Shown: piece by piece, positions 1 to 64,000 of the stretch
How positions within the stretch are numbered: position 1 is the stretch's first letter
Layout of the letters: each line of letters opens with the position of its first letter
From: Promicromonospora iranensis
Lineage (GTDB): Bacteria; Actinomycetota; Actinomycetes; Actinomycetales; Cellulomonadaceae
DNA length: 64,000 nt
Assembly: GCF_028994805.1 (NCBI RefSeq)
Contig: NZ_JAJQQP010000010.1
Coordinates: forward strand, 62,001 to 126,000
Reading direction: 5' to 3'
Notes under the pieces: model-generated
Seen by the model: only the letters and a program-made list of their open reading frames with translations
Told to the model about the DNA's origin: nothing
Database searches by the model: none
Program-made: the position numbers and the translations under genes

Positions 1-1002
1 GTCCGCCACGGGTTCTCCGGACCCGTCGAGCATGCCGACGAGCGTGTCGATGGCGAGGCGGCCCACCTCGCGGCGGGGGATCTGCAGGCAGTCCCAGCGC
101 ACCGGCGCATCGGGGGCCACGCCCTCCAGGACGGCGACGGACACGTCCCGCGGCACCTCGAGCCCGCGGGCGCGGAGCTGCTCGGCGAGCGGGTGCGCCA
201 GCCACTCGGCGTCGGCGACCACCGCGGTGACCGCACCGTCCGCCACGGCGTCCAGCCAGACAGGGTCCAGCCCACCGCCGTCGGCCGCGGCGGAGCCCGG
301 GCCGCTCGGTGACATGTCGCGCAGCCCGCGCCGGGCGACGGCGGACTCGTAGCCGCGCTGCCGGTCGGCGTAGGACTCCTCGTCGATGCCCGTGCGCAGG
401 TAGCCGATCCCCCGGTGCCCGAGGTCGGCCAGGTGGTCGACGATCGCGGCGGCGGCCGACTCGTAGTCCGGTACGACGCACGTGATGCGGGTTCCCGGCA
501 CCTCGCGCCGTCCGATGTGGACGAACGGGTACCCGTCCGCCTCCAGCCGGGCCAGCTCCGCCTTGTCGGCCGCGACGCCGAGCAGCACCGCGCCGTCGGC
601 CAGGTTGAGCCGGTTCACGCCGTCGCGGTAGACACGACGGCGCCCGTCGCTCCCTCCGGTGGAGGTGAACAGCACCAGGTCGTGGTCGATCTCCTCGGCC
701 CGCTCCTCGATGCCGAGCAGGAACTCGAAGTAGAAGTCCTCGCGGGCCCGCGGGAACACGGCCTCGAAGGTGTGCACGCCCAGCAGCCGGTTGCGGCCGG
801 TGCGGAGCTTGCGTGCCGCCGGGTTGGGCACGTAGCCCAGCTCCTTGATCGCCTCCTGGATGCGACGGCGGGTGCTCTCGGGGATCCGGGCCGTGTCCGT
901 GTCGCCGCCGATCACGCGGGACACGGCGGACTGCGAGACGCCGGCCAGCCGGGCGACGTCGGACTGCCGCGGCGGCCTGGCGCGGCGTGGGGTCGTGGTC
1001 AC
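1..1002 (-). CDS. LacI-family transcriptional regulator (3' end outside window)
   Basis: N-terminal LacI helix-turn-helix (SDVARLAGVSQSAVSRV, residues about 14-30, then the hinge helix with NPAARKLRTGRN) followed by a periplasmic-binding-protein-type effector domain; 334 codons are visible and the C-terminus runs off the window. It starts at GTG 1002, which overlaps the stop of the upstream ATPase gene in a GTGA overlap, so it is the last gene of the importer operon and translationally coupled to it. LacI proteins usually sense sugars. Its position at the end of a binding-protein transporter operon, plus two LacI-like palindromes upstream of that operon, suggests autoregulation and control of oligosaccharide uptake. 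The effector is not determinable from sequence. Confidence 0.93.
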   Translation of the reverse strand, partial: MTTTPRRARPPRQSDVARLAGVSQSAVSRVIGGDTDTARIPESTRRRIQEAIKELGYVPNPAARKLRTGRNRLLGVHTFEAVFPRAREDFYFEFLLGIEERAEEIDHDLVLFTSTGGSDGRRRVYRDGVNRLNLADGAVLLGVAADKAELARLEADGYPFVHIGRREVPGTRITCVVPDYESAAAAIVDHLADLGHRGIGYLRTGIDEESYADRQRGYESAVARRGLRDMSPSGPGSAAADGGGLDPVWLDAVADGAVTAVVADAEWLAHPLAEQLRARGLEVPRDVSVAVLEGVAPDAPVRWDCLQIPRREVGRLAIDTLVGMLDGSGEPVAD

Positions 1003-2138
1003 TGGTTCTCCTGGGTGGTGCGGTCGGTGGCGTGCTCGGCCACGGGTCCGGCGTCGGTCCCGGCGTCGGTCCCGGGGCGGTCGAGCTCGCCCGCACGCCC
1101 TTCCGGGTGGAGCCAGCAGCGCGCCCAGCGGCCACCGCCGAGGTCGGTGCGCGGCGGCGCCTGCGTGCGGCACACGTCCATGGCGAACGGGCAGCGCGGG
1201 TGGAACCGGCACCCGGCGGGCGGGTCGATCAGGCTGGGGGGCTCACCGAGGCTGTCGGCATCGGCGTCGAACAGCGCCTCGCGGTCGCGAGCGCCCCGGC
1301 CGGGGTCGGGCGACGACTCGACGAGCAGGCGGGTGTACGGGTGCTGGGGTGCGGCGATGACCTGCTCCTTGGGCCCGCCCTCGACCATCTCGCCCGCGTA
1401 CATCACCACGATGTCGTCGCACAGGTAGCGGGCGCTGGCGATGTCGTGCGTGATGTAGAGCAGGGCCAGGCCGTCCTCGCTGCGCAGCCGGTCGAGCAGG
1501 TTGAGCATCTCCAGCCGGATCGACACGTCGAGCATCGAGATGGGTTCGTCGCCCAGCAGCACCTTGGGTTCCACGGCCAGGGCGCGGGCGATGACGACAC
1601 GCTGCCGCTGCCCGCCGGACAGCTCGTGCGGGAACTTGTCGACATACTGCTCCACGGGCGTCAGCGCCACACGCTCCAGCAGCTCCCGGACCCGGCGGTC
1701 CAGCTCGGCCCGGCCGCGCACCGCGTGGTGCAGCCGGAGGGGCCGCTCGAGGTTGTGCCGCACCCGGTGCAGCGGGTTCAGGGAGCCGAACGGGTCCTGG
1801 AAGATGAGCTGGACGTCCCGGTGGTAACCGCGCTCCACCCGGCCGCGACGCCGGCGGACGGGCGTGCCCTCCAGCCGGATCTCGCCGCTGGTCGGGGCGT
1901 AGAAGCCGGCCAGCAGGCGGGCGAGCGTCGTCTTGCCGCTGCCCGACTCCCCGACCAGCGCCACCACGCGGCCGCGGTGCAGGGCCAGCGTGCCGCCCTC
2001 CACGGCGCGCACCACCGAACGGGCGCCGACGGCGGACCGCACCGCGAAGTGCTTGGTCACGTCGACGGCCTCCAGCACCGGCGCCTCCGGCACGGTGGTG
2101 CCGGGGGCGGACGTCGCGGGGACGGTGGTCGCGGTCAT
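999..2138 (-). CDS. ABC importer ATPase, DppF/OppF type
   Basis: 379-aa ATP-binding subunit of a family-5 binding-protein importer. Walker A (GESGSGKTT), signature (LSGGQRQR), Walker B with DEPISMLD and the switch His (YITHD) are intact; the C-terminal oligopeptide-type extension carries the Cys-containing GCRFHPRCPF motif typical of DppD/DppF. The ATG overlaps the stop of the preceding ATPase gene (ATGA), and the stop overlaps the LacI start. It should pair with the DppD-like subunit as the cytoplasmic motor. The fold class is often called dipeptide/nickel transport, but LacI coupling makes oligosaccharides a likelier substrate. Confidence 0.95.
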   Translation of the reverse strand: MTATTVPATSAPGTTVPEAPVLEAVDVTKHFAVRSAVGARSVVRAVEGGTLALHRGRVVALVGESGSGKTTLARLLAGFYAPTSGEIRLEGTPVRRRRGRVERGYHRDVQLIFQDPFGSLNPLHRVRHNLERPLRLHHAVRGRAELDRRVRELLERVALTPVEQYVDKFPHELSGGQRQRVVIARALAVEPKVLLGDEPISMLDVSIRLEMLNLLDRLRSEDGLALLYITHDIASARYLCDDIVVMYAGEMVEGGPKEQVIAAPQHPYTRLLVESSPDPGRGARDREALFDADADSLGEPPSLIDPPAGCRFHPRCPFAMDVCRTQAPPRTDLGGGRWARCWLHPEGRAGELDRPGTDAGTDAGPVAEHATDRTTQENQ

Positions 2139-3280
2139 CGTGCTCCTCCTTCGGGTCCTGCGGTCCGGTCAGGCCTCGCGGCCCGGTCCTGCTGCCCGGT
2201 GTCGGCGGGTCGCCCGGTCGCCGCCGGGTCGTGCAGCCGGCACGCGACGGCGTGCCCGCCCGCGGCGACCAGGCCAGGGAGGTGGGTGTCGCACCCGTCG
2301 AACCGCGCGGCGCACCGGGGGTGGAACGGGCAGCCCGACGGCGGGCGGCGCAGGTCGGGCGGCGTGCCCGGGATCCCGGTGAGCCGGCGCAGGGGCGCCC
2401 GCAGCGGCGGGAACGAGTCGCGCAGCCCGCGGGTGTACGGGTGACGTGGCTCGTCGTAGATCTCCTGCGCGGTACCGAGCTCCACGACCCGGCCCGCGTA
2501 CATGATGGCGATCCGGTCGGCGAGCTCCAGCAGGAGCGACAGGTCGTGCGTCACGAAGACGACGGCGAACCCCAGCGTCCGGCGCAGCCGCAGCACCTGG
2601 GCGAGGATCTGCCGCTGCATGACGACGTCGACCGCCGTCGTGGGCTCGTCCATCACCACGAGCTCGGGCCGGCAGGCGAGGGCCAGCGCGATGCTGGCCC
2701 GCTGCCGCATGCCCCCGGACAGCTCGTGCGGGTAGCTGCGCACCCGGTCCCCCGAGATGCCGACGGTCGCGAGCAGCTCGGCCGCGCGCGTCCAGGCGGC
2801 GTCCCGGCTCAGGGACCGGTCGTGGGTACGCAGCACGTCGGCGAACTGAGCACCGAGCCGCATCACCGGGTTGAGCGCGTCCATGGCGCTCTGGAGCACG
2901 ATCGACAGGGAGGTCCAGCGCAGGGCACGCAACGTCCTGGGGCTCGCGGTCACCAGGTCCACCGCGGGCCCGCCGTCGCGAGGATGGAACACGATGCTCC
3001 CCGCCGTGGTGACCGCGGGCGGCCGCTGGAGCCGGGTGAGCGCGGTGATCAGGGTCGACTTGCCGGAGCCCGACTCGCCGGCCACCCCGAGGATCTCGCC
3101 ACGGCGCAGCGTGAAGGTGACGTCCGCGCAGGCCCGCACCGGGTCGCCGTCGGTCACGTACTCGACGGCGAGGCCCGTGACCTCGAGGACGGCGCCGGAC
3201 GCGCTGCGCGCGCCGGTCAGGTCGGTGTCGGTCAGGTCGGTGTCGGTGCGGTCGGACTCGTGCACGGTCCTCGTGACCAT
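2135..3280 (-). CDS. ABC importer ATPase, DppD/OppD type
   Basis: 381-aa partner ATPase. It has Walker A (GESGSGKST), signature (LSGGMRQR), Walker B ([12 protein letters not shown]), the switch His (VTHDLSLL) and the C-terminal GCPFHPRC cluster. Start ATG 3280 shares its A with the stop of the permease gene (TGATG), so it is coupled. The N-terminal leader contains a short acidic Thr/Asp repeat (two DTDLT units) made by a perfect 15-bp tandem duplication at 3215-3244, a small lineage-specific expansion outside the nucleotide-binding domain. Works with the DppF-like subunit. Confidence 0.95.
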
Positions 3281-4236
3281 CAGGCATCGCTCCCCACGCG
3301 GGTCTCGCCGACGACGCCGTCGGCACGGTCGGCACGGCTGGCACGGCCGGCGCGGTCCCGGGTGCGGCGCACCACGGAGCGCCGCACCGTGCGCAGCTTC
3401 GGGTTGGACAGCTCGTCGACGCCGAAGTTCACGAGCGTCGCCGCCGTCGCGACCAGGGCGATGCACAGCCCCGGCGGGACGAACCACCACCACATCCCGC
3501 GCAGCACCGCGCTCTGCTGCTGGGCGGCCTGGATCATCGTGCCCCAGCTGATCGCGCCGGAGTCGGAGATCCCGAGGAACGCGAGCCCCGCCTCGGCCAT
3601 GACGCCGCCGATGACGCCCTGCAGGAACATCGCGGCGATCCACCCGGTGAGGTGGGGCAGCACCTCGTGGAACAGCAGCCGGTGGTGCGGCTCGCCGAGG
3701 GTGCGCATCGCGAGCACGAAGTCCCGGTTGCTCACGCTCATGGCCTGCGCGCGGATGGTGCGAGCACCGCCCGACCAGCCGAAGAAGCCGATGATCAGCG
3801 CGATGACCCACAGCCCCGTGCCCTGCATGTAGCCGGCGACGATGAGGATGAGCGGCAGCACCGGCATGACGATGAACAGGTTGGACAGGAAGTTCAGCCA
3901 GGAGTCGGTGCGCCCGCCGAAGTACCCGGCGGGGAGCCCGACGAGGATCGCGAGCGCCGTGCCGATCACCGCCGAAAGGAACCCGACGAACAGGGATCCC
4001 CGGGCGCCCTCGATGGTCTGGGCCAGCACGTCCTGGCCGAACTGGGTGGTGCCGAGCCAGTGCTGAGCACTCGGCGGCTGACCGATGGCGGTCAGGTCGT
4101 TGGCCCGCGGGTCAAGGCCGGGAACAGCGGCGGTGAGCCACGGTCCGAGCAGCGCCAGGAGCACGAAGAACACGATGACCGACAGGCCGACCCGGACCTT
4201 CCAGCCCCTCAGGAGTCCGCTCCGCACGGCGCTCAC
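3280..4236 (-). CDS. ABC importer permease, DppC type
   Basis: 318-aa inner-membrane permease. It has an N-terminal OppC-type membrane segment (VGLSVIVFFVLLALLGPWL, about residues 15-33), an extracytoplasmic loop with the conserved HWLGTTQFGQDVLAQ motif, and five further membrane segments with the EAA-type loop. The start is GTG 4236, which overlaps the stop of dppB (GTGA); a longer reading of the same frame lies inside dppB and is not credible. A GC-rich imperfect repeat encodes Ala/Asp/Arg-rich residues at the C-terminus. Forms the channel with the DppB-like subunit. Confidence 0.94.
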   Translation of the reverse strand: MSAVRSGLLRGWKVRVGLSVIVFFVLLALLGPWLTAAVPGLDPRANDLTAIGQPPSAQHWLGTTQFGQDVLAQTIEGARGSLFVGFLSAVIGTALAILVGLPAGYFGGRTDSWLNFLSNLFIVMPVLPLILIVAGYMQGTGLWVIALIIGFFGWSGGARTIRAQAMSVSNRDFVLAMRTLGEPHHRLLFHEVLPHLTGWIAAMFLQGVIGGVMAEAGLAFLGISDSGAISWGTMIQAAQQQSAVLRGMWWWFVPPGLCIALVATAATLVNFGVDELSNPKLRTVRRSVVRRTRDRAGRASRADRADGVVGETRVGSDA

Positions 4237-5303
4237 CCCTGTTCCCGGATGCGCGGGTCGAGCACGACGTACAGGGAGTCGGCCAGCAGGTTGGCCAGCA
4301 GCGTCGCGAGCGTCACGATGAGGAAGACGCCCTGCATCATCGGGTAGTCCCGCTTCGTGAGGGACTCGAACAGCAGGTAGCCGATGCCGGGATAGCTGAA
4401 GACGGTCTCGGTCAGCAGCGCCCCGCCGATCACGCCGCCGAGCGCCATGGCGAAGCCCGTGAAGCTCGGCAGCATGGCGTTGCGCGCGGCGTACCGCAGG
4501 ACGACGCGACCCCGGGACAGGCCCTTGGCCTGGGCAAGCAGCACGTAGTCCTCCCGGACGGTGGTGACGGTCATGTTCCGCATGCCGAGCAGCCACCCGC
4601 CGAACGCCGAGAACACGATCGTCGCCGCAGGCAGCGCCCCGTAGTGCAGCACGGAGGCGAGGAACGGCAGGTTGAACCCCTCGGTGAGGTTGGCGTCGTA
4701 GCCGCCCGACAGGGGGAACCAGCCGAGCACGAAGCCGAACACCCACAGGGCGAGCAGCGCGACCCAGAAGTACGGCACCGACGAGAGGAACGCCGTCACG
4801 GGGGTCAGGATGGAATCGAGCCGGCTGCCGGCCTTCCACCCGGCGATCACGCCGAGACCCGTGCCGAGCACGAACGCGAGCACGGTGGTGGTGCCGACCA
4901 GCAACAGGGTCCAGGGCAGCGCCTCCAGCACCAGCTCGCTCACCGGCACCGGGAAGTTGACGACGGAGACGCCGAGGTCGAAGCGGGCGAGCTGGCCCAG
5001 GTACCCGAGGAACTGCTCGCCGAGGTTCTGGTCCGGGTCGCCGAAGATGGCCCGGATGCTCTCCAGGGTCTCCGGCGGCACCTGCTGCCCGCTGACCCGC
5101 TGCAGCTCCTCCACGATCGCCGAGGAGGGGTCACCGGGCATCAGGCGCGGCAGCAGGAAGTTGAGCACGATCGCGGCCGCCGCGGCCGCGGCGTAGAAGC
5201 CGAGCCGGCGCAGCAGGAACCCCCAGCGGCGCACTGCCCGCACCGCCGCGGGCGGGTCCGCCGCTGCCGTGCGCGCCGGGGCGGGCGTCTCCGTCGTCGT
5301 CAT
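4233..5303 (-). CDS. ABC importer permease, DppB type
   Basis: 356-aa permease with an N-terminal cytoplasmic extension, a first membrane helix (GFYAAAAAAAIVLNFLLPRL), the family motif PGDP, a large extracytoplasmic loop and five more helices; the EAA-loop equivalent AKGLSRGRVVLRYAARNA is clear. It starts 2 nt after the binding-protein stop and overlaps dppC by GTGA. With the DppC-like subunit it forms the transmembrane pore of the importer. Confidence 0.94.
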   Translation of the reverse strand: MTTTETPAPARTAAADPPAAVRAVRRWGFLLRRLGFYAAAAAAAIVLNFLLPRLMPGDPSSAIVEELQRVSGQQVPPETLESIRAIFGDPDQNLGEQFLGYLGQLARFDLGVSVVNFPVPVSELVLEALPWTLLLVGTTTVLAFVLGTGLGVIAGWKAGSRLDSILTPVTAFLSSVPYFWVALLALWVFGFVLGWFPLSGGYDANLTEGFNLPFLASVLHYGALPAATIVFSAFGGWLLGMRNMTVTTVREDYVLLAQAKGLSRGRVVLRYAARNAMLPSFTGFAMALGGVIGGALLTETVFSYPGIGYLLFESLTKRDYPMMQGVFLIVTLATLLANLLADSLYVVLDPRIREQG

Positions 5304-5305
5304 CG

Positions 5306-6967
5306 TCAGCCGTCCGCGGGCTCGAGGTCGAGCATCGTGAGGATGAGGTCCGGCCCCATCCCGACGAACGGGACGTGCTCGAAGTTCTCCGGCGTGGGCC
5401 AGCCCGACCAGCGGGTCGCGTTGATCTGCACGAAGTAGAAGTTGTCGTACAGCGGGCTGAACGGCACCTCGTCGACGACGAGCCGCTGCATCCGCAGGCC
5501 CAGCCGCTTGAGCTCGGCCTCGTCGTCCGTGCTCTCCATCGCATCGATGATCTCGTCGGCCTCGGGATGGGACCAGCGCCCCTGGTTGAGCGTCGCCGAC
5601 TCCCCCACCGGGACCACGAAGTCGCCGTCCAGGAAGCTGTACACGCCGTAGACGCCGGCGCCGCCCGTGGACGTCGCGGAGATGTCGAAGTCGCCGAGGT
5701 TCATCGCGTCGTAGAAGCCGGCCGTGGGCTGACCCGCGGGCTCGACCTCGATGCCGAGCGAGTCACGCCAGCCGTTGATGAGGATGTCGGCGTAGCTGCC
5801 CCAGTCCCAGTCGTTGTTGAACAGGATGCTGGGCCGGTAGCTCTCGCCGTCCTTGACCAGCGCGCCGTCCTCGACGGTCCAGCCGCCCTCGGCCAGCTCT
5901 GCCAGGGCGCCGTCGGGATCGACAGGCCATGGCTCGGTGAGGTCGGGGTCCACCCAGTCCGCGTAGACCGTCGAGTTGAGCCCGGTCGGGCCCGCCTCCG
6001 TGCCGGGCCGCTGCAGCGTGGTGGTGATCGCGGACCGGTCCATCGTCATGGCCAGCGCGCGCCGCACGTGGACGTCGTCGAACGGAGGGCGGCCGGAGTT
6101 GAACATCGCCGACATCGCGCCACCGTTCGGGTAGAGCTGGTACAGGTGGTGCTCCGGGTCCTTGGCCGTGTACTCCTGCTCCCCGTTCGCCCACGAGCCC
6201 TGCGCGATGTCGATGTCCCCGCGCAGGAGCTGTGCCTTGGCGGCGTCCTGGCTGGTGGGGATGATCTTGTAGGTCGACATCGGCAGGTCGCCGCCCCAGT
6301 AGTCGTCCCGCGCGGCCAGCGTGACCTGCTGCGGCTTGAACTCGCCGAGGGTGAACGGTCCCGTACCGACGGGTTCGGGGTTGGTCCAGGTGTTGAGGTC
6401 CTGGTCGCGCCAGATGTGCTCGGGCACCATCGGCAGCAGGATGTTGGCGAACTGCTTCACGGTAGCGAAGGCCGGCTCCGCGAACGTGACGGTGAACGTC
6501 AGGTCGTCGACCTTGTCGGCCTTCTCGTAGGTGACGCCGGCGATCGAGAACTCCGGCTGCTCGACGGGCAGGTTCAGGGAGTACACCGCGTCGTCCGCCG
6601 TGAAGGGCTCCCCGTCCGAGAAGGTGACGCCCTCGCGCAGCCGGACCGTCAGCGTGGTGCCGGCGTCGTCGAACTCCCAGCTCTCCGCGAGCCACGGCTC
6701 GACCACCGCTCCGTCGCTGTAGTCGACCCGCATGAGCGGTTCGTAGATCAGCTCCATGTTGGGCGCCTTGTCGACCGCCGGTCCCACCACGTTGTAGTTG
6801 TGGACGAACGTGGTGCCGCCGTCCGTCTTGCCGTAGACCATGGTGTCGCCGCGGCCACCGGCGCTGCCTTCGTCAGGCGTCGAGTCGGCCGCGCAGGCCG
6901 ACGTCAGCAAGACCAGTCCCATGGTCAGCGCTGCAACGCGCCGCCCGAACGATCGTGCGTGTCCCAT
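5306..6967 (-). CDS. Family-5 solute-binding lipoprotein of the ABC importer
   Basis: 553-aa extracellular binding protein (SBP_bac_5 fold). Start ATG 6967 is chosen because it follows a strong ribosome site (GGAAGGGA, 6974-6981) and begins a classical lipoprotein signal (RRVAALTMGLVLLTSAC, lipobox Cys25); the frame stays open upstream but would place the palindromic operators inside the gene. Family-5 signatures are visible (LAESWEFDDAGTTLTVRLREG and FTADDAVYS). First gene of the importer operon, anchored to the outer face of the membrane. Family-5 proteins bind peptides, nickel or oligosaccharides; the LacI-regulated context favours a plant-polysaccharide oligomer. Confidence 0.94.
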   Translation of the reverse strand: MGHARSFGRRVAALTMGLVLLTSACAADSTPDEGSAGGRGDTMVYGKTDGGTTFVHNYNVVGPAVDKAPNMELIYEPLMRVDYSDGAVVEPWLAESWEFDDAGTTLTVRLREGVTFSDGEPFTADDAVYSLNLPVEQPEFSIAGVTYEKADKVDDLTFTVTFAEPAFATVKQFANILLPMVPEHIWRDQDLNTWTNPEPVGTGPFTLGEFKPQQVTLAARDDYWGGDLPMSTYKIIPTSQDAAKAQLLRGDIDIAQGSWANGEQEYTAKDPEHHLYQLYPNGGAMSAMFNSGRPPFDDVHVRRALAMTMDRSAITTTLQRPGTEAGPTGLNSTVYADWVDPDLTEPWPVDPDGALAELAEGGWTVEDGALVKDGESYRPSILFNNDWDWGSYADILINGWRDSLGIEVEPAGQPTAGFYDAMNLGDFDISATSTGGAGVYGVYSFLDGDFVVPVGESATLNQGRWSHPEADEIIDAMESTDDEAELKRLGLRMQRLVVDEVPFSPLYDNFYFVQINATRWSGWPTPENFEHVPFVGMGPDLILTMLDLEPADG

Positions 6968-7002
6968 GCCAGATCCCTTCCGCTTCGTCGAGGTCGGATC
7001 GC

Positions 7003-7020
7003 TGCTCATACGTATGAGCA
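7003..7020. promoter_or_regulatory. LacI-type operator, promoter-proximal copy
   Basis: Perfect 18-bp palindrome TGCTCATACGTATGAGCA with the central CG dyad usual for LacI-family sites. It sits 36 bp upstream of the binding-protein start. The same core recurs at 7045-7062. The likely ligand is the LacI protein at the end of this operon (inference). Confidence 0.8.
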
Positions 7021-7032
7021 AGGCCATAGTGT

Positions 7033-7044
7033 CCTGGCGCCAGG
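7033..7044. promoter_or_regulatory. 12-bp palindrome between the two LacI-type operators
   Basis: CCTGGCGCCAGG is a perfect palindrome lying between the two 18-bp operators. It could be a separate regulator site or part of the promoter spacer; no function can be assigned. Confidence 0.4.
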
Positions 7045-7062
7045 TGCTCTTACGTATGAGCA
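7045..7062. promoter_or_regulatory. LacI-type operator, distal copy
   Basis: TGCTCTTACGTATGAGCA differs from the proximal operator by one base. Centre-to-centre spacing is 42 bp, four helical turns, which would put two dimers on the same DNA face and suits cooperative binding. Confidence 0.75.
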
Positions 7063-7165
7063 AGAAAGATAGGGGTGCCCGGGCGGTCCCGTCAACGGCC
7101 CGGCCGAACTCGGTGCCGCGCCCCTCGCCGTCACCGTCGCCGGCGCCTGGGCGGGCTGAGGCGGC

Positions 7166-8143
7166 CTACGGGCTGAGCCTGTCGACGAACCGCCTGCTCA
7201 CGGCCGAGATCTGGGTTCGCGCCTCGTCATGCGAGATCGTCGGGGTCCCGTCGCCCGGCTGCGGACCGTAGTCGGCGAAGAAGGCGTGCGCGGCGCCGTC
7301 GACCACCGTGAAGCTGCTGTCGTCCGGCAGGTTCGCGCGCGAGGCCTCGATGTCGTCCGGCGTCGACAGCCCGTCCCGGGAGGCCGAGATCGACTCCACC
7401 TCGGCGGTGAGCGACCCGCTCACATCCCCAGCCGGGTAGGAGGCGTACAGGAGCAGCCCGACGACAGGCGCTGCACCAGCCTCAGGTCCGTCCGGGTCGC
7501 CGTCGTCCGCCGCCGTCGACGCGACGACGCCACCGAGCGAGTGCCCGCCCACCACCCACCGCTCGGCGTCGGGGAGCTGTGCCCGGGCGCCGTCGAACGC
7601 CCCGGTGGCGAGGAAGGCGATCCCCAGCGGCTGCTTGGCGATCACCACCGGGTGTCCCGCCTCGGCCAGCGGCCGCAGGACCGCGGCATAGGCCCGGGCA
7701 TCGACCTTGGCCCCGGGCTGGAAGAAGACGGCGGTCCCGTCCACGTTCCTGTCCGTGTTCTCGGCGGGAGCGAGCTCGACGCGCGTCGCGGACTCGGTGA
7801 CGGTGACCTCCGCGTCCGAGACCATCGCGGCCAGCGCCGGCTCGACGGCCACGTACGGCCGGCACCAGGCCATGGCCGCGATCCAGCCGATCCCCGCGAC
7901 GACCAGGACGACGTCGAGCACCCCGCGCCAGCCGCGGTGGGCGGGGCGGGGTCGGACGCTGCGCCACAGCACGAGGGCGCAGCCCAGCACCGTCAGCCCC
8001 AGCAGCACCGCGTACGCGGGATGCCCGTGGGCCACGGCTTCCCCGGCGGTCAGGCAGGCCCACGCGACGACGGCGACCCCACCGGCCGCGACGACCCGGA
8101 CGGTCCACGTGAGCCACGCCGGCCTCTGGGCCTCGACGGTCAT
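7166..8143 (-). CDS. Membrane-anchored alpha/beta hydrolase
   Basis: 325 aa. Hydrophobic N-terminal segments (about residues 8-30, 38-56 and 67-88) precede an alpha/beta-hydrolase domain predicted to lie outside the membrane. The nucleophile elbow is GHSLGG and a candidate catalytic His is in VDGAAHAFF; the acid residue is not certain. Start ATG 8143 overlaps the stop of the exporter-fold ABC gene (ATGA), so it is the last gene of the coupled metallophore-type operon. A role in hydrolysing an ester or amide in the transported ligand is possible but only inferred from context; the family also contains generic esterases. Confidence 0.85.
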   Translation of the reverse strand: MTVEAQRPAWLTWTVRVVAAGGVAVVAWACLTAGEAVAHGHPAYAVLLGLTVLGCALVLWRSVRPRPAHRGWRGVLDVVLVVAGIGWIAAMAWCRPYVAVEPALAAMVSDAEVTVTESATRVELAPAENTDRNVDGTAVFFQPGAKVDARAYAAVLRPLAEAGHPVVIAKQPLGIAFLATGAFDGARAQLPDAERWVVGGHSLGGVVASTAADDGDPDGPEAGAAPVVGLLLYASYPAGDVSGSLTAEVESISASRDGLSTPDDIEASRANLPDDSSFTVVDGAAHAFFADYGPQPGDGTPTISHDEARTQISAVSRRFVDRLSP

Positions 8144-9807
8144 CCCTCTCCTTCGCTCCGGCGGACGGCAGCGCGTGGCGCCGCCGGCGTCAGCCTGACA
8201 CACCGGTCGGCCCGGGCGATGGTGGCCGGCCGGTGCGCGATCAGCAGGACGGCGCAGTCACGGTCGCCGTCCAGCAGGTCCAGGATCGCGGTGTCCGCCT
8301 CGTGGTCCAGGGACGCCGTCGCCTCGTCGAGCACGAGGACCCGCGGCGCGCGCAGGAGCGCCCGCGCGATCGCGACCCGGGCCCGCTGCCCGCCGGACAG
8401 GCCGGCGCCGTGCTCTCCGACCGGCGTGTCCAGCCCGAGCGGCAGGCCGACGTCGGGACGGTCGAGTCCCCCGGCCCGCGCGGCGCGCAGCACCTCGTGT
8501 GCCGGAGCGTCCGGCCGGCCGAGCACGATGTTGCTCCGGATGGTCCCGTGCAGCAGCGGGGAGGACTGCGGGACGACGGCGACGAGCTCGCGCAGCCGGT
8601 CGTCCGGCAGCGCGCGCAGGTCCACGCCGTCGAGGCGGATGCTGCCGGCGTCCGGGTCCCAGAGCCGGAGCGCGAGCCGGGCGGCGGTCGTCTTCCCGGC
8701 GCCCGACGGGCCGGTGAGGGCGACGATCTCGCCCGGACGCACCCGCAGGTCGAACCCCGCGAGCACCGGCCGGGCCCCGTCGTAGGCGAAGCCCACGCCG
8801 TCGAAGACGAGCCCCGACTCGCCGGAGTGCGTGGCGGCCGGAGCCGCGGCAGCGGGATCGATCGCCGGCGGCTCGTCCAGCGCGCCGAGGATCCGGGCGG
8901 CGGACTCGCGCAGGGTCCCGGCGTTGCGCAGCAGCTCGGCGATCTGCGCGGCCGGACCGAGGCCGGCCACCGCGACGGTGATCGCGAGCGGGATCGCCGC
9001 GGCCTCGACGGCGGCGGAGCTCTGCAGGGCGACCGCTATCGCCCCGACGGCGGCGAGGGCGAACATGGCGTCGGCGATGCCGCGCTCGACGCCGAGCCGA
9101 CCCGCCTCACGCTGCTGGACGACGGCGGGGGCGCGGGTGTCATCGGTGATCCGCCCGAACTGGGCGTCCAGCGCGTCCGCACCGGTCAGCTCGCGCATGC
9201 CGCGGATCGTGTCGAGCAGCTCCGAGCGCACCTGCGCCGCCCCGGCCGAGAGCGCCTCGGCGTTGCGCCGGGCGCCCCGCGCGGTGACCAGGGGCACGAC
9301 CACGCCGACCACGAGCAGCGGCACCCAGACCAGCAGGAGCACCGGGGTGATCGAGAGCGAGACGACCGTGCTGACCGCCAGGACCAGCGCCGCGCTGAGC
9401 GTCTGGGCGACGGTGTGCGCGTACAGCCACTCGAGCGTCTCGATGTCGCCCATGACGGTGGTGACCAGCTCGCCGGTGCGGCGGTGCTGCCGCCGCGACG
9501 GCAGCGCCCGCCGCAGGGCCGCGAAGACCCGGCCGCGCAGGATCCCGATGAGCCCGTAGGCGAGGCCGTGCGAGACCCAGGACTCCCGCCAGGCCGCCCC
9601 CGCCGCCAGCACCGCGACGGCGCCGAGGGCGGCCGAGACCGCCGGGAGCGAGACCGGGTTGCCTGCCGCGACCTGACCGACCACCAGCGCCAGGCCGAGG
9701 GCGATGGTCAGCACGGCGACCTGGGTGACGATGCTCCACACCACCGTCTCGACGAACAGCCGCCGGCGGACGGCGATGACCGGCAGGAGCCGGAGCACCG
9801 GCGTCAT
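8140..9807 (-). CDS. ABC transporter, exporter fold with fused ATPase (second half of heterodimer, CydC-like)
   Basis: 555 aa: six membrane helices (residues about 1-300) then a nucleotide-binding domain with Walker A (GPSGAGKTT), signature (LSGGQRARVA), Walker B (VLVLDEATASLD) and switch His (IAHRPAT). ATG 9807 overlaps the stop of the partner gene by ATGA. It resembles CydC/CydD and the exporter-fold siderophore importers IrtAB and YbtPQ. Because it is coupled to a FecCD-type importer and no cytochrome bd gene is nearby, a role in metallophore transport or release is favoured over CydDC. Confidence 0.9.
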   Translation of the reverse strand: MTPVLRLLPVIAVRRRLFVETVVWSIVTQVAVLTIALGLALVVGQVAAGNPVSLPAVSAALGAVAVLAAGAAWRESWVSHGLAYGLIGILRGRVFAALRRALPSRRQHRRTGELVTTVMGDIETLEWLYAHTVAQTLSAALVLAVSTVVSLSITPVLLLVWVPLLVVGVVVPLVTARGARRNAEALSAGAAQVRSELLDTIRGMRELTGADALDAQFGRITDDTRAPAVVQQREAGRLGVERGIADAMFALAAVGAIAVALQSSAAVEAAAIPLAITVAVAGLGPAAQIAELLRNAGTLRESAARILGALDEPPAIDPAAAAPAATHSGESGLVFDGVGFAYDGARPVLAGFDLRVRPGEIVALTGPSGAGKTTAARLALRLWDPDAGSIRLDGVDLRALPDDRLRELVAVVPQSSPLLHGTIRSNIVLGRPDAPAHEVLRAARAGGLDRPDVGLPLGLDTPVGEHGAGLSGGQRARVAIARALLRAPRVLVLDEATASLDHEADTAILDLLDGDRDCAVLLIAHRPATIARADRCVRLTPAAPRAAVRRSEGEG

Positions 9808-11486
9808 CGTGCGGCTCCGGTCGGCTGGGCGAGCGCCGTGGGCGGGCCCGCACCGGTCGCGGCGACCCGACCGCTCTCGATGCGGACCCAGCGGGTGCAC
9901 CGTTCCGCCGCGGTGAGCCGGTGCGCGATCACGATCGTCGTGCGCCCGGCGGCATGACCGAAGATGCCCGCGATGACGCGGCGTTCGGTGTCGGCGTCGA
10001 GGGCCGAGGTGACCTCGTCCAGCACGAGCACCGGGGCCTCGGCGAGCAGGGCACGGGCGATCGCGATCCGCTGCCGCTGGCCGCCCGAGAGCTGCTCCCC
10101 GTCCTCGGCGAGCACCGTGTCGTAGCCGCTGGGCAGGGCACTGACCAGGTCGTGGGCGTCAGCGGCGGCCGCGGCGGCCTCGACCTCCGCGTCGGTGGCC
10201 CCTGGCCGGTAGAGCCGCAGGTTCTCGCGGACGCTCCACGCGAACAGCACGGGGTCCTGCGGCACCACGACGACGCTCCGGCGCAGCGCGCTCAGGGCAT
10301 AGCCGCGCAGGTCCGTCCCGTCGATGTGCACGGAACCGTCGTCGGGGTCGGCGCCGCGCTCGAGCAGCCGGGCGAGCGTGCTCTTGCCCGCGCCCGACGG
10401 CCCGAGGACCGCCACGGTCTCCCCCGGCTCGATCCGGAGGTCGATCCCGCGCACGCCGGTGTCGGCGCCGGGGTACCGGTAGCCGACGTCGCGGAGCTCG
10501 ACCGACGCCCCGCCACGGGCGGGAGCGGTCCGCGAGCCCTCTCCGGTCACGGCCGGTTCCGCGGACAGCAGCCCGTCGAGCCCGTCGACGGCGGTCAGCC
10601 CCAGGTAGCCGGCGTGCCAGTGCTGCCCGAGCTCCGCCACGGGGCGGAAGCACTCGCGGGCGAGCATGAGCACCAGCACCGCCGTCGTCGCCGTCGTGCT
10701 GCCGGTGACGACCGCGGCGAGGGAGACGAGCACCGCGGCGACCACGCCGACGTGGACGGCGAGGGCGCTGAAGGCGCTCTCGACCAGCGACACGCGCAGC
10801 TGGGACATGGTCCGCTCGCGCAGGTCCTCGGCGCGGGCGTCGAGCTCGGCCCCGACCCGCTCCGCGGCACCGAAGCCGCGCAGCAGCGGGACCGACCGCA
10901 GCGCCTCGACGTAGTCGCCGGACAGCCGGGTGAAGGCCGCCCACCGGCCACGGCCGTTGCGCAGCAGGCGGGCGTCCCACAGCCGCGGTGCCAGCACCGC
11001 GACGGCCGCCGTGACCGCGAGGACGGCGCCCGCCGCCGGGGCGAGCACCGCCACGATCACGGCGACCGCCGCCGGGACGAGGAGCACGACGACGAGCTGC
11101 GGCAGGTAGCGGGTGTAGTAGGCGTCCAGCCCGTCGACGCCGTCGATCACCGTCGCGGCGGTCCGCCCCGCGCGGCGCTCGGCCTCGGGAACGGCCGCGA
11201 CCTTGTCCAGCAGACGGCTCCGCAGCCGGATGCGCACCGACACGCCGATCCGGGTGGTCAGCGACTCACGCACCCAGATCACCGCCGCACGGACCAGCGC
11301 GACCACGGCGAGCGCCGTCAGCGGCACGCTGACGTCCCCGTCGCCGCGGACGAGCGCCGCGACGACGAGGCCGACGAGGAGCGCGAAGGCCACGTGCAGC
11401 GCGGACATGACCAGTCCGACGGCGGCCAGGGCGAGGATCGCGCCCCGCACCGTCCCGGCGAGCTGCAGGAGCCTGCGGTGGATCAC
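9804..11486 (-). CDS. ABC transporter, exporter fold with fused ATPase (first half of heterodimer, CydD-like)
   Basis: 560 aa with six membrane helices followed by a nucleotide-binding domain: Walker A GPSGAGKST, signature LSGGQRQRIA, Walker B VLVLDEVTSALD, switch His IAHRLTA. Starts 3 nt after the binding-lipoprotein stop and overlaps its partner by ATGA, so the two halves should form a heterodimer. The helix containing WVRESLTTRIG resembles heterodimeric CydDC/IrtAB-type proteins. Substrate unknown; the operon suggests a metal chelate. Confidence 0.9.
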   Translation of the reverse strand: MIHRRLLQLAGTVRGAILALAAVGLVMSALHVAFALLVGLVVAALVRGDGDVSVPLTALAVVALVRAAVIWVRESLTTRIGVSVRIRLRSRLLDKVAAVPEAERRAGRTAATVIDGVDGLDAYYTRYLPQLVVVLLVPAAVAVIVAVLAPAAGAVLAVTAAVAVLAPRLWDARLLRNGRGRWAAFTRLSGDYVEALRSVPLLRGFGAAERVGAELDARAEDLRERTMSQLRVSLVESAFSALAVHVGVVAAVLVSLAAVVTGSTTATTAVLVLMLARECFRPVAELGQHWHAGYLGLTAVDGLDGLLSAEPAVTGEGSRTAPARGGASVELRDVGYRYPGADTGVRGIDLRIEPGETVAVLGPSGAGKSTLARLLERGADPDDGSVHIDGTDLRGYALSALRRSVVVVPQDPVLFAWSVRENLRLYRPGATDAEVEAAAAAADAHDLVSALPSGYDTVLAEDGEQLSGGQRQRIAIARALLAEAPVLVLDEVTSALDADTERRVIAGIFGHAAGRTTIVIAHRLTAAERCTRWVRIESGRVAATGAGPPTALAQPTGAAR

Positions 11487-11489
11487 CGC

Positions 11490-12503
11490 TCAGAGCTCCT
11501 GGGGGTAGAGCGCCTCTGCGATCTGCCGGACGGCCGCGACGTTGCCGAGCGTGCCGGGGAACACGTCGGCGGCGGAGATGGCGATCAGCCGGTCCTCGCG
11601 GACGGCGGGCATGTCGGGGAACGTGCTGGTCAGGTACTCGCGGGCCGCCGCCTCGTGCTCGGCGTCGGACACGGAGAAGACCAGCGCGTCGGGTGCCTCG
11701 GCCGCCAGGGACTCGGGCGTGATCTCCGCGGCGAAGAAGTCGGCGAAGGCGGGCTGCTCGGGCGTGTAGACGTTGTCCGACCCGGCCAGGCGCAGGATGT
11801 CGTACTCGACGCCCGCGCCGATCGCGGAGAGCGAGGTCCCGTCGACGTACACCTGCGCGACTCGCAGCGCTTCGACGTCGGCCACGGCGGCGGCGATCTC
11901 GTCGAGCTCGGCCCGGCTCTCGGCGATCAGGTCTGCGGCGGTGTCCTCGACGCCGAAGATCGCGCCGAGGTCCTCCAGGTCGGTGAAGAGGTCGGTGACC
12001 TCGCCCGACATCCGGCGGTCCGCGCACCCGCCGGTGGCGACGTAGACGGCGGCGCCGGAGTCCTGGAGCTGCTCGATGCTCGCGAAGCCCTGCTCGGCGG
12101 TGAACTCGTAGGTGGTCGGTGAGTAGACGAAGTCGGGCTGCACCGCCAGGAGGTCCTCCCGGCTGGGCGGCGTGTCGCCGCCGATCACCGGGACGTCCGC
12201 CGCGAGGGAGGCGACGTCGTCGGGCAGCTCCTGCGTGGTCGCCTGGGCCTGGCCCGCCAGGCGGTCGGCCAGGCCCAGGCGCAGCAGCAGCTCCGTCTGG
12301 GAGGGGTGCATGCCCACCACGGCTTCCGGCACGCCGTCGACCACGACGTCCTGGCCGCAGTTGTCGACGGTGACCGGTTCCGCGCCGCCGGCCTGTCCCG
12401 ACGCGGGCGTGACCCCGGTCCCGCAGGCGGACAGGAGCAGGGTGGCCGCGGCCAGGGTGGCGACGGCTCCGGTGGTGGCCGTGCGGTGGGGGTGTCGGGT
12501 CAT
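11490..12503 (-). CDS. Metallophore/cobalamin-type ABC substrate-binding lipoprotein
   Basis: 337 aa with a lipobox (TLLLSAC, Cys27) and a class III (BtuF/FhuD) binding fold: VVVDGVPEAVVGMHPSQTE near the N-terminus, a SREDLLAVQPDFV block, and the long central helix region typical of periplasmic-binding-protein type 2. ATG 12503 overlaps the ATPase stop by ATGA. Class III proteins bind ferric siderophores, haem, cobalamin or, in some Actinobacteria, zinc chelates; related clusters have also been proposed as F420-precursor transporters. The ligand cannot be chosen from sequence. Confidence 0.9.
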   Translation of the reverse strand: MTRHPHRTATTGAVATLAAATLLLSACGTGVTPASGQAGGAEPVTVDNCGQDVVVDGVPEAVVGMHPSQTELLLRLGLADRLAGQAQATTQELPDDVASLAADVPVIGGDTPPSREDLLAVQPDFVYSPTTYEFTAEQGFASIEQLQDSGAAVYVATGGCADRRMSGEVTDLFTDLEDLGAIFGVEDTAADLIAESRAELDEIAAAVADVEALRVAQVYVDGTSLSAIGAGVEYDILRLAGSDNVYTPEQPAFADFFAAEITPESLAAEAPDALVFSVSDAEHEAAAREYLTSTFPDMPAVREDRLIAISAADVFPGTLGNVAAVRQIAEALYPQEL

Positions 12504-13330
12504 GACGAGATCTCGCTTTCGGTGGGAACGGGTGCGGGGACCGGTGCGGCCCCGTCCGGGAAGATGTCGGCGTCCGCGCGGCGGAAGGCCAGGACGCGGT
12601 CGTGCCGGTCCTCGAGAACCCGCGCCTCCACGCCGAAGACCGCGCGGATCAGCTCCGGGGTGAAGGTCGCGGCCGGTGGCCCGTCGGCGACGACGGTCCC
12701 GGCGTCGAGCACCACCACGCGGTCGCAGTACCGGGCCGCCAGGTTCAGGTCGTGCAGCGCGGCGATCACCGTCCGGCCGAGGCCGCGGACCGTGCTCATC
12801 AGCTCGAGCTGGTGCTTGATGTCGAGGTGGTTGCTCGGCTCGTCGAGCACGAGGACCGGGCTCTGCTGGGTCAGTGCGCGCGCGAGCATGACGCGCTGCC
12901 GCTGGCCGCCGGAGAGCGTGCCCACCATGCGCGCGGCGAGGTCGTCGATGCCGGTGCGGCGCATGGCGTCGTCGGCGATCCGCAGGTCCTCGACGGTGTC
13001 CCTCCCGAAGGAGGCGTGGTGCGGCGCCCGGCCCAGCAGCACCACCTCGTGCACGCTGAGGTCGAAGTCGGTGTGCGGGTCCTGGAGCATGACCGCCACC
13101 TGCCGGGCGTGCTGCCGTCCGGAGAGCGTCCGCACGTCGGCGCCGTCGACCCGCACGGTGCCCCGGCTCGGCCGGACGGCGCGGTACAGCGTCCGGAGCA
13201 GCGAGGACTTGCCGCTGCCGTTGGGGCCGACCAGGCCCACCACGGTCCCCGGCTCGACGGTCAGCGAGGCGCGGTGCACGACCTCGGTCCCGCCGAGGAC
13301 CACCGAGACGTCGTCGAACTCGACCCTCAT
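12500..13330 (-). CDS. FecE/BtuD-type ABC importer ATPase
   Basis: 276 aa. Walker A (GPNGSGKSS), signature (LSGGQRQRVM), Walker B (VLVLDEPSNHLD) and switch His (ALHDLNLAARYCD) are those of siderophore/cobalamin importer ATPases. ATG 13330 overlaps the permease stop (ATGA) and the TGA overlaps the binding-protein start (ATGA). Energises the FecCD-like permease. Confidence 0.95.
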   Translation of the reverse strand: MRVEFDDVSVVLGGTEVVHRASLTVEPGTVVGLVGPNGSGKSSLLRTLYRAVRPSRGTVRVDGADVRTLSGRQHARQVAVMLQDPHTDFDLSVHEVVLLGRAPHHASFGRDTVEDLRIADDAMRRTGIDDLAARMVGTLSGGQRQRVMLARALTQQSPVLVLDEPSNHLDIKHQLELMSTVRGLGRTVIAALHDLNLAARYCDRVVVLDAGTVVADGPPAATFTPELIRAVFGVEARVLEDRHDRVLAFRRADADIFPDGAAPVPAPVPTESEISS

Positions 13331-14451
13331 CGTCCGAACCCCGCCCGGTCGGCGCCACCACGGCGCATCAGCCAGAGAAAGAACGGCGCCCCGACGAACG
13401 CGGTGAGGATGCCGAGCGGGATCTCGGTCGGCATCGCCACGGTGCGGGCCAGGAGGTCCGCCATCATCAGGAACACCGCTCCCGCCAGAACAGTGACCGG
13501 CAGCATCCGCCGGTGGTCGGCGCCCACGACGATGCGGGCGACGTGCGGGATCACGAGGCCGACGAAGCCGATGCCGCCGGCGACCGAGACGACGGTCCCC
13601 GTCAGCAGCGACGCCACGACGAGGAGCAGCCCGCGCAGCCGGGTGGCGTCCACGCCCAGCGACGTCGCCGACTCGTCGCCGGTCATCAGCGCGTTGAGCG
13701 AGCGCGACGTCCCGGCCGCGACCAGGCAGGCCACCACGAGGGCGATCGCCGGCCCGACCAGACTCTGCATGGTCGCGGCCGAGACGCTGCCCAGCAGGAA
13801 GAACATGATGCTGACGACGTTCTGCGCGTCCGTGGAGATCGTCAGGTAGCTCGTCACCGCGCTGAACAGCGTGCCGAGGGCCACGCCGGCGAGGATCATG
13901 CGGGTCGGCGAGAGCTCGCCGTCCTTGCGGGCCAGGGCCGCCACGCACGCGCACGCCACCAGCGCGCCGACGAACGCGGCGACGTTGAGCGAGAGACCGC
14001 CCAGCACTCCGGTGCCGAAGACGATGACCAGCACAGCACCCACGCTCGCGCCGGACGACACCCCGAGGATGTAGGGCTCGGCCAGCGGGTTGCGCACCGT
14101 CACCTGCATCAGCGCCCCCGCGAGCGCCAGGCCGGCGCCGGCCAGCCCTGCGAGGAGCGTCCTCGGCAGGCGGAACTGCCACACCGCCTGGTCCTGCAGC
14201 GGGGTGAGGGTCCCGTCGGACATCCACGGCATCCCCGGGACCAGGTGTCCCAGGGTGATCTGCGCCGCCTGGGTGAGGCTCACCTCGACCGAGCCGACCG
14301 CGCCGGAGACGACCACGAGGGTCGCCAGCGCGACCGCCAGGACCGCGCAGGACCAGGCGGTTCGCCGGAGCAGGCGGCGTCGGATCACGAAGGAGGAGCC
14401 GGGAGGGCTGCCCGGGGTCGGCGCCACAGAGGCGAGCACGCGTGCGGTCAC
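13327..14451 (-). CDS. FecCD-type ABC importer permease
   Basis: 374 aa from GTG 14451, or 353 aa from GTG 14388. About ten membrane helices with family signatures WQFRLPRTLLAGLAGAGLALAG, cited here only in part as FRLPRTLLAGLAGAGLA, plus NPLAEPYILGVSSGAS and GFVGLVIPHVARI. First gene of the six-gene coupled operon. Neither start has a good ribosome site; the longer start is preferred because a Fur/Zur-like box overlaps the expected promoter just upstream, which suggests a leaderless transcript. Homodimer in the membrane, receiving the chelate from the class III lipoprotein. Confidence 0.9.
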   Translation of the reverse strand: MTARVLASVAPTPGSPPGSSFVIRRRLLRRTAWSCAVLAVALATLVVVSGAVGSVEVSLTQAAQITLGHLVPGMPWMSDGTLTPLQDQAVWQFRLPRTLLAGLAGAGLALAGALMQVTVRNPLAEPYILGVSSGASVGAVLVIVFGTGVLGGLSLNVAAFVGALVACACVAALARKDGELSPTRMILAGVALGTLFSAVTSYLTISTDAQNVVSIMFFLLGSVSAATMQSLVGPAIALVVACLVAAGTSRSLNALMTGDESATSLGVDATRLRGLLLVVASLLTGTVVSVAGGIGFVGLVIPHVARIVVGADHRRMLPVTVLAGAVFLMMADLLARTVAMPTEIPLGILTAFVGAPFFLWLMRRGGADRAGFGR

Positions 14452-14464
14452 GCCGCGACAGTAG

Positions 14465-14479
14465 TGATAACCATTATCA
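14465..14479. promoter_or_regulatory. Fur/Zur-like metal box upstream of the FecCD-type operon
   Basis: TGATAACCATTATCA: perfect 6-bp arms around CCA in an unusually AT-rich patch. It resembles Fur-family boxes (GATAAT-type half-sites) and actinobacterial Zur sites (TGAAAAT-type). It ends 14 bp before the predicted start GTG and would cover the promoter of the six-gene operon. Which metal regulator binds is unknown. Confidence 0.6.
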
Positions 14480-14551
14480 ATTTCAACTCTCCCGGCAAAC
14501 CGGCCTCGACCTGCACAAGGACGGGCAGGGACGAACGCCTCTGCTGCGGGC

Positions 14552-14565
14552 GGGACCAAGGTCCC
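14552..14565. promoter_or_regulatory. DosR-like box upstream of the DoxX-like gene
   Basis: GGGACCAAGGTCCC, palindromic, closely matching the mycobacterial DosR/DevR consensus core GGGAC-T-WW-A-GTCCC. A second related site, GGGACCTGTCCC with a shorter spacer, is at 14594-14605. The same box recurs at 17731 upstream of the USP gene. Confidence 0.7.
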
Positions 14566-14593
14566 GGAACGAGGGGGCCGGTGACCCTGCCCC

Positions 14594-14605
14594 GGGACCT
14601 GTCCC
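14594..14605. promoter_or_regulatory. Second GGGAC/GTCCC site upstream of the DoxX-like gene
   Basis: GGGACCTGTCCC, half-sites as in the DosR-like box but separated by 2 instead of 4 bases; 42 bp downstream of the first box, i.e. in helical phase with it. A similar pair occurs before the USP gene. Confidence 0.5.
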
Positions 14606-14664
14606 GCGGGGGACTGTGGTGACAGGCGCCGGAAGGGTTCCGGCACATCCCGCAGGAGGACACC

Positions 14665-15243
14665 ATGAGCACCGTCAGCCACCGCCTCACATCCTGGACG
14701 CACCGCGCCGACACCCGTGAGCGCACCGCGACCGACACCGCCGCCACGGCCGTCACCAGCGCGTCCGTCGCCCGGTACACGTTCGCCGGGGTCCGGCTGC
14801 TGCTGGCGTTCGAGTTCCTCTGGGCGTTCGGTGACAAGCTCCTCGGCTGGGGCCGCGCCACGCCCGCCGAGGGCGCCTGGATCAACGGCGGCTCCCCCAC
14901 CGAGGGCTTCCTGAGCCACGTCGAGGGACCCTTCGCCGGGTTCTTCGGCGCCCTGGCCGGCAACGCGGTCGTCGACTGGCTGTTCATGCTCGGCCTGCTC
15001 GGCATCGGCCTCGCCCTCGCCCTGGGCATCGGGATGCGCCTCGCGGCCGGCGCCGGCGCGGCGCTCATGCTCATGATGTGGCTGGCCGTCCTGCCCCTGG
15101 CGAACAACCCGTTCGTCGACTACCACCTCGTCGACGCGGTCCTGCTCGTCGCCCTGGCAGCGTTCCTGGCCGGCGACACCCTCGGCCTCGGCAAGCAGTG
15201 GGCCCGACTGCCGCTGGTCCAGCGGTTCCCCATCCTGCGATGA
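14665..15243 (+). CDS. DoxX-like integral membrane protein
   Basis: 192 aa with a clear ribosome site (AGGAGG) before ATG 14665. Four membrane helices: an N-terminal one around [18 protein letters not shown], then [24 protein letters not shown], an Ala/Leu/Met-rich helix ending in LPLA, and [14 protein letters not shown]. This layout matches the DoxX/DoxD family (thiosulfate:quinone oxidoreductase subunits and redox-associated membrane proteins). Members are often in DosR-type regulons; two DosR-like boxes lie upstream. Its TGA overlaps an alternative ATG of the next gene. Activity unknown. Confidence 0.85.
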
Positions 15244-15269
15244 CGGACCTCTCCAGCACCCCCGTAGCG

Positions 15270-15301
15270 GTGCCCGTCCCGGTCACGACCGGGACGGGCA
15301 C
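15270..15301. promoter_or_regulatory. 15-bp stem-loop directly upstream of the DosR-like regulator gene
   Basis: Arms GTGCCCGTCCCGGTC and GACCGGGACGGGCAC are perfect complements separated by AC. It lies between the DoxX-like gene and the response regulator and ends just before a TACGGT hexamer (15305-15310). No T-run follows, so an operator or attenuator is more likely than a simple terminator; it contains the GTCCC and GGGAC half-sites in inverted order. Confidence 0.6.
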
Positions 15302-15304
15302 CGT

Positions 15305-15310
15305 TACGGT
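15305..15310 (+). promoter_or_regulatory. -10 element of a leaderless promoter for the DosR-like regulator
   Basis: TACGGT lies 7 nt before ATG 15318, the spacing seen at many starts in this window. It supports translation from 15318 on a leaderless transcript rather than from ATG 15240. Confidence 0.5.
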
Positions 15311-15317
15311 AGGGCAC

Positions 15318-15971
15318 ATGGACGTACGCGTGTTCCTCGTCGACGACCACGAGGTCGTACGCCGCGGCGTCGCCGACCTGCTCGAGTCCGAACCCGGCGT
15401 CACGGTCGTGGGCGAGGCCGGCACCGCCCGCGAAGCGCTGGACCGGATCCCCGCCCTGAACCCCGACGTCGTCGTCCTGGACGTGCGGCTGCCCGACGGC
15501 GACGGGGTCACCGTCTGCCGCGAGCTGCGTTCCCGCATGCCGGACCTCGCCTGCCTCATGCTCACGTCGTTCTCCGACGACGAGGCCCTCTACGACGCGA
15601 TCCTCGCCGGCGCCGCCGGTTACGTCCTCAAGCAGGTCCGCGGCACCGACCTCGTCCAGGCCGTGCTGACCGTCGCGGCCGGCGGGTCGATCCTCGACCC
15701 CCGCGCCGCCGCACGGGTCATGGAGCGCATGCGCTCCGACGCGCACCACGAGCCCGACCCGCTGGCCGCCCTGACCGAGCAGGAGCGCCGCATCCTCGGC
15801 CTCATCGGCCACGGGCTGACGAACCGGCAGATCGGCGCCGAGCTGTTCCTCGCCGAGAAGACCGTCAAGAACTACGTCTCCAGCATCTTCGCCAAGCTCG
15901 GCCTCGAACGACGCGCCCAGGCCGCCGTCCTCGCCGACCGCCTCGAACAGCACGAACGCCGGCGTCCCTGA
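15318..15971 (+). CDS. NarL/DosR-family response regulator
   Basis: 217 aa. Receiver domain with acidic pocket (LVDDHE), phospho-acceptor Asp55 ([11 protein letters not shown]) and Lys in VLKQVRG, then a LuxR/NarL helix-turn-helix ([44 protein letters not shown]). The DNA-binding helix with EKTVKNYVS is very like DosR/DevR. It converges on a DosS-like kinase gene 27 bp away. An alternative ATG at 15240 overlaps the DoxX-like stop (ATGA) and would add 26 residues, but they encode the stem-loop and are unlikely to be part of the receiver. Probable regulator of the GGGACC boxes nearby. Confidence 0.93.
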
Positions 15972-15998
15972 GCCCTGGCCGCCGCCCGGCCCCGGGGT

Positions 15999-17669
15999 TC
16001 AGGACGGCAGGGCGTCGTCCGCGGGGAGGGGCACGCGCCACACCAGGCGGGTGCCGACCCGTTCGGCGTCCGGGTCCAGCGGTTCGACGGCGAGGGAGCC
16101 GCCCAGCTCCTCTGCCCGCTGGGCAAGGTTGCGCAGGCCGCTGCGCGGGACACCCGCCGGGACGCCGACGCCGTCGTCGCTCACCCGGAGCTCCACGTCG
16201 CCGTCCACCCGGAGCGTGACCGCGACCCGCGACGCCGACGCGTGCCGGGTCACGTTGGACAACGCCTCACGCAGCACCGCGACGACGTGCTCCGCCACCT
16301 CGGGCGGCACCAGCGCGTCGACCGCCCCCTCGAACCGCAGCCGCGGCGAGTAGCCGAGCGGCGTGACCGCGGCGTCGACCTCGGTGATCACCCGCGAGCG
16401 CAGGCCGATCCGGCGGGCGCCCGCGCCGCCGGGCCGGTCGTTCGACTGGAGGCGGTAGATCGTGGTGCGGACCAGGGAGATGGTCTCGTCCACCTCGTCG
16501 ACCGCCTTGTTGAGCTTGTCCGCGATCTCCGGGGCCGCGTTCCGGGCCACGCTCTGGAGCGACAGCCCGGTCGCGTAGAGCCGCTGGATGGCCAGGTCGT
16601 GCAGGTCCCGGGCGATGCGTTCGCGGTCGCGCAGCAGCACCACGCGTTCGGCGTCGGCCCGCCCCTCGGCCAGCTCCAGCGCGACGGCCGCCTGCGCGGC
16701 GAAGGCCCCCAGCGCCTCCACCACCACGGACGAGAACGGCGGGCGCCCCCGGACGCGCGCGGCGGCCAGGACGCCCCGGGCCCCGCCCGACTCACCGAGC
16801 GGCCAGACGGCGAGCGGGCCGAGGCGACCGGGCAGCTCCAGCGACAGGCTGGCGTGCTCGTCCTCCGTCGCGTCGTCGGTGACCATCGGCACGCCGGTCC
16901 GGAACGTGAGCGCGGTGAACGTGCCCTCGGCGGCGAGCACCGCGCCGATCTGCGCTTCCGCGCCCAGTCCGCACGCCGACTGCAGCACCAGACGTCCGGT
17001 GGTCGGGTCCGGGACGGCGATGGCCGTGACGTCGGCGTCGGCCACCTCGCGTGCCTCGCTGCCGACGAGGGTCAGCACGTCGCCCGGCGACGTCCCGGTG
17101 AGGACCTCGCGGGAGATGCGGTCGTTGGCGCGCGCCCAGCGCTCGCGCATGCGTGCGACGTCGTACAGGCGGGCGTTCTCCACCGCCACGCTCGCCGCGG
17201 CGGCGAGCGCCTCGAGGACCCGCTGGTCCTCGGCGGTGAAGTCGCTGCCGCCCCGCTTGTCCGTGAGGTAGAGGTTGCCGAACGGCGCGCCGTGCACGCG
17301 CAGCGGCATCCCGACGAAGGTGTGCATCGGCGGGTGGTGCGCAGGGAAGCCGACGGAGGTGGGGTGGTCGGCGATGTCGTGCAGGCGCAGCGGCACGGGA
17401 TGCCGGATCAGCTCGCCCAGCACGCCGTGCCCCGTGGGGTACGGGCCGATCGCGGTGATCTGGTCGTCGGACAGGCCGACCGTGAGGAACCGGGCGATCC
17501 TTCCGTCGGCGCCCAGCACGCCGAGCGCGCCGTACCGGGCGTCGACGAGCTCGATCGCCGTCTCGACGATGCGGTGCAGCACCGTCTCCAGGTCCAGCCC
17601 GCGGCTGACCGTGATGACGGCGTCGAGCAGCAGGTCAGTGCGGTCGTGCGGTGCGCTCTCGGAGTCCAT
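15999..17669 (-). CDS. DosS/DosT-like sensor histidine kinase with two GAF domains
   Basis: 556 aa from ATG 17669, which follows GGAGGTG. GAF-A (about 15-165) keeps the mycobacterial DosS blocks GLDLETVL, DARYGALGV, SVGFPAHHPPM and FGNLYLTDK; His112 in AHHPPM aligns with the haem-ligand His149 of M. tuberculosis DosS (alignment from memory). GAF-B (about 180-335) follows. HisKA_3 has phospho-acceptor His357 (RIARDLHDLAIQ) and the ATPase domain has VLREALSNVTRHA and SDDGVGVP. Soluble, no membrane helices. Family members sense O2, NO, CO or redox state through haem. Convergent with the DosR-like gene, its likely partner. Confidence 0.93.
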   Translation of the reverse strand: MDSESAPHDRTDLLLDAVITVSRGLDLETVLHRIVETAIELVDARYGALGVLGADGRIARFLTVGLSDDQITAIGPYPTGHGVLGELIRHPVPLRLHDIADHPTSVGFPAHHPPMHTFVGMPLRVHGAPFGNLYLTDKRGGSDFTAEDQRVLEALAAAASVAVENARLYDVARMRERWARANDRISREVLTGTSPGDVLTLVGSEAREVADADVTAIAVPDPTTGRLVLQSACGLGAEAQIGAVLAAEGTFTALTFRTGVPMVTDDATEDEHASLSLELPGRLGPLAVWPLGESGGARGVLAAARVRGRPPFSSVVVEALGAFAAQAAVALELAEGRADAERVVLLRDRERIARDLHDLAIQRLYATGLSLQSVARNAAPEIADKLNKAVDEVDETISLVRTTIYRLQSNDRPGGAGARRIGLRSRVITEVDAAVTPLGYSPRLRFEGAVDALVPPEVAEHVVAVLREALSNVTRHASASRVAVTLRVDGDVELRVSDDGVGVPAGVPRSGLRNLAQRAEELGGSLAVEPLDPDAERVGTRLVWRVPLPADDALPS

Positions 17670-17688
17670 CGACACCTCCAGCGGCCAC

Positions 17689-17724
17689 GGTAGCGCGGAT
17701 CGGTAGCGCGGATCGGTAGCGCGG
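17689..17724. repeat. Three tandem copies of a 13-bp unit upstream of the DosS-like gene
   Basis: GGTAGCGCGGATC repeated twice and then GGTAGCGCGG. It lies in the leader between the kinase ribosome site and the DosR-like box at 17731. On the kinase strand each unit carries GCTACCGATC, so it could hold repeated -10-like or regulator half-sites. Confidence 0.75.
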
Positions 17725-17730
17725 CACGGA

Positions 17731-17744
17731 GGGACCTTGGTCCC
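17731..17744. promoter_or_regulatory. DosR-like box between the kinase and USP genes
   Basis: GGGACCTTGGTCCC, the exact reverse complement of the box at 14552-14565. A second weaker site (GGGGCCTGTCCCC, 17775-17787) follows. Placed to control the USP gene and perhaps the divergent kinase gene. Confidence 0.7.
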
Positions 17745-17774
17745 GCCGAAGCGGGCCACCGGTCTCTGCCGGGC

Positions 17775-17787
17775 GGGGCCTGTCCCC
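17775..17787. promoter_or_regulatory. Second, weaker GGGAC/GTCCC-type site before the USP gene
   Basis: GGGGCCTGTCCCC mirrors the second site in the DoxX-like promoter (GGGACCTGTCCC). Its right arm also pairs with GGGGACA at 17800-17806. Confidence 0.4.
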
Positions 17788-17818
17788 TGGTGTCCTGGAG
17801 GGGACAGAGGAGGGCACC

Positions 17819-18721
17819 ATGAGCATCACCTGGTACCGGGGAATCGTCGTCGGCGTCGACGGATCGGACGAGAGCCTGGCCGCGCTGGACTGGGCGGCCC
17901 GCGCCGCCGACCTGCACGACGCCTGCCTGACGGCCATCACGACCTACATCACGCCCATGACGCCCGACCCAGGGATCGGGAACCCGGTCGCGCAGGTCAG
18001 AGACGACGCCGAGCGCGCCGCCCAGGCCGCACGTGCCCGGATCGGGTCGCGCCGCCCGGGGAACCGCGACGTCGAGGTGCTGGTCCTGCCCGGCAGTGCC
18101 CACCATGTGCTGAGCCAACGGTCGACGACGTGCGACCTGGTCGTGGTGGGCCGGCGCGGTCTCGGACGGCTCGATCGCCTGCTGCTCGGCTCCACGTCGG
18201 CCGCCCTGGCCGCGTCGGCGCCCGGCGCCACCGTCGTGGTGCCGGCCGGTGCGACGACCGGCGACCCGCGCCGCGTCCGGGTGGGCGTGGACCGGAACGA
18301 CGAGCCGGACGTGCTCGGCGCAGCCTTCGCCGAGGCGTCCGCGCGCGGCTGCCCGCTCGAGGTGGTGCACGTGTCGCGCACCGACCCCGCTGCCTCGATG
18401 CTCTTCGAGATCGAGCCCTTCGCCCAGGCGTGGCAGGAGGCGACGAATGCCGGGCTGGCCGACCGGGTCGCCCGGTGGTCGGAGAAGTACCCGCGCGTGA
18501 CCTGCACGGTGACGATCCGCCGTGGCGACCGGGTCCCCGCCCTGCTCGACGATCTGACGCCCGACGACCTCCTGGTGGTCGGCGGACGGCGGCACCAGCC
18601 GGCCCTCGGCCGCATGCTGGGCAGCGTGCCGGACGCCGTGCTGCGCACTGCGCCGTGCCCGGTCCTGGTGGTGCACGTGCGTCGGCCGGCGCCGGAGGTC
18701 GGCAGCACGAGCGGTTGCTAG
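17819..18721 (+). CDS. Universal stress protein with two USP domains
   Basis: 300 aa, strong ribosome site GAGGAGGG before ATG 17819. Domain 1 (about 5-140) has VGVDGSDESLAALDWA and the ATP-binding GRRGLGRLDRLLLGSTS motif; domain 2 (about 150-290) has RVRVGVDRNDE and GGRRHQPALGRMLGSV, in which the glycine motif is less canonical. Tandem USPs are hallmark members of the mycobacterial DosR regulon and bind ATP in the cytoplasm. A DosR-like box 75 bp upstream supports control by the adjacent system. Confidence 0.93.
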   Translation: MSITWYRGIVVGVDGSDESLAALDWAARAADLHDACLTAITTYITPMTPDPGIGNPVAQVRDDAERAAQAARARIGSRRPGNRDVEVLVLPGSAHHVLSQRSTTCDLVVVGRRGLGRLDRLLLGSTSAALAASAPGATVVVPAGATTGDPRRVRVGVDRNDEPDVLGAAFAEASARGCPLEVVHVSRTDPAASMLFEIEPFAQAWQEATNAGLADRVARWSEKYPRVTCTVTIRRGDRVPALLDDLTPDDLLVVGGRRHQPALGRMLGSVPDAVLRTAPCPVLVVHVRRPAPEVGSTSGC

Positions 18722-18980
18722 CCGCCGCGTCACTGCGGAAGGCTCTCGTCCTGCCCCGAGTCCGCGAGCGTCGCGCCGCCCACGCCCCAGTTCTCCCGCG
18801 GGATCTCCTGGATGACTACCCGGATCGTGTCGAGATCGTGGCGCGGGACGTGCCGCACGGGGTCCGCGCCCGCGACCATGCGGCAGGGCTCACGTCGTCC
18901 TTGGCGGACCTCTCCGCCTACCTCGAGCCGTAGGCCACTGCTCCGAGCCGAGCCCAGACCGGGCTGGAGTCAGCCTTGCT
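18722..18980. other. Intergenic stretch with no convincing gene
   Basis: Plus strand stays open up to a TAG at 18931-18933, ending in residues such as DDYPDRVEIVARDVPHGV and LADLSAYLEP, but no start codon with a ribosome site is present and no family is recognised. It may be a decayed gene tail. Confidence 0.3.
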
Positions 18981-19002
18981 TATGCAGGTGATTACCTGCA
19001 TA
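18981..19002. promoter_or_regulatory. ArsR-type operator
   Basis: Inverted repeat with 9-bp perfect arms TATGCAGGT and ACCTGCATA around GATT. It ends 8 bp before ATG 19011 and overlaps a possible promoter (TTGCTT at 18977, CATATT at 18999). Likely autoregulation by the ArsR domain encoded downstream. Confidence 0.7.
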
Positions 19003-19010
19003 TTGGATCC

Positions 19011-19823
19011 ATGACCGCACAGCAGGACGTCCTCGATCCGGTGTTCAAGGCCTTGGCCGACCCCACCCGACGCCTGCTCCTCGACCGGCTCCGCCAGCAG
19101 AACGGGCAGACGCTCACCGAGCTCTGCGGCAGCCTCGAGATGGCGCGCCAGTCGGCGACGCAGCACCTCGACCTCCTGGCGCAGGCCGGCCTTGTCGTCG
19201 TCGTACGCCGTGGGCGGGAACGCCTGCACTACCTCAATCCCGCTCCGATCCACGAGATCGGAGAGCGCTGGATCGCGGCGTACGACGCGCCACGACTGGC
19301 AGCACTGAGCGCCGTCCGAGACCGAGCAGAGGAATACGCCATGACCGAGACCACCTCGACCGTCCCGACGTACGTGTACGTCACCTACATCCGGGCGAGC
19401 GCCCAGCAGGTGTGGCAGTCGCTCACCGACTCCGACGTGACCGCGCGGTACTGGCACCACGCCAACGTGTCCGACTGGCAGGTCGGCTCGCCGTGGGAGC
19501 ACCGCCGGGTCGACGGCTCCGACACGGTCGACGTCGTGGGCACCGTGCTCGAGGCGGAGGCGCCGCACCGGCTCGCCGTCACCTTCGAGGCCTCCCCCGG
19601 CACCGAGCGGACCGACGGCCCCTCGGTGGTCACCTTCGTGATCGAACCGCACGCCGACGTCGTCCGGCTGACCGTCACCCACGAGAACCTGCCGGACGCC
19701 GAAATGCTGCGCCGCATGTCGAGCGGCTGGCCGGCAGTGCTCGCCAATCTCAAGACGCTGCTGGAGACCGGCGAGGTCATGCCGTCGGCGCTCTGGGACG
19801 CCCCCGCGAGCAAGACGCCGTGA
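19011..19823 (+). CDS. ArsR HTH fused to an AHSA1/SRPBCC (START-like) domain
   Basis: 270 aa. Residues 1-100 are an ArsR winged helix (VFKALADPTRRLLLDRLRQ, then LEMARQSATQHLDLLAQAGL and VVVRRGRERLHYLN) without the classical metal-binding CxC. Residues 115-255 are an AHSA1-type domain (IRASAQQVWQSLTDSDVTARYW, RLTVTHENLP, GWPAVLANLKTLLETG). In most genomes these are two adjacent genes; here there is a single uninterrupted frame with an internal Met at the junction (MTETTST). Probably a repressor whose second domain binds a hydrophobic ligand. The palindrome immediately upstream suggests self-regulation; the SDR 50 bp downstream may be co-transcribed. Confidence 0.9.
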   Translation: MTAQQDVLDPVFKALADPTRRLLLDRLRQQNGQTLTELCGSLEMARQSATQHLDLLAQAGLVVVVRRGRERLHYLNPAPIHEIGERWIAAYDAPRLAALSAVRDRAEEYAMTETTSTVPTYVYVTYIRASAQQVWQSLTDSDVTARYWHHANVSDWQVGSPWEHRRVDGSDTVDVVGTVLEAEAPHRLAVTFEASPGTERTDGPSVVTFVIEPHADVVRLTVTHENLPDAEMLRRMSSGWPAVLANLKTLLETGEVMPSALWDAPASKTP

Positions 19824-19875
19824 GCCGCTGTCCCGTCGGGGCCGGCCACCACCACCGAACACCTGGAGGACAGCC

Positions 19876-20685
19876 ATGAGCGGAATGCTGCTGGAGAACA
19901 AGAACGCCGTGATCTACGGCGGCGGGGGTGCCATCGGCGGCGCCGTCGCGCGGGTGTTCGCCCGGGAGGGCGCGCGGGTCTTCATCGCCGGGCGGACGCA
20001 GGCCAAGCTGGACGCCGTCGCGCGCGACATCATGGCCGCGGGTGGCCAGGTCGAGACCGCCCAGCTCGACGCGTTCGACCCGGAGGCGGTCGAACGGCAC
20101 GCCGACGCGGTCGCCGCGCAGGCCGGCAGCATCGACGTCGCCCTCAACGCCGTGAGCGTCACGCACGACCAAGGGACGCTGCTGGCGGACCTCTCGCTGG
20201 AGGAGTTCATGCGGCCGATCGACGGCTTCCTGCGGACACTCTTCATCACGAGCAAGGCGGTGGCGCGGCACATGGGCGGGGAGCGCCCCGGCGTCGTCCT
20301 GAACCTCTCCGAGCCGGGTGCCCGGCTCGCGGCGAGCGGCATCCTCGGCCACGGCGTGAGCGCGGCCGGCAAGGAGGCGTTCTCGCGGCTGCTGGCCGCG
20401 GAGCTGGCGCCGAGGAACATCCGCGTCATCGACATCCGGCCGCACGCCGTCGTCGACGCGGCCGCCGCCGGCTCCTACACGCGCGACGTCTTCGGGCCGT
20501 CCGCGGCGGCCGCCGGGCAGACGCTCGACGAGTTCCTGGACGACGGGATGCGGGCGGGGACACTGCTCCAGCAGCTGCCGACGCTCTCCGACGTCGCGGA
20601 GACCGCCGCGTTCCTGGCCTCGGACCGCGCCGGCGCGATGACGGCCACAGTGGTCAACCTGACCGGCGGCGCCCTCGTGGACTGA
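19876..20685 (+). CDS. Short-chain dehydrogenase/reductase lacking the catalytic Tyr motif
   Basis: 269 aa with a Rossmann fold: nucleotide loop YGGGGAIGGAVAR, an NAG-equivalent LNAVSV, catalytic-Ser strand VVLNLSEPGA and C-terminal GGALVD. The usual YxxxK is missing: the corresponding stretch reads GHGVSAAGKEAFSRLLAAEL, with no Tyr in any sensible alignment. Start ATG 19876 after GGAGGACAGCC. It may still bind NAD(P) but act as a reductase with a different acid, or as a non-enzymatic sensor. Probably co-transcribed with the ArsR-AHSA1 gene. Confidence 0.85.
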   Translation: MSGMLLENKNAVIYGGGGAIGGAVARVFAREGARVFIAGRTQAKLDAVARDIMAAGGQVETAQLDAFDPEAVERHADAVAAQAGSIDVALNAVSVTHDQGTLLADLSLEEFMRPIDGFLRTLFITSKAVARHMGGERPGVVLNLSEPGARLAASGILGHGVSAAGKEAFSRLLAAELAPRNIRVIDIRPHAVVDAAAAGSYTRDVFGPSAAAAGQTLDEFLDDGMRAGTLLQQLPTLSDVAETAAFLASDRAGAMTATVVNLTGGALVD

Positions 20686-20705
20686 GGCACCAGGGCCGGG
20701 ACGGC

Positions 20706-21008
20706 CTACGACGCCAGCCACTCCCGCGCGCCCCGGCCCGACCGCGCGGGCCGGACGGCGCCGTCGGCCTCGCTGATCTCCGCCCACACCGCGTCGAGCG
20801 AGAGGCCGAGGACCTCCGCGATCGCGGCGATCGTCGGGAAGGCCGGTGTCGCCACGCGGCCCGACTCGATCTTGCGGAGGGTCTCCGGGGAGACACGTGC
20901 GTCGAGCGCGACCTCGAGCATCGAGCGCTCGCCCCTGGCGCGACGCAGGAGGGCGCCGAGGCGCTGTCCGCGCTCGACCTCCGCGGGTGTGAGCGGCAAC
21001 CTGACCAT
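20706..21008 (-). CDS. XRE-family transcriptional regulator
   Basis: 100 aa with one lambda-repressor-type helix-turn-helix (LGALLRRARGERSMLEVALDARVSPETLRKIESGR, about residues 17-51). The start ATG 21008 has a TAGAAT hexamer 6 nt upstream and no ribosome site, so it is probably leaderless. Divergent from the M24 peptidase gene across a 66-bp gap with two direct repeats that are candidate operators. Confidence 0.85.
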   Translation of the reverse strand: MVRLPLTPAEVERGQRLGALLRRARGERSMLEVALDARVSPETLRKIESGRVATPAFPTIAAIAEVLGLSLDAVWAEISEADGAVRPARSGRGAREWLAS

Positions 21009-21023
21009 GGCCCGATTCTAATA

Positions 21024-21047
21024 CCGGGATAGTATGGCCGGGATAGT
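21024..21047. promoter_or_regulatory. Direct-repeat operator between the XRE and M24 genes
   Basis: CCGGGATAGT occurs at 21024-21033 and 21038-21047, a 14-bp period. The first copy is flanked by ATA and AT (ATACCGGGATAGTAT is a near-palindrome). It lies over both divergent promoters and is the probable XRE binding site. Confidence 0.6.
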
Positions 21048-21074
21048 TATTGGGAAGCATAAGAAGGGCGCCAC

Positions 21075-21851
21075 ATGATCGAGATCCTGAACCCCGCCGA
21101 GCTGGCCCGAGCACGGGGTGCGGGCACCCTGGTCGCGACGATCCTGCAGACGCTGCGGACGCGGAGCACGGTCGGCACGAACCTCCTGGACATCGACCAG
21201 TGGGCCCAGGCGATGATCGTCGACGCCGGTGCGCAGTCCTGTTATGTGGACTACGCACCGGCGTTCGGGCGCGGGCCGTTCGGCCACTACATCTGTACCG
21301 CCGTCAACGACGCGGTCCTCCACGGCAAGCCGCGCGACTACCGGCTCGCGGACGGCGACCTGCTGACCCTCGACCTCGCCGTCTCCCTGGACGGCATCGC
21401 CGCGGACTCCGCGATCAGCTTCGTCGTGGGCGGCACCCAGCCCGCCGAGAGCCTGGCGATGATCGAGACGACCGAGCGCGCGCTGCGGGCGGGGATCGCC
21501 GCGGCCCGCCCCGGAGCCCGCATCGGCGACATCTCCCACGCCATCGGCGCGGTGCTGAGCGCCGCGGGGTATCCGATCAACACCGAGTTCGGCGGGCACG
21601 GCATCGGCTCGACGATGCACCAGGACCCGCACGTCCCCAACACGGGACGCCCGGGCCGCGGGTTCACGCTGCGCCCGGGGCTGCTGCTCGCGCTCGAGCC
21701 GTGGGTCATGGTGGATACCGCCGAGCTGGTGACCGACGCCGACGGGTGGACCCTCCGCAGCGCGACGGGCTGCCGGACGGCGCACAGCGAGCACACCATC
21801 GCCATCACCGACGGCGAACCGGAGATCCTCACGCTGCCGACCCCGGCGTAG
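21075..21851 (+). CDS. M24-family metallopeptidase (methionyl aminopeptidase-like)
   Basis: 258 aa with the pita-bread metal site intact: His83 (VLHGKP), Asp100 (LLTLDLAVS), Asp111 (ADSAIS), His175 (FGGHGIG), Glu208 (ALEPW) and Glu239 (HSEHTI). The order and spacing match type I methionine aminopeptidases, but the N-terminal region is divergent (CYVDYAPAFG) and there is no zinc-finger extension. Since a housekeeping MAP is expected elsewhere, this is likely an accessory paralogue. Start ATG 21075. Divergent from an XRE repressor. Confidence 0.9.
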   Translation: MIEILNPAELARARGAGTLVATILQTLRTRSTVGTNLLDIDQWAQAMIVDAGAQSCYVDYAPAFGRGPFGHYICTAVNDAVLHGKPRDYRLADGDLLTLDLAVSLDGIAADSAISFVVGGTQPAESLAMIETTERALRAGIAAARPGARIGDISHAIGAVLSAAGYPINTEFGGHGIGSTMHQDPHVPNTGRPGRGFTLRPGLLLALEPWVMVDTAELVTDADGWTLRSATGCRTAHSEHTIAITDGEPEILTLPTPA

Positions 21852-21869
21852 CCCTCCGACGCAGAGCAA

Positions 21870-21925
21870 CGAACGTAGGCCTGGTCGCCCCATGAGGGTT
21901 CATGGAGCGACCAGGCCTACGTTCG
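21870..21925. repeat. REP-like palindromic repeat / terminator hairpin, copy A
   Basis: Perfect 19-bp arms: CGAACGTAGGCCTGGTCGC (21870-21888) and its complement (21907-21925). Inside, after one mismatch, CCATGA and TCATGG form a further 6-bp stem with loop GGGT. The right arm GCGACCAGGCCTACGTTCG is present unchanged at 25887-25905. Lies between two convergent genes and could also terminate both. Confidence 0.85.
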
Positions 21926-21962
21926 ACGTGTCCTGTCCCCCGGCAGGGAGGGGGGGCGGGTT

Positions 21963-22835
21963 TTAGTATGGGCAGGTGCTGCGGTACTCGCTGATCGTCG
22001 TGCTCGTGGACGGTGCCGGGCACAGGAACTGGTCGTAGCGCAGGTCGTCGTCGACGAAGCGCTTGAGCCAGGAGATGCTGTACTTGGCGATGGTCGTGTT
22101 GTCGGTGTTCGGCGCGAAGTGGCTGGCCCCGCGTAGCTCCAGGTACGCCTTGTCGGCGGTGCTGGGGAGGGACTGGTAGAACGGCTCCGCGTGCGAGCGG
22201 ACCGAGGCGATCGAGTCGTTCTGCGCACCGACGATGAGCGTGGGTGTGCTCACCTCGGGCCACGTCTTGTCCGTGTTCCACGGCGTCAGCGGGATGGCCG
22301 CCTGGAGCGACGGTCGGTCCTTGGCCGCCTCGAGCGATCCCCCGCCGCCCATCGAGTGACCCATGACGGCCAGCCGGTCGTCGTCGATCCGGCTCGCGAC
22401 CGAGCTGCGCGTCGTGAGGTAGTCCAGCGCCCTGAGCAGCTGGTCACCGCGGGAGGACGGCTGGTCCGAGGTGGTGATCGTGTCGATCGTGAAGACGACG
22501 AACCCCTGTGAGGCCAGCCGCGGGCCGAGCCAGGCCATGGTGGACTGCGAAGCCGTGTAGCCCGGGGCGACCGCCACCGCACCGAACGTGCCTGCGGTGG
22601 TGGTGGTCGGGTAGTAGATGGTGCCGCCACCGAAACCGGAGACGAGACGCGAGACGCTCACGTCAGCGACGGCGAACGGACCACGGCGCGCCTCGATGCT
22701 CGCCACGGTCGGGTCGGGACCACGTTCGTACGGGTTGTCGGCGGCGTGCGCGGCAGGCACGCTCACGACGGCGGTGCCGGCGAGCAGCAGCCCGGACACG
22801 AGCGCTGCACCAGCCTTGCGGATCAGATGTCTCAT
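21963..22835 (-). CDS. Secreted polyester hydrolase (cutinase/PETase-type dienelactone-hydrolase-fold enzyme)
   Basis: 290 aa from ATG 22835, which follows AAAGGGG. Sec signal ends near PAAHA (31). The mature N-terminus [11 protein letters not shown] and blocks [44 protein letters not shown] and [11 protein letters not shown] are those of Thermobifida-type cutinases and IsPETase. Catalytic triad Ser161 (GHSMGG), Asp207 (QNDSIA), His239 (GASHFAPN); oxyanion residues Tyr93 and Met162; aromatic-clamp Trp186; C-terminal disulfide Cys272-Cys288. The single disulfide and HFAPN place it with type I cutinases. Divergent TetR regulator upstream. Natural substrates are plant cutin or triglycerides; activity on PET is inference. 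Confidence 0.95.
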
Positions 22836-22886
22836 GAATTGCCCCTTTGCGATTGACAAGACAGCAACTGACGCAACTGACAGTAA

Positions 22887-22898
22887 GGTAGCTCTACC
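22887..22898. promoter_or_regulatory. Candidate TetR operator between the polyester hydrolase and TetR genes
   Basis: GGTAGCTCTACC: 5-bp perfect arms around CT in the 118-bp divergent promoter region. A direct repeat of CAACTGAC lies just beside it (about 22865-22882). Suggests joint control of both genes. Confidence 0.5.
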
Positions 22899-22953
22899 AA
22901 CCGGTCAAGACATTTCGTGGATTGATGCATGCGCACCTGACTAAGGTCGGTAC

Positions 22954-23574
22954 GTGAACGGGTACGTGGACGGCCGCAAGCTGCGCTTCGAACATCGCCG
23001 TGGGGAGGTCCTGCGCGCGGCGACCGAGCATGCGCTCGATCACGGCCTGGCCGGCCTGTCGCTGCGCAAGGTGGCCCAGACGGTCGGCGTCAGCCACGCG
23101 ACCCTGGTGCACCACTTCTCGACGAAGGACCAGCTGGTCGCCGAGATCGTCGACCTGGTGCTGACCCAGTCGCTCGCCCTCCCCGACCTCGCCGACGACG
23201 ACCCGGAACCGCTCGGGACCATCTGGCGCCGGGCCACGTCGGACCAGGGACGCCGCTACATCCGGCTGTTCACCGCGATCACCGGGCACGCCATGCACGA
23301 CAACCCGATGCTGCGCGACGCCGTGGCCCGGTCGATGCAGCAGCGGACGGCCCTGCTGGCCGCCGGCCTGGTACGGCACGGCTGCCCCGAACCGGAGGCC
23401 GTCGCGCTGGCCACCTCGCTGCTGTCGACGCTGCGCGGGCTGCTCGTCGACCTCCTCGTCACCGACGACGAGAAGCGCGTCCGGGCGGCGTTCGACGACC
23501 TGGCCACCGAGCTGGACCGGCGCAGCTCCGCCTGGCCGACGCCGGGCGCCGGGCCCACCCCGGCCGGGAGCTGA
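22954..23574 (+). CDS. TetR-family transcriptional regulator
   Basis: 206 aa. TetR N-terminal domain (RGEVLRAATEHALDHGLAGLSLRKVAQTVGVSHATLVHHFSTKDQL, about 15-62) and an all-helical effector domain. The start is GTG 22954: a TAAGGT hexamer is 6 nt upstream, consistent with a leaderless transcript. Divergent from the polyester hydrolase, its probable target; the inducer might be a breakdown product of the polymer, but that is inference. Confidence 0.9.
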   Translation: MNGYVDGRKLRFEHRRGEVLRAATEHALDHGLAGLSLRKVAQTVGVSHATLVHHFSTKDQLVAEIVDLVLTQSLALPDLADDDPEPLGTIWRRATSDQGRRYIRLFTAITGHAMHDNPMLRDAVARSMQQRTALLAAGLVRHGCPEPEAVALATSLLSTLRGLLVDLLVTDDEKRVRAAFDDLATELDRRSSAWPTPGAGPTPAGS

Positions 23575-23579
23575 CTCCC

Positions 23580-23650
23580 GTTCAGCAGCCTCCAGGCGAC
23601 CGCGCACCGGCCTGTCGCGGCACGCCGGAGCCTGCTGAACCGATCTCAGG
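23580..23650. terminator. Bidirectional terminator-like inverted repeat
   Basis: Arms GTTCAGCAGCCTCC (23580-23593) and GGAGCCTGCTGAAC (23637-23650) pair with one mismatch over 14 bp around a 43-nt GC-rich loop. It lies between the convergent TetR and VOC genes. No T-run. Confidence 0.5.
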
Positions 23651-23668
23651 AGTGGGTGGAGGCGATGG

Positions 23669-24580
23669 TCAGGGCGCACCCTCCGGGGAGACCGCTAGGC
23701 GTGTGTTCCACGGGTCCGCGAACCGGAGCGTCGCGCCGTCGTCCGCCGTGTTGATGCCGTGGAACCGGAGGCGGTCGGCGAGAGCTTCGACGTCGGACCG
23801 CGTCGGGACGAGGATCCGGACGTCGCCGAGGCCCAGCGTCGAGGCGCGCGGAGCGGCGCCCGCACTGCGCCAGGTGTTCATGCCGATGTGGTGGTGGTAG
23901 CCGCCGGCCGAGACGAACAGGGCCGAGTCCCCCAGCTGCGCGGTGACGTCGAACCCGAGCGTGTCGACGTAGAACCGGCGCGCGGACGGGATGTCGCCCA
24001 CCTGCAGGTGCACGTGCCCGATCGCCGCGGACGGGCCGGCGTCGGACGCCGCCGGGTCGTGCCAGCGCCGCAGGAACTGGTTCGGGTCGAGGTACTCGCT
24101 GGCCATCGCCACCGTCCCGTCCGGGCGGATGCTCCACTCCTCGCGCGGGCGGTCGCGGTACAGCTCGACGCCGTTGCCCTCGGGATCGGTGAAGTAGAAC
24201 GCCTCGCTGACCAGGTGGTCCGCGCTGCCGGTGAACGTCTCCGGCACCCGCTGCGCCATGGACGCCAGCGACGCGGCCAGGCGCCGCTCGTCCTCGAAGA
24301 GGATCGCCGTGTGATAGAGCCCGGCGCCCCGCGGGTCCGCACCCGGCAGGTCCCGCTCCTGGCGGAGCACCATGATCGGCACACCGCCCCGACCCAGCGT
24401 CGCGGTGGCGCCCGCTTGGTCGAGGACGTCGAGGGTGACGGCGTGCTGGTAGTACGCGGTCATGACGTCGAGGTCGCGCACGAGCAGCTCGACGGTGTCC
24501 ATCCGCGTGGCGTCGGGCGCCGCACCCGCGGTCACGACACCGCCCGGGCGCCAGGCGGGGACGATGTTCGGCGCGCTCAT
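23669..24580 (-). CDS. VOC-superfamily protein (glyoxalase / ring-cleaving dioxygenase-like, two VOC modules)
   Basis: 303 aa with two repeated VOC modules: residues about 27-140 (ELLVRDLDVMTAYYQ, GLYHTAILFED, DPEGNGVELYRDRP) and about 185-300 (IGHVHLQVGDIPSARRFYV, DTLGFDV, FADPWNT). Metal-ligand candidates are His in YHTAI, Glu in GVELY and His in GHVHL; the fourth ligand is unclear. ATG 24580 overlaps the stop of the upstream reductase gene (ATGA), so the two are translated together. Such proteins act on aromatic catechols, lactoylglutathione or reactive carbonyls; substrate unknown. Confidence 0.88.
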   Translation of the reverse strand: MSAPNIVPAWRPGGVVTAGAAPDATRMDTVELLVRDLDVMTAYYQHAVTLDVLDQAGATATLGRGGVPIMVLRQERDLPGADPRGAGLYHTAILFEDERRLAASLASMAQRVPETFTGSADHLVSEAFYFTDPEGNGVELYRDRPREEWSIRPDGTVAMASEYLDPNQFLRRWHDPAASDAGPSAAIGHVHLQVGDIPSARRFYVDTLGFDVTAQLGDSALFVSAGGYHHHIGMNTWRSAGAAPRASTLGLGDVRILVPTRSDVEALADRLRFHGINTADDGATLRFADPWNTRLAVSPEGAP

Positions 24581-25212
24581 GAGATCAGGGCGAGGCCGCC
24601 GCCCCACGAGATCTTCTCGGCGCCGGCGAGGGTCAGCTGCAGCAGGCCGACCGCCTCCAGCTCCCGGGCCCGCTTGAGCGATCCGGCGTCGACGCCGCGC
24701 AGCCCGGCCGCGGTGACCAGCTCGACGACGGTCTGCTTGGCTGCCGCGTCGTCGCCGGCGACGAGCACCGTCGTCGGCAGCGCCGTCGGTGCGGCGCCGA
24801 TCTCGCGGGAGGCGAGGGTGCCGCCGAAGTTCGTGTTGAACGCCTTGACGACCTTCGCCCCGGGGACGGCGTCCTGCAGGAGCCTCGCCGCCGAGGAGTC
24901 GGCGGGGACGACGAGGTCGTCGAAGGTGCTGAAGTCGACGGGGTTGGTGACGTCCACCAGGACCTTGCCGTCGAACGCGCCCGGGTAGGCGCTCAGCACG
25001 TCCGCCACCGCCCCGTAGGGCACGGCCAGCACGACGACGTCGCCCGTGACCTCGGCACCGATCGCGCCCGCCGCGCCACCCAGCGGGCCGGCGACCGCAC
25101 GTGCTTTCTCGACGTCGCGGGCGAGCACCTGGACCCCCGTCCCGCCCTTCGCCACGACACCCGCGACAACACTGCCGAAGTTTCCTGCTCCGATGACGGT
25201 GACCGTGGTCAT
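24577..25212 (-). CDS. NADPH-dependent F420 reductase-like oxidoreductase
   Basis: 211 aa with an N-terminal Rossmann motif (VTVIGAGNFGSVVAG) and the blocks VVVLAVPYGAV, LVDVTNPVDF and KVVKAFNTNF characteristic of F420H2:NADP oxidoreductase (FNO)-like proteins, which also include plain NADP-binding paralogues. Start ATG 25212 is preferred over an upstream ATG because the MarR-like operator lies in between. Coupled to the VOC gene and divergent from a MarR regulator. Confidence 0.85.
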   Translation of the reverse strand: MTTVTVIGAGNFGSVVAGVVAKGGTGVQVLARDVEKARAVAGPLGGAAGAIGAEVTGDVVVLAVPYGAVADVLSAYPGAFDGKVLVDVTNPVDFSTFDDLVVPADSSAARLLQDAVPGAKVVKAFNTNFGGTLASREIGAAPTALPTTVLVAGDDAAAKQTVVELVTAAGLRGVDAGSLKRARELEAVGLLQLTLAGAEKISWGGGLALIS

Positions 25213-25228
25213 GTCCACTCCCAAGATA

Positions 25229-25282
25229 GTTGTTCCTACAACCAACGCTGCGAGTCTTGCACCGATTACTTGTTGCGTCAAC
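25229..25282. promoter_or_regulatory. Two candidate MarR operators in the divergent promoter
   Basis: GTTGTTCCTACAAC (25229-25242, perfect 5-bp arms) and GTTGCGTCAAC (25272-25282, 4-bp arms), each followed by CAA. They flank the FNO-like promoter and overlap the -35 area of the MarR gene. Confidence 0.55.
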
Positions 25283-25301
25283 CAAAAGGTAGGATGGAGC
25301 C

Positions 25302-25772
25302 GTGAAGCGACGCGTACCCCGGATGAACGACCAGGAGTCGGCGGCCTGGCTCGGCCTGACCTCCGTGTTCAGCCTTCTGCCTGCCGCCCTGGACCGGCAG
25401 CTCCAGCGCGACTCCGGGCTGACGCACTTCGAGTTCGTCGTGCTGTCCGGGCTCCAGCTCAGCCCGGAGCCGACGATGCGCATGACCGCGCTCGCCGAGG
25501 CCAGCGTCTCCACCCTGCCGCGCCTGTCCCATGTCTGCGGGCGCCTGGAGAAACGCGGACTCATCGAGCGCTCCTCCTGCCCCGAGGACCGCCGCGCCAC
25601 CAACGTGCGGCTGACGACCGACGGCCGGCGCGAGCTGATCCGCTCCATCCCCGGCCACATCGCGACGGCGCGACGGCTCGTCATCGACGCGCTCACGCCG
25701 GAGCAGCTCGACGCGCTGACCGACATCACGACCACGATCACCGCCCGCCTCACCCAGGAGCCGACCCCCTGA
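25302..25772 (+). CDS. MarR-family transcriptional regulator
   Basis: 156 aa. Winged helix with MTALAEASVSTLPRLSHVCGRLEKRGLIERSSCPEDRRATNVRLT, the MarR beta-wing with DRR being diagnostic. GTG 25302 has TAGGAT 6 nt upstream, i.e. leaderless; an internal ATG at 25323 is the alternative start. Likely represses the divergent FNO-like/VOC pair in response to phenolic or redox ligands (family knowledge). A single Cys (SSCPEDRR) beside the wing could be redox-active. Confidence 0.9.
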   Translation: MKRRVPRMNDQESAAWLGLTSVFSLLPAALDRQLQRDSGLTHFEFVVLSGLQLSPEPTMRMTALAEASVSTLPRLSHVCGRLEKRGLIERSSCPEDRRATNVRLTTDGRRELIRSIPGHIATARRLVIDALTPEQLDALTDITTTITARLTQEPTP

Positions 25773-25816
25773 AGCTGCGCTGTACTGGCCGCCGTCGCGG
25801 GCACCGCGGGCACCGG

Positions 25817-25905
25817 GCGTCGAACGTAGGGCTGATCGCTCTATCAGCCCTCATGCCGCGACCAGCCCTACGTTCGACGCCTTGGGGCGACCAGGCCTAC
25901 GTTCG
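25817..25905. repeat. REP-like palindromic repeat, copy B plus an extra half
   Basis: Arms of 23 bp at 25817-25839 and 25858-25880 (core CGAACGTAGGGCTGATCGC and GCGACCAGCCCTACGTTCG, one mismatch), followed by a third arm GCGACCAGGCCTACGTTCG at 25887-25905 identical to the right arm of copy A at 21907. Sits between the MarR gene and a decayed CGNR gene and now supplies the last codons of that remnant. Confidence 0.85.
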
Positions 25906-26275
25906 GCGGGCGGGGATCGACGTCGGGCCGGGGGTGCGGGGAGGCCGCTCGGCGGCGCATCTTGACGTAGTTGCCGCAGCCGGACATGGAGCACCAGCGC
26001 CGAGCATGGTTGCGGGAGGCGTCGTAGAACGCCCAGCGGCAGGTGTCGCGGGCACAGACCTTGAGCCGTTCCCAGTCGCCCGCTGCCTCGCTCCGGCGGA
26101 CGGCGTCGAGCACTCCCGCCAGGGCTCGTTCGAACGCGGTGCCGGACCCCTCGAGCCGGATGCCGCCGTCGGCGTCGAACGCGGCGCGCAGCGGGATGCG
26201 ACCGAGCTCGGCGTCGAGCTCCTGGCGGGCCGTGAGATCCGCGTCGTGCCTGGCATGGGTGCTCGGGTCGATGAC
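25868..26275 (-). pseudogene. Decayed CGNR zinc-finger transcription factor (C-terminal half)
   Basis: Minus-strand frame encodes the second half of a CGNR regulator: an ABATE-type segment (LTARQELDAELGRIPLRAAF, AFERALAGVLDAVRRSEAAGDW) and the zinc finger with CARDTCRWAFYDASRN and RRWCSMSGCGN. The signature CGNR appears as CGNY. The frame is cut off by a stop codon at about 26276 with no start codon, and the tail after the finger is read from the palindromic repeat. A GTG at 26113 could yield an 81-aa fragment only. Abuts a decayed MFS gene on the other strand. Confidence 0.8.
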
Positions 26276-26790
26276 CTACGCGGGCGTCTACGCCTACGTC
26301 GCCGCGTCACCGCTCCTGCTCCAGGGCGTCCACGGCATCTCGCCCGGGCAGTTCGCCATGGTGTTCCTCGCGAACTCGCTGGGCCTCGCCATCGGGGTCC
26401 AGGCGAGCGCAGCGCTGCTCCGGCGTCGGCCGGTGCGCCGGTGCTCGCGGGGTTCGCCTCCCTCACCGCCGTCGCGGCGATCGCCGTCGTCCCGCTGCAG
26501 CACGCGGGTGCGGGGCTCGCGGGCCTGCTGGTGTGCCTGTGGCTCTTCGTCACCGGGTGCGGCGGCTGCTTCGTCGGCGCGTTCAGCCGCGCGCTGCGTG
26601 ACCAGGCGGCGCAGACCGGCACCGCCACCTCCGTCTATGGCTTCACCACCTTCGCCACGGCAGGGCTCGTCGCGCCCGTCGCGGGCCTGATCGGGATCCA
26701 GACGCCGCCCCGATCGCGGCGGTGCTGACCGCCACCGCCCTCGTCGGGACGACGGCGGCGGTCGTGATGTTCGTCCGAGACCGACCGTGA
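26246..26790 (+). pseudogene. Decayed Bcr/CflA-type MFS drug transporter (C-terminal half, two frameshifts)
   Basis: Three successive frames carry one transporter: LAWVLGSMTYAGVYAYVAAS and GVHGISPGQFAMVFLANSLG in the first, LAGFASLTAVAAIAVVPLQH and FGVGAF-like segments in the second after a shift near 26435, and AAVLTATALVGTTAAVVMF ending at TGA 26788-26790 in the third after a shift near 26708. The N-terminal half is missing. The residues match the second half of Bcr/CflA multidrug permeases. Non-functional. Confidence 0.8.
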
Positions 26791-26867
26791 CCGGGTCGGA
26801 GCAGCTGGAGGACGCGGAGGCCGAGCAAGGCCACCGCTGAGACCGACCAGGAGCGCGCCCCCTAGTC

Positions 26868-27068
26868 TCAGCTGTGCTTGCCGGACCTACCCGCTCGGAC
26901 GCCCTGGACGATCAGCACGACGCCGACGACGGCGAGGATCGGCCCGACGACGGCCCACAGCGTCACGCCCGTCATCGCGCTGCCGGCAAGGTAGCCAAGC
27001 CCTTGAAAGGTGAAGACGGTGCCCATGAGAACGAGGACGACGCCGAGCACGATCAGACCTGATTTCAC
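26868..27068 (-). CDS. Small two-helix membrane protein
   Basis: 66 aa: MKSGLIVLGVVLVLMGTVFT and a second helix AVVGPILAVVGVVLIVQGV, then a basic tail (RAGRSGKHS). GTG 27068 follows GGAGG. No family recognised beyond generic short actinobacterial membrane proteins. A DoxX gene lies immediately upstream on the same strand and may share its transcript. Confidence 0.7.
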   Translation of the reverse strand: MKSGLIVLGVVLVLMGTVFTFQGLGYLAGSAMTGVTLWAVVGPILAVVGVVLIVQGVRAGRSGKHS

Positions 27069-27124
27069 GACTGCCTCCGCGCTGAGTTGTGGTGAGAGGG
27101 CATGCGGACGCCCGTACCTGCCGG

Positions 27125-27535
27125 TCAGCCCAAGGAGAGCAGCGGGCCCGTGACGGTCAGACCCGGATCCTGGCTGAACGCCCAGAAGAACGCCAGCGCC
27201 GCGCCGGCGAGCGCCACGTCCTTGTTGAACTGGATCATCTCCGTCTGCTTCGCCGACGGGTCGGTCTCGCGCCAGAACGCGTGCATGAGGAAGGCCGTCG
27301 GGAGGAGGAAGACGAGCAGCAGCAGCGCGCCCAGGTCACCCCAGACGCCGAGCAGGACGGACAGCCCGCCGAGGAGCATCAGCACTCCGCTGGCGAGGGT
27401 TGCGGCCTTGGCCATCGGCACGCCCTTGGACGCCGCGTAGCCGGCCATGCCGTCCGTCTGGGTCAGGTGCCCGAGGGCGCTCCCGAAGAAGAGCGCCACG
27501 AAGAGCACCCGGGCGATGAGCAGTACGACGTCCAT
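27125..27535 (-). CDS. DoxX-family membrane protein
   Basis: 136 aa with four membrane helices, the first with LIARVLFVALFFGSALGHL, then VLMLLGGLSVLLGVWGDLGAL, LLLVFLLPTAFLMHAFW and VALAGAALAFFWAF, matching DoxX (PF07681-type) proteins. Start ATG 27535 is chosen for its ribosome site GGAGGTGA. DoxX proteins associate with superoxide dismutase and thiol redox complexes in mycobacteria. Unlike the DoxX-like gene at 14665, no DosR-like box is upstream. Confidence 0.85.
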   Translation of the reverse strand: MDVVLLIARVLFVALFFGSALGHLTQTDGMAGYAASKGVPMAKAATLASGVLMLLGGLSVLLGVWGDLGALLLLVFLLPTAFLMHAFWRETDPSAKQTEMIQFNKDVALAGAALAFFWAFSQDPGLTVTGPLLSLG

Positions 27536-27583
27536 GGTCACCTCCGGTAGAGGACCTACATTCAATCACGCTTTCTCCACACT

Positions 27584-28516
27584 TTATGACCCGACTGTCT
27601 CGCGCGTCGAGGGGTGTGGGGCTACCTCTTCCTCGGTGCCGCTCGGGACCGGAGGGTTGGCCTTCCGCAGCGACCCCCAGAGCACGCCGCCGATCACCAG
27701 CGCGGCGCCGACCGCCGTCATCACCTCGATGTCCTCACCCAGCAGCACCGCCGAGGCGCTGAGCCCCACCACGGGGACCAGCATCGAGAACGGTGCGACG
27801 ACGCCGGCGGGATGCCGGGCCATGAGCCAGGTCCAGACCCCGGATCCGACGAGCGTCCCGATCAGCACCGTGTAGACCAGCCCGAGCAGGGCCGCCAGCG
27901 TGTGCGGCCCAGGAGCGAACGCCGCGGCGATCGCGCCAGGCCCCTCCACCATCAGCGACAGCGCGAACATCGGCACGGGCGGCACCACCGACATCCACAG
28001 CGTGAGGTGCAGCGGGTTCGGCGCCTTGGCCCGCGCGTTGGACACGTTGCCGATCGCCCAGCCGAACCCGCCGGCCAGCACCAGCAGGAAGGGCGCCAGC
28101 GCGGCGGCCTGCGCCTGGGACCAGCCCACCACGGCCAGTCCGAGCGTCGCGGCGCCCAGCCCGGCCAGCTGCCGCGCGGTCACCCGGTCGCGGAACGCGA
28201 GCGCGCCGAGCAGAACGGTAAACGGCGCCGACGACTGCAGCACCAGCGATGCGAGCCCGGCCGGCATGCCGACGGCCATGCCCCAGTACAGGAACAGGAA
28301 CTGCAGGGTGCCGAAGCCGATGCCGTACCCGAGGAGCCAGCGCACCGGCACCTGCGGACGCGGGACGAGCAGCACGGTCGGCACGGCGATGATCGCGAAC
28401 CGCAGCGCCACGAGCAGGAACGGCGGGAACTGGGCGAGCGACGCGTCGATGGCGATGAAGTTCAGCCCCCACATGACCGCGACGGACAGGGCGAGCAAGC
28501 GGTGCGAGAGGGGCAT
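27584..28516 (-). CDS. EamA-family (DMT) transporter
   Basis: 310 aa, ten membrane helices in two EamA repeats; diagnostic pieces are MWGLNFIAIDASL, LASLVLQSSAPFTVLLGAL and PFSMLVPVVGLSASAVLLGE. Related to amino-acid or metabolite exporters of the YdcZ/RhaT/EamA class (e.g. O-acetylserine/cysteine export). Start ATG 28516 after a weak site. Divergent from a LysR regulator that probably controls it. Confidence 0.9.
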   Translation of the reverse strand: MPLSHRLLALSVAVMWGLNFIAIDASLAQFPPFLLVALRFAIIAVPTVLLVPRPQVPVRWLLGYGIGFGTLQFLFLYWGMAVGMPAGLASLVLQSSAPFTVLLGALAFRDRVTARQLAGLGAATLGLAVVGWSQAQAAALAPFLLVLAGGFGWAIGNVSNARAKAPNPLHLTLWMSVVPPVPMFALSLMVEGPGAIAAAFAPGPHTLAALLGLVYTVLIGTLVGSGVWTWLMARHPAGVVAPFSMLVPVVGLSASAVLLGEDIEVMTAVGAALVIGGVLWGSLRKANPPVPSGTEEEVAPHPSTRETVGS

Positions 28517-28562
28517 GGTCCGAGTCTGCGCGGCCCACGTTCTGAAGGACAAGCGAAACTTT

Positions 28563-28578
28563 CTACAGCTCCTTGTAG
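28563..28578. promoter_or_regulatory. LysR-type box between EamA and LysR genes
   Basis: CTACA and TGTAG arms separated by 6 bp (28563-28578), overlapping the LysR gene -10 hexamer TAGGTT (28576-28581). Fits negative autoregulation with activation of the divergent transporter. Confidence 0.55.
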
Positions 28579-28587
28579 GTTGCCTTC

Positions 28588-29535
28588 ATGGACGGAGAGC
28601 CTCGCCGCCGCGGTCACGACCTGGCCCGTGTGGACCCTCGTCACCTCGACCTGCTCCGCGAGCTCGCCGACCGACGCTCCGTGACCGCGGTCGCCGAGGC
28701 GACCCATCGGACGCCGTCGGCCGTGTCGCAGCAGCTGCGCACGGCGCAGCGCGAGCTGGGCGGCATCCCGCTGGTAGAGCCCCACGGCCGGGGCGTACGA
28801 CTCACCGAGGCCGGCAGGCTCCTGGCCGACGGCGGCCGCGACCTCGCCCGGACGATCGCGCAGGTGCAGGCCAGGTGGGACACCTACCTGGGCTCGGCGT
28901 CGGGCACCGTGCGCCTGGCGGCGCTGCCGAGTGCGGCCACGATCCTGCTGCCGGGCGTGCTCGACCGGCTCGCGGGCACGGACGTGCACCTTGAGTGCAC
29001 CGACGTCGACATCGCCGAGTCGGAGTACTCCGGGATGGTCGCCGACCACGACATCGTCGTCGGGCACAGCTTCACCGGTCCCGTACCCGCCGGGGCGGGT
29101 CACCTGGTCACGGCGGCCCTGCTCCGCGAGCCCCTCGACATCGCCATGCGGGCCCACCATGCGCTGGCCACCAAGCCCCGGGTCACGGCCCGGGACCTGG
29201 TGCTCCACGAGTGGTACGGCGTGCCGCTCGGCTACCCGTTCGACGACCTGCGCATCGCCGTCGAGACGACGACCGGGACCCCGGTCCGCGTGGCCCAGCG
29301 GCTCCGCGACAACCGGCTGATCGAGGCGCTCGTCGCCGCGGGCGACCGCGTCGCCGTGCTCCCCCGGTACAGCACCACGCCCGGCGCGGGAATCGTCCTG
29401 CGGCCGGTGCACGGCATGGACGCCGCCCGGTGGATCGTCGCGATCCTGCGACCCGACCGGGCCGAACGGCTCGCCGTCCGGACGGTGCTGGAGGCGCTGC
29501 GGGCGGCGGGAGCTGCCCGGGTGGAGGGCTCATGA
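28588..29535 (+). CDS. LysR-family transcriptional regulator
   Basis: 315 aa. N-terminal winged helix (LDLLRELADRRSVTAVAEATHRTPSAVSQQLRTAQRELGG, residues about 20-59) and a two-lobed effector domain. ATG 28588 has TAGGTT 6 nt upstream, so it is probably leaderless. The last codons overlap the convergent kinase stop by 6 bp (29530-29535). Likely regulates the divergent EamA exporter. Confidence 0.92.
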   Translation: MDGEPRRRGHDLARVDPRHLDLLRELADRRSVTAVAEATHRTPSAVSQQLRTAQRELGGIPLVEPHGRGVRLTEAGRLLADGGRDLARTIAQVQARWDTYLGSASGTVRLAALPSAATILLPGVLDRLAGTDVHLECTDVDIAESEYSGMVADHDIVVGHSFTGPVPAGAGHLVTAALLREPLDIAMRAHHALATKPRVTARDLVLHEWYGVPLGYPFDDLRIAVETTTGTPVRVAQRLRDNRLIEALVAAGDRVAVLPRYSTTPGAGIVLRPVHGMDAARWIVAILRPDRAERLAVRTVLEALRAAGAARVEGS

Positions 29536-30768
29536 CGCCAGCGGGTCACCGCTCGACGGCGTGTCCCCGCGCTGGGTCGCGCGGTCCAGGGCCCGGTCCG
29601 GGAGCCAGACCGTGAAGGTGCTGCCGCTCGGGCCGTGGTCGGTGTGCAGCAGGTGCCCGTCGTGGCTCTCCGCGACCTGGCGGGCGATGGCCAGCCCGAG
29701 CCCGGAGCCGTCCGGCTGCTCCGCGTTCCCGTCGTCCCCCCGGTAGAACCGGTCGAAGATCCGGTCCCGGGCCTCCGCCGGGACGCCGGGGCCTTCGTCC
29801 GCCACCGCGATCCACGCCCAGCCCTGCCTGCTGCCCACCCCTACCGTGATCGCGCTGCCCACCGGCGCGAGCCGCACCGCGTTGGACAGCAGGTTGTCGA
29901 CCGCCCGGCCCAGCGCATTCGCGTCGCCGTAGGCGACCGGTCCGGGATGGGTCCGCTCCACGATGGACACACCACGCCGCTCGGCGACGGCCCGGTTGTC
30001 GCGGACGGCGCCCTCGGCCAGCGCGGCGAGGTCGACCTCCCGGTCGGCGAAGGCCTCCGACCGGAACCGCGCCGTCGCCAGCAGGTCCTCCAGCAGCCGG
30101 GACATCCGGCTCGTCGCGCCCAGGACGACGGCGGTCGCCTCGGCGCGCTGTGCCTGGTCCGCCTGCTCGTTGCCGAGCACCGCCTCGACGTTCGCCTGCA
30201 CCACCATCACGGGGTTGCGCAGCTCGTGGGACACGTCCTCGATGAGCCGGCGTTCCGCGGTGAACGCCCGGTCGAGGCGGTCGAGCATCCCGTCGATCGT
30301 GTCGGCCAGGGTGCGCAGCTCGTCCCGCGGCCCGGTCGCGCCGATGCGCCGGGACAGGTCCGTGGCACCGATCTCCTGGGCGGTGCGCGTGATGGCCTCC
30401 ACCGGCCGCAGCGCCCGTCCGGACACCCACCAGCCGACGAGCACGCTGAGCAGGAACATCACCGCGAGCGCCACCGCGGAGTAGTCGCGCAGGGTCTGCA
30501 GGGCGGTGTAGTTCACGGCGTGCTGCACGGTGTCGAGGTCGGCGGCCTGGAACTGTTCGCCGGGCTTGTAGGCGATGCTGCCGTCGGACTTCTTCTCGAA
30601 CCGTTTGACGGTGACGGGGTCCAGCGGCGCGGCGACCATGGTCTGCGACAGCGCGAAGTAGATCCCGGCCAGGATGAGTGCGGTGATGCCGAAGAGCGTC
30701 GCGGAGTACGTGAGGGCCAGCCGCATCCGCACGGTGCGCGCCCAGCCGGGGAGCCCCGGAAGGGTCAT
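29530..30768 (-). CDS. Membrane sensor histidine kinase (EnvZ/BaeS type)
   Basis: 412 aa: first membrane helix about 15-36 (LTYSATLFGITALILAGIYFALS), an extracytoplasmic segment of about 55 residues, second helix about 95-113, HAMP (ALRPVEAITRTAQEI), HisKA with EDVSHELRNPV as phospho-acceptor site, and HATPase with NLLSNAVRLAP, DEGPGVP and GSGLGLAIARQV. ATG 30768 overlaps the response-regulator stop (ATGA). Signal unknown. The divergent MoxR gene cluster is a plausible target. Confidence 0.94.
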   Translation of the reverse strand: MTLPGLPGWARTVRMRLALTYSATLFGITALILAGIYFALSQTMVAAPLDPVTVKRFEKKSDGSIAYKPGEQFQAADLDTVQHAVNYTALQTLRDYSAVALAVMFLLSVLVGWWVSGRALRPVEAITRTAQEIGATDLSRRIGATGPRDELRTLADTIDGMLDRLDRAFTAERRLIEDVSHELRNPVMVVQANVEAVLGNEQADQAQRAEATAVVLGATSRMSRLLEDLLATARFRSEAFADREVDLAALAEGAVRDNRAVAERRGVSIVERTHPGPVAYGDANALGRAVDNLLSNAVRLAPVGSAITVGVGSRQGWAWIAVADEGPGVPAEARDRIFDRFYRGDDGNAEQPDGSGLGLAIARQVAESHDGHLLHTDHGPSGSTFTVWLPDRALDRATQRGDTPSSGDPLAS

Positions 30769-31481
30769 GCGAGGACACCCTCCACGGAGGCGGGCAGGTC
30801 GCGCAGCCGGTAGCCGCGACCGATGACGGTCTCCAGCGCGGGGTCCTCGCCGTCGACGGTGAGCTTGCGGCGCAGGGTGCCGACGGTGACCCGGACGGTC
30901 TGCGTGAACGGGTCGGCGTTCTCGTCCCACACGTGCTCGAGGAGCTCCTCGGCGGGCACCACGTAGGCGGGCCGGTTCATCAGGTAGCGCAGCACGGCGA
31001 ACTCCTTGCGGGTGAGCACGAGCTCCCGGGTGCCGCGCCAGGCGAGCTGCCGGGCGGCGTCGAGCCGGATCGGGCCGTGGGCGAGCACCGCGGCGGCCTC
31101 ACGCGCCTCGCGGCGCAGCAGGGCGCGGATGCGGGCGGACAGCTCGATGATCGCGAACGGCTTGACGAGGTAGTCGTCCGCCCCGACGTCGAGCCCGGTG
31201 ACCCGGTCGGTCAGGCGACCGCGCGCGGTGAGCATGAGGATGCGCGGCGGGTCGCCGTCGGCGAGCGGGATCTGGCCGGCGCGGACGGCGCGGGTCAGGT
31301 CGAAGCCGGTCCCGTCGGGCAGGGTGACGTCGAGCAGCACGACGTCGTACGGGTTGAGGCCGAGCTTCTCCCGTGCCTCGGCCACCGTGCGCGCCTGGTC
31401 GACGGCGTAGCCCTCACGGCGCAGCGCCACCTGCAGGGCACTCACCAGGCCCGCCTCGTCCTCCACGATCAGCAGCCGCAC
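30765..31481 (-). CDS. OmpR-family response regulator
   Basis: 238 aa from GTG 31481. Receiver with LIVEDE, phospho-acceptor Asp51 (VVLLDVTLPDG) and LVKPF, then a winged helix (LVLTRKEFAVLRYLMNRPAYVV, VRVTVGTLRRKL and VIGRGYRL). A TACCGT hexamer lies 6 nt before the GTG, indicating a leaderless transcript; an upstream in-frame extension lacks receiver homology. Coupled to the kinase gene. Confidence 0.94.
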   Translation of the reverse strand: MRLLIVEDEAGLVSALQVALRREGYAVDQARTVAEAREKLGLNPYDVVLLDVTLPDGTGFDLTRAVRAGQIPLADGDPPRILMLTARGRLTDRVTGLDVGADDYLVKPFAIIELSARIRALLRREAREAAAVLAHGPIRLDAARQLAWRGTRELVLTRKEFAVLRYLMNRPAYVVPAEELLEHVWDENADPFTQTVRVTVGTLRRKLTVDGEDPALETVIGRGYRLRDLPASVEGVLA

Positions 31482-31596
31482 AGCAGCACGGTAACCGCCC
31501 GGGGCGCGCCGTGACAGGGACTGTCGGTCCACCCTTTCGGTCGGCTTTCGCTCGGGTTTCCCGCAGTTTTCTCCTCGGTCGGCTGAAGTCGGTGTC

Positions 31597-32643
31597 ATGA
31601 ACGAGCACAGACCAGCCACCCAGGACATCCCCTCCGTCGCCACGCACCCACCGCTCCGCCCGGCCGCCGCCCTGGTCGAACGGGCGCTGATCGAGGTGAA
31701 ACGGGTCATCGTGGGGCAGGACCACATGGTCGAACGCATCATGGTCGGCCTCCTCTCTCGCGGTCACGTGCTGCTCGAGGGGGTGCCCGGCGTCGCCAAG
31801 ACGCTCGCGGTGCGCACCCTGGCCACCGTGGCCGGGGGCTCCTTCGCCCGCCTCCAGTTCACGCCGGACCTGATGCCGTCGGACATCGTCGGCACCCGCG
31901 TCTGGAAGCCCTCGCGGGAGGACTTCGACGTCGAGCTCGGTCCGGTGTTCGCCCACCTCGTCCTCGCCGACGAGATCAACCGTGCCCCGGCCAAGGTGCA
32001 GTCGGCCCTGCTGGAGGCGATGGCGGAGGGCCAGGTCAGCATCGGCGGACGCACCTACACCCTCCCCGACCCCTTCCTCGTCCTCGCCACCCAGAACCCG
32101 ATTGAGAGCGACGGCGTCTACGCGCTGCCCGAGGCGCAGCGCGACCGGTTCCTGCTCAAGGTCGACGTCGACCACGCCGACGAGCTGGAGGAGCTGACGA
32201 TCGTGCAGCGCATGAGCGCCGCTCCCCCGCGCGCCGAGCCGCTGCTCGACCCGGCGATGGTCCGCCAGCTCCAGCGGGAGGCCGACCAGGTGTTCGTCCA
32301 CCACGCCGTCGCGCAGTACGCGGTGGCCCTGGTGATGGCCACCCGCCGGCCCCACCAGTACGGCCTGCACCACCTCGACGGCGTGCTCGAGTACGGCGTC
32401 AGCGCGCGCGGCAGCCTCGGCCTGATCGCCGCCGGACGCTCGCTCGCCCTCATGCGCGGGCGCGACTACGTGCTGCCCGCGGACCTCGTCGACCTGGCGG
32501 CCGACGTCCTCGGCCACCGGCTGGTCCTCACCTTCGACGCGGCCGCCGACGGCGTCGACCCCCGCACCGTCGTCGAGGCCGTCCTCGCCGCCATCCCGCA
32601 GCCGCGCGTGGCACCCGCCGAGGAAGAGGTGGTCGTGCGATGA
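31597..32643 (+). CDS. MoxR-family AAA+ ATPase
   Basis: 348 aa. Walker A GVPGVAKT (62-69), Walker B VLADEINRA (Asp125, Glu126), sensor-1 ATQNPIE and the Arg-finger region ALPEAQRDRFLLKV define MoxR/RavA-type ATPases. ATG 31597. Its TGA overlaps the DUF58 start (ATGA). MoxR proteins act as chaperones that insert metals or mature complexes together with VWA proteins; the partner set is encoded directly downstream. Confidence 0.94.
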   Translation: MNEHRPATQDIPSVATHPPLRPAAALVERALIEVKRVIVGQDHMVERIMVGLLSRGHVLLEGVPGVAKTLAVRTLATVAGGSFARLQFTPDLMPSDIVGTRVWKPSREDFDVELGPVFAHLVLADEINRAPAKVQSALLEAMAEGQVSIGGRTYTLPDPFLVLATQNPIESDGVYALPEAQRDRFLLKVDVDHADELEELTIVQRMSAAPPRAEPLLDPAMVRQLQREADQVFVHHAVAQYAVALVMATRRPHQYGLHHLDGVLEYGVSARGSLGLIAAGRSLALMRGRDYVLPADLVDLAADVLGHRLVLTFDAAADGVDPRTVVEAVLAAIPQPRVAPAEEEVVVR

Positions 32644-33587
32644 ACGACGCGGCGCGGAACAGCTCGGCGCGGAACGGCTCCGCGCGCAGGTTCCGCCGGC
32701 TGGAGCTCACCGTCCGACGCCGGGTCGACGGCCTGCTGCAGGGAGACGTCGACGGGCACGCGCTCGGCCCCGGCTCCGACCCGGAGGAGCTGACGCAGTA
32801 CCAGCCGGGGCAGGACGTGCGACGGATCGACTGGAACGTCACGGCCCGCACCGGCGAGGCCCACCTGTGGCGCACCCGCGCCCAGCACGAGCTGGACACG
32901 TGGCTCCTGGTGGACCGCAGCGCCAGCATGACCTTCGGCACCGCGCAGACCGAGAAGGTGGACGTCGCCGAGGAGGTGGCCGCCGCCGTCGGCCTGCTCA
33001 CCGCCGGACCGGGCAACCGCGTGGGCATCGGCCTGATCGACGGCGCCGGCCTGCGCTGGGTCTCGCCCCGGCCGGGCCGCGCGGCGGCGGTCACGCTGTC
33101 CCGGCTCGACCCGGCGGTGCGGACGGGCAGCCCGCAGGTCCCGCTCTCGGACGCCTTGCGCGGGCTCGGCGCGCGCGCCCGGCGCCGCGGGCTGTGCGTC
33201 GTCGTCACCGACCTGGTGGCGCCCGACGGCGACGTCGAGCGCCCCTTCGAGTGGGAGGAAGCGCTGCGCCGCCTGACCGCCCGGCACGACGTGATCGTCG
33301 TCGAGGTCGACGACCCGCGCGAGCGCGAGCTGCCCGACGTCGGCGAGGCGGTGTTCGTCGACCCCGAGACCGGGCTGCAGCGCGAGGTGTCCACCTCCGA
33401 CCCGGGGCTGCGCCTCGCCTACGCCACCGTCGCCGCCCACCGGCGCGACCAGACCGCCGCCGCCGTGCGCGCCTGCCGCGCCGAGCACCTGCGCGTGAGC
33501 ACCGACGACGACTGGGCGGCGACGCTCGCCCGGTTCGTCAAGGACCGCCGCCGCGCCCCCGCCCGCCGTACCCGGAGGACACCGTGA
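32640..33587 (+). CDS. DUF58 protein (MoxR-associated VWA-like domain)
   Basis: 315 aa. The DUF58 signature GSDPEELTQYQPGQDVRRIDWNVTARTG is present in shortened form as YQPGQDVRRIDWNVTARTG (about residues 60-78), followed by a VWA-type domain with the MIDAS start DRSASM. Central member of the MoxR-DUF58-VWA module; coupled at both ends (ATGA with moxR, GTGA with the VWA gene). No membrane helix. Confidence 0.92.
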   Translation: MNDAARNSSARNGSARRFRRLELTVRRRVDGLLQGDVDGHALGPGSDPEELTQYQPGQDVRRIDWNVTARTGEAHLWRTRAQHELDTWLLVDRSASMTFGTAQTEKVDVAEEVAAAVGLLTAGPGNRVGIGLIDGAGLRWVSPRPGRAAAVTLSRLDPAVRTGSPQVPLSDALRGLGARARRRGLCVVVTDLVAPDGDVERPFEWEEALRRLTARHDVIVVEVDDPRERELPDVGEAVFVDPETGLQREVSTSDPGLRLAYATVAAHRRDQTAAAVRACRAEHLRVSTDDDWAATLARFVKDRRRAPARRTRRTP

Positions 33588-34603
33588 CCTTCACCGACCC
33601 CCTGATCCTGCTCGCCCTCGTCCCCGTCGCCGCCCTCGCGCTGGCATACGTCCTGATGCAGCGGCGCCGCACCCGTTACGCCGTCCGGTTCGCCACCCTG
33701 CCGATGCTCGACCGGGTCGCCCCCGCCCGCCCGCGCTGGCGGCGGCACCTCGCGACCGGCCTCGTCCTGCTCGCACTCGGCGCGTTCGCCACCGCCGCGG
33801 CCGGTCCGGAGATGCGGCTCCGGGTGCCGTACGAACGCGCGACGGTCATCGTCGCCATCGACGTGTCCGGCTCGATGCAGGCGCAGGACGTGCCGCCGGA
33901 CCGGCTGACCGCGGCCAAGGAGGCCGCCGTGCAGTTCGTCCGCGAGCTCCCCGGGACCGTCCAGGTCGGCGTGGTCGCGTTCGCCGAGGACGCCGAGCTG
34001 GTCGCCCCGGTCACCGCCGACCGTGCCCTCGTCGAGAGCTCCATCCAGACCCTGCAGTCCGACGGCGGCACCGCCATCGGCGAGGCGGTCTTCGCCTCGG
34101 CGGCGGAGGTCGTCCGGCAGGCCGCCACCAGCGGCACGACGTCGGACGGCGGCACCGCGGGCACGGACGGGGCGGGCGCGGCGCCCGGCACCGAGGAGGA
34201 TCCGGCCGCCGACCCGGTCCCCGCCCGGCTGGTCCTGCTCTCCGACGGGTTCAACACCGCCGGCCGCAGCCCCGCCGACTCCGTGCAGGCGGCGCTCGAC
34301 GCCCAGATGCCCGTCTCCACCATCGCCTACGGCACGCCCGGCGGCGTCATCGGCAACGGCGGCCGCAGCCAGTCGGCGCCCGCCGACGACGACACCCTGC
34401 GCATGCTCGCCGAGGAGACCGAGGGCCACTTCTACCGCGCCGAGAGCGGCGCCGAGCTGGACCAGGTCTACGAGGACATCGGCTCCGCCATCGGCTGGCG
34501 CACCGAGACCACCCTCGTCACCACTCCCCTGGTCCTGCTCGGCCTGGCGCTCGCCCTCACCGCCACGGCGCTGTCCCTGCGCTGGTTCTCCCGGTTGGTC
34601 TGA
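33584..34603 (+). CDS. Membrane-anchored VWA-domain protein (BatA/BatB-like)
   Basis: 339 aa from GTG 33584 (ribosome site CGGAGG; GTGA overlap with DUF58). N-terminal helix (FTDPLILLALVPVAALALAYVLM) and a second at about 57-73, VWA domain with MIDAS Asp93-Ser95-Ser97 (AIDVSGSM), a Gly/Thr/Ala-rich insertion of about 30 residues (about 180-210), and a C-terminal helix (TPLVLLGLALALTATALSL). Topology matches BatA-type proteins that present a VWA domain near the membrane in MoxR systems. Confidence 0.92.
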   Translation: MTFTDPLILLALVPVAALALAYVLMQRRRTRYAVRFATLPMLDRVAPARPRWRRHLATGLVLLALGAFATAAAGPEMRLRVPYERATVIVAIDVSGSMQAQDVPPDRLTAAKEAAVQFVRELPGTVQVGVVAFAEDAELVAPVTADRALVESSIQTLQSDGGTAIGEAVFASAAEVVRQAATSGTTSDGGTAGTDGAGAAPGTEEDPAADPVPARLVLLSDGFNTAGRSPADSVQAALDAQMPVSTIAYGTPGGVIGNGGRSQSAPADDDTLRMLAEETEGHFYRAESGAELDQVYEDIGSAIGWRTETTLVTTPLVLLGLALALTATALSLRWFSRLV

Positions 34604-34625
34604 CACCGTTCGAAGGAGTGTTCCC

Positions 34626-35678
34626 TTGCAGAACCCCGACCCGCTGCTCCCTGCTTCTCCCCCCGGGAGGTCTCCCCGGACCTCACCGGCCGGCAACCCT
34701 CCCGACGGCAACCCGCCGGACGGCCTGGGACGGCCTGCCGGCCCGCGCCACTTCGTCGTCGGCGAGCCCGTCGTCCCGCGACCGCCCGCGACCGACCCGG
34801 TGCGTTCCCGGCTGGTGCCGCTGCTCGCCGCCGCTCCCTCCACGCCGTCCGCCGCACCGCCCGCACCGGCCGGCTCCGGGTACTCGTTCGGCCTGCCGCC
34901 GGGCCCGCCCGCACCCGGTCCCAGCCCTCGGCACGACGCCCCGCACGACGCCGCGCCCCGCCGTCCGCGGCCCCTGCTGACGCTGGCGACCGCGCTCGCC
35001 CTGGGCGCGTTCCTCGGATCGGCGACGACGGGCCTGGTCACGGGCCTGAGCGTCGCCCAGGAGGAGGCCGCGGTACCGGTAGTCGTGGACCAGGCCACCG
35101 GCACGACGACGACGGAGAGCGCCGCCCAGCGTGCGCTGCCCAGCGTGGTCCAGGTCCGGGCCGGGTCGCGAGGCGGGTCGGGAGTCATCATCGACGACCG
35201 CCACGTGATCACCAACGGGCACGTGGTCGTCGGCACCGAGAGGGTCGAGCTGCTGCTCGACGACGGGAGCTCCGTGACCGGCCGCGTGCTCGGCGCCGAC
35301 GAGCGCAACGACATCGCGGTGATCGAGGCCGACCTCGGCAGCGCCCGTGCCGCCGACCTGGGCCGCAGCACCGGGCTGCAGATCGGCCAGCCGGTCATCG
35401 CCGTCGGGTCGCCGCTCGGCCTGACGGGCAGCGTCACCGCCGGGGTGGTCAGCGCCGTCGACCGCAGCTCCGGCAACTACGCCGGGCCGATGATCCAGAC
35501 CGACGCCTCCATCAACCAGGGGAACTCGGGCGGGCCCCTCGTCGACCTGCGCGGTCAGGTGGTCGGCATCAACACGGCCATCGCGACCGTCGGCAGCTCG
35601 GGCAACATCGGCATCGGGTTCGCCGTGCCGATCGACCGCGCGGCGGAGGTCGCCCGGCGCATCATCGCCGGGGCGTGA
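34626..35678 (+). CDS. Membrane-anchored HtrA-like trypsin-fold protease without PDZ domain
   Basis: 350 aa. A TTG start at 34626 fits the ribosome site AAGGAG eight bases upstream. A Pro-rich cytoplasmic region (1-115) precedes one membrane helix (about 117-140) and an external protease domain with triad His199 (ITNGHVV), Asp229 (RNDIAVIE) and Ser301 (NQGNSGGPLV). The sequence ends at FAVPIDRAAEVARRI, so there is no PDZ domain. It follows the VWA gene by 22 bp and is probably in the same operon, suggesting an envelope quality-control role. Confidence 0.9.
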   Translation: MQNPDPLLPASPPGRSPRTSPAGNPPDGNPPDGLGRPAGPRHFVVGEPVVPRPPATDPVRSRLVPLLAAAPSTPSAAPPAPAGSGYSFGLPPGPPAPGPSPRHDAPHDAAPRRPRPLLTLATALALGAFLGSATTGLVTGLSVAQEEAAVPVVVDQATGTTTTESAAQRALPSVVQVRAGSRGGSGVIIDDRHVITNGHVVVGTERVELLLDDGSSVTGRVLGADERNDIAVIEADLGSARAADLGRSTGLQIGQPVIAVGSPLGLTGSVTAGVVSAVDRSSGNYAGPMIQTDASINQGNSGGPLVDLRGQVVGINTAIATVGSSGNIGIGFAVPIDRAAEVARRIIAGA

Positions 35679-35713
35679 CCGGGGACGGCCGGCGCGGGGT
35701 GGCCGGCGGCGGG

Positions 35714-36733
35714 CTACGTGAACAGGCCGCTGTAGGCGTTCAGGGCCGGCTGGCCGCCCAGGTGGGCGTAGAGCACCGTGGCGTCCGCCGGGATCTCACC
35801 GCTCGTGACGAGGTCGATCAGGCCGGCCATCGACTTGCCCTCGTAGACGGGGTCGATGATGACGCCCTCGAGCCGACCGGTGAGCCGGATCGCGTCGAGC
35901 GTCGACGCCACCGGGATCCCGTACTTGTCCCCGGCCCAGCCGGGCAGCACGGTGATCTCGTCGTCACGCAGCGGCCGCCCGACGCCGATGAGCTCGGCCG
36001 TGGCGCGCGCGATGCGGGCCACCTGGTCGCGGGTCTCGTCCGGCTTCGCGCTGGCGTCGATGCCGATCACCCGCCGAGGGCGGCCACCGGCCTCCTCGAG
36101 CGCGGCGAACCCGGCGATCATCCCCGCGAGGGTCGACCCGGTGACCGCGCACACCACTACCGTGTCGAAGAAGACGCCGAGGTCGCGCTCCTGCTCCTGG
36201 ACCTCGTACGCCCAGTGCGCGAACCCGAGCCCGCCCAGCCGGTGGTCGGAGGCTCCGGCCGGGATCGCGTACGGCGTGCCACCGCGCTCCTTCACCTCGT
36301 CGATCGCGCGGGCCCAGGAGTCCTTGAACCCGATGCCGAAGCCCGACGGGTCGAGCCGCACCTCGGCGCCCATGATCCGGCTCAGCATGATGTTCCCGAC
36401 CCGGTCGGCGACCGAGTCGGGCCAGTCGACCCAGTTCTCCTGCACCAGCACCGCCTGCAGGCCCAGCGACGCGGCCACCGCGGCGACCTGACGCGTGTGG
36501 TTGGACTGGTACCCACCGATCGAGACCAGGGTGTCCGCACCCTGGGCGAGCACGTCCGGGACGATGTACTCGAGCTTGCGGGTCTTGTTGCCGCCGTAGG
36601 CGAGACCGGCGTTGCAGTCCTCGCGCTTGGCCCACACCGACGCACCGCCGAGGTGGGCGGTCAGCCGCGGCAGCGGGTGCACCGGGCTCGGCCCGAAGGT
36701 CAACGGGTGGCGGGGGAAGTCGGACAGGGCCAT
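35714..36733 (-). CDS. acdS: 1-aminocyclopropane-1-carboxylate deaminase
   Basis: 339 aa PLP enzyme of the tryptophan-synthase-beta fold. Lys50 ([10 protein letters not shown]) carries PLP and Ser77 ([12 protein letters not shown]) is the nucleophile. Glu298 (VYEGKSM) and Leu325 (AHLGGQ) correspond to Glu295 and Leu322 of the Pseudomonas enzyme, the pair used to separate true ACC deaminases from D-cysteine desulfhydrases. Converts the plant ethylene precursor ACC to 2-oxobutyrate and ammonia. Starts 3 nt after the GntR stop, so both are co-transcribed. Typical of plant-associated bacteria; here the regulator is GntR, not the Lrp-type AcdR known from Proteobacteria. Confidence 0.93.
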
Positions 36734-36736
36734 GGG

Positions 36737-37423
36737 TTACTCCTCGTCGGCGGACGGGTCGGTCGGCGCGTCGGTCGGCGCGTCGGTCGGCAGGGTGTAC
36801 CAGGTGTCGAAGGCGACGGCCGCCGCCCTGTCCGCGTCCCCGGCGGCGCACAGCCGGATCAGCTCGTCGTGCCGCGCGAACGAGGCGCGACCGCCCAGCG
36901 AGGAGAACCGCAGGCGTTCGGCGCGGCGCAGCACCGGCGTGAACTGGTCGAGCACCGACGCGAGCGCCCGGTTCGCCGCCACGGCCACGGGTACGTCGTG
37001 CAGCGCGTCGTCGGCCCGCAGCGCCGCCTCGACGTCGCCCGCCTCGATCGCCGCGCGGAACTCGCGGTTGGCCTCGCGCATCGCGTCGAGGTCGGCCTCC
37101 GTGAGGCTCCGCACCGCCTCTCGCACGGCGACCTCGTGCATCGCCGCGACGACGTCGCGCGCGCCGCGCACGTCCCGCAGGTCCAGCGAGCTCACCGTCG
37201 TCGAGCTGCCCGGGCGGGCCACGACCAGCCCGGCCTCGGCCAGGCGCAGCAGCGCCTCGCGCACCGGCGTGCGGCTGACGCCGAGCCAGGCCGCGAGGTC
37301 GCCGTCGCGCAACTGCTCCCCCGGCGCGAAGCTGCCGTCCACGATGGCGTCGCGGAGCCGGCCGTAGACGTCGTCACGCAGCAGACGGCGGCCGATCGGG
37401 GGCACGCTCGCAGGAATGGGCAT
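36737..37423 (-). CDS. GntR-family regulator, FCD subfamily
   Basis: 228 aa. Winged helix (LLRDDVYGRLRDAIVDGSFAPGEQLRDGDLAAWLGVSRTPVREALLRLAEAGLV, about 14-68) and an FCD effector domain with metal-site candidates Asp and His (DDALHDVPV and SFARHDELIRL). The C-terminus has a DAPT tandem repeat from a 12-bp DNA repeat. First gene of the acdS transcript and likely its regulator; effector perhaps ACC or another amino acid. ATG 37423 lies within a palindrome. Confidence 0.92.
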   Translation of the reverse strand: MPIPASVPPIGRRLLRDDVYGRLRDAIVDGSFAPGEQLRDGDLAAWLGVSRTPVREALLRLAEAGLVVARPGSSTTVSSLDLRDVRGARDVVAAMHEVAVREAVRSLTEADLDAMREANREFRAAIEAGDVEAALRADDALHDVPVAVAANRALASVLDQFTPVLRRAERLRFSSLGGRASFARHDELIRLCAAGDADRAAAVAFDTWYTLPTDAPTDAPTDPSADEE

Positions 37424-37436
37424 GCAATATATTACA
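37423..37436. promoter_or_regulatory. GntR operator overlapping the gntR start codon
   Basis: TGCAATATATTACA, palindromic except for one pair, in a short AT-rich patch. On the minus strand it contains TAATAT just before ATG 37423, so binding would cover the -10 element and the start of a leaderless transcript: a simple autorepression switch for gntR-acdS. Confidence 0.6.
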
Positions 37437-37467
37437 TACCTCTCGGCCGATCCTGGCAAGGGGCGGC

Positions 37468-38649
37468 CTAGCGCGTCTCCTGGAGCGGGAGGACCACCCG
37501 GTTGATGACGAGAAGGCCCGCCGCCGCGACCGGGACCGCGACGAGCGCCCCGAGCACACCACCGAGCGCCGCCCCGGCCAGCGCCGCGACGATGACGAGG
37601 ACGCCCGGCACCGCCACGGCGCGGCTCATCACCCGCGGCGACAGGACGTACGCCTCGACCTGCATGTACACGAGCAGGAAGATGGCGACGACGAGCGCAC
37701 CGACCGGGCTCACCGTCAGCGTCGCGAGCACCACCAGGATGGAGCCGATCACTGTTCCGACCACCGGGATCAGCGCCGCGACGAACGCGATGATGGCGAG
37801 CAGGATCGGGGCGGGGCTGCCCGCGAACACCGTCAGGAGCAGCGTGAACGTGGCGTTGGTGGTCGCCAGGACCAGCTGGCCCGAGACATAGCGGCCGACG
37901 GAGTCCAGCACCTCGTTCAGGAGCGATCCGGTGAGGTCCCGTCGGGACCGAGGCACGAGCCGCAGGACGGCGGACACGATGGTCGGCAGCGTGAGGGCGA
38001 TGTAGATGGTCAGAGCTGTGACGATGACGACGGCCGTCACGCCGTTGATCAGCCCGGTACCGACCTGCAGCACGCCGCCCGCGATCACCGAGAGCTGCCG
38101 GGGGTCGGTGAGCAGGTCGGTCAGCGAGGACAGCAGCCCGTTCAGGTCGAGGGCGCCGAGGTTGCTGGTCACCCAGGTGTACCAGGCCTGTTCGGGCAGG
38201 TCGCGCAGCACCCCGACGAGCTGGGTGCCGAAGACGCTGACCTGCTGGACGGCGAGCGGCAGCACGGCGACGACGAACAGCGCGATCACCATCGCGAACC
38301 CGACGACGAGTACCGTCGCTGCCGCCCACCGCGGCAGTCCACGCGAGATGAGGGAGCGGATCCCGGGCTCCAGGGCCAACGCCAGGAACAGGGCCAGCCC
38401 GACGTAGACGAGGACCGTCGCCGCCGCCGCGAGCGCGCCGAGCACCGCGAGGCCGGCGCCCACCCCCAGGGTGGCGAGCATGGCGTAGCCGAACGGGCGT
38501 GCCGGCAGCCCGACCGTCGCGCCCTCGGGGCCCGCGGCGCGTGCGGCCCGCTGCGGTCCCCCGGGCACGCCCGCGTGGTACCTCGCGGTCAGCCTCCGTG
38601 CGGTCGGCGGCCGCGACGCGGTGCCGGGGCGTTGCGGCAAGCGGGCCAT
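37468..38649 (-). CDS. AI-2E (TqsA/PerM) family permease
   Basis: 393 aa with about eight membrane helices and an amphipathic central region; signatures include VYVGLALFLALALEPGI, SVGRYVSGQLVLATTNATF, ALIPVVGTVIGSILVVLA and VEAYVLSPRVMSRAV. Start ATG 38649 chosen over upstream possibilities because the preceding residues are low-complexity. This family includes AI-2 exporters, Na+/H+ antiporters and permeases of unknown function. No clear link with the neighbours. Confidence 0.88.
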   Translation of the reverse strand: MARLPQRPGTASRPPTARRLTARYHAGVPGGPQRAARAAGPEGATVGLPARPFGYAMLATLGVGAGLAVLGALAAAATVLVYVGLALFLALALEPGIRSLISRGLPRWAAATVLVVGFAMVIALFVVAVLPLAVQQVSVFGTQLVGVLRDLPEQAWYTWVTSNLGALDLNGLLSSLTDLLTDPRQLSVIAGGVLQVGTGLINGVTAVVIVTALTIYIALTLPTIVSAVLRLVPRSRRDLTGSLLNEVLDSVGRYVSGQLVLATTNATFTLLLTVFAGSPAPILLAIIAFVAALIPVVGTVIGSILVVLATLTVSPVGALVVAIFLLVYMQVEAYVLSPRVMSRAVAVPGVLVIVAALAGAALGGVLGALVAVPVAAAGLLVINRVVLPLQETR

Positions 38650-38822
38650 GACGCTCCATCTCGATCCCACGGGTCCCCGGTGGACACGTGCTGGAACAGC
38701 CTCCCCGAAAGCGGCCCGCTTGTCGCCGCCTCGCCCGGCACGTCGCGCTCGCGCCCGGCCTCTTGGCCCGGCCCCCGCGGGATGGGAGGCTTGTTCCAGT
38801 CCTGTGGTCGACAAGGAGAGCT

Positions 38823-39947
38823 ATGCGCCCCCGCTACCTGGAGACAGTCGTCGCTGCCGCCGCAGTCCTCAGCCTCACGCTGGCCGCCTGCACCGCTGCG
38901 CCCACGCCCTCGTCGCCATCGACCGGCACACCGTCGTCAGCACCTCCGACGGCATCGTCCGCCCCTGCCACGACCGCCAGCGGTGCGCTGCCGACCGGCA
39001 CCCCGGCCGACGTCGTCACCGGGCTCGAAGCCCCCTGGTCGGTCGTGTTCCTCGGCGACACACCGCTGATCAGCCAGCGCGACGACGGCACCGTCCTGGA
39101 GGTCACGGGCGACCAGACCCGGCCGATCGGCACCGTCGAGGGCGTGCAGCACGGCGGCGAGTCCGGGCTGCTCGGGCTCGCCGTGGACGACCAGGACCGG
39201 CTCTATGCCTACTCCACCGGCTCGGACGGCAACCGCATCCAGCGTTTCGAGGTCATCGGTGAGCCCGGCTCCCTGGCGCTGGGCGAGGCCGAGACCATCA
39301 TCGACGGCCTCCCCTCGGCCACCATCCACGACGGCGGCCGCATCGCCTTCGGCCCGGACGGCATGCTCTACGCCACCGTCGGCGACGCCGGGCAGACCGA
39401 CGACGCGCAGGACCTCGACAGCCTCGCCGGCAAGATCCTGCGCATGACCCCGGACGGCGACGTCCCCGACGACAACCCCTTCGACGGGTCGTTCGTCTAC
39501 AGCTACGGGCACCGCAACCCCCAGGGCATCGCCTGGGCCGACGACGGCACCCTGTTCGCCGCCGAGTTCGGCCAGAACACCTGGGACGAGCTCAACATCA
39601 TCACGCCGGGTGGCAACTACGGCTGGCCCCGCGTCGAGGGCATCGCCGGGCAGGAGGACTTCATCGACCCCGTCCAGCAGTGGAGCCCGGACCAGGCCAG
39701 CCCCAGCGGCATCGCCATCACCGGTGGCACCATCTTCATCGCCAACCTGCGCGGCGCCGTGCTGCGCGCCGTCCCGGTCGCCGACCCCACCACGTCCACC
39801 GACTTCTACGCCGGCGAGTACGGGCGCCTCCGGGCCGTCACCCCCGGCCCGGACGGCGACCTCTGGTTCCTCACCAACAACACCGACGGCCGTGGCACCC
39901 CGCGCGACGGCGACGACCGCATCCTCGGCGTCGCGCTGGAGGAGTAG
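38823..39947 (+). CDS. Lipoprotein PQQ-type sugar dehydrogenase (glucose/sorbosone dehydrogenase-like)
   Basis: 374 aa from ATG 38823 with AAGGAGAG upstream. Lipobox LAAC (Cys23), a Ser/Thr/Pro-rich linker, then a six-bladed beta-propeller with LEAPWSVVFL, ESGLLGLAVD, DGGRIAFGPDGMLYATVGD, YSYGHRNPQGIAW and GGNYGWP. These blocks are those of soluble glucose dehydrogenase/Aldose sugar dehydrogenase (GSDH). His in HDGGRIAF and Arg in GHRNPQG fit the catalytic site. Oxidises aldoses outside the membrane if PQQ is available; no pqq genes are visible here. Confidence 0.9.
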   Translation: MRPRYLETVVAAAAVLSLTLAACTAAPTPSSPSTGTPSSAPPTASSAPATTASGALPTGTPADVVTGLEAPWSVVFLGDTPLISQRDDGTVLEVTGDQTRPIGTVEGVQHGGESGLLGLAVDDQDRLYAYSTGSDGNRIQRFEVIGEPGSLALGEAETIIDGLPSATIHDGGRIAFGPDGMLYATVGDAGQTDDAQDLDSLAGKILRMTPDGDVPDDNPFDGSFVYSYGHRNPQGIAWADDGTLFAAEFGQNTWDELNIITPGGNYGWPRVEGIAGQEDFIDPVQQWSPDQASPSGIAITGGTIFIANLRGAVLRAVPVADPTTSTDFYAGEYGRLRAVTPGPDGDLWFLTNNTDGRGTPRDGDDRILGVALEE

Positions 39948-39957
39948 CCCGCGCCCG

Positions 39958-40725
39958 CTATTCCCAGCGGAACAGCAGGGCCGCGGTGACCACGCCGACG
40001 ACGGTGGCGACGCCGAGGCTGATGAGGTGGACGGGGTCGACGGGGCTGCCGACCCAGGCCGCGGACAGCGCCGCGACGGCGGCACCGAAGGGCAGCCGTT
40101 CGCCGACGGCCGCCACCGCGTCGGGCAGGCTGCCGGGCCCGCCGAACATACCGCCGAGGGCCCCGAGGGCGAAGAACGCGAGGAGCCCGATGGCCACCGC
40201 CGAGTTGGGTGTCGGCGCCACGGCGGCGACGATCATGCCGACGGCATACATCGCCGCCATCGCGAGCGCGTAGACCGCGACGGCGGCACCGAGGTCGGCC
40301 GGGGGCCGCGCGTCGAAGGCCAGGAACGCCACGGCGAGGGCACCGGCGACGCCGACCAGGGCCTGCAGCACGCTCACGATCACCTGGACGACCAGCACCA
40401 TGGCCGGCGATGCCGGGGTGACCGCGAGCCGGCGCAGGATGCCGGTGCGCCGGTAGTAGGCGAGGAAGCTGGGCATGTTGATGATGCCGATGGTCGCCAG
40501 GACCATCGTCAGCACCAGCGGCAGGACGTAGGCCTCCAGGGCGGTGAGCTCGCCGGCCACCACCTGGTCGCCCGCCGACCGGGCGCTCATCACCAGGATC
40601 AGCAAGGGCAGGAACACCGGGACCACCAGGCCCGCGGTGTCCCGCGCGACCATCTTGGCCTCGCACCCGACCAGGGTCAGCCACGACCTCACGCCCGGTC
40701 GCCGGGCCTCGATCACCGTGCTCAT
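39958..40725 (-). CDS. ABC-2 type exporter permease
   Basis: 255 aa, six membrane helices (e.g. TAGLVVPVFLPLLILVM, LVLTMVLATIGIINMPSFLAYY, YALAMAAMYAVGMIVAAVAP), with RRTGILRRLAVTP typical of ABC-2 permeases of drug or antibiotic exporters. ATG 40725 overlaps the ATPase stop (ATGA). Works with the ATPase upstream; regulated perhaps by the divergent two-component system. Confidence 0.92.
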   Translation of the reverse strand: MSTVIEARRPGVRSWLTLVGCEAKMVARDTAGLVVPVFLPLLILVMSARSAGDQVVAGELTALEAYVLPLVLTMVLATIGIINMPSFLAYYRRTGILRRLAVTPASPAMVLVVQVIVSVLQALVGVAGALAVAFLAFDARPPADLGAAVAVYALAMAAMYAVGMIVAAVAPTPNSAVAIGLLAFFALGALGGMFGGPGSLPDAVAAVGERLPFGAAVAALSAAWVGSPVDPVHLISLGVATVVGVVTAALLFRWE

Positions 40726-41489
40726 CCGACGTCCTCCAGCTGCTTTCCGGTCAGTGCGACGAACGCGTCGTCCAGGTTCTGGGTCCCCGCCTGCGCCACC
40801 AGGCCGGCGGGCGTCTCGACGGCGACCACGCGGCCGGCGTCGAGCAGCGCCACCCGGTCGCAGAGCCGTTCGACCTCCTCCATCGCGTGGCTGACCAGCA
40901 CGATGGTCACGCCCTCGTCCCGGAGCCGTTCGATGGTGGCCCACATGCGGCGCCGGGCGCGGGGATCGAGGCCCGTGGTGAGCTCGTCGAGGATCACCAC
41001 GCGCGGCCGCCCGACGAGCGCGAGAGCGATGGAGAGCCGCTGCTGCTGGCCGCCGGACAGCTTCTCGAACCGCACCCGGCGCTGCTCCTCCAGGCCGACC
41101 AGCTCGACGAGCTCGTCGGCCGGGCGCGGATCCGGGTAGAAGCTGCGGTACAGCCCGATCAGCTCGGACACGGTGAGCGCGCCGTGCACGTAGGACTCCT
41201 GCAGCTGCACACCCAGCACCTGCCGTACCTTGGCGCGGTCGCGCCGCGGGTCCAGGCCCAGCAGGCTGACCGATCCGCGGCCGGGCCGGCGGAGCCCGGC
41301 GATCATCTCGACGGTAGTGGTCTTGCCCGCGCCGTTGGTGCCGAGGATCCCGAAGATCTCGCCGGGATCGACCCGGAGGCTCACGTCGTCGACCGCGACC
41401 TTCGGGCCGTAGCGTTTGTGGAGGTGCTCGGCGACGATCGCCGGTTCCTCGCTGCTCATGTCTCCGCTGTCCCTGTCTCTGCTGCTCAT
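40722..41489 (-). CDS. ABC exporter ATPase (DrrA/CcmA type)
   Basis: 255 aa. Walker A (GTNGAGKTT), signature (LSGGQQQRLS), Walker B (VVILDELTTGLD, with Leu in place of the usual Pro), switch His (VSHAMEE) and a C-terminal segment with VAQAGTQNLDDAFVALTG as in drug-resistance exporters. Start 41489 has a TAGCGT hexamer upstream; a second in-frame ATG at 41459 with GGAG nearby is an equally possible start. Divergent from a NarL-type two-component system. Confidence 0.93.
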   Translation of the reverse strand: MSSRDRDSGDMSSEEPAIVAEHLHKRYGPKVAVDDVSLRVDPGEIFGILGTNGAGKTTTVEMIAGLRRPGRGSVSLLGLDPRRDRAKVRQVLGVQLQESYVHGALTVSELIGLYRSFYPDPRPADELVELVGLEEQRRVRFEKLSGGQQQRLSIALALVGRPRVVILDELTTGLDPRARRRMWATIERLRDEGVTIVLVSHAMEEVERLCDRVALLDAGRVVAVETPAGLVAQAGTQNLDDAFVALTGKQLEDVG

Positions 41490-41603
41490 GGCACAGGACG
41501 CTAGGCGGGCCGCACGGGCGGGCGCGTGTGCCGTTGGTCAGGGATGTGGACCATGACTTTCGGCACGGGCGGACCGCCCGGGTCCGCCCGTAGGGTGGCT
41601 CTC

Positions 41604-42704
41604 ATGCGGCGGCTGGGCACGGACGGATGGTCAGGTCTGGTGATGCTCGCCGTGACGGTGGCCGTGGCCGGCCCGGCGATGCTGGGGGCCGCGGAGCCCG
41701 CGATCCCCCGTGGCTGGTGGACTGCGCTCTTCGCCGTCGTGGTCGTCGCCCTGCTCCTCGCCCTGCTCCGCGAACGGTCGGACCCGGCCGGGTACGGACT
41801 CTTCGCGGCGGCCGTCGTGTCCTCGTGGGCCGTGGTGCTGACGGCGCCGCACATGGGACTCCTGCCGGTGCTGCTCGTCGTCAACGCCGCGGTGAGCGTC
41901 TACCTGGTGCCGCTGCGGGTGGGATTCGTCGTCGTCGGGCTCAACACGGCGGTCCTCGTCCTCGCCGTGGTCCTGAACGACCGCGGCACGGTCGATGCCC
42001 TGGTCACCGTCGGTTTCTACCTGCTCATCCAGGTCGCGACCGTGCTGAGCTCCGTGACCCTCATCCGCGAGCAGCGGCTGCGCCGCGAGCTCAGCGAGGC
42101 ACACATCGACCTCCGCGCGGCGTCCGCGCTCCTGTCCGAGTCGGCCCGCACCGCCGAGCGGCTGCGCATCTCGCGCGACCTGCACGACCTCATCGGCCAC
42201 CAGCTCACCGTGCTCACGCTGGAGCTGGAGGCGGCCAGGCACCGGGACGGCGAGCCGGCACGCGACCACGTCGAGCGGGCGAACCACGTGGCACGCGAGC
42301 TCCTGGCCGACGTGCGCCGGACGGTGGGCGAGCTGCGGACGGCGCCGTCGGACCTGAGCGAGGCGCTGCGCCAGGTGGTGCGCGACCTGCCCGACCTCGA
42401 GGTGACCGTCGACGTCGGTCCCGACGTCGAGGCCGACGACGAACAGGTGGCGGCCCTCGTGCGGGCGGTGCAGGAGATCGTCACGAACACCATCCGGCAC
42501 GCCGACGCCCGGGAGCTGTGGATCGAGGTGGTGACCGGTCCGGACGGGCTCGTCCTGACCGCCGCCGACGACGGGCGCGGGGTCCGCGAGATCGTGCCCG
42601 GCAACGGGCTGCGCGGGCTCACCGAGCGGTTCGAGGCGCTCGGCGGCGACGTGCGGTTCGACGGCACAGGCGGCTTCCGGGTCACCGCGCGGGTGCCGGC
42701 ATGA
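41604..42704 (+). CDS. Sensor histidine kinase (HisKA_3, DesK/LiaS type)
   Basis: 366 aa with five to six N-terminal membrane helices (1-150), HisKA_3 with RISRDLHDLIGHQLTVLTLELE and an ATPase domain (VRAVQEIVTNTIRHADA, DDGRGV, GNGLRGLTERFEALGG). ATG 41604 has TAGGGT 7 nt upstream, indicating a leaderless message. Its stop overlaps the response-regulator ATG (ATGA). The divergent ABC-2 exporter is the probable target, the arrangement seen in antibiotic-sensing systems. Confidence 0.94.
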   Translation: MRRLGTDGWSGLVMLAVTVAVAGPAMLGAAEPAIPRGWWTALFAVVVVALLLALLRERSDPAGYGLFAAAVVSSWAVVLTAPHMGLLPVLLVVNAAVSVYLVPLRVGFVVVGLNTAVLVLAVVLNDRGTVDALVTVGFYLLIQVATVLSSVTLIREQRLRRELSEAHIDLRAASALLSESARTAERLRISRDLHDLIGHQLTVLTLELEAARHRDGEPARDHVERANHVARELLADVRRTVGELRTAPSDLSEALRQVVRDLPDLEVTVDVGPDVEADDEQVAALVRAVQEIVTNTIRHADARELWIEVVTGPDGLVLTAADDGRGVREIVPGNGLRGLTERFEALGGDVRFDGTGGFRVTARVPA

Positions 42705-43345
42705 CGCGGGTGGTCATCGTCGACGACCAGACGCTGGTGCGGCACGGCATCCGCACGCTGCTGGAGATCGCGGACCTCGACGTCGTCGGCGAGGCCGACG
42801 ACGGGCAGGCCGCGCTCGACGTCGTCGCGGCCACCGCGCCGGACGTGATCCTGCTCGACCTGCGGATGCCCCGCTACGACGGCCTCTGGACCCTCCGTGA
42901 GCTGCGCGAGCGCGGCATCGACGTCCCCGTGCTGGTGCTCACCACCTTCGACGACGACACCCTGGTGCTCGACGCCCTGCACGCCGGTGCGCGCGGATAC
43001 CTGCTCAAGGACGTCACGGTCGAGCAGCTGACCCGGGCGGTGCACACCCTGGCCGACGGCGGGACGCTCGTCGCGCCGTCGATCACCAGCCGGATGCTGC
43101 GCGCCATCCGGTCCGTGCCGCCGGCGGCCGGTCCCGACACTCCGCTCGCCCAGAAGCTGACCGAGCGGGAGCTCGAGGTCCTCCGGCTCATGGCCGAGGG
43201 CTACACCAACCGCGAGATCTCCAGCGCGCTGCACCTGGTCGAGGGCACCGTCAAGAACCACGTGTCGACGATCCTGCTCAAGCTCGCCGCCCGGGACCGG
43301 ACCAACGCCGTCCTGCGTGCCCTCCACCTGGGCATCCTCGGCTGA
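42701..43345 (+). CDS. NarL/LuxR-family response regulator
   Basis: 214 aa. Receiver with VIVDDQ, phospho-acceptor Asp53 (VILLDLRMPRYDG) and LLKDV, then a LuxR helix-turn-helix (LTERELEVLRLMAEGYTNREIS, then HLVEGTVKNHVSTIL). Coupled to the kinase gene. Partner of the upstream kinase. Confidence 0.95.
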   Translation: MTRVVIVDDQTLVRHGIRTLLEIADLDVVGEADDGQAALDVVAATAPDVILLDLRMPRYDGLWTLRELRERGIDVPVLVLTTFDDDTLVLDALHAGARGYLLKDVTVEQLTRAVHTLADGGTLVAPSITSRMLRAIRSVPPAAGPDTPLAQKLTERELEVLRLMAEGYTNREISSALHLVEGTVKNHVSTILLKLAARDRTNAVLRALHLGILG

Positions 43346-43376
43346 GCGCGCCGGGGCACGGGCAGGTGCGGCCCGG

Positions 43377-44402
43377 TCAGGCGCTCGCGCGGACCACCAG
43401 CTCGGGCGCGAGGACGACGTCGCGCGGCGCGCGGCCCGGCTGGGCGATCTCGTCCAGCAGGAGGCGGGCCGCGGCGGTCCCGATCTCCGCGATGGGCTGG
43501 TGCACGGTCGTCAGCGGGACGGCGGCGACGGCGGCGAACGGGATGTCGTCGTACCCGACCACCGCGATGTCCTCGGGCACCCGGATGCCTGCCCCCGTCA
43601 GCCCCGCGACGATGCCGATCGCGTGCAGGTCGTTGCCGGCCACCACGGCGTCGGGCCGCTCGGCGGGCGGCTGTGCCGCGATCCGACGCCCTACGTCGGT
43701 GCCGTCGGCGAGGTCGAGGTCGGGCGTGCGGACGATCTGCAGGTCCACGCCCGACGTCTGCCGCACGGCGTGCCGGGCGCCGTCGAGGCGGCGCTCGACC
43801 TGCCGCACCCCCTCGGGCCCCGCGGCGAAGAGCAGCCGCCGGCGCCCGGCGTCGAGCACGTGCTGCGCGGCGAGGCGGCCGCCCTCCCGGTGGTCGAGCG
43901 ACACCGACGACAGGCGGTGCTCCGGGTCCTCGTGGTCCACGAGGACGATCGCTGTGCCCTGGTCCCGCCGGCGCCGCAACGGCTCCAGGTCGTCGTCCGA
44001 CGGCGAGACGACGACGCCGTCGAACCGGAGCTGCTCGAACAGGTCGAGCAAGCGCTTCTGCTGCTCCGCCGACTCGTGCGAGCTGCCCACCACCACCGTG
44101 AGCCCGTTGTCCGCCACCACCTTCTCGACCGCCGTGGCGATGCCGCCGAAGTACGGGTTGGAGGCGTTGACGAAGGAGGCGCCCACGATCCCGCTGGGGC
44201 GTCCGCGGAGCTGGCGCGCGGCCAGGCTCGGCACGAAGCCGAGGGTGTCGACAGCCTCCCCGATGCGCCGCTTCATGGTCACGGAGACCCGGTCGGGCCA
44301 GTTGAGGAAGTTCGAGACCGACGCCACCGACACGTCGGCATGGCGGGCGACGTCGTAGATCGTGACGGGACCCTCGTCGCTGTGCCGGTTCACGTCGCCC
44401 AT
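43377..44402 (-). CDS. LacI-family transcriptional regulator (orphan)
   Basis: 341 aa. Helix-turn-helix TIYDVARHADVSVASVSNFLNWPDRVS (about 14-40), in which the usual SRVLN recognition stretch is SNFLN, then an effector domain with IVGASFVNASNPYF and GYDDIPFAAVAAVPLTTV. No sugar transporter or glycosidase is adjacent, so its targets lie elsewhere. A palindrome upstream (44430-44443) may be its own operator. Confidence 0.93.
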   Translation of the reverse strand: MGDVNRHSDEGPVTIYDVARHADVSVASVSNFLNWPDRVSVTMKRRIGEAVDTLGFVPSLAARQLRGRPSGIVGASFVNASNPYFGGIATAVEKVVADNGLTVVVGSSHESAEQQKRLLDLFEQLRFDGVVVSPSDDDLEPLRRRRDQGTAIVLVDHEDPEHRLSSVSLDHREGGRLAAQHVLDAGRRRLLFAAGPEGVRQVERRLDGARHAVRQTSGVDLQIVRTPDLDLADGTDVGRRIAAQPPAERPDAVVAGNDLHAIGIVAGLTGAGIRVPEDIAVVGYDDIPFAAVAAVPLTTVHQPIAEIGTAAARLLLDEIAQPGRAPRDVVLAPELVVRASA

Positions 44403-44429
44403 CTCACCACGGACCGGGCCGGACGACGG

Positions 44430-44443
44430 GGTGATTGATCACC
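44430..44443. promoter_or_regulatory. Palindrome upstream of the orphan LacI gene
   Basis: GGTGATTGATCACC with perfect 6-bp arms, 28 bp upstream of ATG 44402. Candidate autoregulatory operator; its non-CG centre is unlike a classical LacI site. Confidence 0.5.
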
Positions 44444-44467
44444 GCGCCGTGCCGCCCGTCACGGACC

Positions 44468-44926
44468 TCAGCTCTCGGGTGCCACGGGGGTGTGGCTCGA
44501 GATGGTGATCCGGTTCCATCCGTTGATCTCCACGGCGAGCCAGGCCACCGCCGCGATCTGCGGGGCGGACAGCACCTGCTCGACGTCGATCTCCGGAGCC
44601 GGCGACGTGTGCTCGTCCCCGATCCGGGTGATCCGCTCGGCGAGGGTCAACGCCGCCCGCTCCTGCTCGGTGAAGTACTGCGACTCCCACCAGGCGGGCA
44701 GCACGGCGAGGCGGTCCGCCGTCTCGCCCGCCGCCACGGCGTCGCGGGAGTGCATGCGCAGGCAGTAGGCGCATCCGTTGAGCTGCGACACGCGGATCTT
44801 GACCAGCTCGCCGAGGATGGGCGACAGACCCGCGGATGCCGCCGCCTCGTCGGCTGCCACGGTGAAGGCCCGGTAGGCCTGGTACAGGGCCGGGAACTGC
44901 TGGGTGATGTTGACCTGCGGGAGCAT
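44468..44926 (-). CDS. Carboxymuconolactone decarboxylase-family protein (AhpD-like)
   Basis: 152 aa with the AhpD-type redox motif Cys52-x2-Cys55-x3-His59 (GCAYCLRMH) and Glu40, the proton-relay set of alkylhydroperoxidase-like proteins, plus LTLAERITRI. Start ATG 44926 after GGAAAGGACGG. Known comparative genomics puts such COE proteins next to ECF41 sigma factors as their direct targets; that is the arrangement here and a matching promoter lies upstream. Confidence 0.92.
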   Translation of the reverse strand: MLPQVNITQQFPALYQAYRAFTVAADEAAASAGLSPILGELVKIRVSQLNGCAYCLRMHSRDAVAAGETADRLAVLPAWWESQYFTEQERAALTLAERITRIGDEHTSPAPEIDVEQVLSAPQIAAVAWLAVEINGWNRITISSHTPVAPES

Positions 44927-44970
44927 GGAACCGTCCTTTCCGGGTCCCCCTGCGGGACCCTTGTGCTCAT

Positions 44971-44997
44971 GACGACCGGACCGGTCGAGGTGTGAGT
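44971..44997 (-). promoter_or_regulatory. ECF41-type promoter for the carboxymuconolactone decarboxylase-family gene
   Basis: On the minus strand ACTCACA (44997-44991), 16 bp, CGTC (44974-44971). This resembles the ECF41 promoter (TGTCACA -35, CGTC -10; from memory of the family). It is back to back with the sigma-factor promoter; the -35 elements form TGTGAG/CTCACA around 10 bp. Confidence 0.7.
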
Positions 44998-45005
44998 GCG
45001 ACCCG

Positions 45006-45032
45006 GCTCACACCCGGCCCGGCTGCCTCGTC
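45006..45032 (+). promoter_or_regulatory. ECF41-type promoter for the sigma factor gene itself
   Basis: GCTCACA (45006-45012), 16 bp, CGTC (45029-45032), 28 bp before ATG 45061. Same -35, spacer length and -10 as the divergent promoter, predicting autoregulation. Confidence 0.7.
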
Positions 45033-45060
45033 GGACCTACTACCCACGATCGGAGGACCG

Positions 45061-45963
45061 ATGAGCACGCAGGACCAGGACCCGGATGTCCTCGAGGTGG
45101 TGATCCGCGAACGACGTCGGCTCCTCGCGATCGCCTACCGCCTGCTGGGCACGGTGGCCGAGGCCGAGGACGCGGTCCAGGAGGCCTACGTGCGCTGGTA
45201 CCAGCTCAGCGAGGGCGAGCGGAACGCCATCGACAACGTCCCCGGCTGGCTGACCCGCGTCACGAGCAACATCTGCCTCGACGTCCTGAAGTCCGCGCGC
45301 AGGAGGCGCGAGCAGTACGTCGGACCGTGGCTCCCCGAGCCGCTGCCGAGCGACTCGGCGGGCAGCACCGACCCGGCCGACCGCGTCACGCTCGACGAGT
45401 CGGTCAGCACCGCCCTGCTGCTCGTGCTCGACTCGATGACACCGGCCGAGCGGGTCGCCTTCGTCCTGCACGACGTCTTCAGGGTTCCGTTCCCCGAGGT
45501 CGCCGAGATCGTCGGGCGCACGCCGGCCGCGGTGCGCAAGCTGGCGTCGTCCGCCCGGCGGCGTGTGAGCACGGAGCGGGGCCGGAGGTCGCCGTCGGAC
45601 GTCCACGTCTCCGTGGTGCGCGCCTTCGCGGCAGCCTGTGAGAGGGGCGACCTCCAGGCGCTGCTGGCCGTCCTCGACCCGACCGTCGAGCTACGGTCCG
45701 ACGGCGGCGGGGTCGTCCGCGCGGCCTACCGGCCGATCGTCGGCGCCACCAAGGCGGCCCGCTTCCTGCTCGGCGTGCTGGCGAAGCGCCCGGAGTGGCG
45801 CCTCGAGCTGCGCACCGTCCCGGAGGGCCTCGCCGTGGTCCTCCTCGACGACTCCCCCGGGCACGGTGCCGTGGAGAGCGTGATCACCGTTCAGGTCATC
45901 GACGGTCGCATCCACGACATCTGGATGATGCGCAACCCGCTGAAGCTCTCGCGCTGGGCATAG
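45061..45963 (+). CDS. ECF41-family RNA polymerase sigma factor with fused SnoaL-like domain
   Basis: 300 aa from ATG 45061 (GGAGG upstream). Sigma-2 (about 12-75) and sigma-4 (about 112-170), then a SnoaL-like C-terminal extension (about 180-300). All three ECF41 signatures are visible: WLPEP in the linker (90-94), DGGG (214-217) and NPLKL near the end (292-296, variant of NPDKL). In this group the extension replaces an anti-sigma factor and tunes activity. Divergent from the COE-type target gene. Confidence 0.94.
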   Translation: MSTQDQDPDVLEVVIRERRRLLAIAYRLLGTVAEAEDAVQEAYVRWYQLSEGERNAIDNVPGWLTRVTSNICLDVLKSARRRREQYVGPWLPEPLPSDSAGSTDPADRVTLDESVSTALLLVLDSMTPAERVAFVLHDVFRVPFPEVAEIVGRTPAAVRKLASSARRRVSTERGRRSPSDVHVSVVRAFAAACERGDLQALLAVLDPTVELRSDGGGVVRAAYRPIVGATKAARFLLGVLAKRPEWRLELRTVPEGLAVVLLDDSPGHGAVESVITVQVIDGRIHDIWMMRNPLKLSRWA

Positions 45964-45998
45964 CGCCGGCACCCGGCGACTTGGCTATCGTCGCCGGT

Positions 45999-46727
45999 GT
46001 GCGCATCGAGACCGACGGCCGCCCCGCGACCGCAGCCGAGCTGTTCAGCACCTACGGCCACTTCACCGCCCTGCAGGTGCGCGGCGGCGGGGTCCAAGGG
46101 CTGGCGAACCACCTCGAGCGGCTCGACGCGGCGCACCGCGAGCTGTTCCGCCGCCCGCTCCCGGGCGAGCGGGTGCGGGAGCTGGTGCGGCACGCCCTCG
46201 ACGGGACGGCCGACGCCTCCGTGCGGGTGACGCTGCGCGACGCCGACCGGGTCACCGTGTCGGTCGCCGATCCGCGTCGCCCGCCCGCCGCACCGCAGCG
46301 CCTGCGGTCCGTGCCCTACCTGCGCCCGTTCCCCCACCTCAAGCACCTGGGCGGCTTCGCGCAGCTCGAGTGGGCCCGGCGCGTCCGCCTCGACGGGTAC
46401 GACGACGCCCTCCTCACTGCGCCCGACGGCGCCCTCGCCGAGTCCTCGACCGCGAACATCGGGTTCCTCCAGGACGACGGCACCGTCGTCTGGCCGGACG
46501 CTCCCCAGCTGCACGGCACCGCGATGCGGCTGGTCGAGGCCACGACGCCGTCGAGCCGTCAGGTGGTGCGATCCGCCGACGTCGCCGCCTTCGCGGGCGC
46601 GTTCCTCGTCAACTCGATCGGCGTCGTCGCGGTGGCCTCCGTCGACGACGTCCCGCTGCCCGACCCCGGACACCTTCTCGCCGGGGTGGTCGAGCGCCTC
46701 GCGGCAGTCCCGTGGGAGCCCGCCTAG
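45999..46727 (+). CDS. Class IV aminotransferase (branched-chain aminotransferase / ADC lyase-like)
   Basis: 242 aa from GTG 45999, 7 nt after TATCGT (leaderless). PLP Lys lies in FPHLKHLGGFAQLEWAR, followed by the class IV blocks DGYDDALLTAPDGALAESST and ANIGFL. Shorter than IlvE (about 300 aa), nearer 4-amino-4-deoxychorismate lyase in length. Specific reaction not determinable. Convergent with the HxlR gene. Confidence 0.88.
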   Translation: MRIETDGRPATAAELFSTYGHFTALQVRGGGVQGLANHLERLDAAHRELFRRPLPGERVRELVRHALDGTADASVRVTLRDADRVTVSVADPRRPPAAPQRLRSVPYLRPFPHLKHLGGFAQLEWARRVRLDGYDDALLTAPDGALAESSTANIGFLQDDGTVVWPDAPQLHGTAMRLVEATTPSSRQVVRSADVAAFAGAFLVNSIGVVAVASVDDVPLPDPGHLLAGVVERLAAVPWEPA

Positions 46728-46766
46728 GCTGCCGCACGAGCACCCTGCGGGCCGAGGACGGTTCCG

Positions 46767-47216
46767 TCAGTCGGCGCCGTTCGCCGCCTCGAACTCCTGG
46801 CGGGCCCTGGCGATCTGCTCCTGGTGCTCCTCGGACCAGCTCACCAGCGCCTGCGTGGTGCCGAGCAAGGTACGTCCCAGCGGGGTCAGCTCGTACTCCA
46901 CCCGGGGCGGCACCTCGGGGTACACGGTGCGCCCGACAAGACCGTCACGTTCGAGGTTGCGCAGCGTGACCGTCAGCATCCGCTTGCTGATCCCGTCGAT
47001 CTCCCGCACCAGCTCCCCGAACCGGAGCGTCTTCTCGTCCAGCAGCGCGATCACCAGCAGGGACCACTTGTCGGCGATCCGGTCCAGGATCTGCCGCACC
47101 TGGCAGTCCTCACGGACGTCCCACTGGAAGGGGTCCCGCTCGAACCTGCACGCGTCCGCCTCCTCCTTGGTTCCCTCGGGGGAACCGGGTGACGTCAAAG
47201 TGCCTTCTTGTGCCAT
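46767..47216 (-). CDS. HxlR-family transcriptional regulator
   Basis: 149 aa from ATG 47216 (or 158 aa from ATG 47243). Winged helix with CQVRQILDRIADKWSLLVIALL, LRFGELVREIDGISKRMLTVTLRNLERDGLV and YPEVPPRVEYELTPLG, the HxlR fingerprint; Cys in REDCQ is the conserved position that can sense electrophiles. Divergent from a DHA2-type exporter across a palindrome. Probably represses both. Confidence 0.9.
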   Translation of the reverse strand: MAQEGTLTSPGSPEGTKEEADACRFERDPFQWDVREDCQVRQILDRIADKWSLLVIALLDEKTLRFGELVREIDGISKRMLTVTLRNLERDGLVGRTVYPEVPPRVEYELTPLGRTLLGTTQALVSWSEEHQEQIARARQEFEAANGAD

Positions 47217-47240
47217 CTGCTGATCGTGCCCAAGGATCGT

Positions 47241-47263
47241 CATGGTTACAAGTGGTAACCATG
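47241..47263. promoter_or_regulatory. HxlR operator
   Basis: Perfect 9-bp arms CATGGTTAC and GTAACCATG around AAGTG, placed between the HxlR and MFS starts. Would control the divergent pair. Confidence 0.7.
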
Positions 47264-47288
47264 CGAGGCCTTGAGCGAGGAGAACCTG

Positions 47289-48698
47289 GTGACAGACGTA
47301 CGAGAGGCCCCACGGCCATCGGCGAGCAGCGCACGAACGGGCTGGGGCGTGCTGGCCGTCGTGTGCGGCGCGCTCTTCCTCGAGGGGATCGACATCGCGA
47401 TGCTCAACGTCGCGGTGCCGGCCATCGCCGCCGACATCGGCCTGGCCACCGCCGACGCGCACTGGGTGATCAGTGCCTACGTGCTCGCCTACGGCGGCTT
47501 CATGATCTTCGGCGGGCGCACCGCCGACCTCCTCGGCCGGCGCCGGACGTTCCTGGTCGCGCTCGCGATCTTCGTCGTGTTCTCCGGTCTGGGCGGTCTC
47601 GCCGACGAGGCCTGGGTGCTGATCGTCGCCCGGTTCGTCACCGGCGCCACGGCAGGTTTCTTGACGCCGGCCGGGTTCAGCCTCCTGACCACCAGCTTCC
47701 CGGAGGGGCCGCTGCGCGACCGGGCACTGGCGATCTACGGGGCGATCGGCGCGGGTGGGTTCACGCTCGGTGTCGTGGCCGGCGGCTTCCTGACCGACCT
47801 CGGCTGGCGCTGGGTGTTCTTCGCGCCCGTGATCGTGGGGGCCCTGCTCTGGGTCGCCGGGCGCGCCGCCATCCGGCCGGACGTCGCCCCGGAGCTGCCA
47901 CGCCGCGGGTTCGACCTGGGCGGTGCGATCACGCTCACGTCGGCGATGGTGGCGCTGATCTACGGCGTCGTGACGCTCGGCGAAGGCCGGGACGTCGCTG
48001 CCGGGGTCGTGTCGTTCGTGGTCGCCGCGGTGCTGATCGGCGTGTTCGTGGCGATCGAGCGCCGGGTCACCGATCCCCTGCTGCGCCTCGCGGTACTGCG
48101 CGAAGGGCTGCTGCTGCGGTCGAGCGCCGCGGGGCTGCTGTTCATCGGGGCGTTCTTCGCGTTCCAGTTCCTGATCACGCTCTACCTGCAGGAGTACCGG
48201 GGCTGGTCGCCGATCGCGACGGGCCTCGCGTTCGCCGTCATGGGCCTGGACATGATCCTTGCTCCCCTGGTCACGCACCGGCTGGTCAAGCGGTTCGGGA
48301 ACGCCCCGGTGATGGTGGCCGGGCTGCTCGCGGGAGCGGTGGCCTTCGCCCTGGCGCTCCGCATCGACGACAGCTGGGGATACCTGGACCTGCTGCCGGC
48401 GATGGCGTTGGTCGGCGTGATGTTCGCCCTGGTGTACGGGCCGCTGGCCGCCGCGGCCACCGCGGGCCTGGACGAGTCCGAGCACGGCGTGGCCGGCGGG
48501 ATCGTCTACACGGCGTTCCAGTTCGGCGCGGCGCTGGGCGTCTCGATCGCGACCATCGCGCTCGTCGACGGGCACGCCGCGGACGCCGACTGGTCCGACT
48601 ACCGGCGCGCCCTCCTGGTTCCTGCGATCGGCGCCGCCCTCGCCCTGGCTCTGGGTATCTCCACGTGGGTCCGCGGGCGGCGGGTGATTCCCGCATAA
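47289..48698 (+). CDS. MFS transporter, DHA2 (14-helix) drug exporter family
   Basis: 469 aa from GTG 47289, preceded by GAGGAGA; a TTG 18 nt earlier is less likely. Fourteen membrane helices; family motifs include LFLEGIDIAMLNVAVPAI, FMIFGGRTADLLGRRR (motif A) and TPAGFSLLTTSFPEG. Likely exports toxic organic compounds, controlled by the divergent HxlR regulator. Confidence 0.93.
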   Translation: MTDVREAPRPSASSARTGWGVLAVVCGALFLEGIDIAMLNVAVPAIAADIGLATADAHWVISAYVLAYGGFMIFGGRTADLLGRRRTFLVALAIFVVFSGLGGLADEAWVLIVARFVTGATAGFLTPAGFSLLTTSFPEGPLRDRALAIYGAIGAGGFTLGVVAGGFLTDLGWRWVFFAPVIVGALLWVAGRAAIRPDVAPELPRRGFDLGGAITLTSAMVALIYGVVTLGEGRDVAAGVVSFVVAAVLIGVFVAIERRVTDPLLRLAVLREGLLLRSSAAGLLFIGAFFAFQFLITLYLQEYRGWSPIATGLAFAVMGLDMILAPLVTHRLVKRFGNAPVMVAGLLAGAVAFALALRIDDSWGYLDLLPAMALVGVMFALVYGPLAAAATAGLDESEHGVAGGIVYTAFQFGAALGVSIATIALVDGHAADADWSDYRRALLVPAIGAALALALGISTWVRGRRVIPA

Positions 48699-48826
48699 GT
48701 TCACCGGTCTGCCAGGACGCGTTCATCGACGCGTGGCCAGGGAGCCCGATCGTGTCCGTGCGCCGCGGTCTGACCGCGGCGTGCCGGCGCGCCCCCGCCC
48801 GGCTCCCTCCCACCTGAGGTTCTGCC

Positions 48827-51800
48827 ATGAGAGCAACGGCCACGATGCGCCGATGGTCCCGTCCCCTGGCCGCTGCCGTCGCAGCAGCCACCCTCGCCAC
48901 CGCCCTACCGTCCGTCGCCCAGGCCGACGAGCTCACCCTGACCGACACGGTCGAGAGCATCGGCCCCGGCATCAGCCTGCGTCATCTGAAGGCGGTGGAC
49001 GAGGGCGGCTGGTACGACTCCCGCTTCCTCACCGTCGACCTCGCCGAGGACGCCGTCAGCACGAACCTGCTGACAGCCGGTCCGGTCGCGTCGGGCGGCC
49101 CGCTGAGCGGCGCCGCCAACCGTGCGGGCGCCGTCGCGGGCATCAACGGCGAGTTCTTCGACATCGGCAACAGCAACGCCGCGCTCGGCGGCGAGGTGCA
49201 GAGCGGCGCCCTGCGCAAGTCCGCCGACATCAGCGGGCGCTCGCACGTCGGGGTGAGCCGCGACGGGATCGCCCAGCTCGTCGACCTCGCCGTCGACGCG
49301 AGCGCCGACCTGGCGGGGGCCCCGCACAAGGTCCTGTCGGTGAACGCGGCGAACGGCGGCGGCGTGCCGGCCAACGGCATGGTCGCGTACACCCCGGTGT
49401 GGGGCGAGTCCAGCCGCAACCGCGCGTTCACGGGCGTCGCGGCGGACCGGATCGCCGAGGTGATCGTCGTCGACGGCGCCGTCGTGTCGGTGGACCCGTC
49501 CGGTCCGGCGGGCTCCGGCCCGGTCCCGGAGGGCGGGTTCGCCCTGGTCGGGCGGGACGGCGCGGCCGACGCCCTGCGGGCGCTCCGCGAGGGCGACCCG
49601 GTCGGGCTCACGTACGAGCTCGCCGACGACGTCGCCCGCACCATGGAGTTCGCGCTCGGCCACGGCGGCACCATCGTGTCCGACGGCGAGGTCGTCGACG
49701 GACTGGCGACGTCGATAGCGCCGCGCACGGCACTCGGCTTCAGCGACGACGGCAGCACTCTCGTCCTGGCCACCTGGGACGGCCCGGGCGGCACCGGCAG
49801 GGGCGGCGTGGGGGTGGACAAGGCCGCGCGCGACCTGGTCCGGCTCGGTGTGGACACGGCGGTCAACCTGGACGGCGGCGGGTCGACGACGATGGTCGCG
49901 CGTGCCCTCGGCGCCGAGGAGGTGACCGTGCGGAACGTGCCGTCGGACGGGAACGAGCGCAGCAACCCGAACGGCGTGGGCGTGTTCGTCGCACCGGGTG
50001 ACGGGCGCCTGCACGACCTGCTGGTGGAGCCGGCCCTCGGCGGCGCCACCGCCGACGGCGACGTGCGGGTCTTCCCCGGCCTGCACCGCACCCTGGTGGC
50101 CAAGGGCGTGGACGACCACGAGACGCCGGTCGAGGTCGACGCGGACTCGGTGCGCTGGACGGCGCGCGGGGCCGCGGTGACCGGCGGGCGCCTCGAGGCA
50201 CCGCACAGGTCCCCCGACGAGATCACGGTCAGCGCACGCTCCGGCCGCGAGCGCGGCACGCTGGACGTCCGGGTGCTCGGCCCGCTGGACGACGTCGAGC
50301 TCTCGACCGACCGCCTGTCGATCGCCGACGCGACGCCGTCCTCCGCCGTGACCGTGTCCGTGACCGGACGCGACGCCCAGGGCTTCGCCGCCCCGATCGA
50401 GGCGGGCGACCTCGAGCTCGACCACGACCCGGAGGTGGTCCGGGTCGAGCCGGCGCCCGGCGGTCTGCGGGTCACGCCGCTGAAGGACGCGGCGACGATC
50501 CTGACGGTCTCCGTGGCCGGCGAGTCGGTGCGGCTCCCGATCACCATCGGCGTGGAGAACGTCACCGTCTACGACTTCGATGACGACGTGCTCGCCCGCT
50601 GGCGCAGCAACAGCACCCGGCCGACGACGTTCTCCGCGCACCCGGACGGGTTGCGGGTCGACTTCGAGGGGATGCGCAACATCGGCGTCTACGCGGCGTC
50701 GGCGAACGTGCGCGTCCCGGTGCCCGGCCAGCCGCTGCGCCTGCGGGTGCGGCTCAAGTCGAGCATCGCCGTGCCGAGCGGCCTCACCTATGTCGCGTAC
50801 GTCGACGCCGCCGGCAAGAGCGGTGGTGTCTACGGCACCGGCCTGACGCCGTCGGACGACTGGCAGCAGGCCACGTTCACGCTGCCGGCCTCGACCGCCT
50901 ACCCGATCTCGGTCTCCGGCTTCCAGGGGATCAACACCAACGCCGCCCAGCAGAAGCCCGGCACGTTCGTCCTGGACCGGATCGAGGCCGACGTCCCGAC
51001 CTCGATCGAGCTGCCCCCGCGCCCCGACCTGGAGCCGGACCCGCTCGTCTCCGCGGACGGCGAGCCGCTCCACGGCCGTGACGCGTGGCAGTTCGCCACG
51101 CTGTCGGACGTACAGTTCACCGCCGACAACCCGGACCTGACCGAGGTCGCCACCACCGCGCTCCAGACGATCCGTGCTACGAACCCGGACCTCGTGGTCC
51201 TCAACGGCGACATCACCGACCGCGGCCTGCCCGAGGACATCACCCTGGCCCGTGAGGTGCTGGAGGACGCGGGGTGCGACCTGGTGCCGGTCGGCCAGGA
51301 GCCGGCGGCGGACAGCACGCCGGACCCCCGCTCGGGCACCGTGCCGTGCTACTACGTGCCGGGCAACCACGAGTCCTACGGCCTGAACAACACGCAGGCG
51401 ACCCTCGACCCGTTCGTCGCCGAGTTCGGTCAGCCCTACCGGACCTTCGACCACAAGGGCACGCGGTTCGTGCTGCTGGCCAGCGCGTACGGCACGCTGC
51501 GCGGCACGGAGTGGGACCAGCTCCCGATGCTCCGGAAGGCGCTCGCGAGCGCCGAGCGGGACCGGTCGGTGAGCAACGTCGTCGTCTTCGCCCACCACCC
51601 GGTGACGGACCCGGGCGACACGGCGGACAGCCAGCTCGGCGACGGCAACGAGGTCGCGCTGGTCCAGAAGCTGCTCACCGGGTTCCGGGAGCGCACGGAC
51701 AAGGGTGCGGTGATGGTCGGGTCGCACGCCCAGATCGTCGACGTGCGCCGCGAGGAGGGCGTGCCCTACGTGGTCCTTCCCTCGTCGGGCAAGGGCCCGT

Positions 51801-52645
51801 ACGGCACCCCGGACCGGGGCGGCTTCACCGGCTGGGTGAGCTGGTCGGTGGACCCGCGCCAGGACGCGAGCGAGCAGTGGGTGGAGGCCGACGTCCGCGC
51901 GTTCGCGCAGTCGGTCGCGCTGACTACGCCGGAGACGCTGGAGACGGGTGCGTCGGCGCAGCTCAGCGGCAGCATCGTGCAGCCGAACGGGGTCGCGGAG
52001 GGCAGCCGGGTGGTGCCGCTGAGGTACCCGATGTCCGTGCACTGGAGCGGTTCGCGGAACCTCGTGATCGGCACCGGTGAGCGTGCCGTCGAGTCGGCCC
52101 GCCGGGCCGGCAAGGTGGCGGTGCTCGACCCGGAGACCCGGACCCTGACGGCGCTGCGGCGCGGCGAGGTGACCGTCACGGTCACCAACGACGCGATGCG
52201 GACCTACGACGGTGCCGCCTCGCTCGCACCGGTCTCGACGTCCGAGACGATCGAGGTGGTCCCGTCCGCCGGTTCCGGGCCGCGGGTCACGGCCGAGGCT
52301 CCCGTGTTCACGGAGCAGCCGGTCGGTACACGCGGTCAGGTGCAGCAGGTGACGATCACCAGCACGGGCACGGCGCCCGCGCGGATTCGTTCGGTGGACG
52401 TGGTCGACGACGAGCGGCGAAGCCCGTTCAGTGTCGACCGCGACCGCTGCTCGGACCGGACGCTGGCCCCGGGCCGCACCTGCACCGTGTGGGTGCGGTT
52501 CGACCCGGAGCGCCCCGACGTGGCATCGACCGCCGAGCTGCGGCTCACCACGAACGGCGCCGAGCGCACCGAGACGGTGCCGCTGACCGGCACGAGCACC
52601 AGGCTCACCTGGACCGTGCCGGACGACGGCCCGGCCCGCCACTAA
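48827..52645 (+). CDS. Secreted multidomain phosphodiester glycosidase plus metallophosphoesterase
   Basis: 1272 aa. Sec signal to about residue 34 (SVAQA|DE). Domain 1 (about 40-395) is NAGPA/DUF2233-type phosphodiester glycosidase with GINGEFFD (105-112) and NLDGGGSTTM (347-356). Then Ig-like/BIG segments (about 400-585), a beta-sandwich carbohydrate-binding-like region (about 585-735) and a calcineurin-type phosphoesterase (about 750-990) with Asp761 (LSDVQF, Gln763 where many have His), NGDITD (793-798), GNHE (846-849), HHP (923-925) and GSHAQ (965-969). A BIG-like and a choice-of-anchor (ASH-type) domain (about 1149-1265) end it. Likely hydrolyses sugar-phosphodiesters of cell-wall polymers or glycans and then removes phosphate. 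No sortase motif. Confidence 0.9.
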   Translation: MRATATMRRWSRPLAAAVAAATLATALPSVAQADELTLTDTVESIGPGISLRHLKAVDEGGWYDSRFLTVDLAEDAVSTNLLTAGPVASGGPLSGAANRAGAVAGINGEFFDIGNSNAALGGEVQSGALRKSADISGRSHVGVSRDGIAQLVDLAVDASADLAGAPHKVLSVNAANGGGVPANGMVAYTPVWGESSRNRAFTGVAADRIAEVIVVDGAVVSVDPSGPAGSGPVPEGGFALVGRDGAADALRALREGDPVGLTYELADDVARTMEFALGHGGTIVSDGEVVDGLATSIAPRTALGFSDDGSTLVLATWDGPGGTGRGGVGVDKAARDLVRLGVDTAVNLDGGGSTTMVARALGAEEVTVRNVPSDGNERSNPNGVGVFVAPGDGRLHDLLVEPALGGATADGDVRVFPGLHRTLVAKGVDDHETPVEVDADSVRWTARGAAVTGGRLEAPHRSPDEITVSARSGRERGTLDVRVLGPLDDVELSTDRLSIADATPSSAVTVSVTGRDAQGFAAPIEAGDLELDHDPEVVRVEPAPGGLRVTPLKDAATILTVSVAGESVRLPITIGVENVTVYDFDDDVLARWRSNSTRPTTFSAHPDGLRVDFEGMRNIGVYAASANVRVPVPGQPLRLRVRLKSSIAVPSGLTYVAYVDAAGKSGGVYGTGLTPSDDWQQATFTLPASTAYPISVSGFQGINTNAAQQKPGTFVLDRIEADVPTSIELPPRPDLEPDPLVSADGEPLHGRDAWQFATLSDVQFTADNPDLTEVATTALQTIRATNPDLVVLNGDITDRGLPEDITLAREVLEDAGCDLVPVGQEPAADSTPDPRSGTVPCYYVPGNHESYGLNNTQATLDPFVAEFGQPYRTFDHKGTRFVLLASAYGTLRGTEWDQLPMLRKALASAERDRSVSNVVVFAHHPVTDPGDTADSQLGDGNEVALVQKLLTGFRERTDKGAVMVGSHAQIVDVRREEGVPYVVLPSSGKGPYGTPDRGGFTGWVSWSVDPRQDASEQWVEADVRAFAQSVALTTPETLETGASAQLSGSIVQPNGVAEGSRVVPLRYPMSVHWSGSRNLVIGTGERAVESARRAGKVAVLDPETRTLTALRRGEVTVTVTNDAMRTYDGAASLAPVSTSETIEVVPSAGSGPRVTAEAPVFTEQPVGTRGQVQQVTITSTGTAPARIRSVDVVDDERRSPFSVDRDRCSDRTLAPGRTCTVWVRFDPERPDVASTAELRLTTNGAERTETVPLTGTSTRLTWTVPDDGPARH

Positions 52646-52657
52646 GGCCCGACCCTG

Positions 52658-52726
52658 CTTGGTCGTGGGCGTGATCGTTGCGAAGAACTGCCCGTTCCAG
52701 GCTCGACGATCACGCCCACAACCAAG
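52658..52726. terminator. Bidirectional terminator shared by two convergent exoprotein genes
   Basis: Arms of 21 bp at 52658-52678 and 52706-52726 (core GGTCGTGGGCGTGATCGT versus ACGATCACGCCCACAACC, one G-T mismatch) around a 27-nt loop. It lies 13 bp after one stop and 7 bp before the other. Confidence 0.85.
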
Positions 52727-52732
52727 GTCGGC

Positions 52733-55700
52733 TCAGTCGCAGAACTCGTTCAGCTCGAAGTCGTGCACCACCGTCTGTCCCTTGATGATGCGTGCAGACT
52801 TCGTCTCCGGCGGGTACCCGGTCGCCGAGCTGAGCAGCGTCAGCCGGTTGTTGGAGACCCCCATCCAGCGGGCGTAGCCGCCGTCCGCCCCGGTGACGAG
52901 CGTGACGTCGTGCTCGGACCCGTCGATGACCACGAAGGCGCCCTCGAGCGGGACCGTCTCGTCGTCGCAGGTGGCACCCGTGACCGTGCCGGTGATCTTG
53001 CCCCAGCTGGCGAGCGGGGTCACCGAGAGCGACACCTGCACGCGCGGCTCGTCGTACGGCGTACCGCCGTTGGCGACGACGGCCGACGTGTAGGTGCCCG
53101 GCTGGTCCACACGGCTGCTGTCGAGGTCGACGTGCACCGTCGTCGACTGACCGGGCTCCAGCGTGAACGCCGGCGGCTGGACGTCGAGCCACGGCACCTC
53201 GACGGTGGTCTCCCCGGTCACGTTCAGCACCGTGTGCATGTCCGGGAAGCCGATCTCCTCGAGCGTGGCGGGCTCGGCGTTGCCGCACTCCTCGGCAGCG
53301 ATGTACGACGGCGCCGTCTCCGGCTCCGCGTTGGACCCGATGAAGATCTCGCCGTCCACCCCGACCACCTCGACGACGAGCGTGCTGCCCGCCGGCGCGG
53401 TGCCGGTGACCGGCACGTCGACCATCGTGAGCTCCTGCGGCTCCAGGGCCACGTCGGACGAGCCGAGCAGGGTCATGTTCGAGTACACGAGCTCCCCGTC
53501 GAGCTCGTACAGGTTGACCGTGACGTCCGTGGCCGCGAAGACCGACTCGACGCCGAAGGACACGTCGGTCACGGCGAACTCGCCGTCGATGTCGAAGTCC
53601 TCCAGCGTGAACGTCCGGAGCCATTGTGTCTGGCCGGACCCGCAGGCCACGGAGTTGCCCATCGTGATGTCCTGCGACGACGAGTGGGTGATGGTCGTCC
53701 CCTCGCCCGCGAGGAGCGACGGCGGGGCGGACGGCGTCCCGGTCGCCCCGGGCCGCTTCCCGTTCCGGGAGTACGTCTCACCGTCCTTCGCGGCCGGGCT
53801 GCGCTTCGCGCCCGACGACGCTGTGCTCACCTCCGTCGTGTCGTGGGTGGTTCCCTGGATGACGCCGGTGCCGCCGGTCGACCCGAGGATCTCGAAGTCG
53901 GACGAGCCGGGTGCGACCTCGACGTCGGCGGGCGCGGTGCCCTCGTTCGTCACGGTGAACGTGCCGGACCGGGTGCCGCCCATCCGCACCTGCCGCGACA
54001 GCTCCTCCGGCGAGACGGTGAGCAGCGGGGCGGCCAGCTCCACGTCCTGCCGGGTGATGGCGTCGGCCGCGACGATCACCGTGGCCTCCGTGCCCGTGTA
54101 GTCCTTGGCGGTATAGCCGATCTGCTGCTCGCCGACCCCCGTGGAGAACAGCGAGTAGTACCCGGCGCCCACGCCCGGGTTGGCCGGGTCGACGGACCGG
54201 GTGCTCTCCTCGGCCCCGGCGGTCACGGTCGCGCCGTTCACGCCGTCGCCCGTGTTGAGGTCGTGCACGAACCCGGCCACGAGGCCGCCGTCGACGGGCA
54301 GGCACTGGCCGATGGAGACGTTGTCGACCTGCCACCACAGGCCGAACGCGGCGTCGCCGTAGTGGAACCGGACCCGCACGTCGGACTCGCCGCCGGCGCC
54401 CGTGAGGGCGACGATCGCGCGCCCCTCGGCGTCGGAGGTCTGGTGCAGCGCGGTCTCCCAGGTCTCGCCGCCGTCGACGCTGACGTCCACGTCGGCGAAG
54501 TCGCCCGTCGCGAGGTAGCTCTGGTCGAACGTCAGGAGCGGCGCCTCGACGTCCGTCAGGTCGTAGGACGACGACGTGAGCGTCGTGTCCTGCGTCCCGT
54601 CGTCGCCGTAGCCATCGCTGTTCACCTCGGCGAAGAGGCCCTCGCCGCCGGTCATGTTGCCGTACCCGAAGGCGTCGTCGAACGTCCAGACCTGCTCGGT
54701 GCCCGCCAGGTCCTCGACGGTCCAGCCGTCGGGCACCTCGCCCGACTCGAACTCCTCGACCCCGGAGCCGGCCCCGGTCATCGCGTAGCCGGGAGCGGTG
54801 CACTCGCTGAGCACGGGCGTCGCGACGTCGGCCGACGCCGGCTCCGTGCCGACCTCGACGTCCTGCGTGAGCGTCCCGTACCCGGTCACCGACGGCTGGA
54901 CCACCAGCGTGTGCGTGGTCGACTGCGGCAGCTCGAACGAGTACTCCCCCGTGAACGGGTCGGTCCACGCCACGACGCTGCTCGGCGCGCCCTGCACGGC
55001 GACCTTGGCGTCGAGCGGCCAGCCGTGCCCGGAACCGTCGGTGACGGTGCCGCTCACGGTGGTGGTCGGCGCCGCCTCCAGGCCGAGGTCCAGCGTGGTG
55101 GTCTCGCCCTCGACGACCTCGACCTCCGCCGTCGCGTCCAGGAATCCGAAGGCGGACACGCTCACCTCGTACGGACCCTCCTCCAGGCCCAGGCGGTACG
55201 CGCCCTCGGCGTCGGTCGTGTCGGAGCGCTCACCCACGGTGACCCGCGCGCCGGCGACCGGCTCGCCGTCCGGCCCGGTGACCGTGCCCGCGAGGAAGCC
55301 GTAGCCGTCGATCGGCGCGTTCGAGACCAGCGCCTGCACGTCGAGCTTGCCCTCGCCCCAGACGTTGTTGTCGGCGGTGGTGCCGCCGCACGTGTCGTCG
55401 GCGACGTCGACGGAGGTCTGGTCCAGGAGCTGCTGGGTGGCCTCGATGTCGCCGACCAGCACGGGCGCCGCGCTCCACAGGAGCGCCACCGCGCCCGCCA
55501 GGTGCGGGGACGCCATGGACGTGCCGCTGAACTCGGCGTAGTCGCCGCCGGGCACGGAGGAGCGCACCTCGTCACCGGGCGCGGCCAGGTTCGGCTTGGT
55601 CTCGCCGTCCTCGCCCGGTCCGCGCGACGAGAAGTCGGCGATCTCGCCGCTCTCCCCGAACGCACCGGACGCGTAGGTGGCCACGTTGGCCCCGGGGGAC

Positions 55701-56800
55701 GACGTCGACGCGCAGCCGGCCTCGCCCGCGTTGCCCGCTGCCCATGCGCCGAAGATGCCCGCCGCCTCCCAGGCGGCGATCTCCTCGGACATGAAGTCGT
55801 CGATGGCGCCGGGCATCACCTGGCCCCACGAGTTGTTCACGACGTGCGGGCGCTGCGACGGGTCGGGGTCCGACCCGTCGGCCCGGGTCGGCGCGAGGAT
55901 CCACTGGCCCGAGGCGAGCAGGTCCGCGTCGGAGCAGGTGGCGCAGCCGTTGGCCGCGATCCAGTCGGCGTCCGGGGCGACGCCGATCTGGTTGCCCTGC
56001 CCGTCGTCGCCCACCATGGTGCCCATCACGTGCGTGCCGTGGGCATCGATGTCGCAGGGCGCCCCGTCGCAGGAGCCGCTGGCGTCGAACCAGTTGTAGT
56101 CGTTGCTCAGGCCCTCGTCACCGAGATAGCCGCGGTAGTGCTCCACGAGGGCGGGGTGCTCGACGTCGACCCCGGAGTCGATGTTGGCCACGGTGATGCC
56201 GTCGCCGGTGTAGCCCATGTCCCACACGTCGGGGGCGCCGATGGCGTCCAGACCCCACTCGGTGGCGAGCGGCGCGTTCCTCGTCGGAGCCTTCCGCTCG
56301 ACCGGCTCGATCTGCTGCGCCACGAACCGCTCGTGCACCTGCTCCACCTCGCGGCTGGCGGCCACCTGCTTCGCGAGCGCCTCCGTGCCGTCCTCGACGA
56401 GGATCGCGTTGCTGATCCAGTAGGTCTCGTAGTCGACGCCCGCCGTCTCCAGGTCGGCGACGACGTCCGCCTGCGACGCCGTGGCCGTGCTGGTCAGGGC
56501 GTCGTAGACGAACTGGCCGCGCTCGCCCCAGTCGGCGATGTCCTTGGCCGGCTCCAGGTCCGCAGCGTCGGCGAACCGGATCCAGAAGTCGGCGGACTCC
56601 TTGGCGTCGAGCCGGGTCTGCACGGCCGGCGAGATCTTGTCCGCCGGCCGCTCCGGGACGTCGGTGGTGACGGTCGGCGGTACCCCTGCCGGTGCAGGTG
56701 TACTCGCGAGTGCAGGTGTCACGCTGACCGCTGTCGCCAGCAGGGCGCCGACCGCTGCGAGAGCGATCGGTGCGCGTCGTCGTGGCATGCGACTGTGCAT
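52733..56800 (-). CDS. Giant secreted subtilase (S8) with multiple C-terminal repeat domains
   Basis: 1355 aa from ATG 56800 (GGAGG 7 bases upstream). Signal peptide to about 33 (LALA-type), an I9-like propeptide region (about 55-165), and an S8 domain (about 185-500) with Asp208 (IDSGVD), His254 (DAHGTHVMG), oxyanion Asn357 (AAGNAGE) and Ser428 (SGTSMAS). Cys pairs in GSCDGAPCD and GCATC suggest disulfides. C-terminal: carboxypeptidase-regulatory-like domains (AGTVTGPDGEPVAGARVTVG and three more), a jelly-roll/MAM-like segment (about 690-840) and ASH-like folds. Related to vpr/bacillopeptidase F-type subtilases. Secreted protein or peptide-degrading enzyme; no sorting motif. Confidence 0.92.
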   Translation of the reverse strand: MHSRMPRRRAPIALAAVGALLATAVSVTPALASTPAPAGVPPTVTTDVPERPADKISPAVQTRLDAKESADFWIRFADAADLEPAKDIADWGERGQFVYDALTSTATASQADVVADLETAGVDYETYWISNAILVEDGTEALAKQVAASREVEQVHERFVAQQIEPVERKAPTRNAPLATEWGLDAIGAPDVWDMGYTGDGITVANIDSGVDVEHPALVEHYRGYLGDEGLSNDYNWFDASGSCDGAPCDIDAHGTHVMGTMVGDDGQGNQIGVAPDADWIAANGCATCSDADLLASGQWILAPTRADGSDPDPSQRPHVVNNSWGQVMPGAIDDFMSEEIAAWEAAGIFGAWAAGNAGEAGCASTSSPGANVATYASGAFGESGEIADFSSRGPGEDGETKPNLAAPGDEVRSSVPGGDYAEFSGTSMASPHLAGAVALLWSAAPVLVGDIEATQQLLDQTSVDVADDTCGGTTADNNVWGEGKLDVQALVSNAPIDGYGFLAGTVTGPDGEPVAGARVTVGERSDTTDAEGAYRLGLEEGPYEVSVSAFGFLDATAEVEVVEGETTTLDLGLEAAPTTTVSGTVTDGSGHGWPLDAKVAVQGAPSSVVAWTDPFTGEYSFELPQSTTHTLVVQPSVTGYGTLTQDVEVGTEPASADVATPVLSECTAPGYAMTGAGSGVEEFESGEVPDGWTVEDLAGTEQVWTFDDAFGYGNMTGGEGLFAEVNSDGYGDDGTQDTTLTSSSYDLTDVEAPLLTFDQSYLATGDFADVDVSVDGGETWETALHQTSDAEGRAIVALTGAGGESDVRVRFHYGDAAFGLWWQVDNVSIGQCLPVDGGLVAGFVHDLNTGDGVNGATVTAGAEESTRSVDPANPGVGAGYYSLFSTGVGEQQIGYTAKDYTGTEATVIVAADAITRQDVELAAPLLTVSPEELSRQVRMGGTRSGTFTVTNEGTAPADVEVAPGSSDFEILGSTGGTGVIQGTTHDTTEVSTASSGAKRSPAAKDGETYSRNGKRPGATGTPSAPPSLLAGEGTTITHSSSQDITMGNSVACGSGQTQWLRTFTLEDFDIDGEFAVTDVSFGVESVFAATDVTVNLYELDGELVYSNMTLLGSSDVALEPQELTMVDVPVTGTAPAGSTLVVEVVGVDGEIFIGSNAEPETAPSYIAAEECGNAEPATLEEIGFPDMHTVLNVTGETTVEVPWLDVQPPAFTLEPGQSTTVHVDLDSSRVDQPGTYTSAVVANGGTPYDEPRVQVSLSVTPLASWGKITGTVTGATCDDETVPLEGAFVVIDGSEHDVTLVTGADGGYARWMGVSNNRLTLLSSATGYPPETKSARIIKGQTVVHDFELNEFCD

Positions 56801-57074
56801 TCTTGCCTCCGGGGTGCAAGCGCCCCGCGCGGGGCGCGACCACTGGCCCACGAGCGTGTGCCAGGTCACAGCCTGGGAGCCAGGGGTGAAATGGGCAACG
56901 AAAGTCACCCGGTGCCCGGCCCGCACGCCGGTCTGTCGTGGTCCGCTGCGGGAACGCTGTTCGGCGTGTTTCCGGGCAGGAGGGCACGCTCAGCAGCGTG
57001 CTGAAGACGGACCGGGTGAAATCACCGCGGTGTGCCGCGGAATGTCTGGAGCGGGAGGTGGCGTTGGTGCCGAC
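56801..57074. other. Intergenic region between the divergent subtilase and nitroreductase-fold genes
   Basis: 274 bp, GC-rich, without a credible gene. It contains the subtilase ribosome site and GGGAGGTGG before the downstream gene; no palindromic operator stands out. Confidence 0.4.
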
Positions 57075-57485
57075 ATGGACTTCAACCAGCAGATCATCGA
57101 CACCTTCCGGGCCAACGGCGGCGAGGTCAACGAGCCGATGCGATTCGGCAAGAGCCTCGTGCTCGTGCACGTGCCGAAGAAGGACGGCAGCATCCGTGTC
57201 GCCCCGCTGGCCTCGATCCAGGACGGCGGCGCCTGGCACGTCGTCGGGTCCGCCGGCGGCTCGCCCAAGCACCCCGCCTGGGTCTTCGGCCTGCGCCGCA
57301 CCGAGCAGGTGGACATCGAGGTCCCCGGTGACCCCGTCAAGACCCTCCAGGCCGAGGTCGAGGAGCTGACCGGAGACGAGCGTGACGCCCTGTGGGCCCG
57401 CTTCAAGGAGCTCTCCAGCGGTTTCGCGGAGTACGAGAAGACGGCGGAGGGCCGTGTCTTCCCGATCTTCCGGCTGAGCGCCTGA
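57075..57485 (+). CDS. Deazaflavin (F420)-dependent nitroreductase-fold protein
   Basis: 136 aa. The split-barrel (Ddn-like, PF04075-type) pattern is visible: FRANGGEVNEPMRFGKSLVLVHV, GGSPKHPAWVFGLRRTEQVDIEV. The motif with KHPAW and the C-terminal DALWARFKE are those of mycobacterial Ddn/Rv3547-like proteins that bind F420. Start ATG 57075 after GGGAGGTGG. Function: reduction of quinones or nitro compounds (family knowledge). Confidence 0.85.
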   Translation: MDFNQQIIDTFRANGGEVNEPMRFGKSLVLVHVPKKDGSIRVAPLASIQDGGAWHVVGSAGGSPKHPAWVFGLRRTEQVDIEVPGDPVKTLQAEVEELTGDERDALWARFKELSSGFAEYEKTAEGRVFPIFRLSA

Positions 57486-57557
57486 CATGCTCGGGGTGCG
57501 GCCTGCGCGGCAGCCCGCATCCCGCTCCTGTTCGACGACGAACCCGAGGAGAACATC

Positions 57558-58424
57558 ATCTGCCGGTATGAGCGCGTCCTGGTCACCGGCGCCGCCGGGC
57601 GCATCGGCCGCGGGGTCCTCGACGTGCTCGCCCGGGAGTCGGTAGCCGCCACGGCACTGGTCCTGGAGGACCCGGGCGACCTGGTCGCCGACCGCGTGGT
57701 GGTCGGCGACGCCCGGTCACCGGAGACCGTGGCGCAGGCGCTGGACGGGGTCGACGGCGTCGTCCACCTCGCGGCGATCCCGACGCCGCTGGACGACCCG
57801 CCCGAGGTCGTCTTCGGCACGAACACCCTGTCCACGTTCACGGTGCTCGACGCCGCGGGGCGCGCGGGCGTCCGGCGTGCGGTGATCGCGAGCAGCCAGG
57901 CCGCCTCGGGGATCCCCTTCGCGGCACAGGAGCTGCACCCGGTCTACGTGCCGGTCGACCACGAGACCCCCGACCAGGTTGCGGACGCGTACGCGCTGTC
58001 GAAACGGGCGGACGAGCTGACGGCGGACATGGTGGCCCGGCGCTACGGGATGCCGGTGGCCGCGCTGCGGTACCCGTTCGTCGGAGGCCTGGACGAACGG
58101 CTCCGCGACTACGCGGACGCCGTCGCGCGGGACCCCGCCGAGGGCGCGGACGGACTGTGGGCGTACCTGGAGACCCGGGATGCCGCGGAGGCGGCCTGGC
58201 TGGCCCTCCTGTGCCCGGCCGACGGCGCCGTCGTCATGCACGTCGCCGCCCCCGAGACGCTGGTGCCGGAGCCGACCCTCGACCTGCTGCGCCGGTACCA
58301 CCCCGGCACTCCCGTGCGCCGCCCGATCGAGGGGCGCGCGGTGCCCTACGACCTCACGGCCGCCGAGCAGGTGCTCGGCTTCGGGGCCCGGCACCACGTG
58401 GTCGGAAGGCCGGAGCCGACCTGA
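57558..58424 (+). CDS. NAD-dependent epimerase/dehydratase (extended SDR) without a standard start codon
   Basis: Frame from about 57558 encodes RVLVTGAAGRIGRGVLDVLA (Rossmann motif), VVHLAAIPTP, IASSQAASG and catalytic YALSK (Tyr and Lys), matching uronate dehydrogenase/epimerase-like extended SDRs (about 285 aa). The frame has no ATG, GTG or TTG before the glycine motif: it reads ATC ATC TGC CGG TAT GAG CGC after GAGGAG. Adding one G to give ATGGAGCGC at 57568 would restore a normal MERVLVTG start. It is a recent one-base deletion, a sequencing error, or a gene starting at ATC; the first GTG (57624) is inside the fold. Confidence 0.75.
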   Translation: MCRYERVLVTGAAGRIGRGVLDVLARESVAATALVLEDPGDLVADRVVVGDARSPETVAQALDGVDGVVHLAAIPTPLDDPPEVVFGTNTLSTFTVLDAAGRAGVRRAVIASSQAASGIPFAAQELHPVYVPVDHETPDQVADAYALSKRADELTADMVARRYGMPVAALRYPFVGGLDERLRDYADAVARDPAEGADGLWAYLETRDAAEAAWLALLCPADGAVVMHVAAPETLVPEPTLDLLRRYHPGTPVRRPIEGRAVPYDLTAAEQVLGFGARHHVVGRPEPT

Positions 58425-58450
58425 CTCTCCCCGTTGGTCGACCTCGACGC

Positions 58451-58549
58451 TCAGGCCCGCTGACGGGCCAGCAGCCGCTCCTCAGCGGCAGCAACCTTCT
58501 CCGGATCGACCGGGCGGGCCCGGTCCAGGTCGTCAAGACTCCTGGTCAT
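58451..58549 (-). pseudogene. Truncated antitoxin remnant (32 aa)
   Basis: MTRSLDDLDRARPVDPEKV and then a stop after AEERLLARQRA. This is the beginning of the XRE-type antitoxins that follow HigB/RelE-like toxins, but the helix-turn-helix is missing. ATG 58549 overlaps the toxin stop (ATGA). Confidence 0.65.
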
Positions 58550-58815
58550 CGCTCCCCTCCTGTTCCTGCTCCGCCGTCGTCAAGCTTCTTTGTCAGCGCC
58601 TTGAGGTGGCTGTCGTAGCGATCGTCAGCCAAAGGGATCGCCGATCTGCACCAATCCCGCCACCGCCCGGCTTTGTCTCCGGCCACGAGCAGGATCGCAG
58701 AACGCGCTGGGTCGAACGCGAACAGCACTCGAAGTTCGCTCCGGCCCGCAGACCCAGGCCGCCCTCCAGATCGGTCAGCCACACGAACACCGCCTGCGGA
58801 GCCAGCGGCTTGCAT
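58546..58815 (-). pseudogene. N-terminally truncated HigB/RelE-like toxin
   Basis: The C-terminal 60 or so residues (SELRVLFAFDPARSAILLVAGDKAGRW and IPLADDRYDSHLKALTKKL) match phage-derived Gp49-like/HigB toxins, but the first half of the roughly 115-aa family is absent and replaced by non-homologous residues (from ATG 58815). It directly abuts the MFS stop and precedes the truncated antitoxin. Read as a decayed toxin-antitoxin pair. Confidence 0.75.
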
Positions 58816-60101
58816 CAGGCCGACATCGACTCCACCGGCTCGCGCCGGACGCCCTCCACCTCAGGTGAGACGCGGCGTCCGAGCGCGAACGCCACCACGG
58901 CGATCCCGGCGCAACCGGCCACCACCACGCCGATGAAGCCGCCGGCCCAGCCGCGTTCCAGCAGCAGTCCCGCCACCACCGGGCCTGCGATGGTGCCGCC
59001 CTGGAACGCGCCCGAGCTGATCGCGTTGTACCGGCCGCGCAGGTGCGCGGGCGCCATGTCGTTCGTCAGGGCCGGCAGGGCGGACTGCATGAGGGTCTCT
59101 CCCAGCCCGAAGAAGGCGTGGAACACCAGGACGATCACCACCGCCGCCATGCCACCGGGCACCAGCCCTGCGACACCCAGCAGCAGCCACGCCGCCGCCC
59201 ATACCGCGGCCATCAGCGCGAGCGCCCACGTACGGCGACGTCCGCGGACCCGGTTCATCACCCAGAACTGGAGCGCCACGATCACCACCGTGTTCACCAC
59301 GAACGCGAAGCCGATGGTGCGGGTCGAGACCTCGGCCACCAGGCGTGCGAAGGCGGGGAACCCACCCTCCATCTGCCCGTAGCCCACGAAGGCCGCGAGC
59401 AGCCCGAGCCCGGACAGCCAGAGCACCTCGGGCCGGCGCAGGATGCTCAGGTAGCCCTCTGCCGCGCCGACGACGTCGGCCGGCCGGTCGACGCGCCCGT
59501 GCAGGTGCCGCAGCGGTCCCAGGAGCACGACGACGGGGACCACGAACGTCGCCGCGTTGACGAGGAACGCCATGACGAACGTGGCGGGCCGCTCGACGTC
59601 GACCACGAGGCCACCGACGACGCCGCCCACGCCGACGCCGAGGTTGAGCAGCGCGAAGTTCACGCCGTAGTACCGCTGCCGCAGGTCACCCTCGACGACG
59701 GTGGCGACCATCGCGTTGACCGACGGCCAGCCGACGCCGAGCTGCACGCCGAAGAGCGCGAGTCCCACGGCAGCCACGGAAGGGACGGTGGCGAACGCGA
59801 GCACCGAGTAGCCGGCGATGGCGAAGAACAACCCGGTGAGCATGACGCGCCGGGCGCCGTACCGGTCGACGAGCGCGCCGGCCGGTCCGGTGACGAGCAG
59901 GCCCACCACCGCGATCAGACCCATGAGCGTGCCCGACAGGCCGAGCGAGAACCCGCGCACCTCGTGCAGGTAGATGATCGTGAACGGGAGCGTCAGGCCG
60001 CGGCCGAAGAACTGCACCACCACGGTGGACAGGAGCCAGCGGCCGTCGCGGGGCAGCTCCGACCAGAATTCGAGCGCGCCGGAGCGTGGAGAGGATGTCA
60101 C
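58815..60101 (-). CDS. MFS transporter (12-helix)
   Basis: 428 aa, 12 membrane helices. Motif A-like VDRYGARRVMLTG, then FGVQLGVGWPSVNAMVATVV and AHLRGRYNAISSGAFQGGTIAGP. Resembles MdtH/YfcJ-type drug transporters. The stop overlaps the decayed toxin ATG. No adjacent regulator is obvious. Confidence 0.92.
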   Translation of the reverse strand: MTSSPRSGALEFWSELPRDGRWLLSTVVVQFFGRGLTLPFTIIYLHEVRGFSLGLSGTLMGLIAVVGLLVTGPAGALVDRYGARRVMLTGLFFAIAGYSVLAFATVPSVAAVGLALFGVQLGVGWPSVNAMVATVVEGDLRQRYYGVNFALLNLGVGVGGVVGGLVVDVERPATFVMAFLVNAATFVVPVVVLLGPLRHLHGRVDRPADVVGAAEGYLSILRRPEVLWLSGLGLLAAFVGYGQMEGGFPAFARLVAEVSTRTIGFAFVVNTVVIVALQFWVMNRVRGRRRTWALALMAAVWAAAWLLLGVAGLVPGGMAAVVIVLVFHAFFGLGETLMQSALPALTNDMAPAHLRGRYNAISSGAFQGGTIAGPVVAGLLLERGWAGGFIGVVVAGCAGIAVVAFALGRRVSPEVEGVRREPVESMSA

Positions 60102-60177
60102 CGGCTGATCCTCGCTCGCGCCGCGGCGGGCCGGCTAGCGGATATCGGACGCTGTGGTGAGCGTGGGGCCGCGACGT

Positions 60178-60996
60178 TCAGCCCGCCGTCCGCCATGCCT
60201 CCGCCAGCGCCGCGACCGACTGCCATCGCGCCTCCCGGTCCGGCCGCATCGCTCGCGCTGCGACGTCGAACTGCGCGTCGGTGCCGACCCAGGCTTCTCG
60301 CGACTTGGTCTCGTCGTCGCCCAGGAACGTATGGGCCAGCGCCCCGAGCGCGAAGACGTTCGTGACCTCGTCGATGGGTGCGCCGAACTGGTACTCCTCG
60401 GGCGACATGAACCGGGTCGAGCCCCACATCCGCCCCATCCGGTTGACCACCGGGCCGCGTTCATAGAGGTCGACGTCGCACAGGACGACCCGCCCGCTGT
60501 CGGCGTCGAGCATCACCGAACCGTCGTACAGATCGATCGCTACCCAGCCGCGCCCCGCGGCGTGCCCGTGGAAGTCGTAGATCTGCTGCACGGCGGCAGC
60601 CCGCGCAGGCAGTCCGAGGTACCGCACGACGTGCGACCGCTCGTACTGTCGGCCGACCGGCGTCGCGTCGGCCCAGTCGAACACGAGGGCGTGCCCGCCG
60701 CCGACGTCGACGGCCTCGCGCAGCGTCACGAGGGACGGGTGCGCGAGCGCCCGGTAGACCTCGGCCGAGCGGCGGAGGTTCGCCACTGCCGTCTCGGCGG
60801 CGCCGTCGTACCGCACGGTCGGTGCGCCCGCGTACTTGACGAACACCCTGCCTGCGCGGCCCTCGACGCCGAAGCAGAGGTTGCCCGAGTCCTGCTGGTC
60901 GAGGACGGCGAACACGGTGCCCCAGCGCGCCAGGAAGGACAGGTCGTGCGGTGCACGGAGTCGCACGGGGACTCCGTCGAGCTCGGTAACGATCAC
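60178..60996 (-). CDS. Protein-kinase-like protein with degenerate catalytic motifs
   Basis: 272 aa. Single kinase-type fold: ATP Lys54 (VFVKYAG), catalytic-loop equivalent AIDLYDGSVM (Asp155, with Tyr and no HRDLKPxN), magnesium-binding strand CDVDLY (Asp174) in place of DFG, then GSTRFMSPEEYQFGAPIDEVTNVFALG, the activation/APE segment. No membrane helix or sensor domain. Either an active atypical Ser/Thr or small-molecule kinase or a pseudokinase. Start ATG 60996. Confidence 0.75.
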   Translation of the reverse strand: MIVTELDGVPVRLRAPHDLSFLARWGTVFAVLDQQDSGNLCFGVEGRAGRVFVKYAGAPTVRYDGAAETAVANLRRSAEVYRALAHPSLVTLREAVDVGGGHALVFDWADATPVGRQYERSHVVRYLGLPARAAAVQQIYDFHGHAAGRGWVAIDLYDGSVMLDADSGRVVLCDVDLYERGPVVNRMGRMWGSTRFMSPEEYQFGAPIDEVTNVFALGALAHTFLGDDETKSREAWVGTDAQFDVAARAMRPDREARWQSVAALAEAWRTAG

Positions 60997-61047
60997 GCGC
61001 GGGAGCCTAGGGCCGGGCCAGGGCGGGTGTCCCCCACATATCCAGGC

Positions 61048-61644
61048 TCATTCCCGGCTGCCGCCGGGGCGCCCCTCAGCACTCTCACCGCGCTGGTGCC
61101 CACGGCGGGCGTCGCGGTCGAAGATGCCGATGATCTCGCACGGGCCGCCCTCGGCGCCGATCGCGTGCGGGAGCATCGTGGGGAACTCCGCGGCCTGGTT
61201 GGTCTCGACGCGAAAGCGCCGGTTGCCCAGGAGCAGGGTCGCGGTGCCCGAGATGACCACCAGCCACTCGCGACCCGGGTGAGCCCGCAGGCGGGACGGG
61301 CTGTCGGGGGCCGGGTTGGTCATGCGCTGCCGCACGACGGACATGCCCGGTTCTGCCTTGATGGGCCAGCGCATCATGCCCCGCTGGGCGTCGATGGTCG
61401 GGTTGGCGATGACGTCGTCGGTGGCCGTCTCGACGAGCTGGTCCAGGGACGTGTCCAGCGCGCGGGCCAGCGTCACGAGCTGGTCCAGGGCCAGACGCCG
61501 CTGACCGTTCTCGATCCGGCTCAGCGTGGACTGGCTGACCTTGGCGCGGGTGGCCAGCTCCTCCAGCGACCAGCCCTGCGCCACCCGCAGGGCGCGGATG
61601 CGTTTGCGTACGAGGCCGTCCAGCTCGCCATCTTCTTGCGTCAT
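61048..61644 (-). CDS. XRE-family regulator with C-terminal cupin domain
   Basis: 198 aa from ATG 61644. Helix-turn-helix RIRALRVAQGWSLEELATRAKVSQSTLSRIENGQ (about 16-49) and a cupin (about 105-180) with AHPGREWLVVISGTATLLLGN and PHAIGAEGG. A TACGAT hexamer lies 7 nt before the ATG (leaderless). Divergent from a thioredoxin-reductase-like gene, probably its target. Confidence 0.92.
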   Translation of the reverse strand: MTQEDGELDGLVRKRIRALRVAQGWSLEELATRAKVSQSTLSRIENGQRRLALDQLVTLARALDTSLDQLVETATDDVIANPTIDAQRGMMRWPIKAEPGMSVVRQRMTNPAPDSPSRLRAHPGREWLVVISGTATLLLGNRRFRVETNQAAEFPTMLPHAIGAEGGPCEIIGIFDRDARRGHQRGESAEGRPGGSRE

Positions 61645-61674
61645 AGGCAAGATCGTATGCCCGCACCGCAACAT

Positions 61675-61686
61675 GACGCTAGCGTC
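61675..61686. promoter_or_regulatory. Operator between the XRE-cupin and flavoprotein genes
   Basis: GACGCTAGCGTC, perfect 12-bp palindrome containing the TAGCGT hexamer, in the 91-bp divergent promoter. Confidence 0.6.
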
Positions 61687-61735
61687 GTCCGTGTCCGGCC
61701 CTCAACCCGGGCCGCTACGGAAGGGAACGACATCC

Positions 61736-62740
61736 ATGTCTGCCACGAGCCCCGCCCCCGAGCACACCACCGGTGAGCTGCCGGCCGAGCCGATCGACGC
61801 AGTGGTGATCGGCGGTGGCGCCGCCGGCCTGAACGGCGCCCTCATGCTGGCGCGGTCACGCCGCTCGGTGGTCGTGATCGACAGCGGCACGCCCCGCAAC
61901 GCGCCGGCCGAGGGCGTGCACGGTCTGCTGGGCCACGACGGCGTCCCGCCGGCGGAGCTGCTGGAGCGTGGCCGCGCGGAGGTCCGTGGCTACGGCGGCA
62001 CGGTGCGGACCGGCGAGGTGATCAAGGCCTCCGCGACCGACCCGTCCGCCGACGGCGACCCGCGCTTCACCGTCACCCTCGCCGACGGCGCCACGCTGCA
62101 CGCGCGCCGGCTCCTCGTGGCCACCGGCCTGCGTGACGTGCTGCCCGACGTCCCCGGGCTGGCCGAGCACTGGGGCCGCGGTGTGGTGCACTGCCCCTAC
62201 TGCCACGGGTGGGAGGTCCGCGACGAGCCGATCGGCGTCATCGCGACCGGGCCGGCGTCGGTCCACCAGGCGCTCCTGTTCCGCCAGCTGACCGACGACC
62301 TCGTCTACTTCGTCCGTGGCACCACGCTGGACGAGGAGACCCGGGACCGCTTCGCGGCACGCGGCATCCGGGTCGTCGACGACGCCGTCGACCAGGTCGT
62401 GGCCGACGACGACGGGGGCATCGCGGGCGTGCGGCTCGCGGACGGCCGGCTCGTGGCCCGGCGGGTCCTCTCCGTCGCGACCACCATGCTGGCGCGCACC
62501 GACGGCCTGGAGGACCTGGGGCTGCCGATGCAGGACCTGCCCCATGGCATGGGCCGCCACGTCGTGACCGGGATGGCCGGGACCACCGAGGTGCCGGGCG
62601 TCTGGGTGGCCGGTAACACGACCGACGCGTCCGCTCAGGTCGGCGCCTCTGCGGCGGCCGGCGCGATGGCCGGTGCCCACATCAACGCCGACCTGGTGAC
62701 CGCCGACACCGCAGCGGCCCTCGCGGAGACACTCCGGTAG
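61736..62740 (+). CDS. Thioredoxin-reductase-like NAD(P)/FAD-dependent oxidoreductase
   Basis: 334 aa from ATG 61736 (AAGGGA). FAD motif VVIGGGAAGLNGAL, redox pair Cys-Pro-Tyr-Cys in VVHCPYCHGWE, and C-terminal VWVAGNTTDASAQVGASAAAGAMAG. The NADPH motif GxGxxA is degraded (ATGPASVHQA), as in ferredoxin-independent low-Mr or gliotoxin/HcgB-type TrxR paralogues. Probably a disulfide reductase or oxidase. Regulated by the XRE-cupin. Confidence 0.9.
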   Translation: MSATSPAPEHTTGELPAEPIDAVVIGGGAAGLNGALMLARSRRSVVVIDSGTPRNAPAEGVHGLLGHDGVPPAELLERGRAEVRGYGGTVRTGEVIKASATDPSADGDPRFTVTLADGATLHARRLLVATGLRDVLPDVPGLAEHWGRGVVHCPYCHGWEVRDEPIGVIATGPASVHQALLFRQLTDDLVYFVRGTTLDEETRDRFAARGIRVVDDAVDQVVADDDGGIAGVRLADGRLVARRVLSVATTMLARTDGLEDLGLPMQDLPHGMGRHVVTGMAGTTEVPGVWVAGNTTDASAQVGASAAAGAMAGAHINADLVTADTAAALAETLR

Positions 62741-62784
62741 CGTGTGCGTCCCCTTCCGACTGCCCGTCGACGTACTGTGCAGCT

Positions 62785-63159
62785 GTGCGCCCCCGCCGCA
62801 AGTTCCCGACCGCCACGCTGTCGACGGCAGCACGCGCGCGGTACACGAAGCGGCGGCAGCGCCGGCTCGCCCGTGTAGAGAACGACCTCACCGCCGCGCA
62901 GTGGGCCGACCTTCTCGCCGCCTGGGCGGGGTGCGCCTATTGCGGGGCAGAGAGCGCCGAGCTTCAGCGTGACTGCGTCACGCCGATCTCGCGTGGCGGC
63001 CGCTACACCCTGGAGAACGTGGTTCCTGCCTGCCCGTCCTGCAACGCGAGCAAGCACAACAGCGAGGTCACCGGGTGGCTCCGGCGCAAGAAGCTCGACG
63101 AGCGCACCTTCCTGCTGCGCCACGCGACGATCCTGCCCACCCTTCGTCCTGCCGGCTAG
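62785..63159 (+). CDS. HNH endonuclease
   Basis: 124 aa, GTG 62785 with TACTGT 6 nt upstream (leaderless). HNH/GGG module: CAYCGAESAELQRDCVTPISRGGRYTLENVVPACPSCNASK, quoted in parts as RDCVTPISRGG, ENVVPACPSCN. Two CxxC pairs bind zinc. The first catalytic His of the usual DH is Cys (RDC); the later N and H positions are ENVV and KHN. A small stand-alone nuclease, no phage genes nearby. The residues KLDERTFLLRH near the end are typical of a family common in Actinobacteria. Confidence 0.88.
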   Translation: MRPRRKFPTATLSTAARARYTKRRQRRLARVENDLTAAQWADLLAAWAGCAYCGAESAELQRDCVTPISRGGRYTLENVVPACPSCNASKHNSEVTGWLRRKKLDERTFLLRHATILPTLRPAG

Positions 63160-63239
63160 GCATGCTGGCCGGCCCCAGGCAGGCCGCTGCGAGGCAGAGG
63201 TGCGAGGCAGCGGGCAGCACGGTCGCCGGACAGGACGAA

Positions 63240-63277
63240 AGCCGGTGGGCGCCCGCTGACGCGGGAGCCCACCGGCT
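63240..63277. terminator. Bidirectional terminator hairpin
   Basis: Arms AGCCGGTGGGC (63240-63250) and GCCCACCGGCT (63267-63277) are perfect complements, with a nested CCCGC/GCGGG stem inside. Lies between the convergent HNH and hypothetical genes. Confidence 0.8.
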
Positions 63278-63301
63278 CGTTCACCACCGGACGAGCGACG
63301 G

Positions 63302-63865
63302 TCAGTCGCAGGCGTCGCAGCGGCCGGTCGCGGGCAGCTGCATGTAGCAGCCCGGGCAGCTCGCGGGAGCGGCGTCGGGCGCGTGCGCGAAGGTGTTGGT
63401 CTGCGTTCCGGAGAACCCGGCCATCAGGACGCGCTTGTACCCGCCGCCGTCCTGCTGGAGGTCGACGAAACCCTTGTTGAAGAAGGCGCTCGCATCCTGA
63501 CCGGGGCCGGCCGACACCGCCACGTACGAGCGGGACGAGGGGATCCAGATGCGGGTCTTGTCGAGGCCCTCGGCGATCTCGCGCATCGCCGGACGGTGCA
63601 CCTGCGGGATCGGCAGCGCCTCGAGCGCGGCCTCGAACGAGTCGAAGTCGTCGGGGGTGGCGCCCGAGAGTGCCACGAGGCACGTCTTGCACACCTTGAA
63701 CTTCTGCCTGTCGAGGTCGGTCGCCGGCTGCAGGGAAGCCAGGCGATCCTCGGACAGGTGCTGGCAGTCCCTACCGTGCAGGACCTTGCCGTATGGAACC
63801 CGGAAGAGGAGCTCTACCGGGATCTCTGCTCCTGCCAGTGCAGGGGTCTCGCTGGACGTAGTCAC
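63302..63865 (-). CDS. Unrecognised protein with two candidate zinc sites
   Basis: 187 aa from GTG 63865 (GATACT 6 nt upstream). An N-terminal His/Cys cluster (HGRDCQH and KVCKTC: His30, Cys34, His36, Cys59, Cys62) and a C-terminal zinc ribbon (CPGC and CDAC, Cys170, 173, 183, 186) flank a middle domain with IWIPSSRSYVAVSAG and LMAGFSGTQTNTFAH. No helix in the membrane. Not assigned to a family; possibly nucleic-acid- or protein-binding. Confidence 0.75.
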   Translation of the reverse strand: MTTSSETPALAGAEIPVELLFRVPYGKVLHGRDCQHLSEDRLASLQPATDLDRQKFKVCKTCLVALSGATPDDFDSFEAALEALPIPQVHRPAMREIAEGLDKTRIWIPSSRSYVAVSAGPGQDASAFFNKGFVDLQQDGGGYKRVLMAGFSGTQTNTFAHAPDAAPASCPGCYMQLPATGRCDACD

Positions 63866-63896
63866 CTGTTAAGTATCACTGCTGAAAGTGGCCTGT

Positions 63897-63945
63897 GGGG
63901 CCGCCTCGGCGAACTCGTCCTCGGACGGGCGCCTGAGGCGGCCCC
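63897..63945. terminator. Inverted repeat, possible terminator near the window end
   Basis: GGGGCCGCCTC (63897-63907) pairs with GAGGCGGCCCC (63935-63945), with further pairing GGCG/CGCC after a bulge. It may end a gene that enters from the right side of the window. Confidence 0.5.
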
Positions 63946-64000
63946 GCCGATCGTGCGCCGGGCCGTGCGTCCGTGCTCGTCAACGGCTCGTCAGAGGCCC

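Follow-up and report, generated by a model that had tools for sequence, protein, structure and literature searches.

Gene organization of the cutinase locus

The window (the whole 64,000-nucleotide stretch of Promicromonospora iranensis DNA analysed here) carries a gene for a secreted type I cutinase, an esterase resembling PET hydrolases, and divergent from it a gene for a regulator of the TetR family, the two start codons being 118 bp apart (Table 1). The initial annotation had extended the cutinase feature to position 22898, but the gene stops at its ATG start codon at 22835, and the excess covers part of the promoter region. An alternative TTG start at 22859 appears in the program-made list of open reading frames. 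The TetR gene that had been paired with the cutinase is real, and the pairing proved to be conserved, so that it is now better founded than the sequence by itself could show. Because a -10-like TAAGGT ends so close to the start codon of this regulator gene, a leaderless mRNA is suggested.

Downstream, the cutinase gene converges with a gene for an M24 peptidase of the methionine aminopeptidase type, which together with a small HTH regulator gene, the two mutually divergent, occupies positions 20706-21851 and adjoins the cutinase. The hairpin between the convergent genes (z -8.75, core ACGTAGGCCTGGTCGC) is possibly a shared terminator lacking a U-run. Related copies of this hairpin occur in the window at 25824-25902 and, in the same genome, on contigs C23, C26 and C30; together they make up a small family of repeated hairpins that perhaps act as terminators.

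Table 1. Coordinates of the features at the cutinase-TetR locus, numbered from the first base of the window.
Feature	Position	Strand	Basis
Hairpin, 26 pairs (one G-U), between the convergent cutinase and M24 peptidase genes	21870..21925	.	hairpin scan
Secreted type I cutinase / PET-hydrolase-like esterase, 290 aa	21963..22835	-	ORF list, profile matches, structure relatives, tree
Signal peptide at the cutinase N-terminus, cleavage about between AHA and ADNPY			by inspection
-10-like TACTGT, 17 bp after TTGACC	22880..22885	-	comparative only
Operator-like palindrome TTGACC-GGTT-GGTAGA (TTGACCGGTTGGTAGA)	22893..22908	-	comparison of intergenic regions
-35-like hexamer TTGACC, first half of the palindrome	22903-22908	-	comparative
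-10-like TAAGGT, ending 6 bp before the TetR start codon	22942..22947	+	by eye
TetR-family regulator, 206 aa, GTG start, divergent from the cutinase	22954..23574	+	ORF list, profiles, neighbour comparison, structure model

The cutinase is a member of the type I family

Membership of the type I, PET-hydrolase-like family, as first annotated, was supported by profile searches and by the solved structures most similar to the protein. Residues 31-289 matched PF12740 with an E-value of 4.3e-127 (423.4 bits against a cut-off of 28), and the NCBIfam model NF051441 for BHET hydrolase (BdeA) was passed narrowly, with 530.9 bits against an equivalog cut-off of 520. The nearest solved structures were PET40 and other PET hydrolases or cutinases, followed in sixth place by the lipase 1jfr, which we take to be the S. 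exfoliatus enzyme. The closest named relative among the matches listed (80 of 550 loci) is from P. iranensis and 97% identical.

All the catalytic and subsite residues named beforehand were found in the translation. The motif GHSMG at 159 provides Ser161 and Met162, QND at 205 provides Asp207 and SHFAPN at 238, which contains the HFAPN element, provides His239; these complete the triad Ser161-Asp207-His239, and GYTAS at 92 and PWN at 185 supply Tyr93 and Trp186. The protein has only two cysteines, both of them C-terminal, in agreement with the one C-terminal disulfide that had been claimed, a feature that we take as a criterion of type I. GHSMG, SHFAPN and the two cysteines together assign the protein to type I; IsPETase has GWSMG and SHSCAN. 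His160 and Phe240 presumably occupy the positions of Trp159 and Ser238 in IsPETase, again in the type I state. The cutinase is an ordinary new member of the known type I family; its PET hydrolase activity is putative and predicted from homology.

To place the enzyme among its relatives we used a tree of 104 rows, consisting of 99 non-reference sequences and five references whose branches are long. Nine loci (L001, L083, L084 and L094-L099) were omitted from this tree and from the palindrome count described below as repeats of included genes, judged by equal identity values or by their place. The cutinase fell among 100 rows with the actinobacterial cutinases and PET40, and apart from IsPETase, LCC, the Thermobifida enzyme and 8ETX. 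Within the tree PET40 groups with three Amycolatopsis cutinases.

The QNDSIA loop had been read as closer to the ENDSIA of IsPETase than to Thermobifida, and one might suppose from this likeness that evolution has specialised the enzyme for PET hydrolysis of the IsPETase type, all the more as its relative PET40 is termed a PET hydrolase in the excerpted text of PMC11169514. Overall identity contradicts the loop: it is 74.2% to PET40 (PDB 8a2c), 73.5% to 8ETX, 62.2% to the Thermobifida enzyme, 59.9% to LCC and only 50.2% to IsPETase. The full loop AQNDSIASV is confined, among the tree rows, to the window cutinase and L003, but ND stands at this place in 18 of the 99 non-reference rows and ENDSIA itself in two, and for this reason the likeness carries no phylogenetic weight. 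We rejected kinship to IsPETase on these grounds, and with His160 and Phe240 at what we take to be the Trp and Ser positions of IsPETase, evolution toward an IsPETase-type activity appears very improbable.

The TetR regulator and its conserved pairing with the cutinase

The regulator matched the profiles TetR_N (41.8 bits, cut-off 24) and TetR_C_13_2 (29.5 bits, cut-off 27), and its predicted structure is all-helical (pLDDT 87, pTM 0.77). A fold search with this model returned TetR-type regulators as the nearest solved chains, with 2np5_A, 27% identical, in first place and the multidrug-binding EbrR and dye-binding EilR among the close folds; this search of solved structures gave no clear hint of a ligand.

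Among the 80 loci listed, out of 550 encoding a relative of the cutinase, a homologue of the TetR protein (E<=1e-10) was present in six, always divergent from and adjoining the cutinase. Those six loci, among the matches listed, belong to two Promicromonospora, Kineococcus, Nocardioides, Kineosporia and an actinomycete MAG. L040, L051, L068 and L076 each contain a further weak match to the regulator, of 28-35% identity across 54-60 residues (E 2.5e-5 to 1e-3), located more than 1 kb past the cutinase. When we examined 13 Promicromonospora genomes, including that of the window, 11 had a PETase-family cutinase, and the TetR gene was found in exactly the three with the window-type copy.

A profile search through 396 genomes of the order gave 19 TetR matches, 13 of them strong (at least 216 bits); 11 of the strong matches stand beside a cutinase, one (L106) lies at a contig end and one (L101) is separate. 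There were also 35 weaker relatives, at most 154 bits each (six from the 396 genomes and 29 from a second search), and none of these has a cutinase within about 1.5 kb on each side. We could thus reject the chance neighbourhood of a common class of regulator. A TetR tree of 31 rows, 14 of them weaker relatives drawn from the 35, joins the strong matches in a single clade of 17 rows (support 100/99), and 15 of these 17 divergently adjoin a cutinase. The two exceptions are the regulator at the contig end and the one whose cutinase lies elsewhere, where the palindrome described below is kept at both genes.

We call a cutinase linked when a TetR gene of the window type stands divergently beside it, and by this definition 15 cutinases in the tree are linked and 84 unlinked. 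All 15 fall inside one clade of 27 rows (97/94), whose other 12 members are ten second paralogues from Promicromonospora, none with a TetR gene of the window type, L012, for which only 46 bp of upstream sequence were available, and the Cellulomonas cutinase L039, which has neither the TetR gene nor the strict palindrome in 462 bp upstream. Mapping TetR presence onto the cutinase tree requires four changes, three of them forced by well-supported branches, and a single gain of the regulator with later losses is possible. Comparison of the two trees by eye shows several groupings in common (Nocardioides with the MAG; L105 with L107; L102 with L104; L100 with L103 and L108), and these suggest that regulator and enzyme were inherited together. 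The trees also disagree in places: the L014 regulator, unlike its cutinase, groups with those of L032 and L009 (100/99), and for L004 the cutinase sits with the paralogues (98/87) but the regulator with that of the window.

The genome of the window has a second cutinase on another contig (L002, G000:C30:32210-33061), 64% identical to the window copy. It has no TetR gene, and when we considered whether the window TetR might control this copy as well, no palindrome was present upstream. Copies of this second type number ten, one per genome, among the 13 Promicromonospora genomes, and lie on a long branch.

A palindrome upstream of linked cutinases

Comparison of the intergenic regions of linked loci revealed a palindrome with TTGACC or TCTACC as the first half, a 4-bp centre, and mostly GGTCAA or GGTAGA as the second half. 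In the window its first half coincides with a -35-like hexamer. Because a consensus promoter scan of the region found no promoter site, the cutinase promoter is a proposal drawn from comparison.

A strict form of the palindrome (TTGACC/TCTACC-N4-GGT) occurs upstream of 12 of the 15 linked and none of the 84 unlinked cutinases, where mononucleotide shuffles predict 0.015 matches over the 15 linked regions for a pattern which, like the 20-base pattern used below, was composed after the sites had been seen. These searches covered stretches of 450 bp, shorter in two of the 84 unlinked loci (L012 and L013), and since the stretches begin at the start of the protein match they include some coding sequence in many loci. 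The three linked loci without the strict form, L105, L107 and L109, have close variants, and a looser pattern added a single weak match among the unlinked loci, L092. A conserved intergenic palindrome is thus tied to the presence of the regulator, as would be expected of a TetR repressor of the adjacent gene.

Genome G076 has the two genes on different contigs, the TetR gene (L101) on C11 and the cutinase (L151) on C15, and the palindrome is kept upstream of both the cutinase (TTGACCGGGTGGTAGAGCAA) and the regulator (TTGACCAAGTGGTAGAGCAA). Such retention favours a regulator acting in trans on the cutinase, and perhaps on its own gene too, unless the separation is too recent for a useless site to have decayed. 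The two matches in genome G104 lie on different contigs, that of the cutinase beginning 64 bp from an end and that of the TetR gene starting at base 129, which is consistent with a break in the assembly.

We then considered sites elsewhere. The 20-base pattern, derived from known sites but failing to find the one in G105, gave 14 matches in six genomes, compared with seven for a reversed-pattern control. Seven of the 14 begin with TTGACC or TCTACC and all lie at a cutinase or a TetR gene (two of them being one palindrome read on both strands); the other seven begin with TCGACC or TAGACC, a count no higher than the control. In G076 the cutinase and TetR sites are two of only three matches. The genome of the window contains 254 palindrome sites, eight without mismatch and 246 with one mismatch. 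All eight perfect sites were checked, and the seven other than that of the window lie inside longer open frames, which among these perfect sites speaks against control of other genes by this TetR; for one of them, L153, the exclusion is less firm because its frames show weak coding bias.

These results bear on whether the regulator mainly controls itself or some other process, such as efflux or a drug response, with the pairing a passive co-inheritance. The likeness of its fold to the multidrug-binding and dye-binding regulators would fit such a role. However, the G076 cutinase promoter keeps its palindrome though the genes are apart, the strict form is absent from every unlinked cutinase searched, and matches away from cutinase and TetR genes in the six genomes are no more numerous than in the reversed control, so that we consider this reading quite unlikely.

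A model for the regulation of the cutinase gene

Taken together, the comparison makes it probable that this secreted type I cutinase, an alpha/beta-hydrolase, is under its own divergent TetR repressor and is relieved by a product-like ligand. A TetR dimer would sit on the TTGACC-N4-GGTAGA palindrome over the -35 region and would thereby block the cutinase promoter. A product of ester-polymer hydrolysis, most likely a hydroxy fatty acid or a related acid, would bind the regulator and release it from the DNA, and the secreted esterase would then be made; the regulator may also control its own gene. Expression of the cutinase would in this sense be inducible.

Some members of the TetR family are activators, and neither the pairing nor the palindrome tells by itself whether the regulator represses or activates, so the palindrome might instead recruit TetR as a local activator that turns the cutinase on. 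Against this, the palindrome starts with the -35-like TTGACC in 12 of the 15 linked loci (the pairs L100, L103 and L108 have TCTACC as first half), and an operator over the -35 is typical of proteins that block RNA polymerase. We regard activation as unlikely and favour repression.

What PETase-like enzymes do for their native hosts has been little studied. The excerpted text of PMC12211005 makes the same point. The regulator-palindrome module is well supported by comparison, and in the open-licence literature we found no counterpart to it. Where descent and a shared palindrome link a regulator to a single enzyme, whatever releases the regulator would be the cell's sign that the enzyme is needed. 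The interest of the module is moderate and lies in bringing the natural substrate and inducer of PETase-like enzymes within reach of experiment, and the regulator could serve as a sensor of ester monomers. Tentatively, and with less confidence than for the repression itself, we suggest that this may be a new TetR subfamily whose sole job is to sense a breakdown product of a natural substrate (cutin-, suberin- or polyester-like) and to switch on a single PETase-family enzyme.

Comparison with known systems

For 75 of the 84 unlinked cutinases a crude rule based on codon bias selected the upstream neighbour, and ten of these neighbours, chosen by eye, were scanned with Pfam. Four of these ten (L005, L040, L067 and L068) are TetR_C_36 proteins, 16-25% identical to the window TetR; the rest are a glycosidase, a sigma factor, an alpha/beta hydrolase, an oxidoreductase and, in L047 and L059, proteins with weak AAA matches only. 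The TetR_C_36 regulators accompany cutinases of other clades, two of them in Amycolatopsis, the clade of PET40. The frames upstream of the cutinase in L047 (2802-4892, 697 aa, Lentzea) and L059 (2803-4824, 674 aa, Nocardia) are large and divergent, with AAA matches below the cut-offs, and could be regulators of the LipR sort.

The window cutinase resembles PET40 and the actinobacterial type I cutinases in family, catalytic residues and secretion. PET40 differs in grouping with the three Amycolatopsis loci, of which the two that were scanned (L040 and L068) each encode, on the cutinase strand and upstream of it, an unrelated TetR_C_36 protein, about 850 bp away in L068. With IsPETase the enzyme shares the protein family and the catalytic triad, but the subsite residues, the half-identical sequence and the position in the tree are different.

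The regulator shares its predicted fold and HTH domain with 2np5, EbrR and EilR, but identity is low and its apparent target is one secreted esterase. The initial annotation described inducible expression as rarely reported for these enzymes, and indeed our search of the open-licence literature found no report of a TetR regulator of a PETase-family cutinase. A dedicated regulator is nevertheless not new. The Streptomyces LipA/BdeA enzyme, for which the name BdeA is proposed in the excerpted text of PMC11169514, belongs to the same family (NF051441) and likewise has a dedicated regulator gene beside the enzyme gene, but according to PMC12134079 the lipA regulator LipR is an activator of the LuxR type encoded downstream in one operon, whereas the window has a divergent TetR. 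No such arrangement was found at the window cutinase, which has the convergent M24 peptidase gene downstream and the TetR gene upstream. In Vibrio, transcription of pet6 was highest with BHET, and the main text of PMC12211005, as excerpted, names no TetR. Given the TetR_C_36 neighbours, LipR for lipA and the BHET-responsive pet6, local control of these enzymes probably arose more than once.
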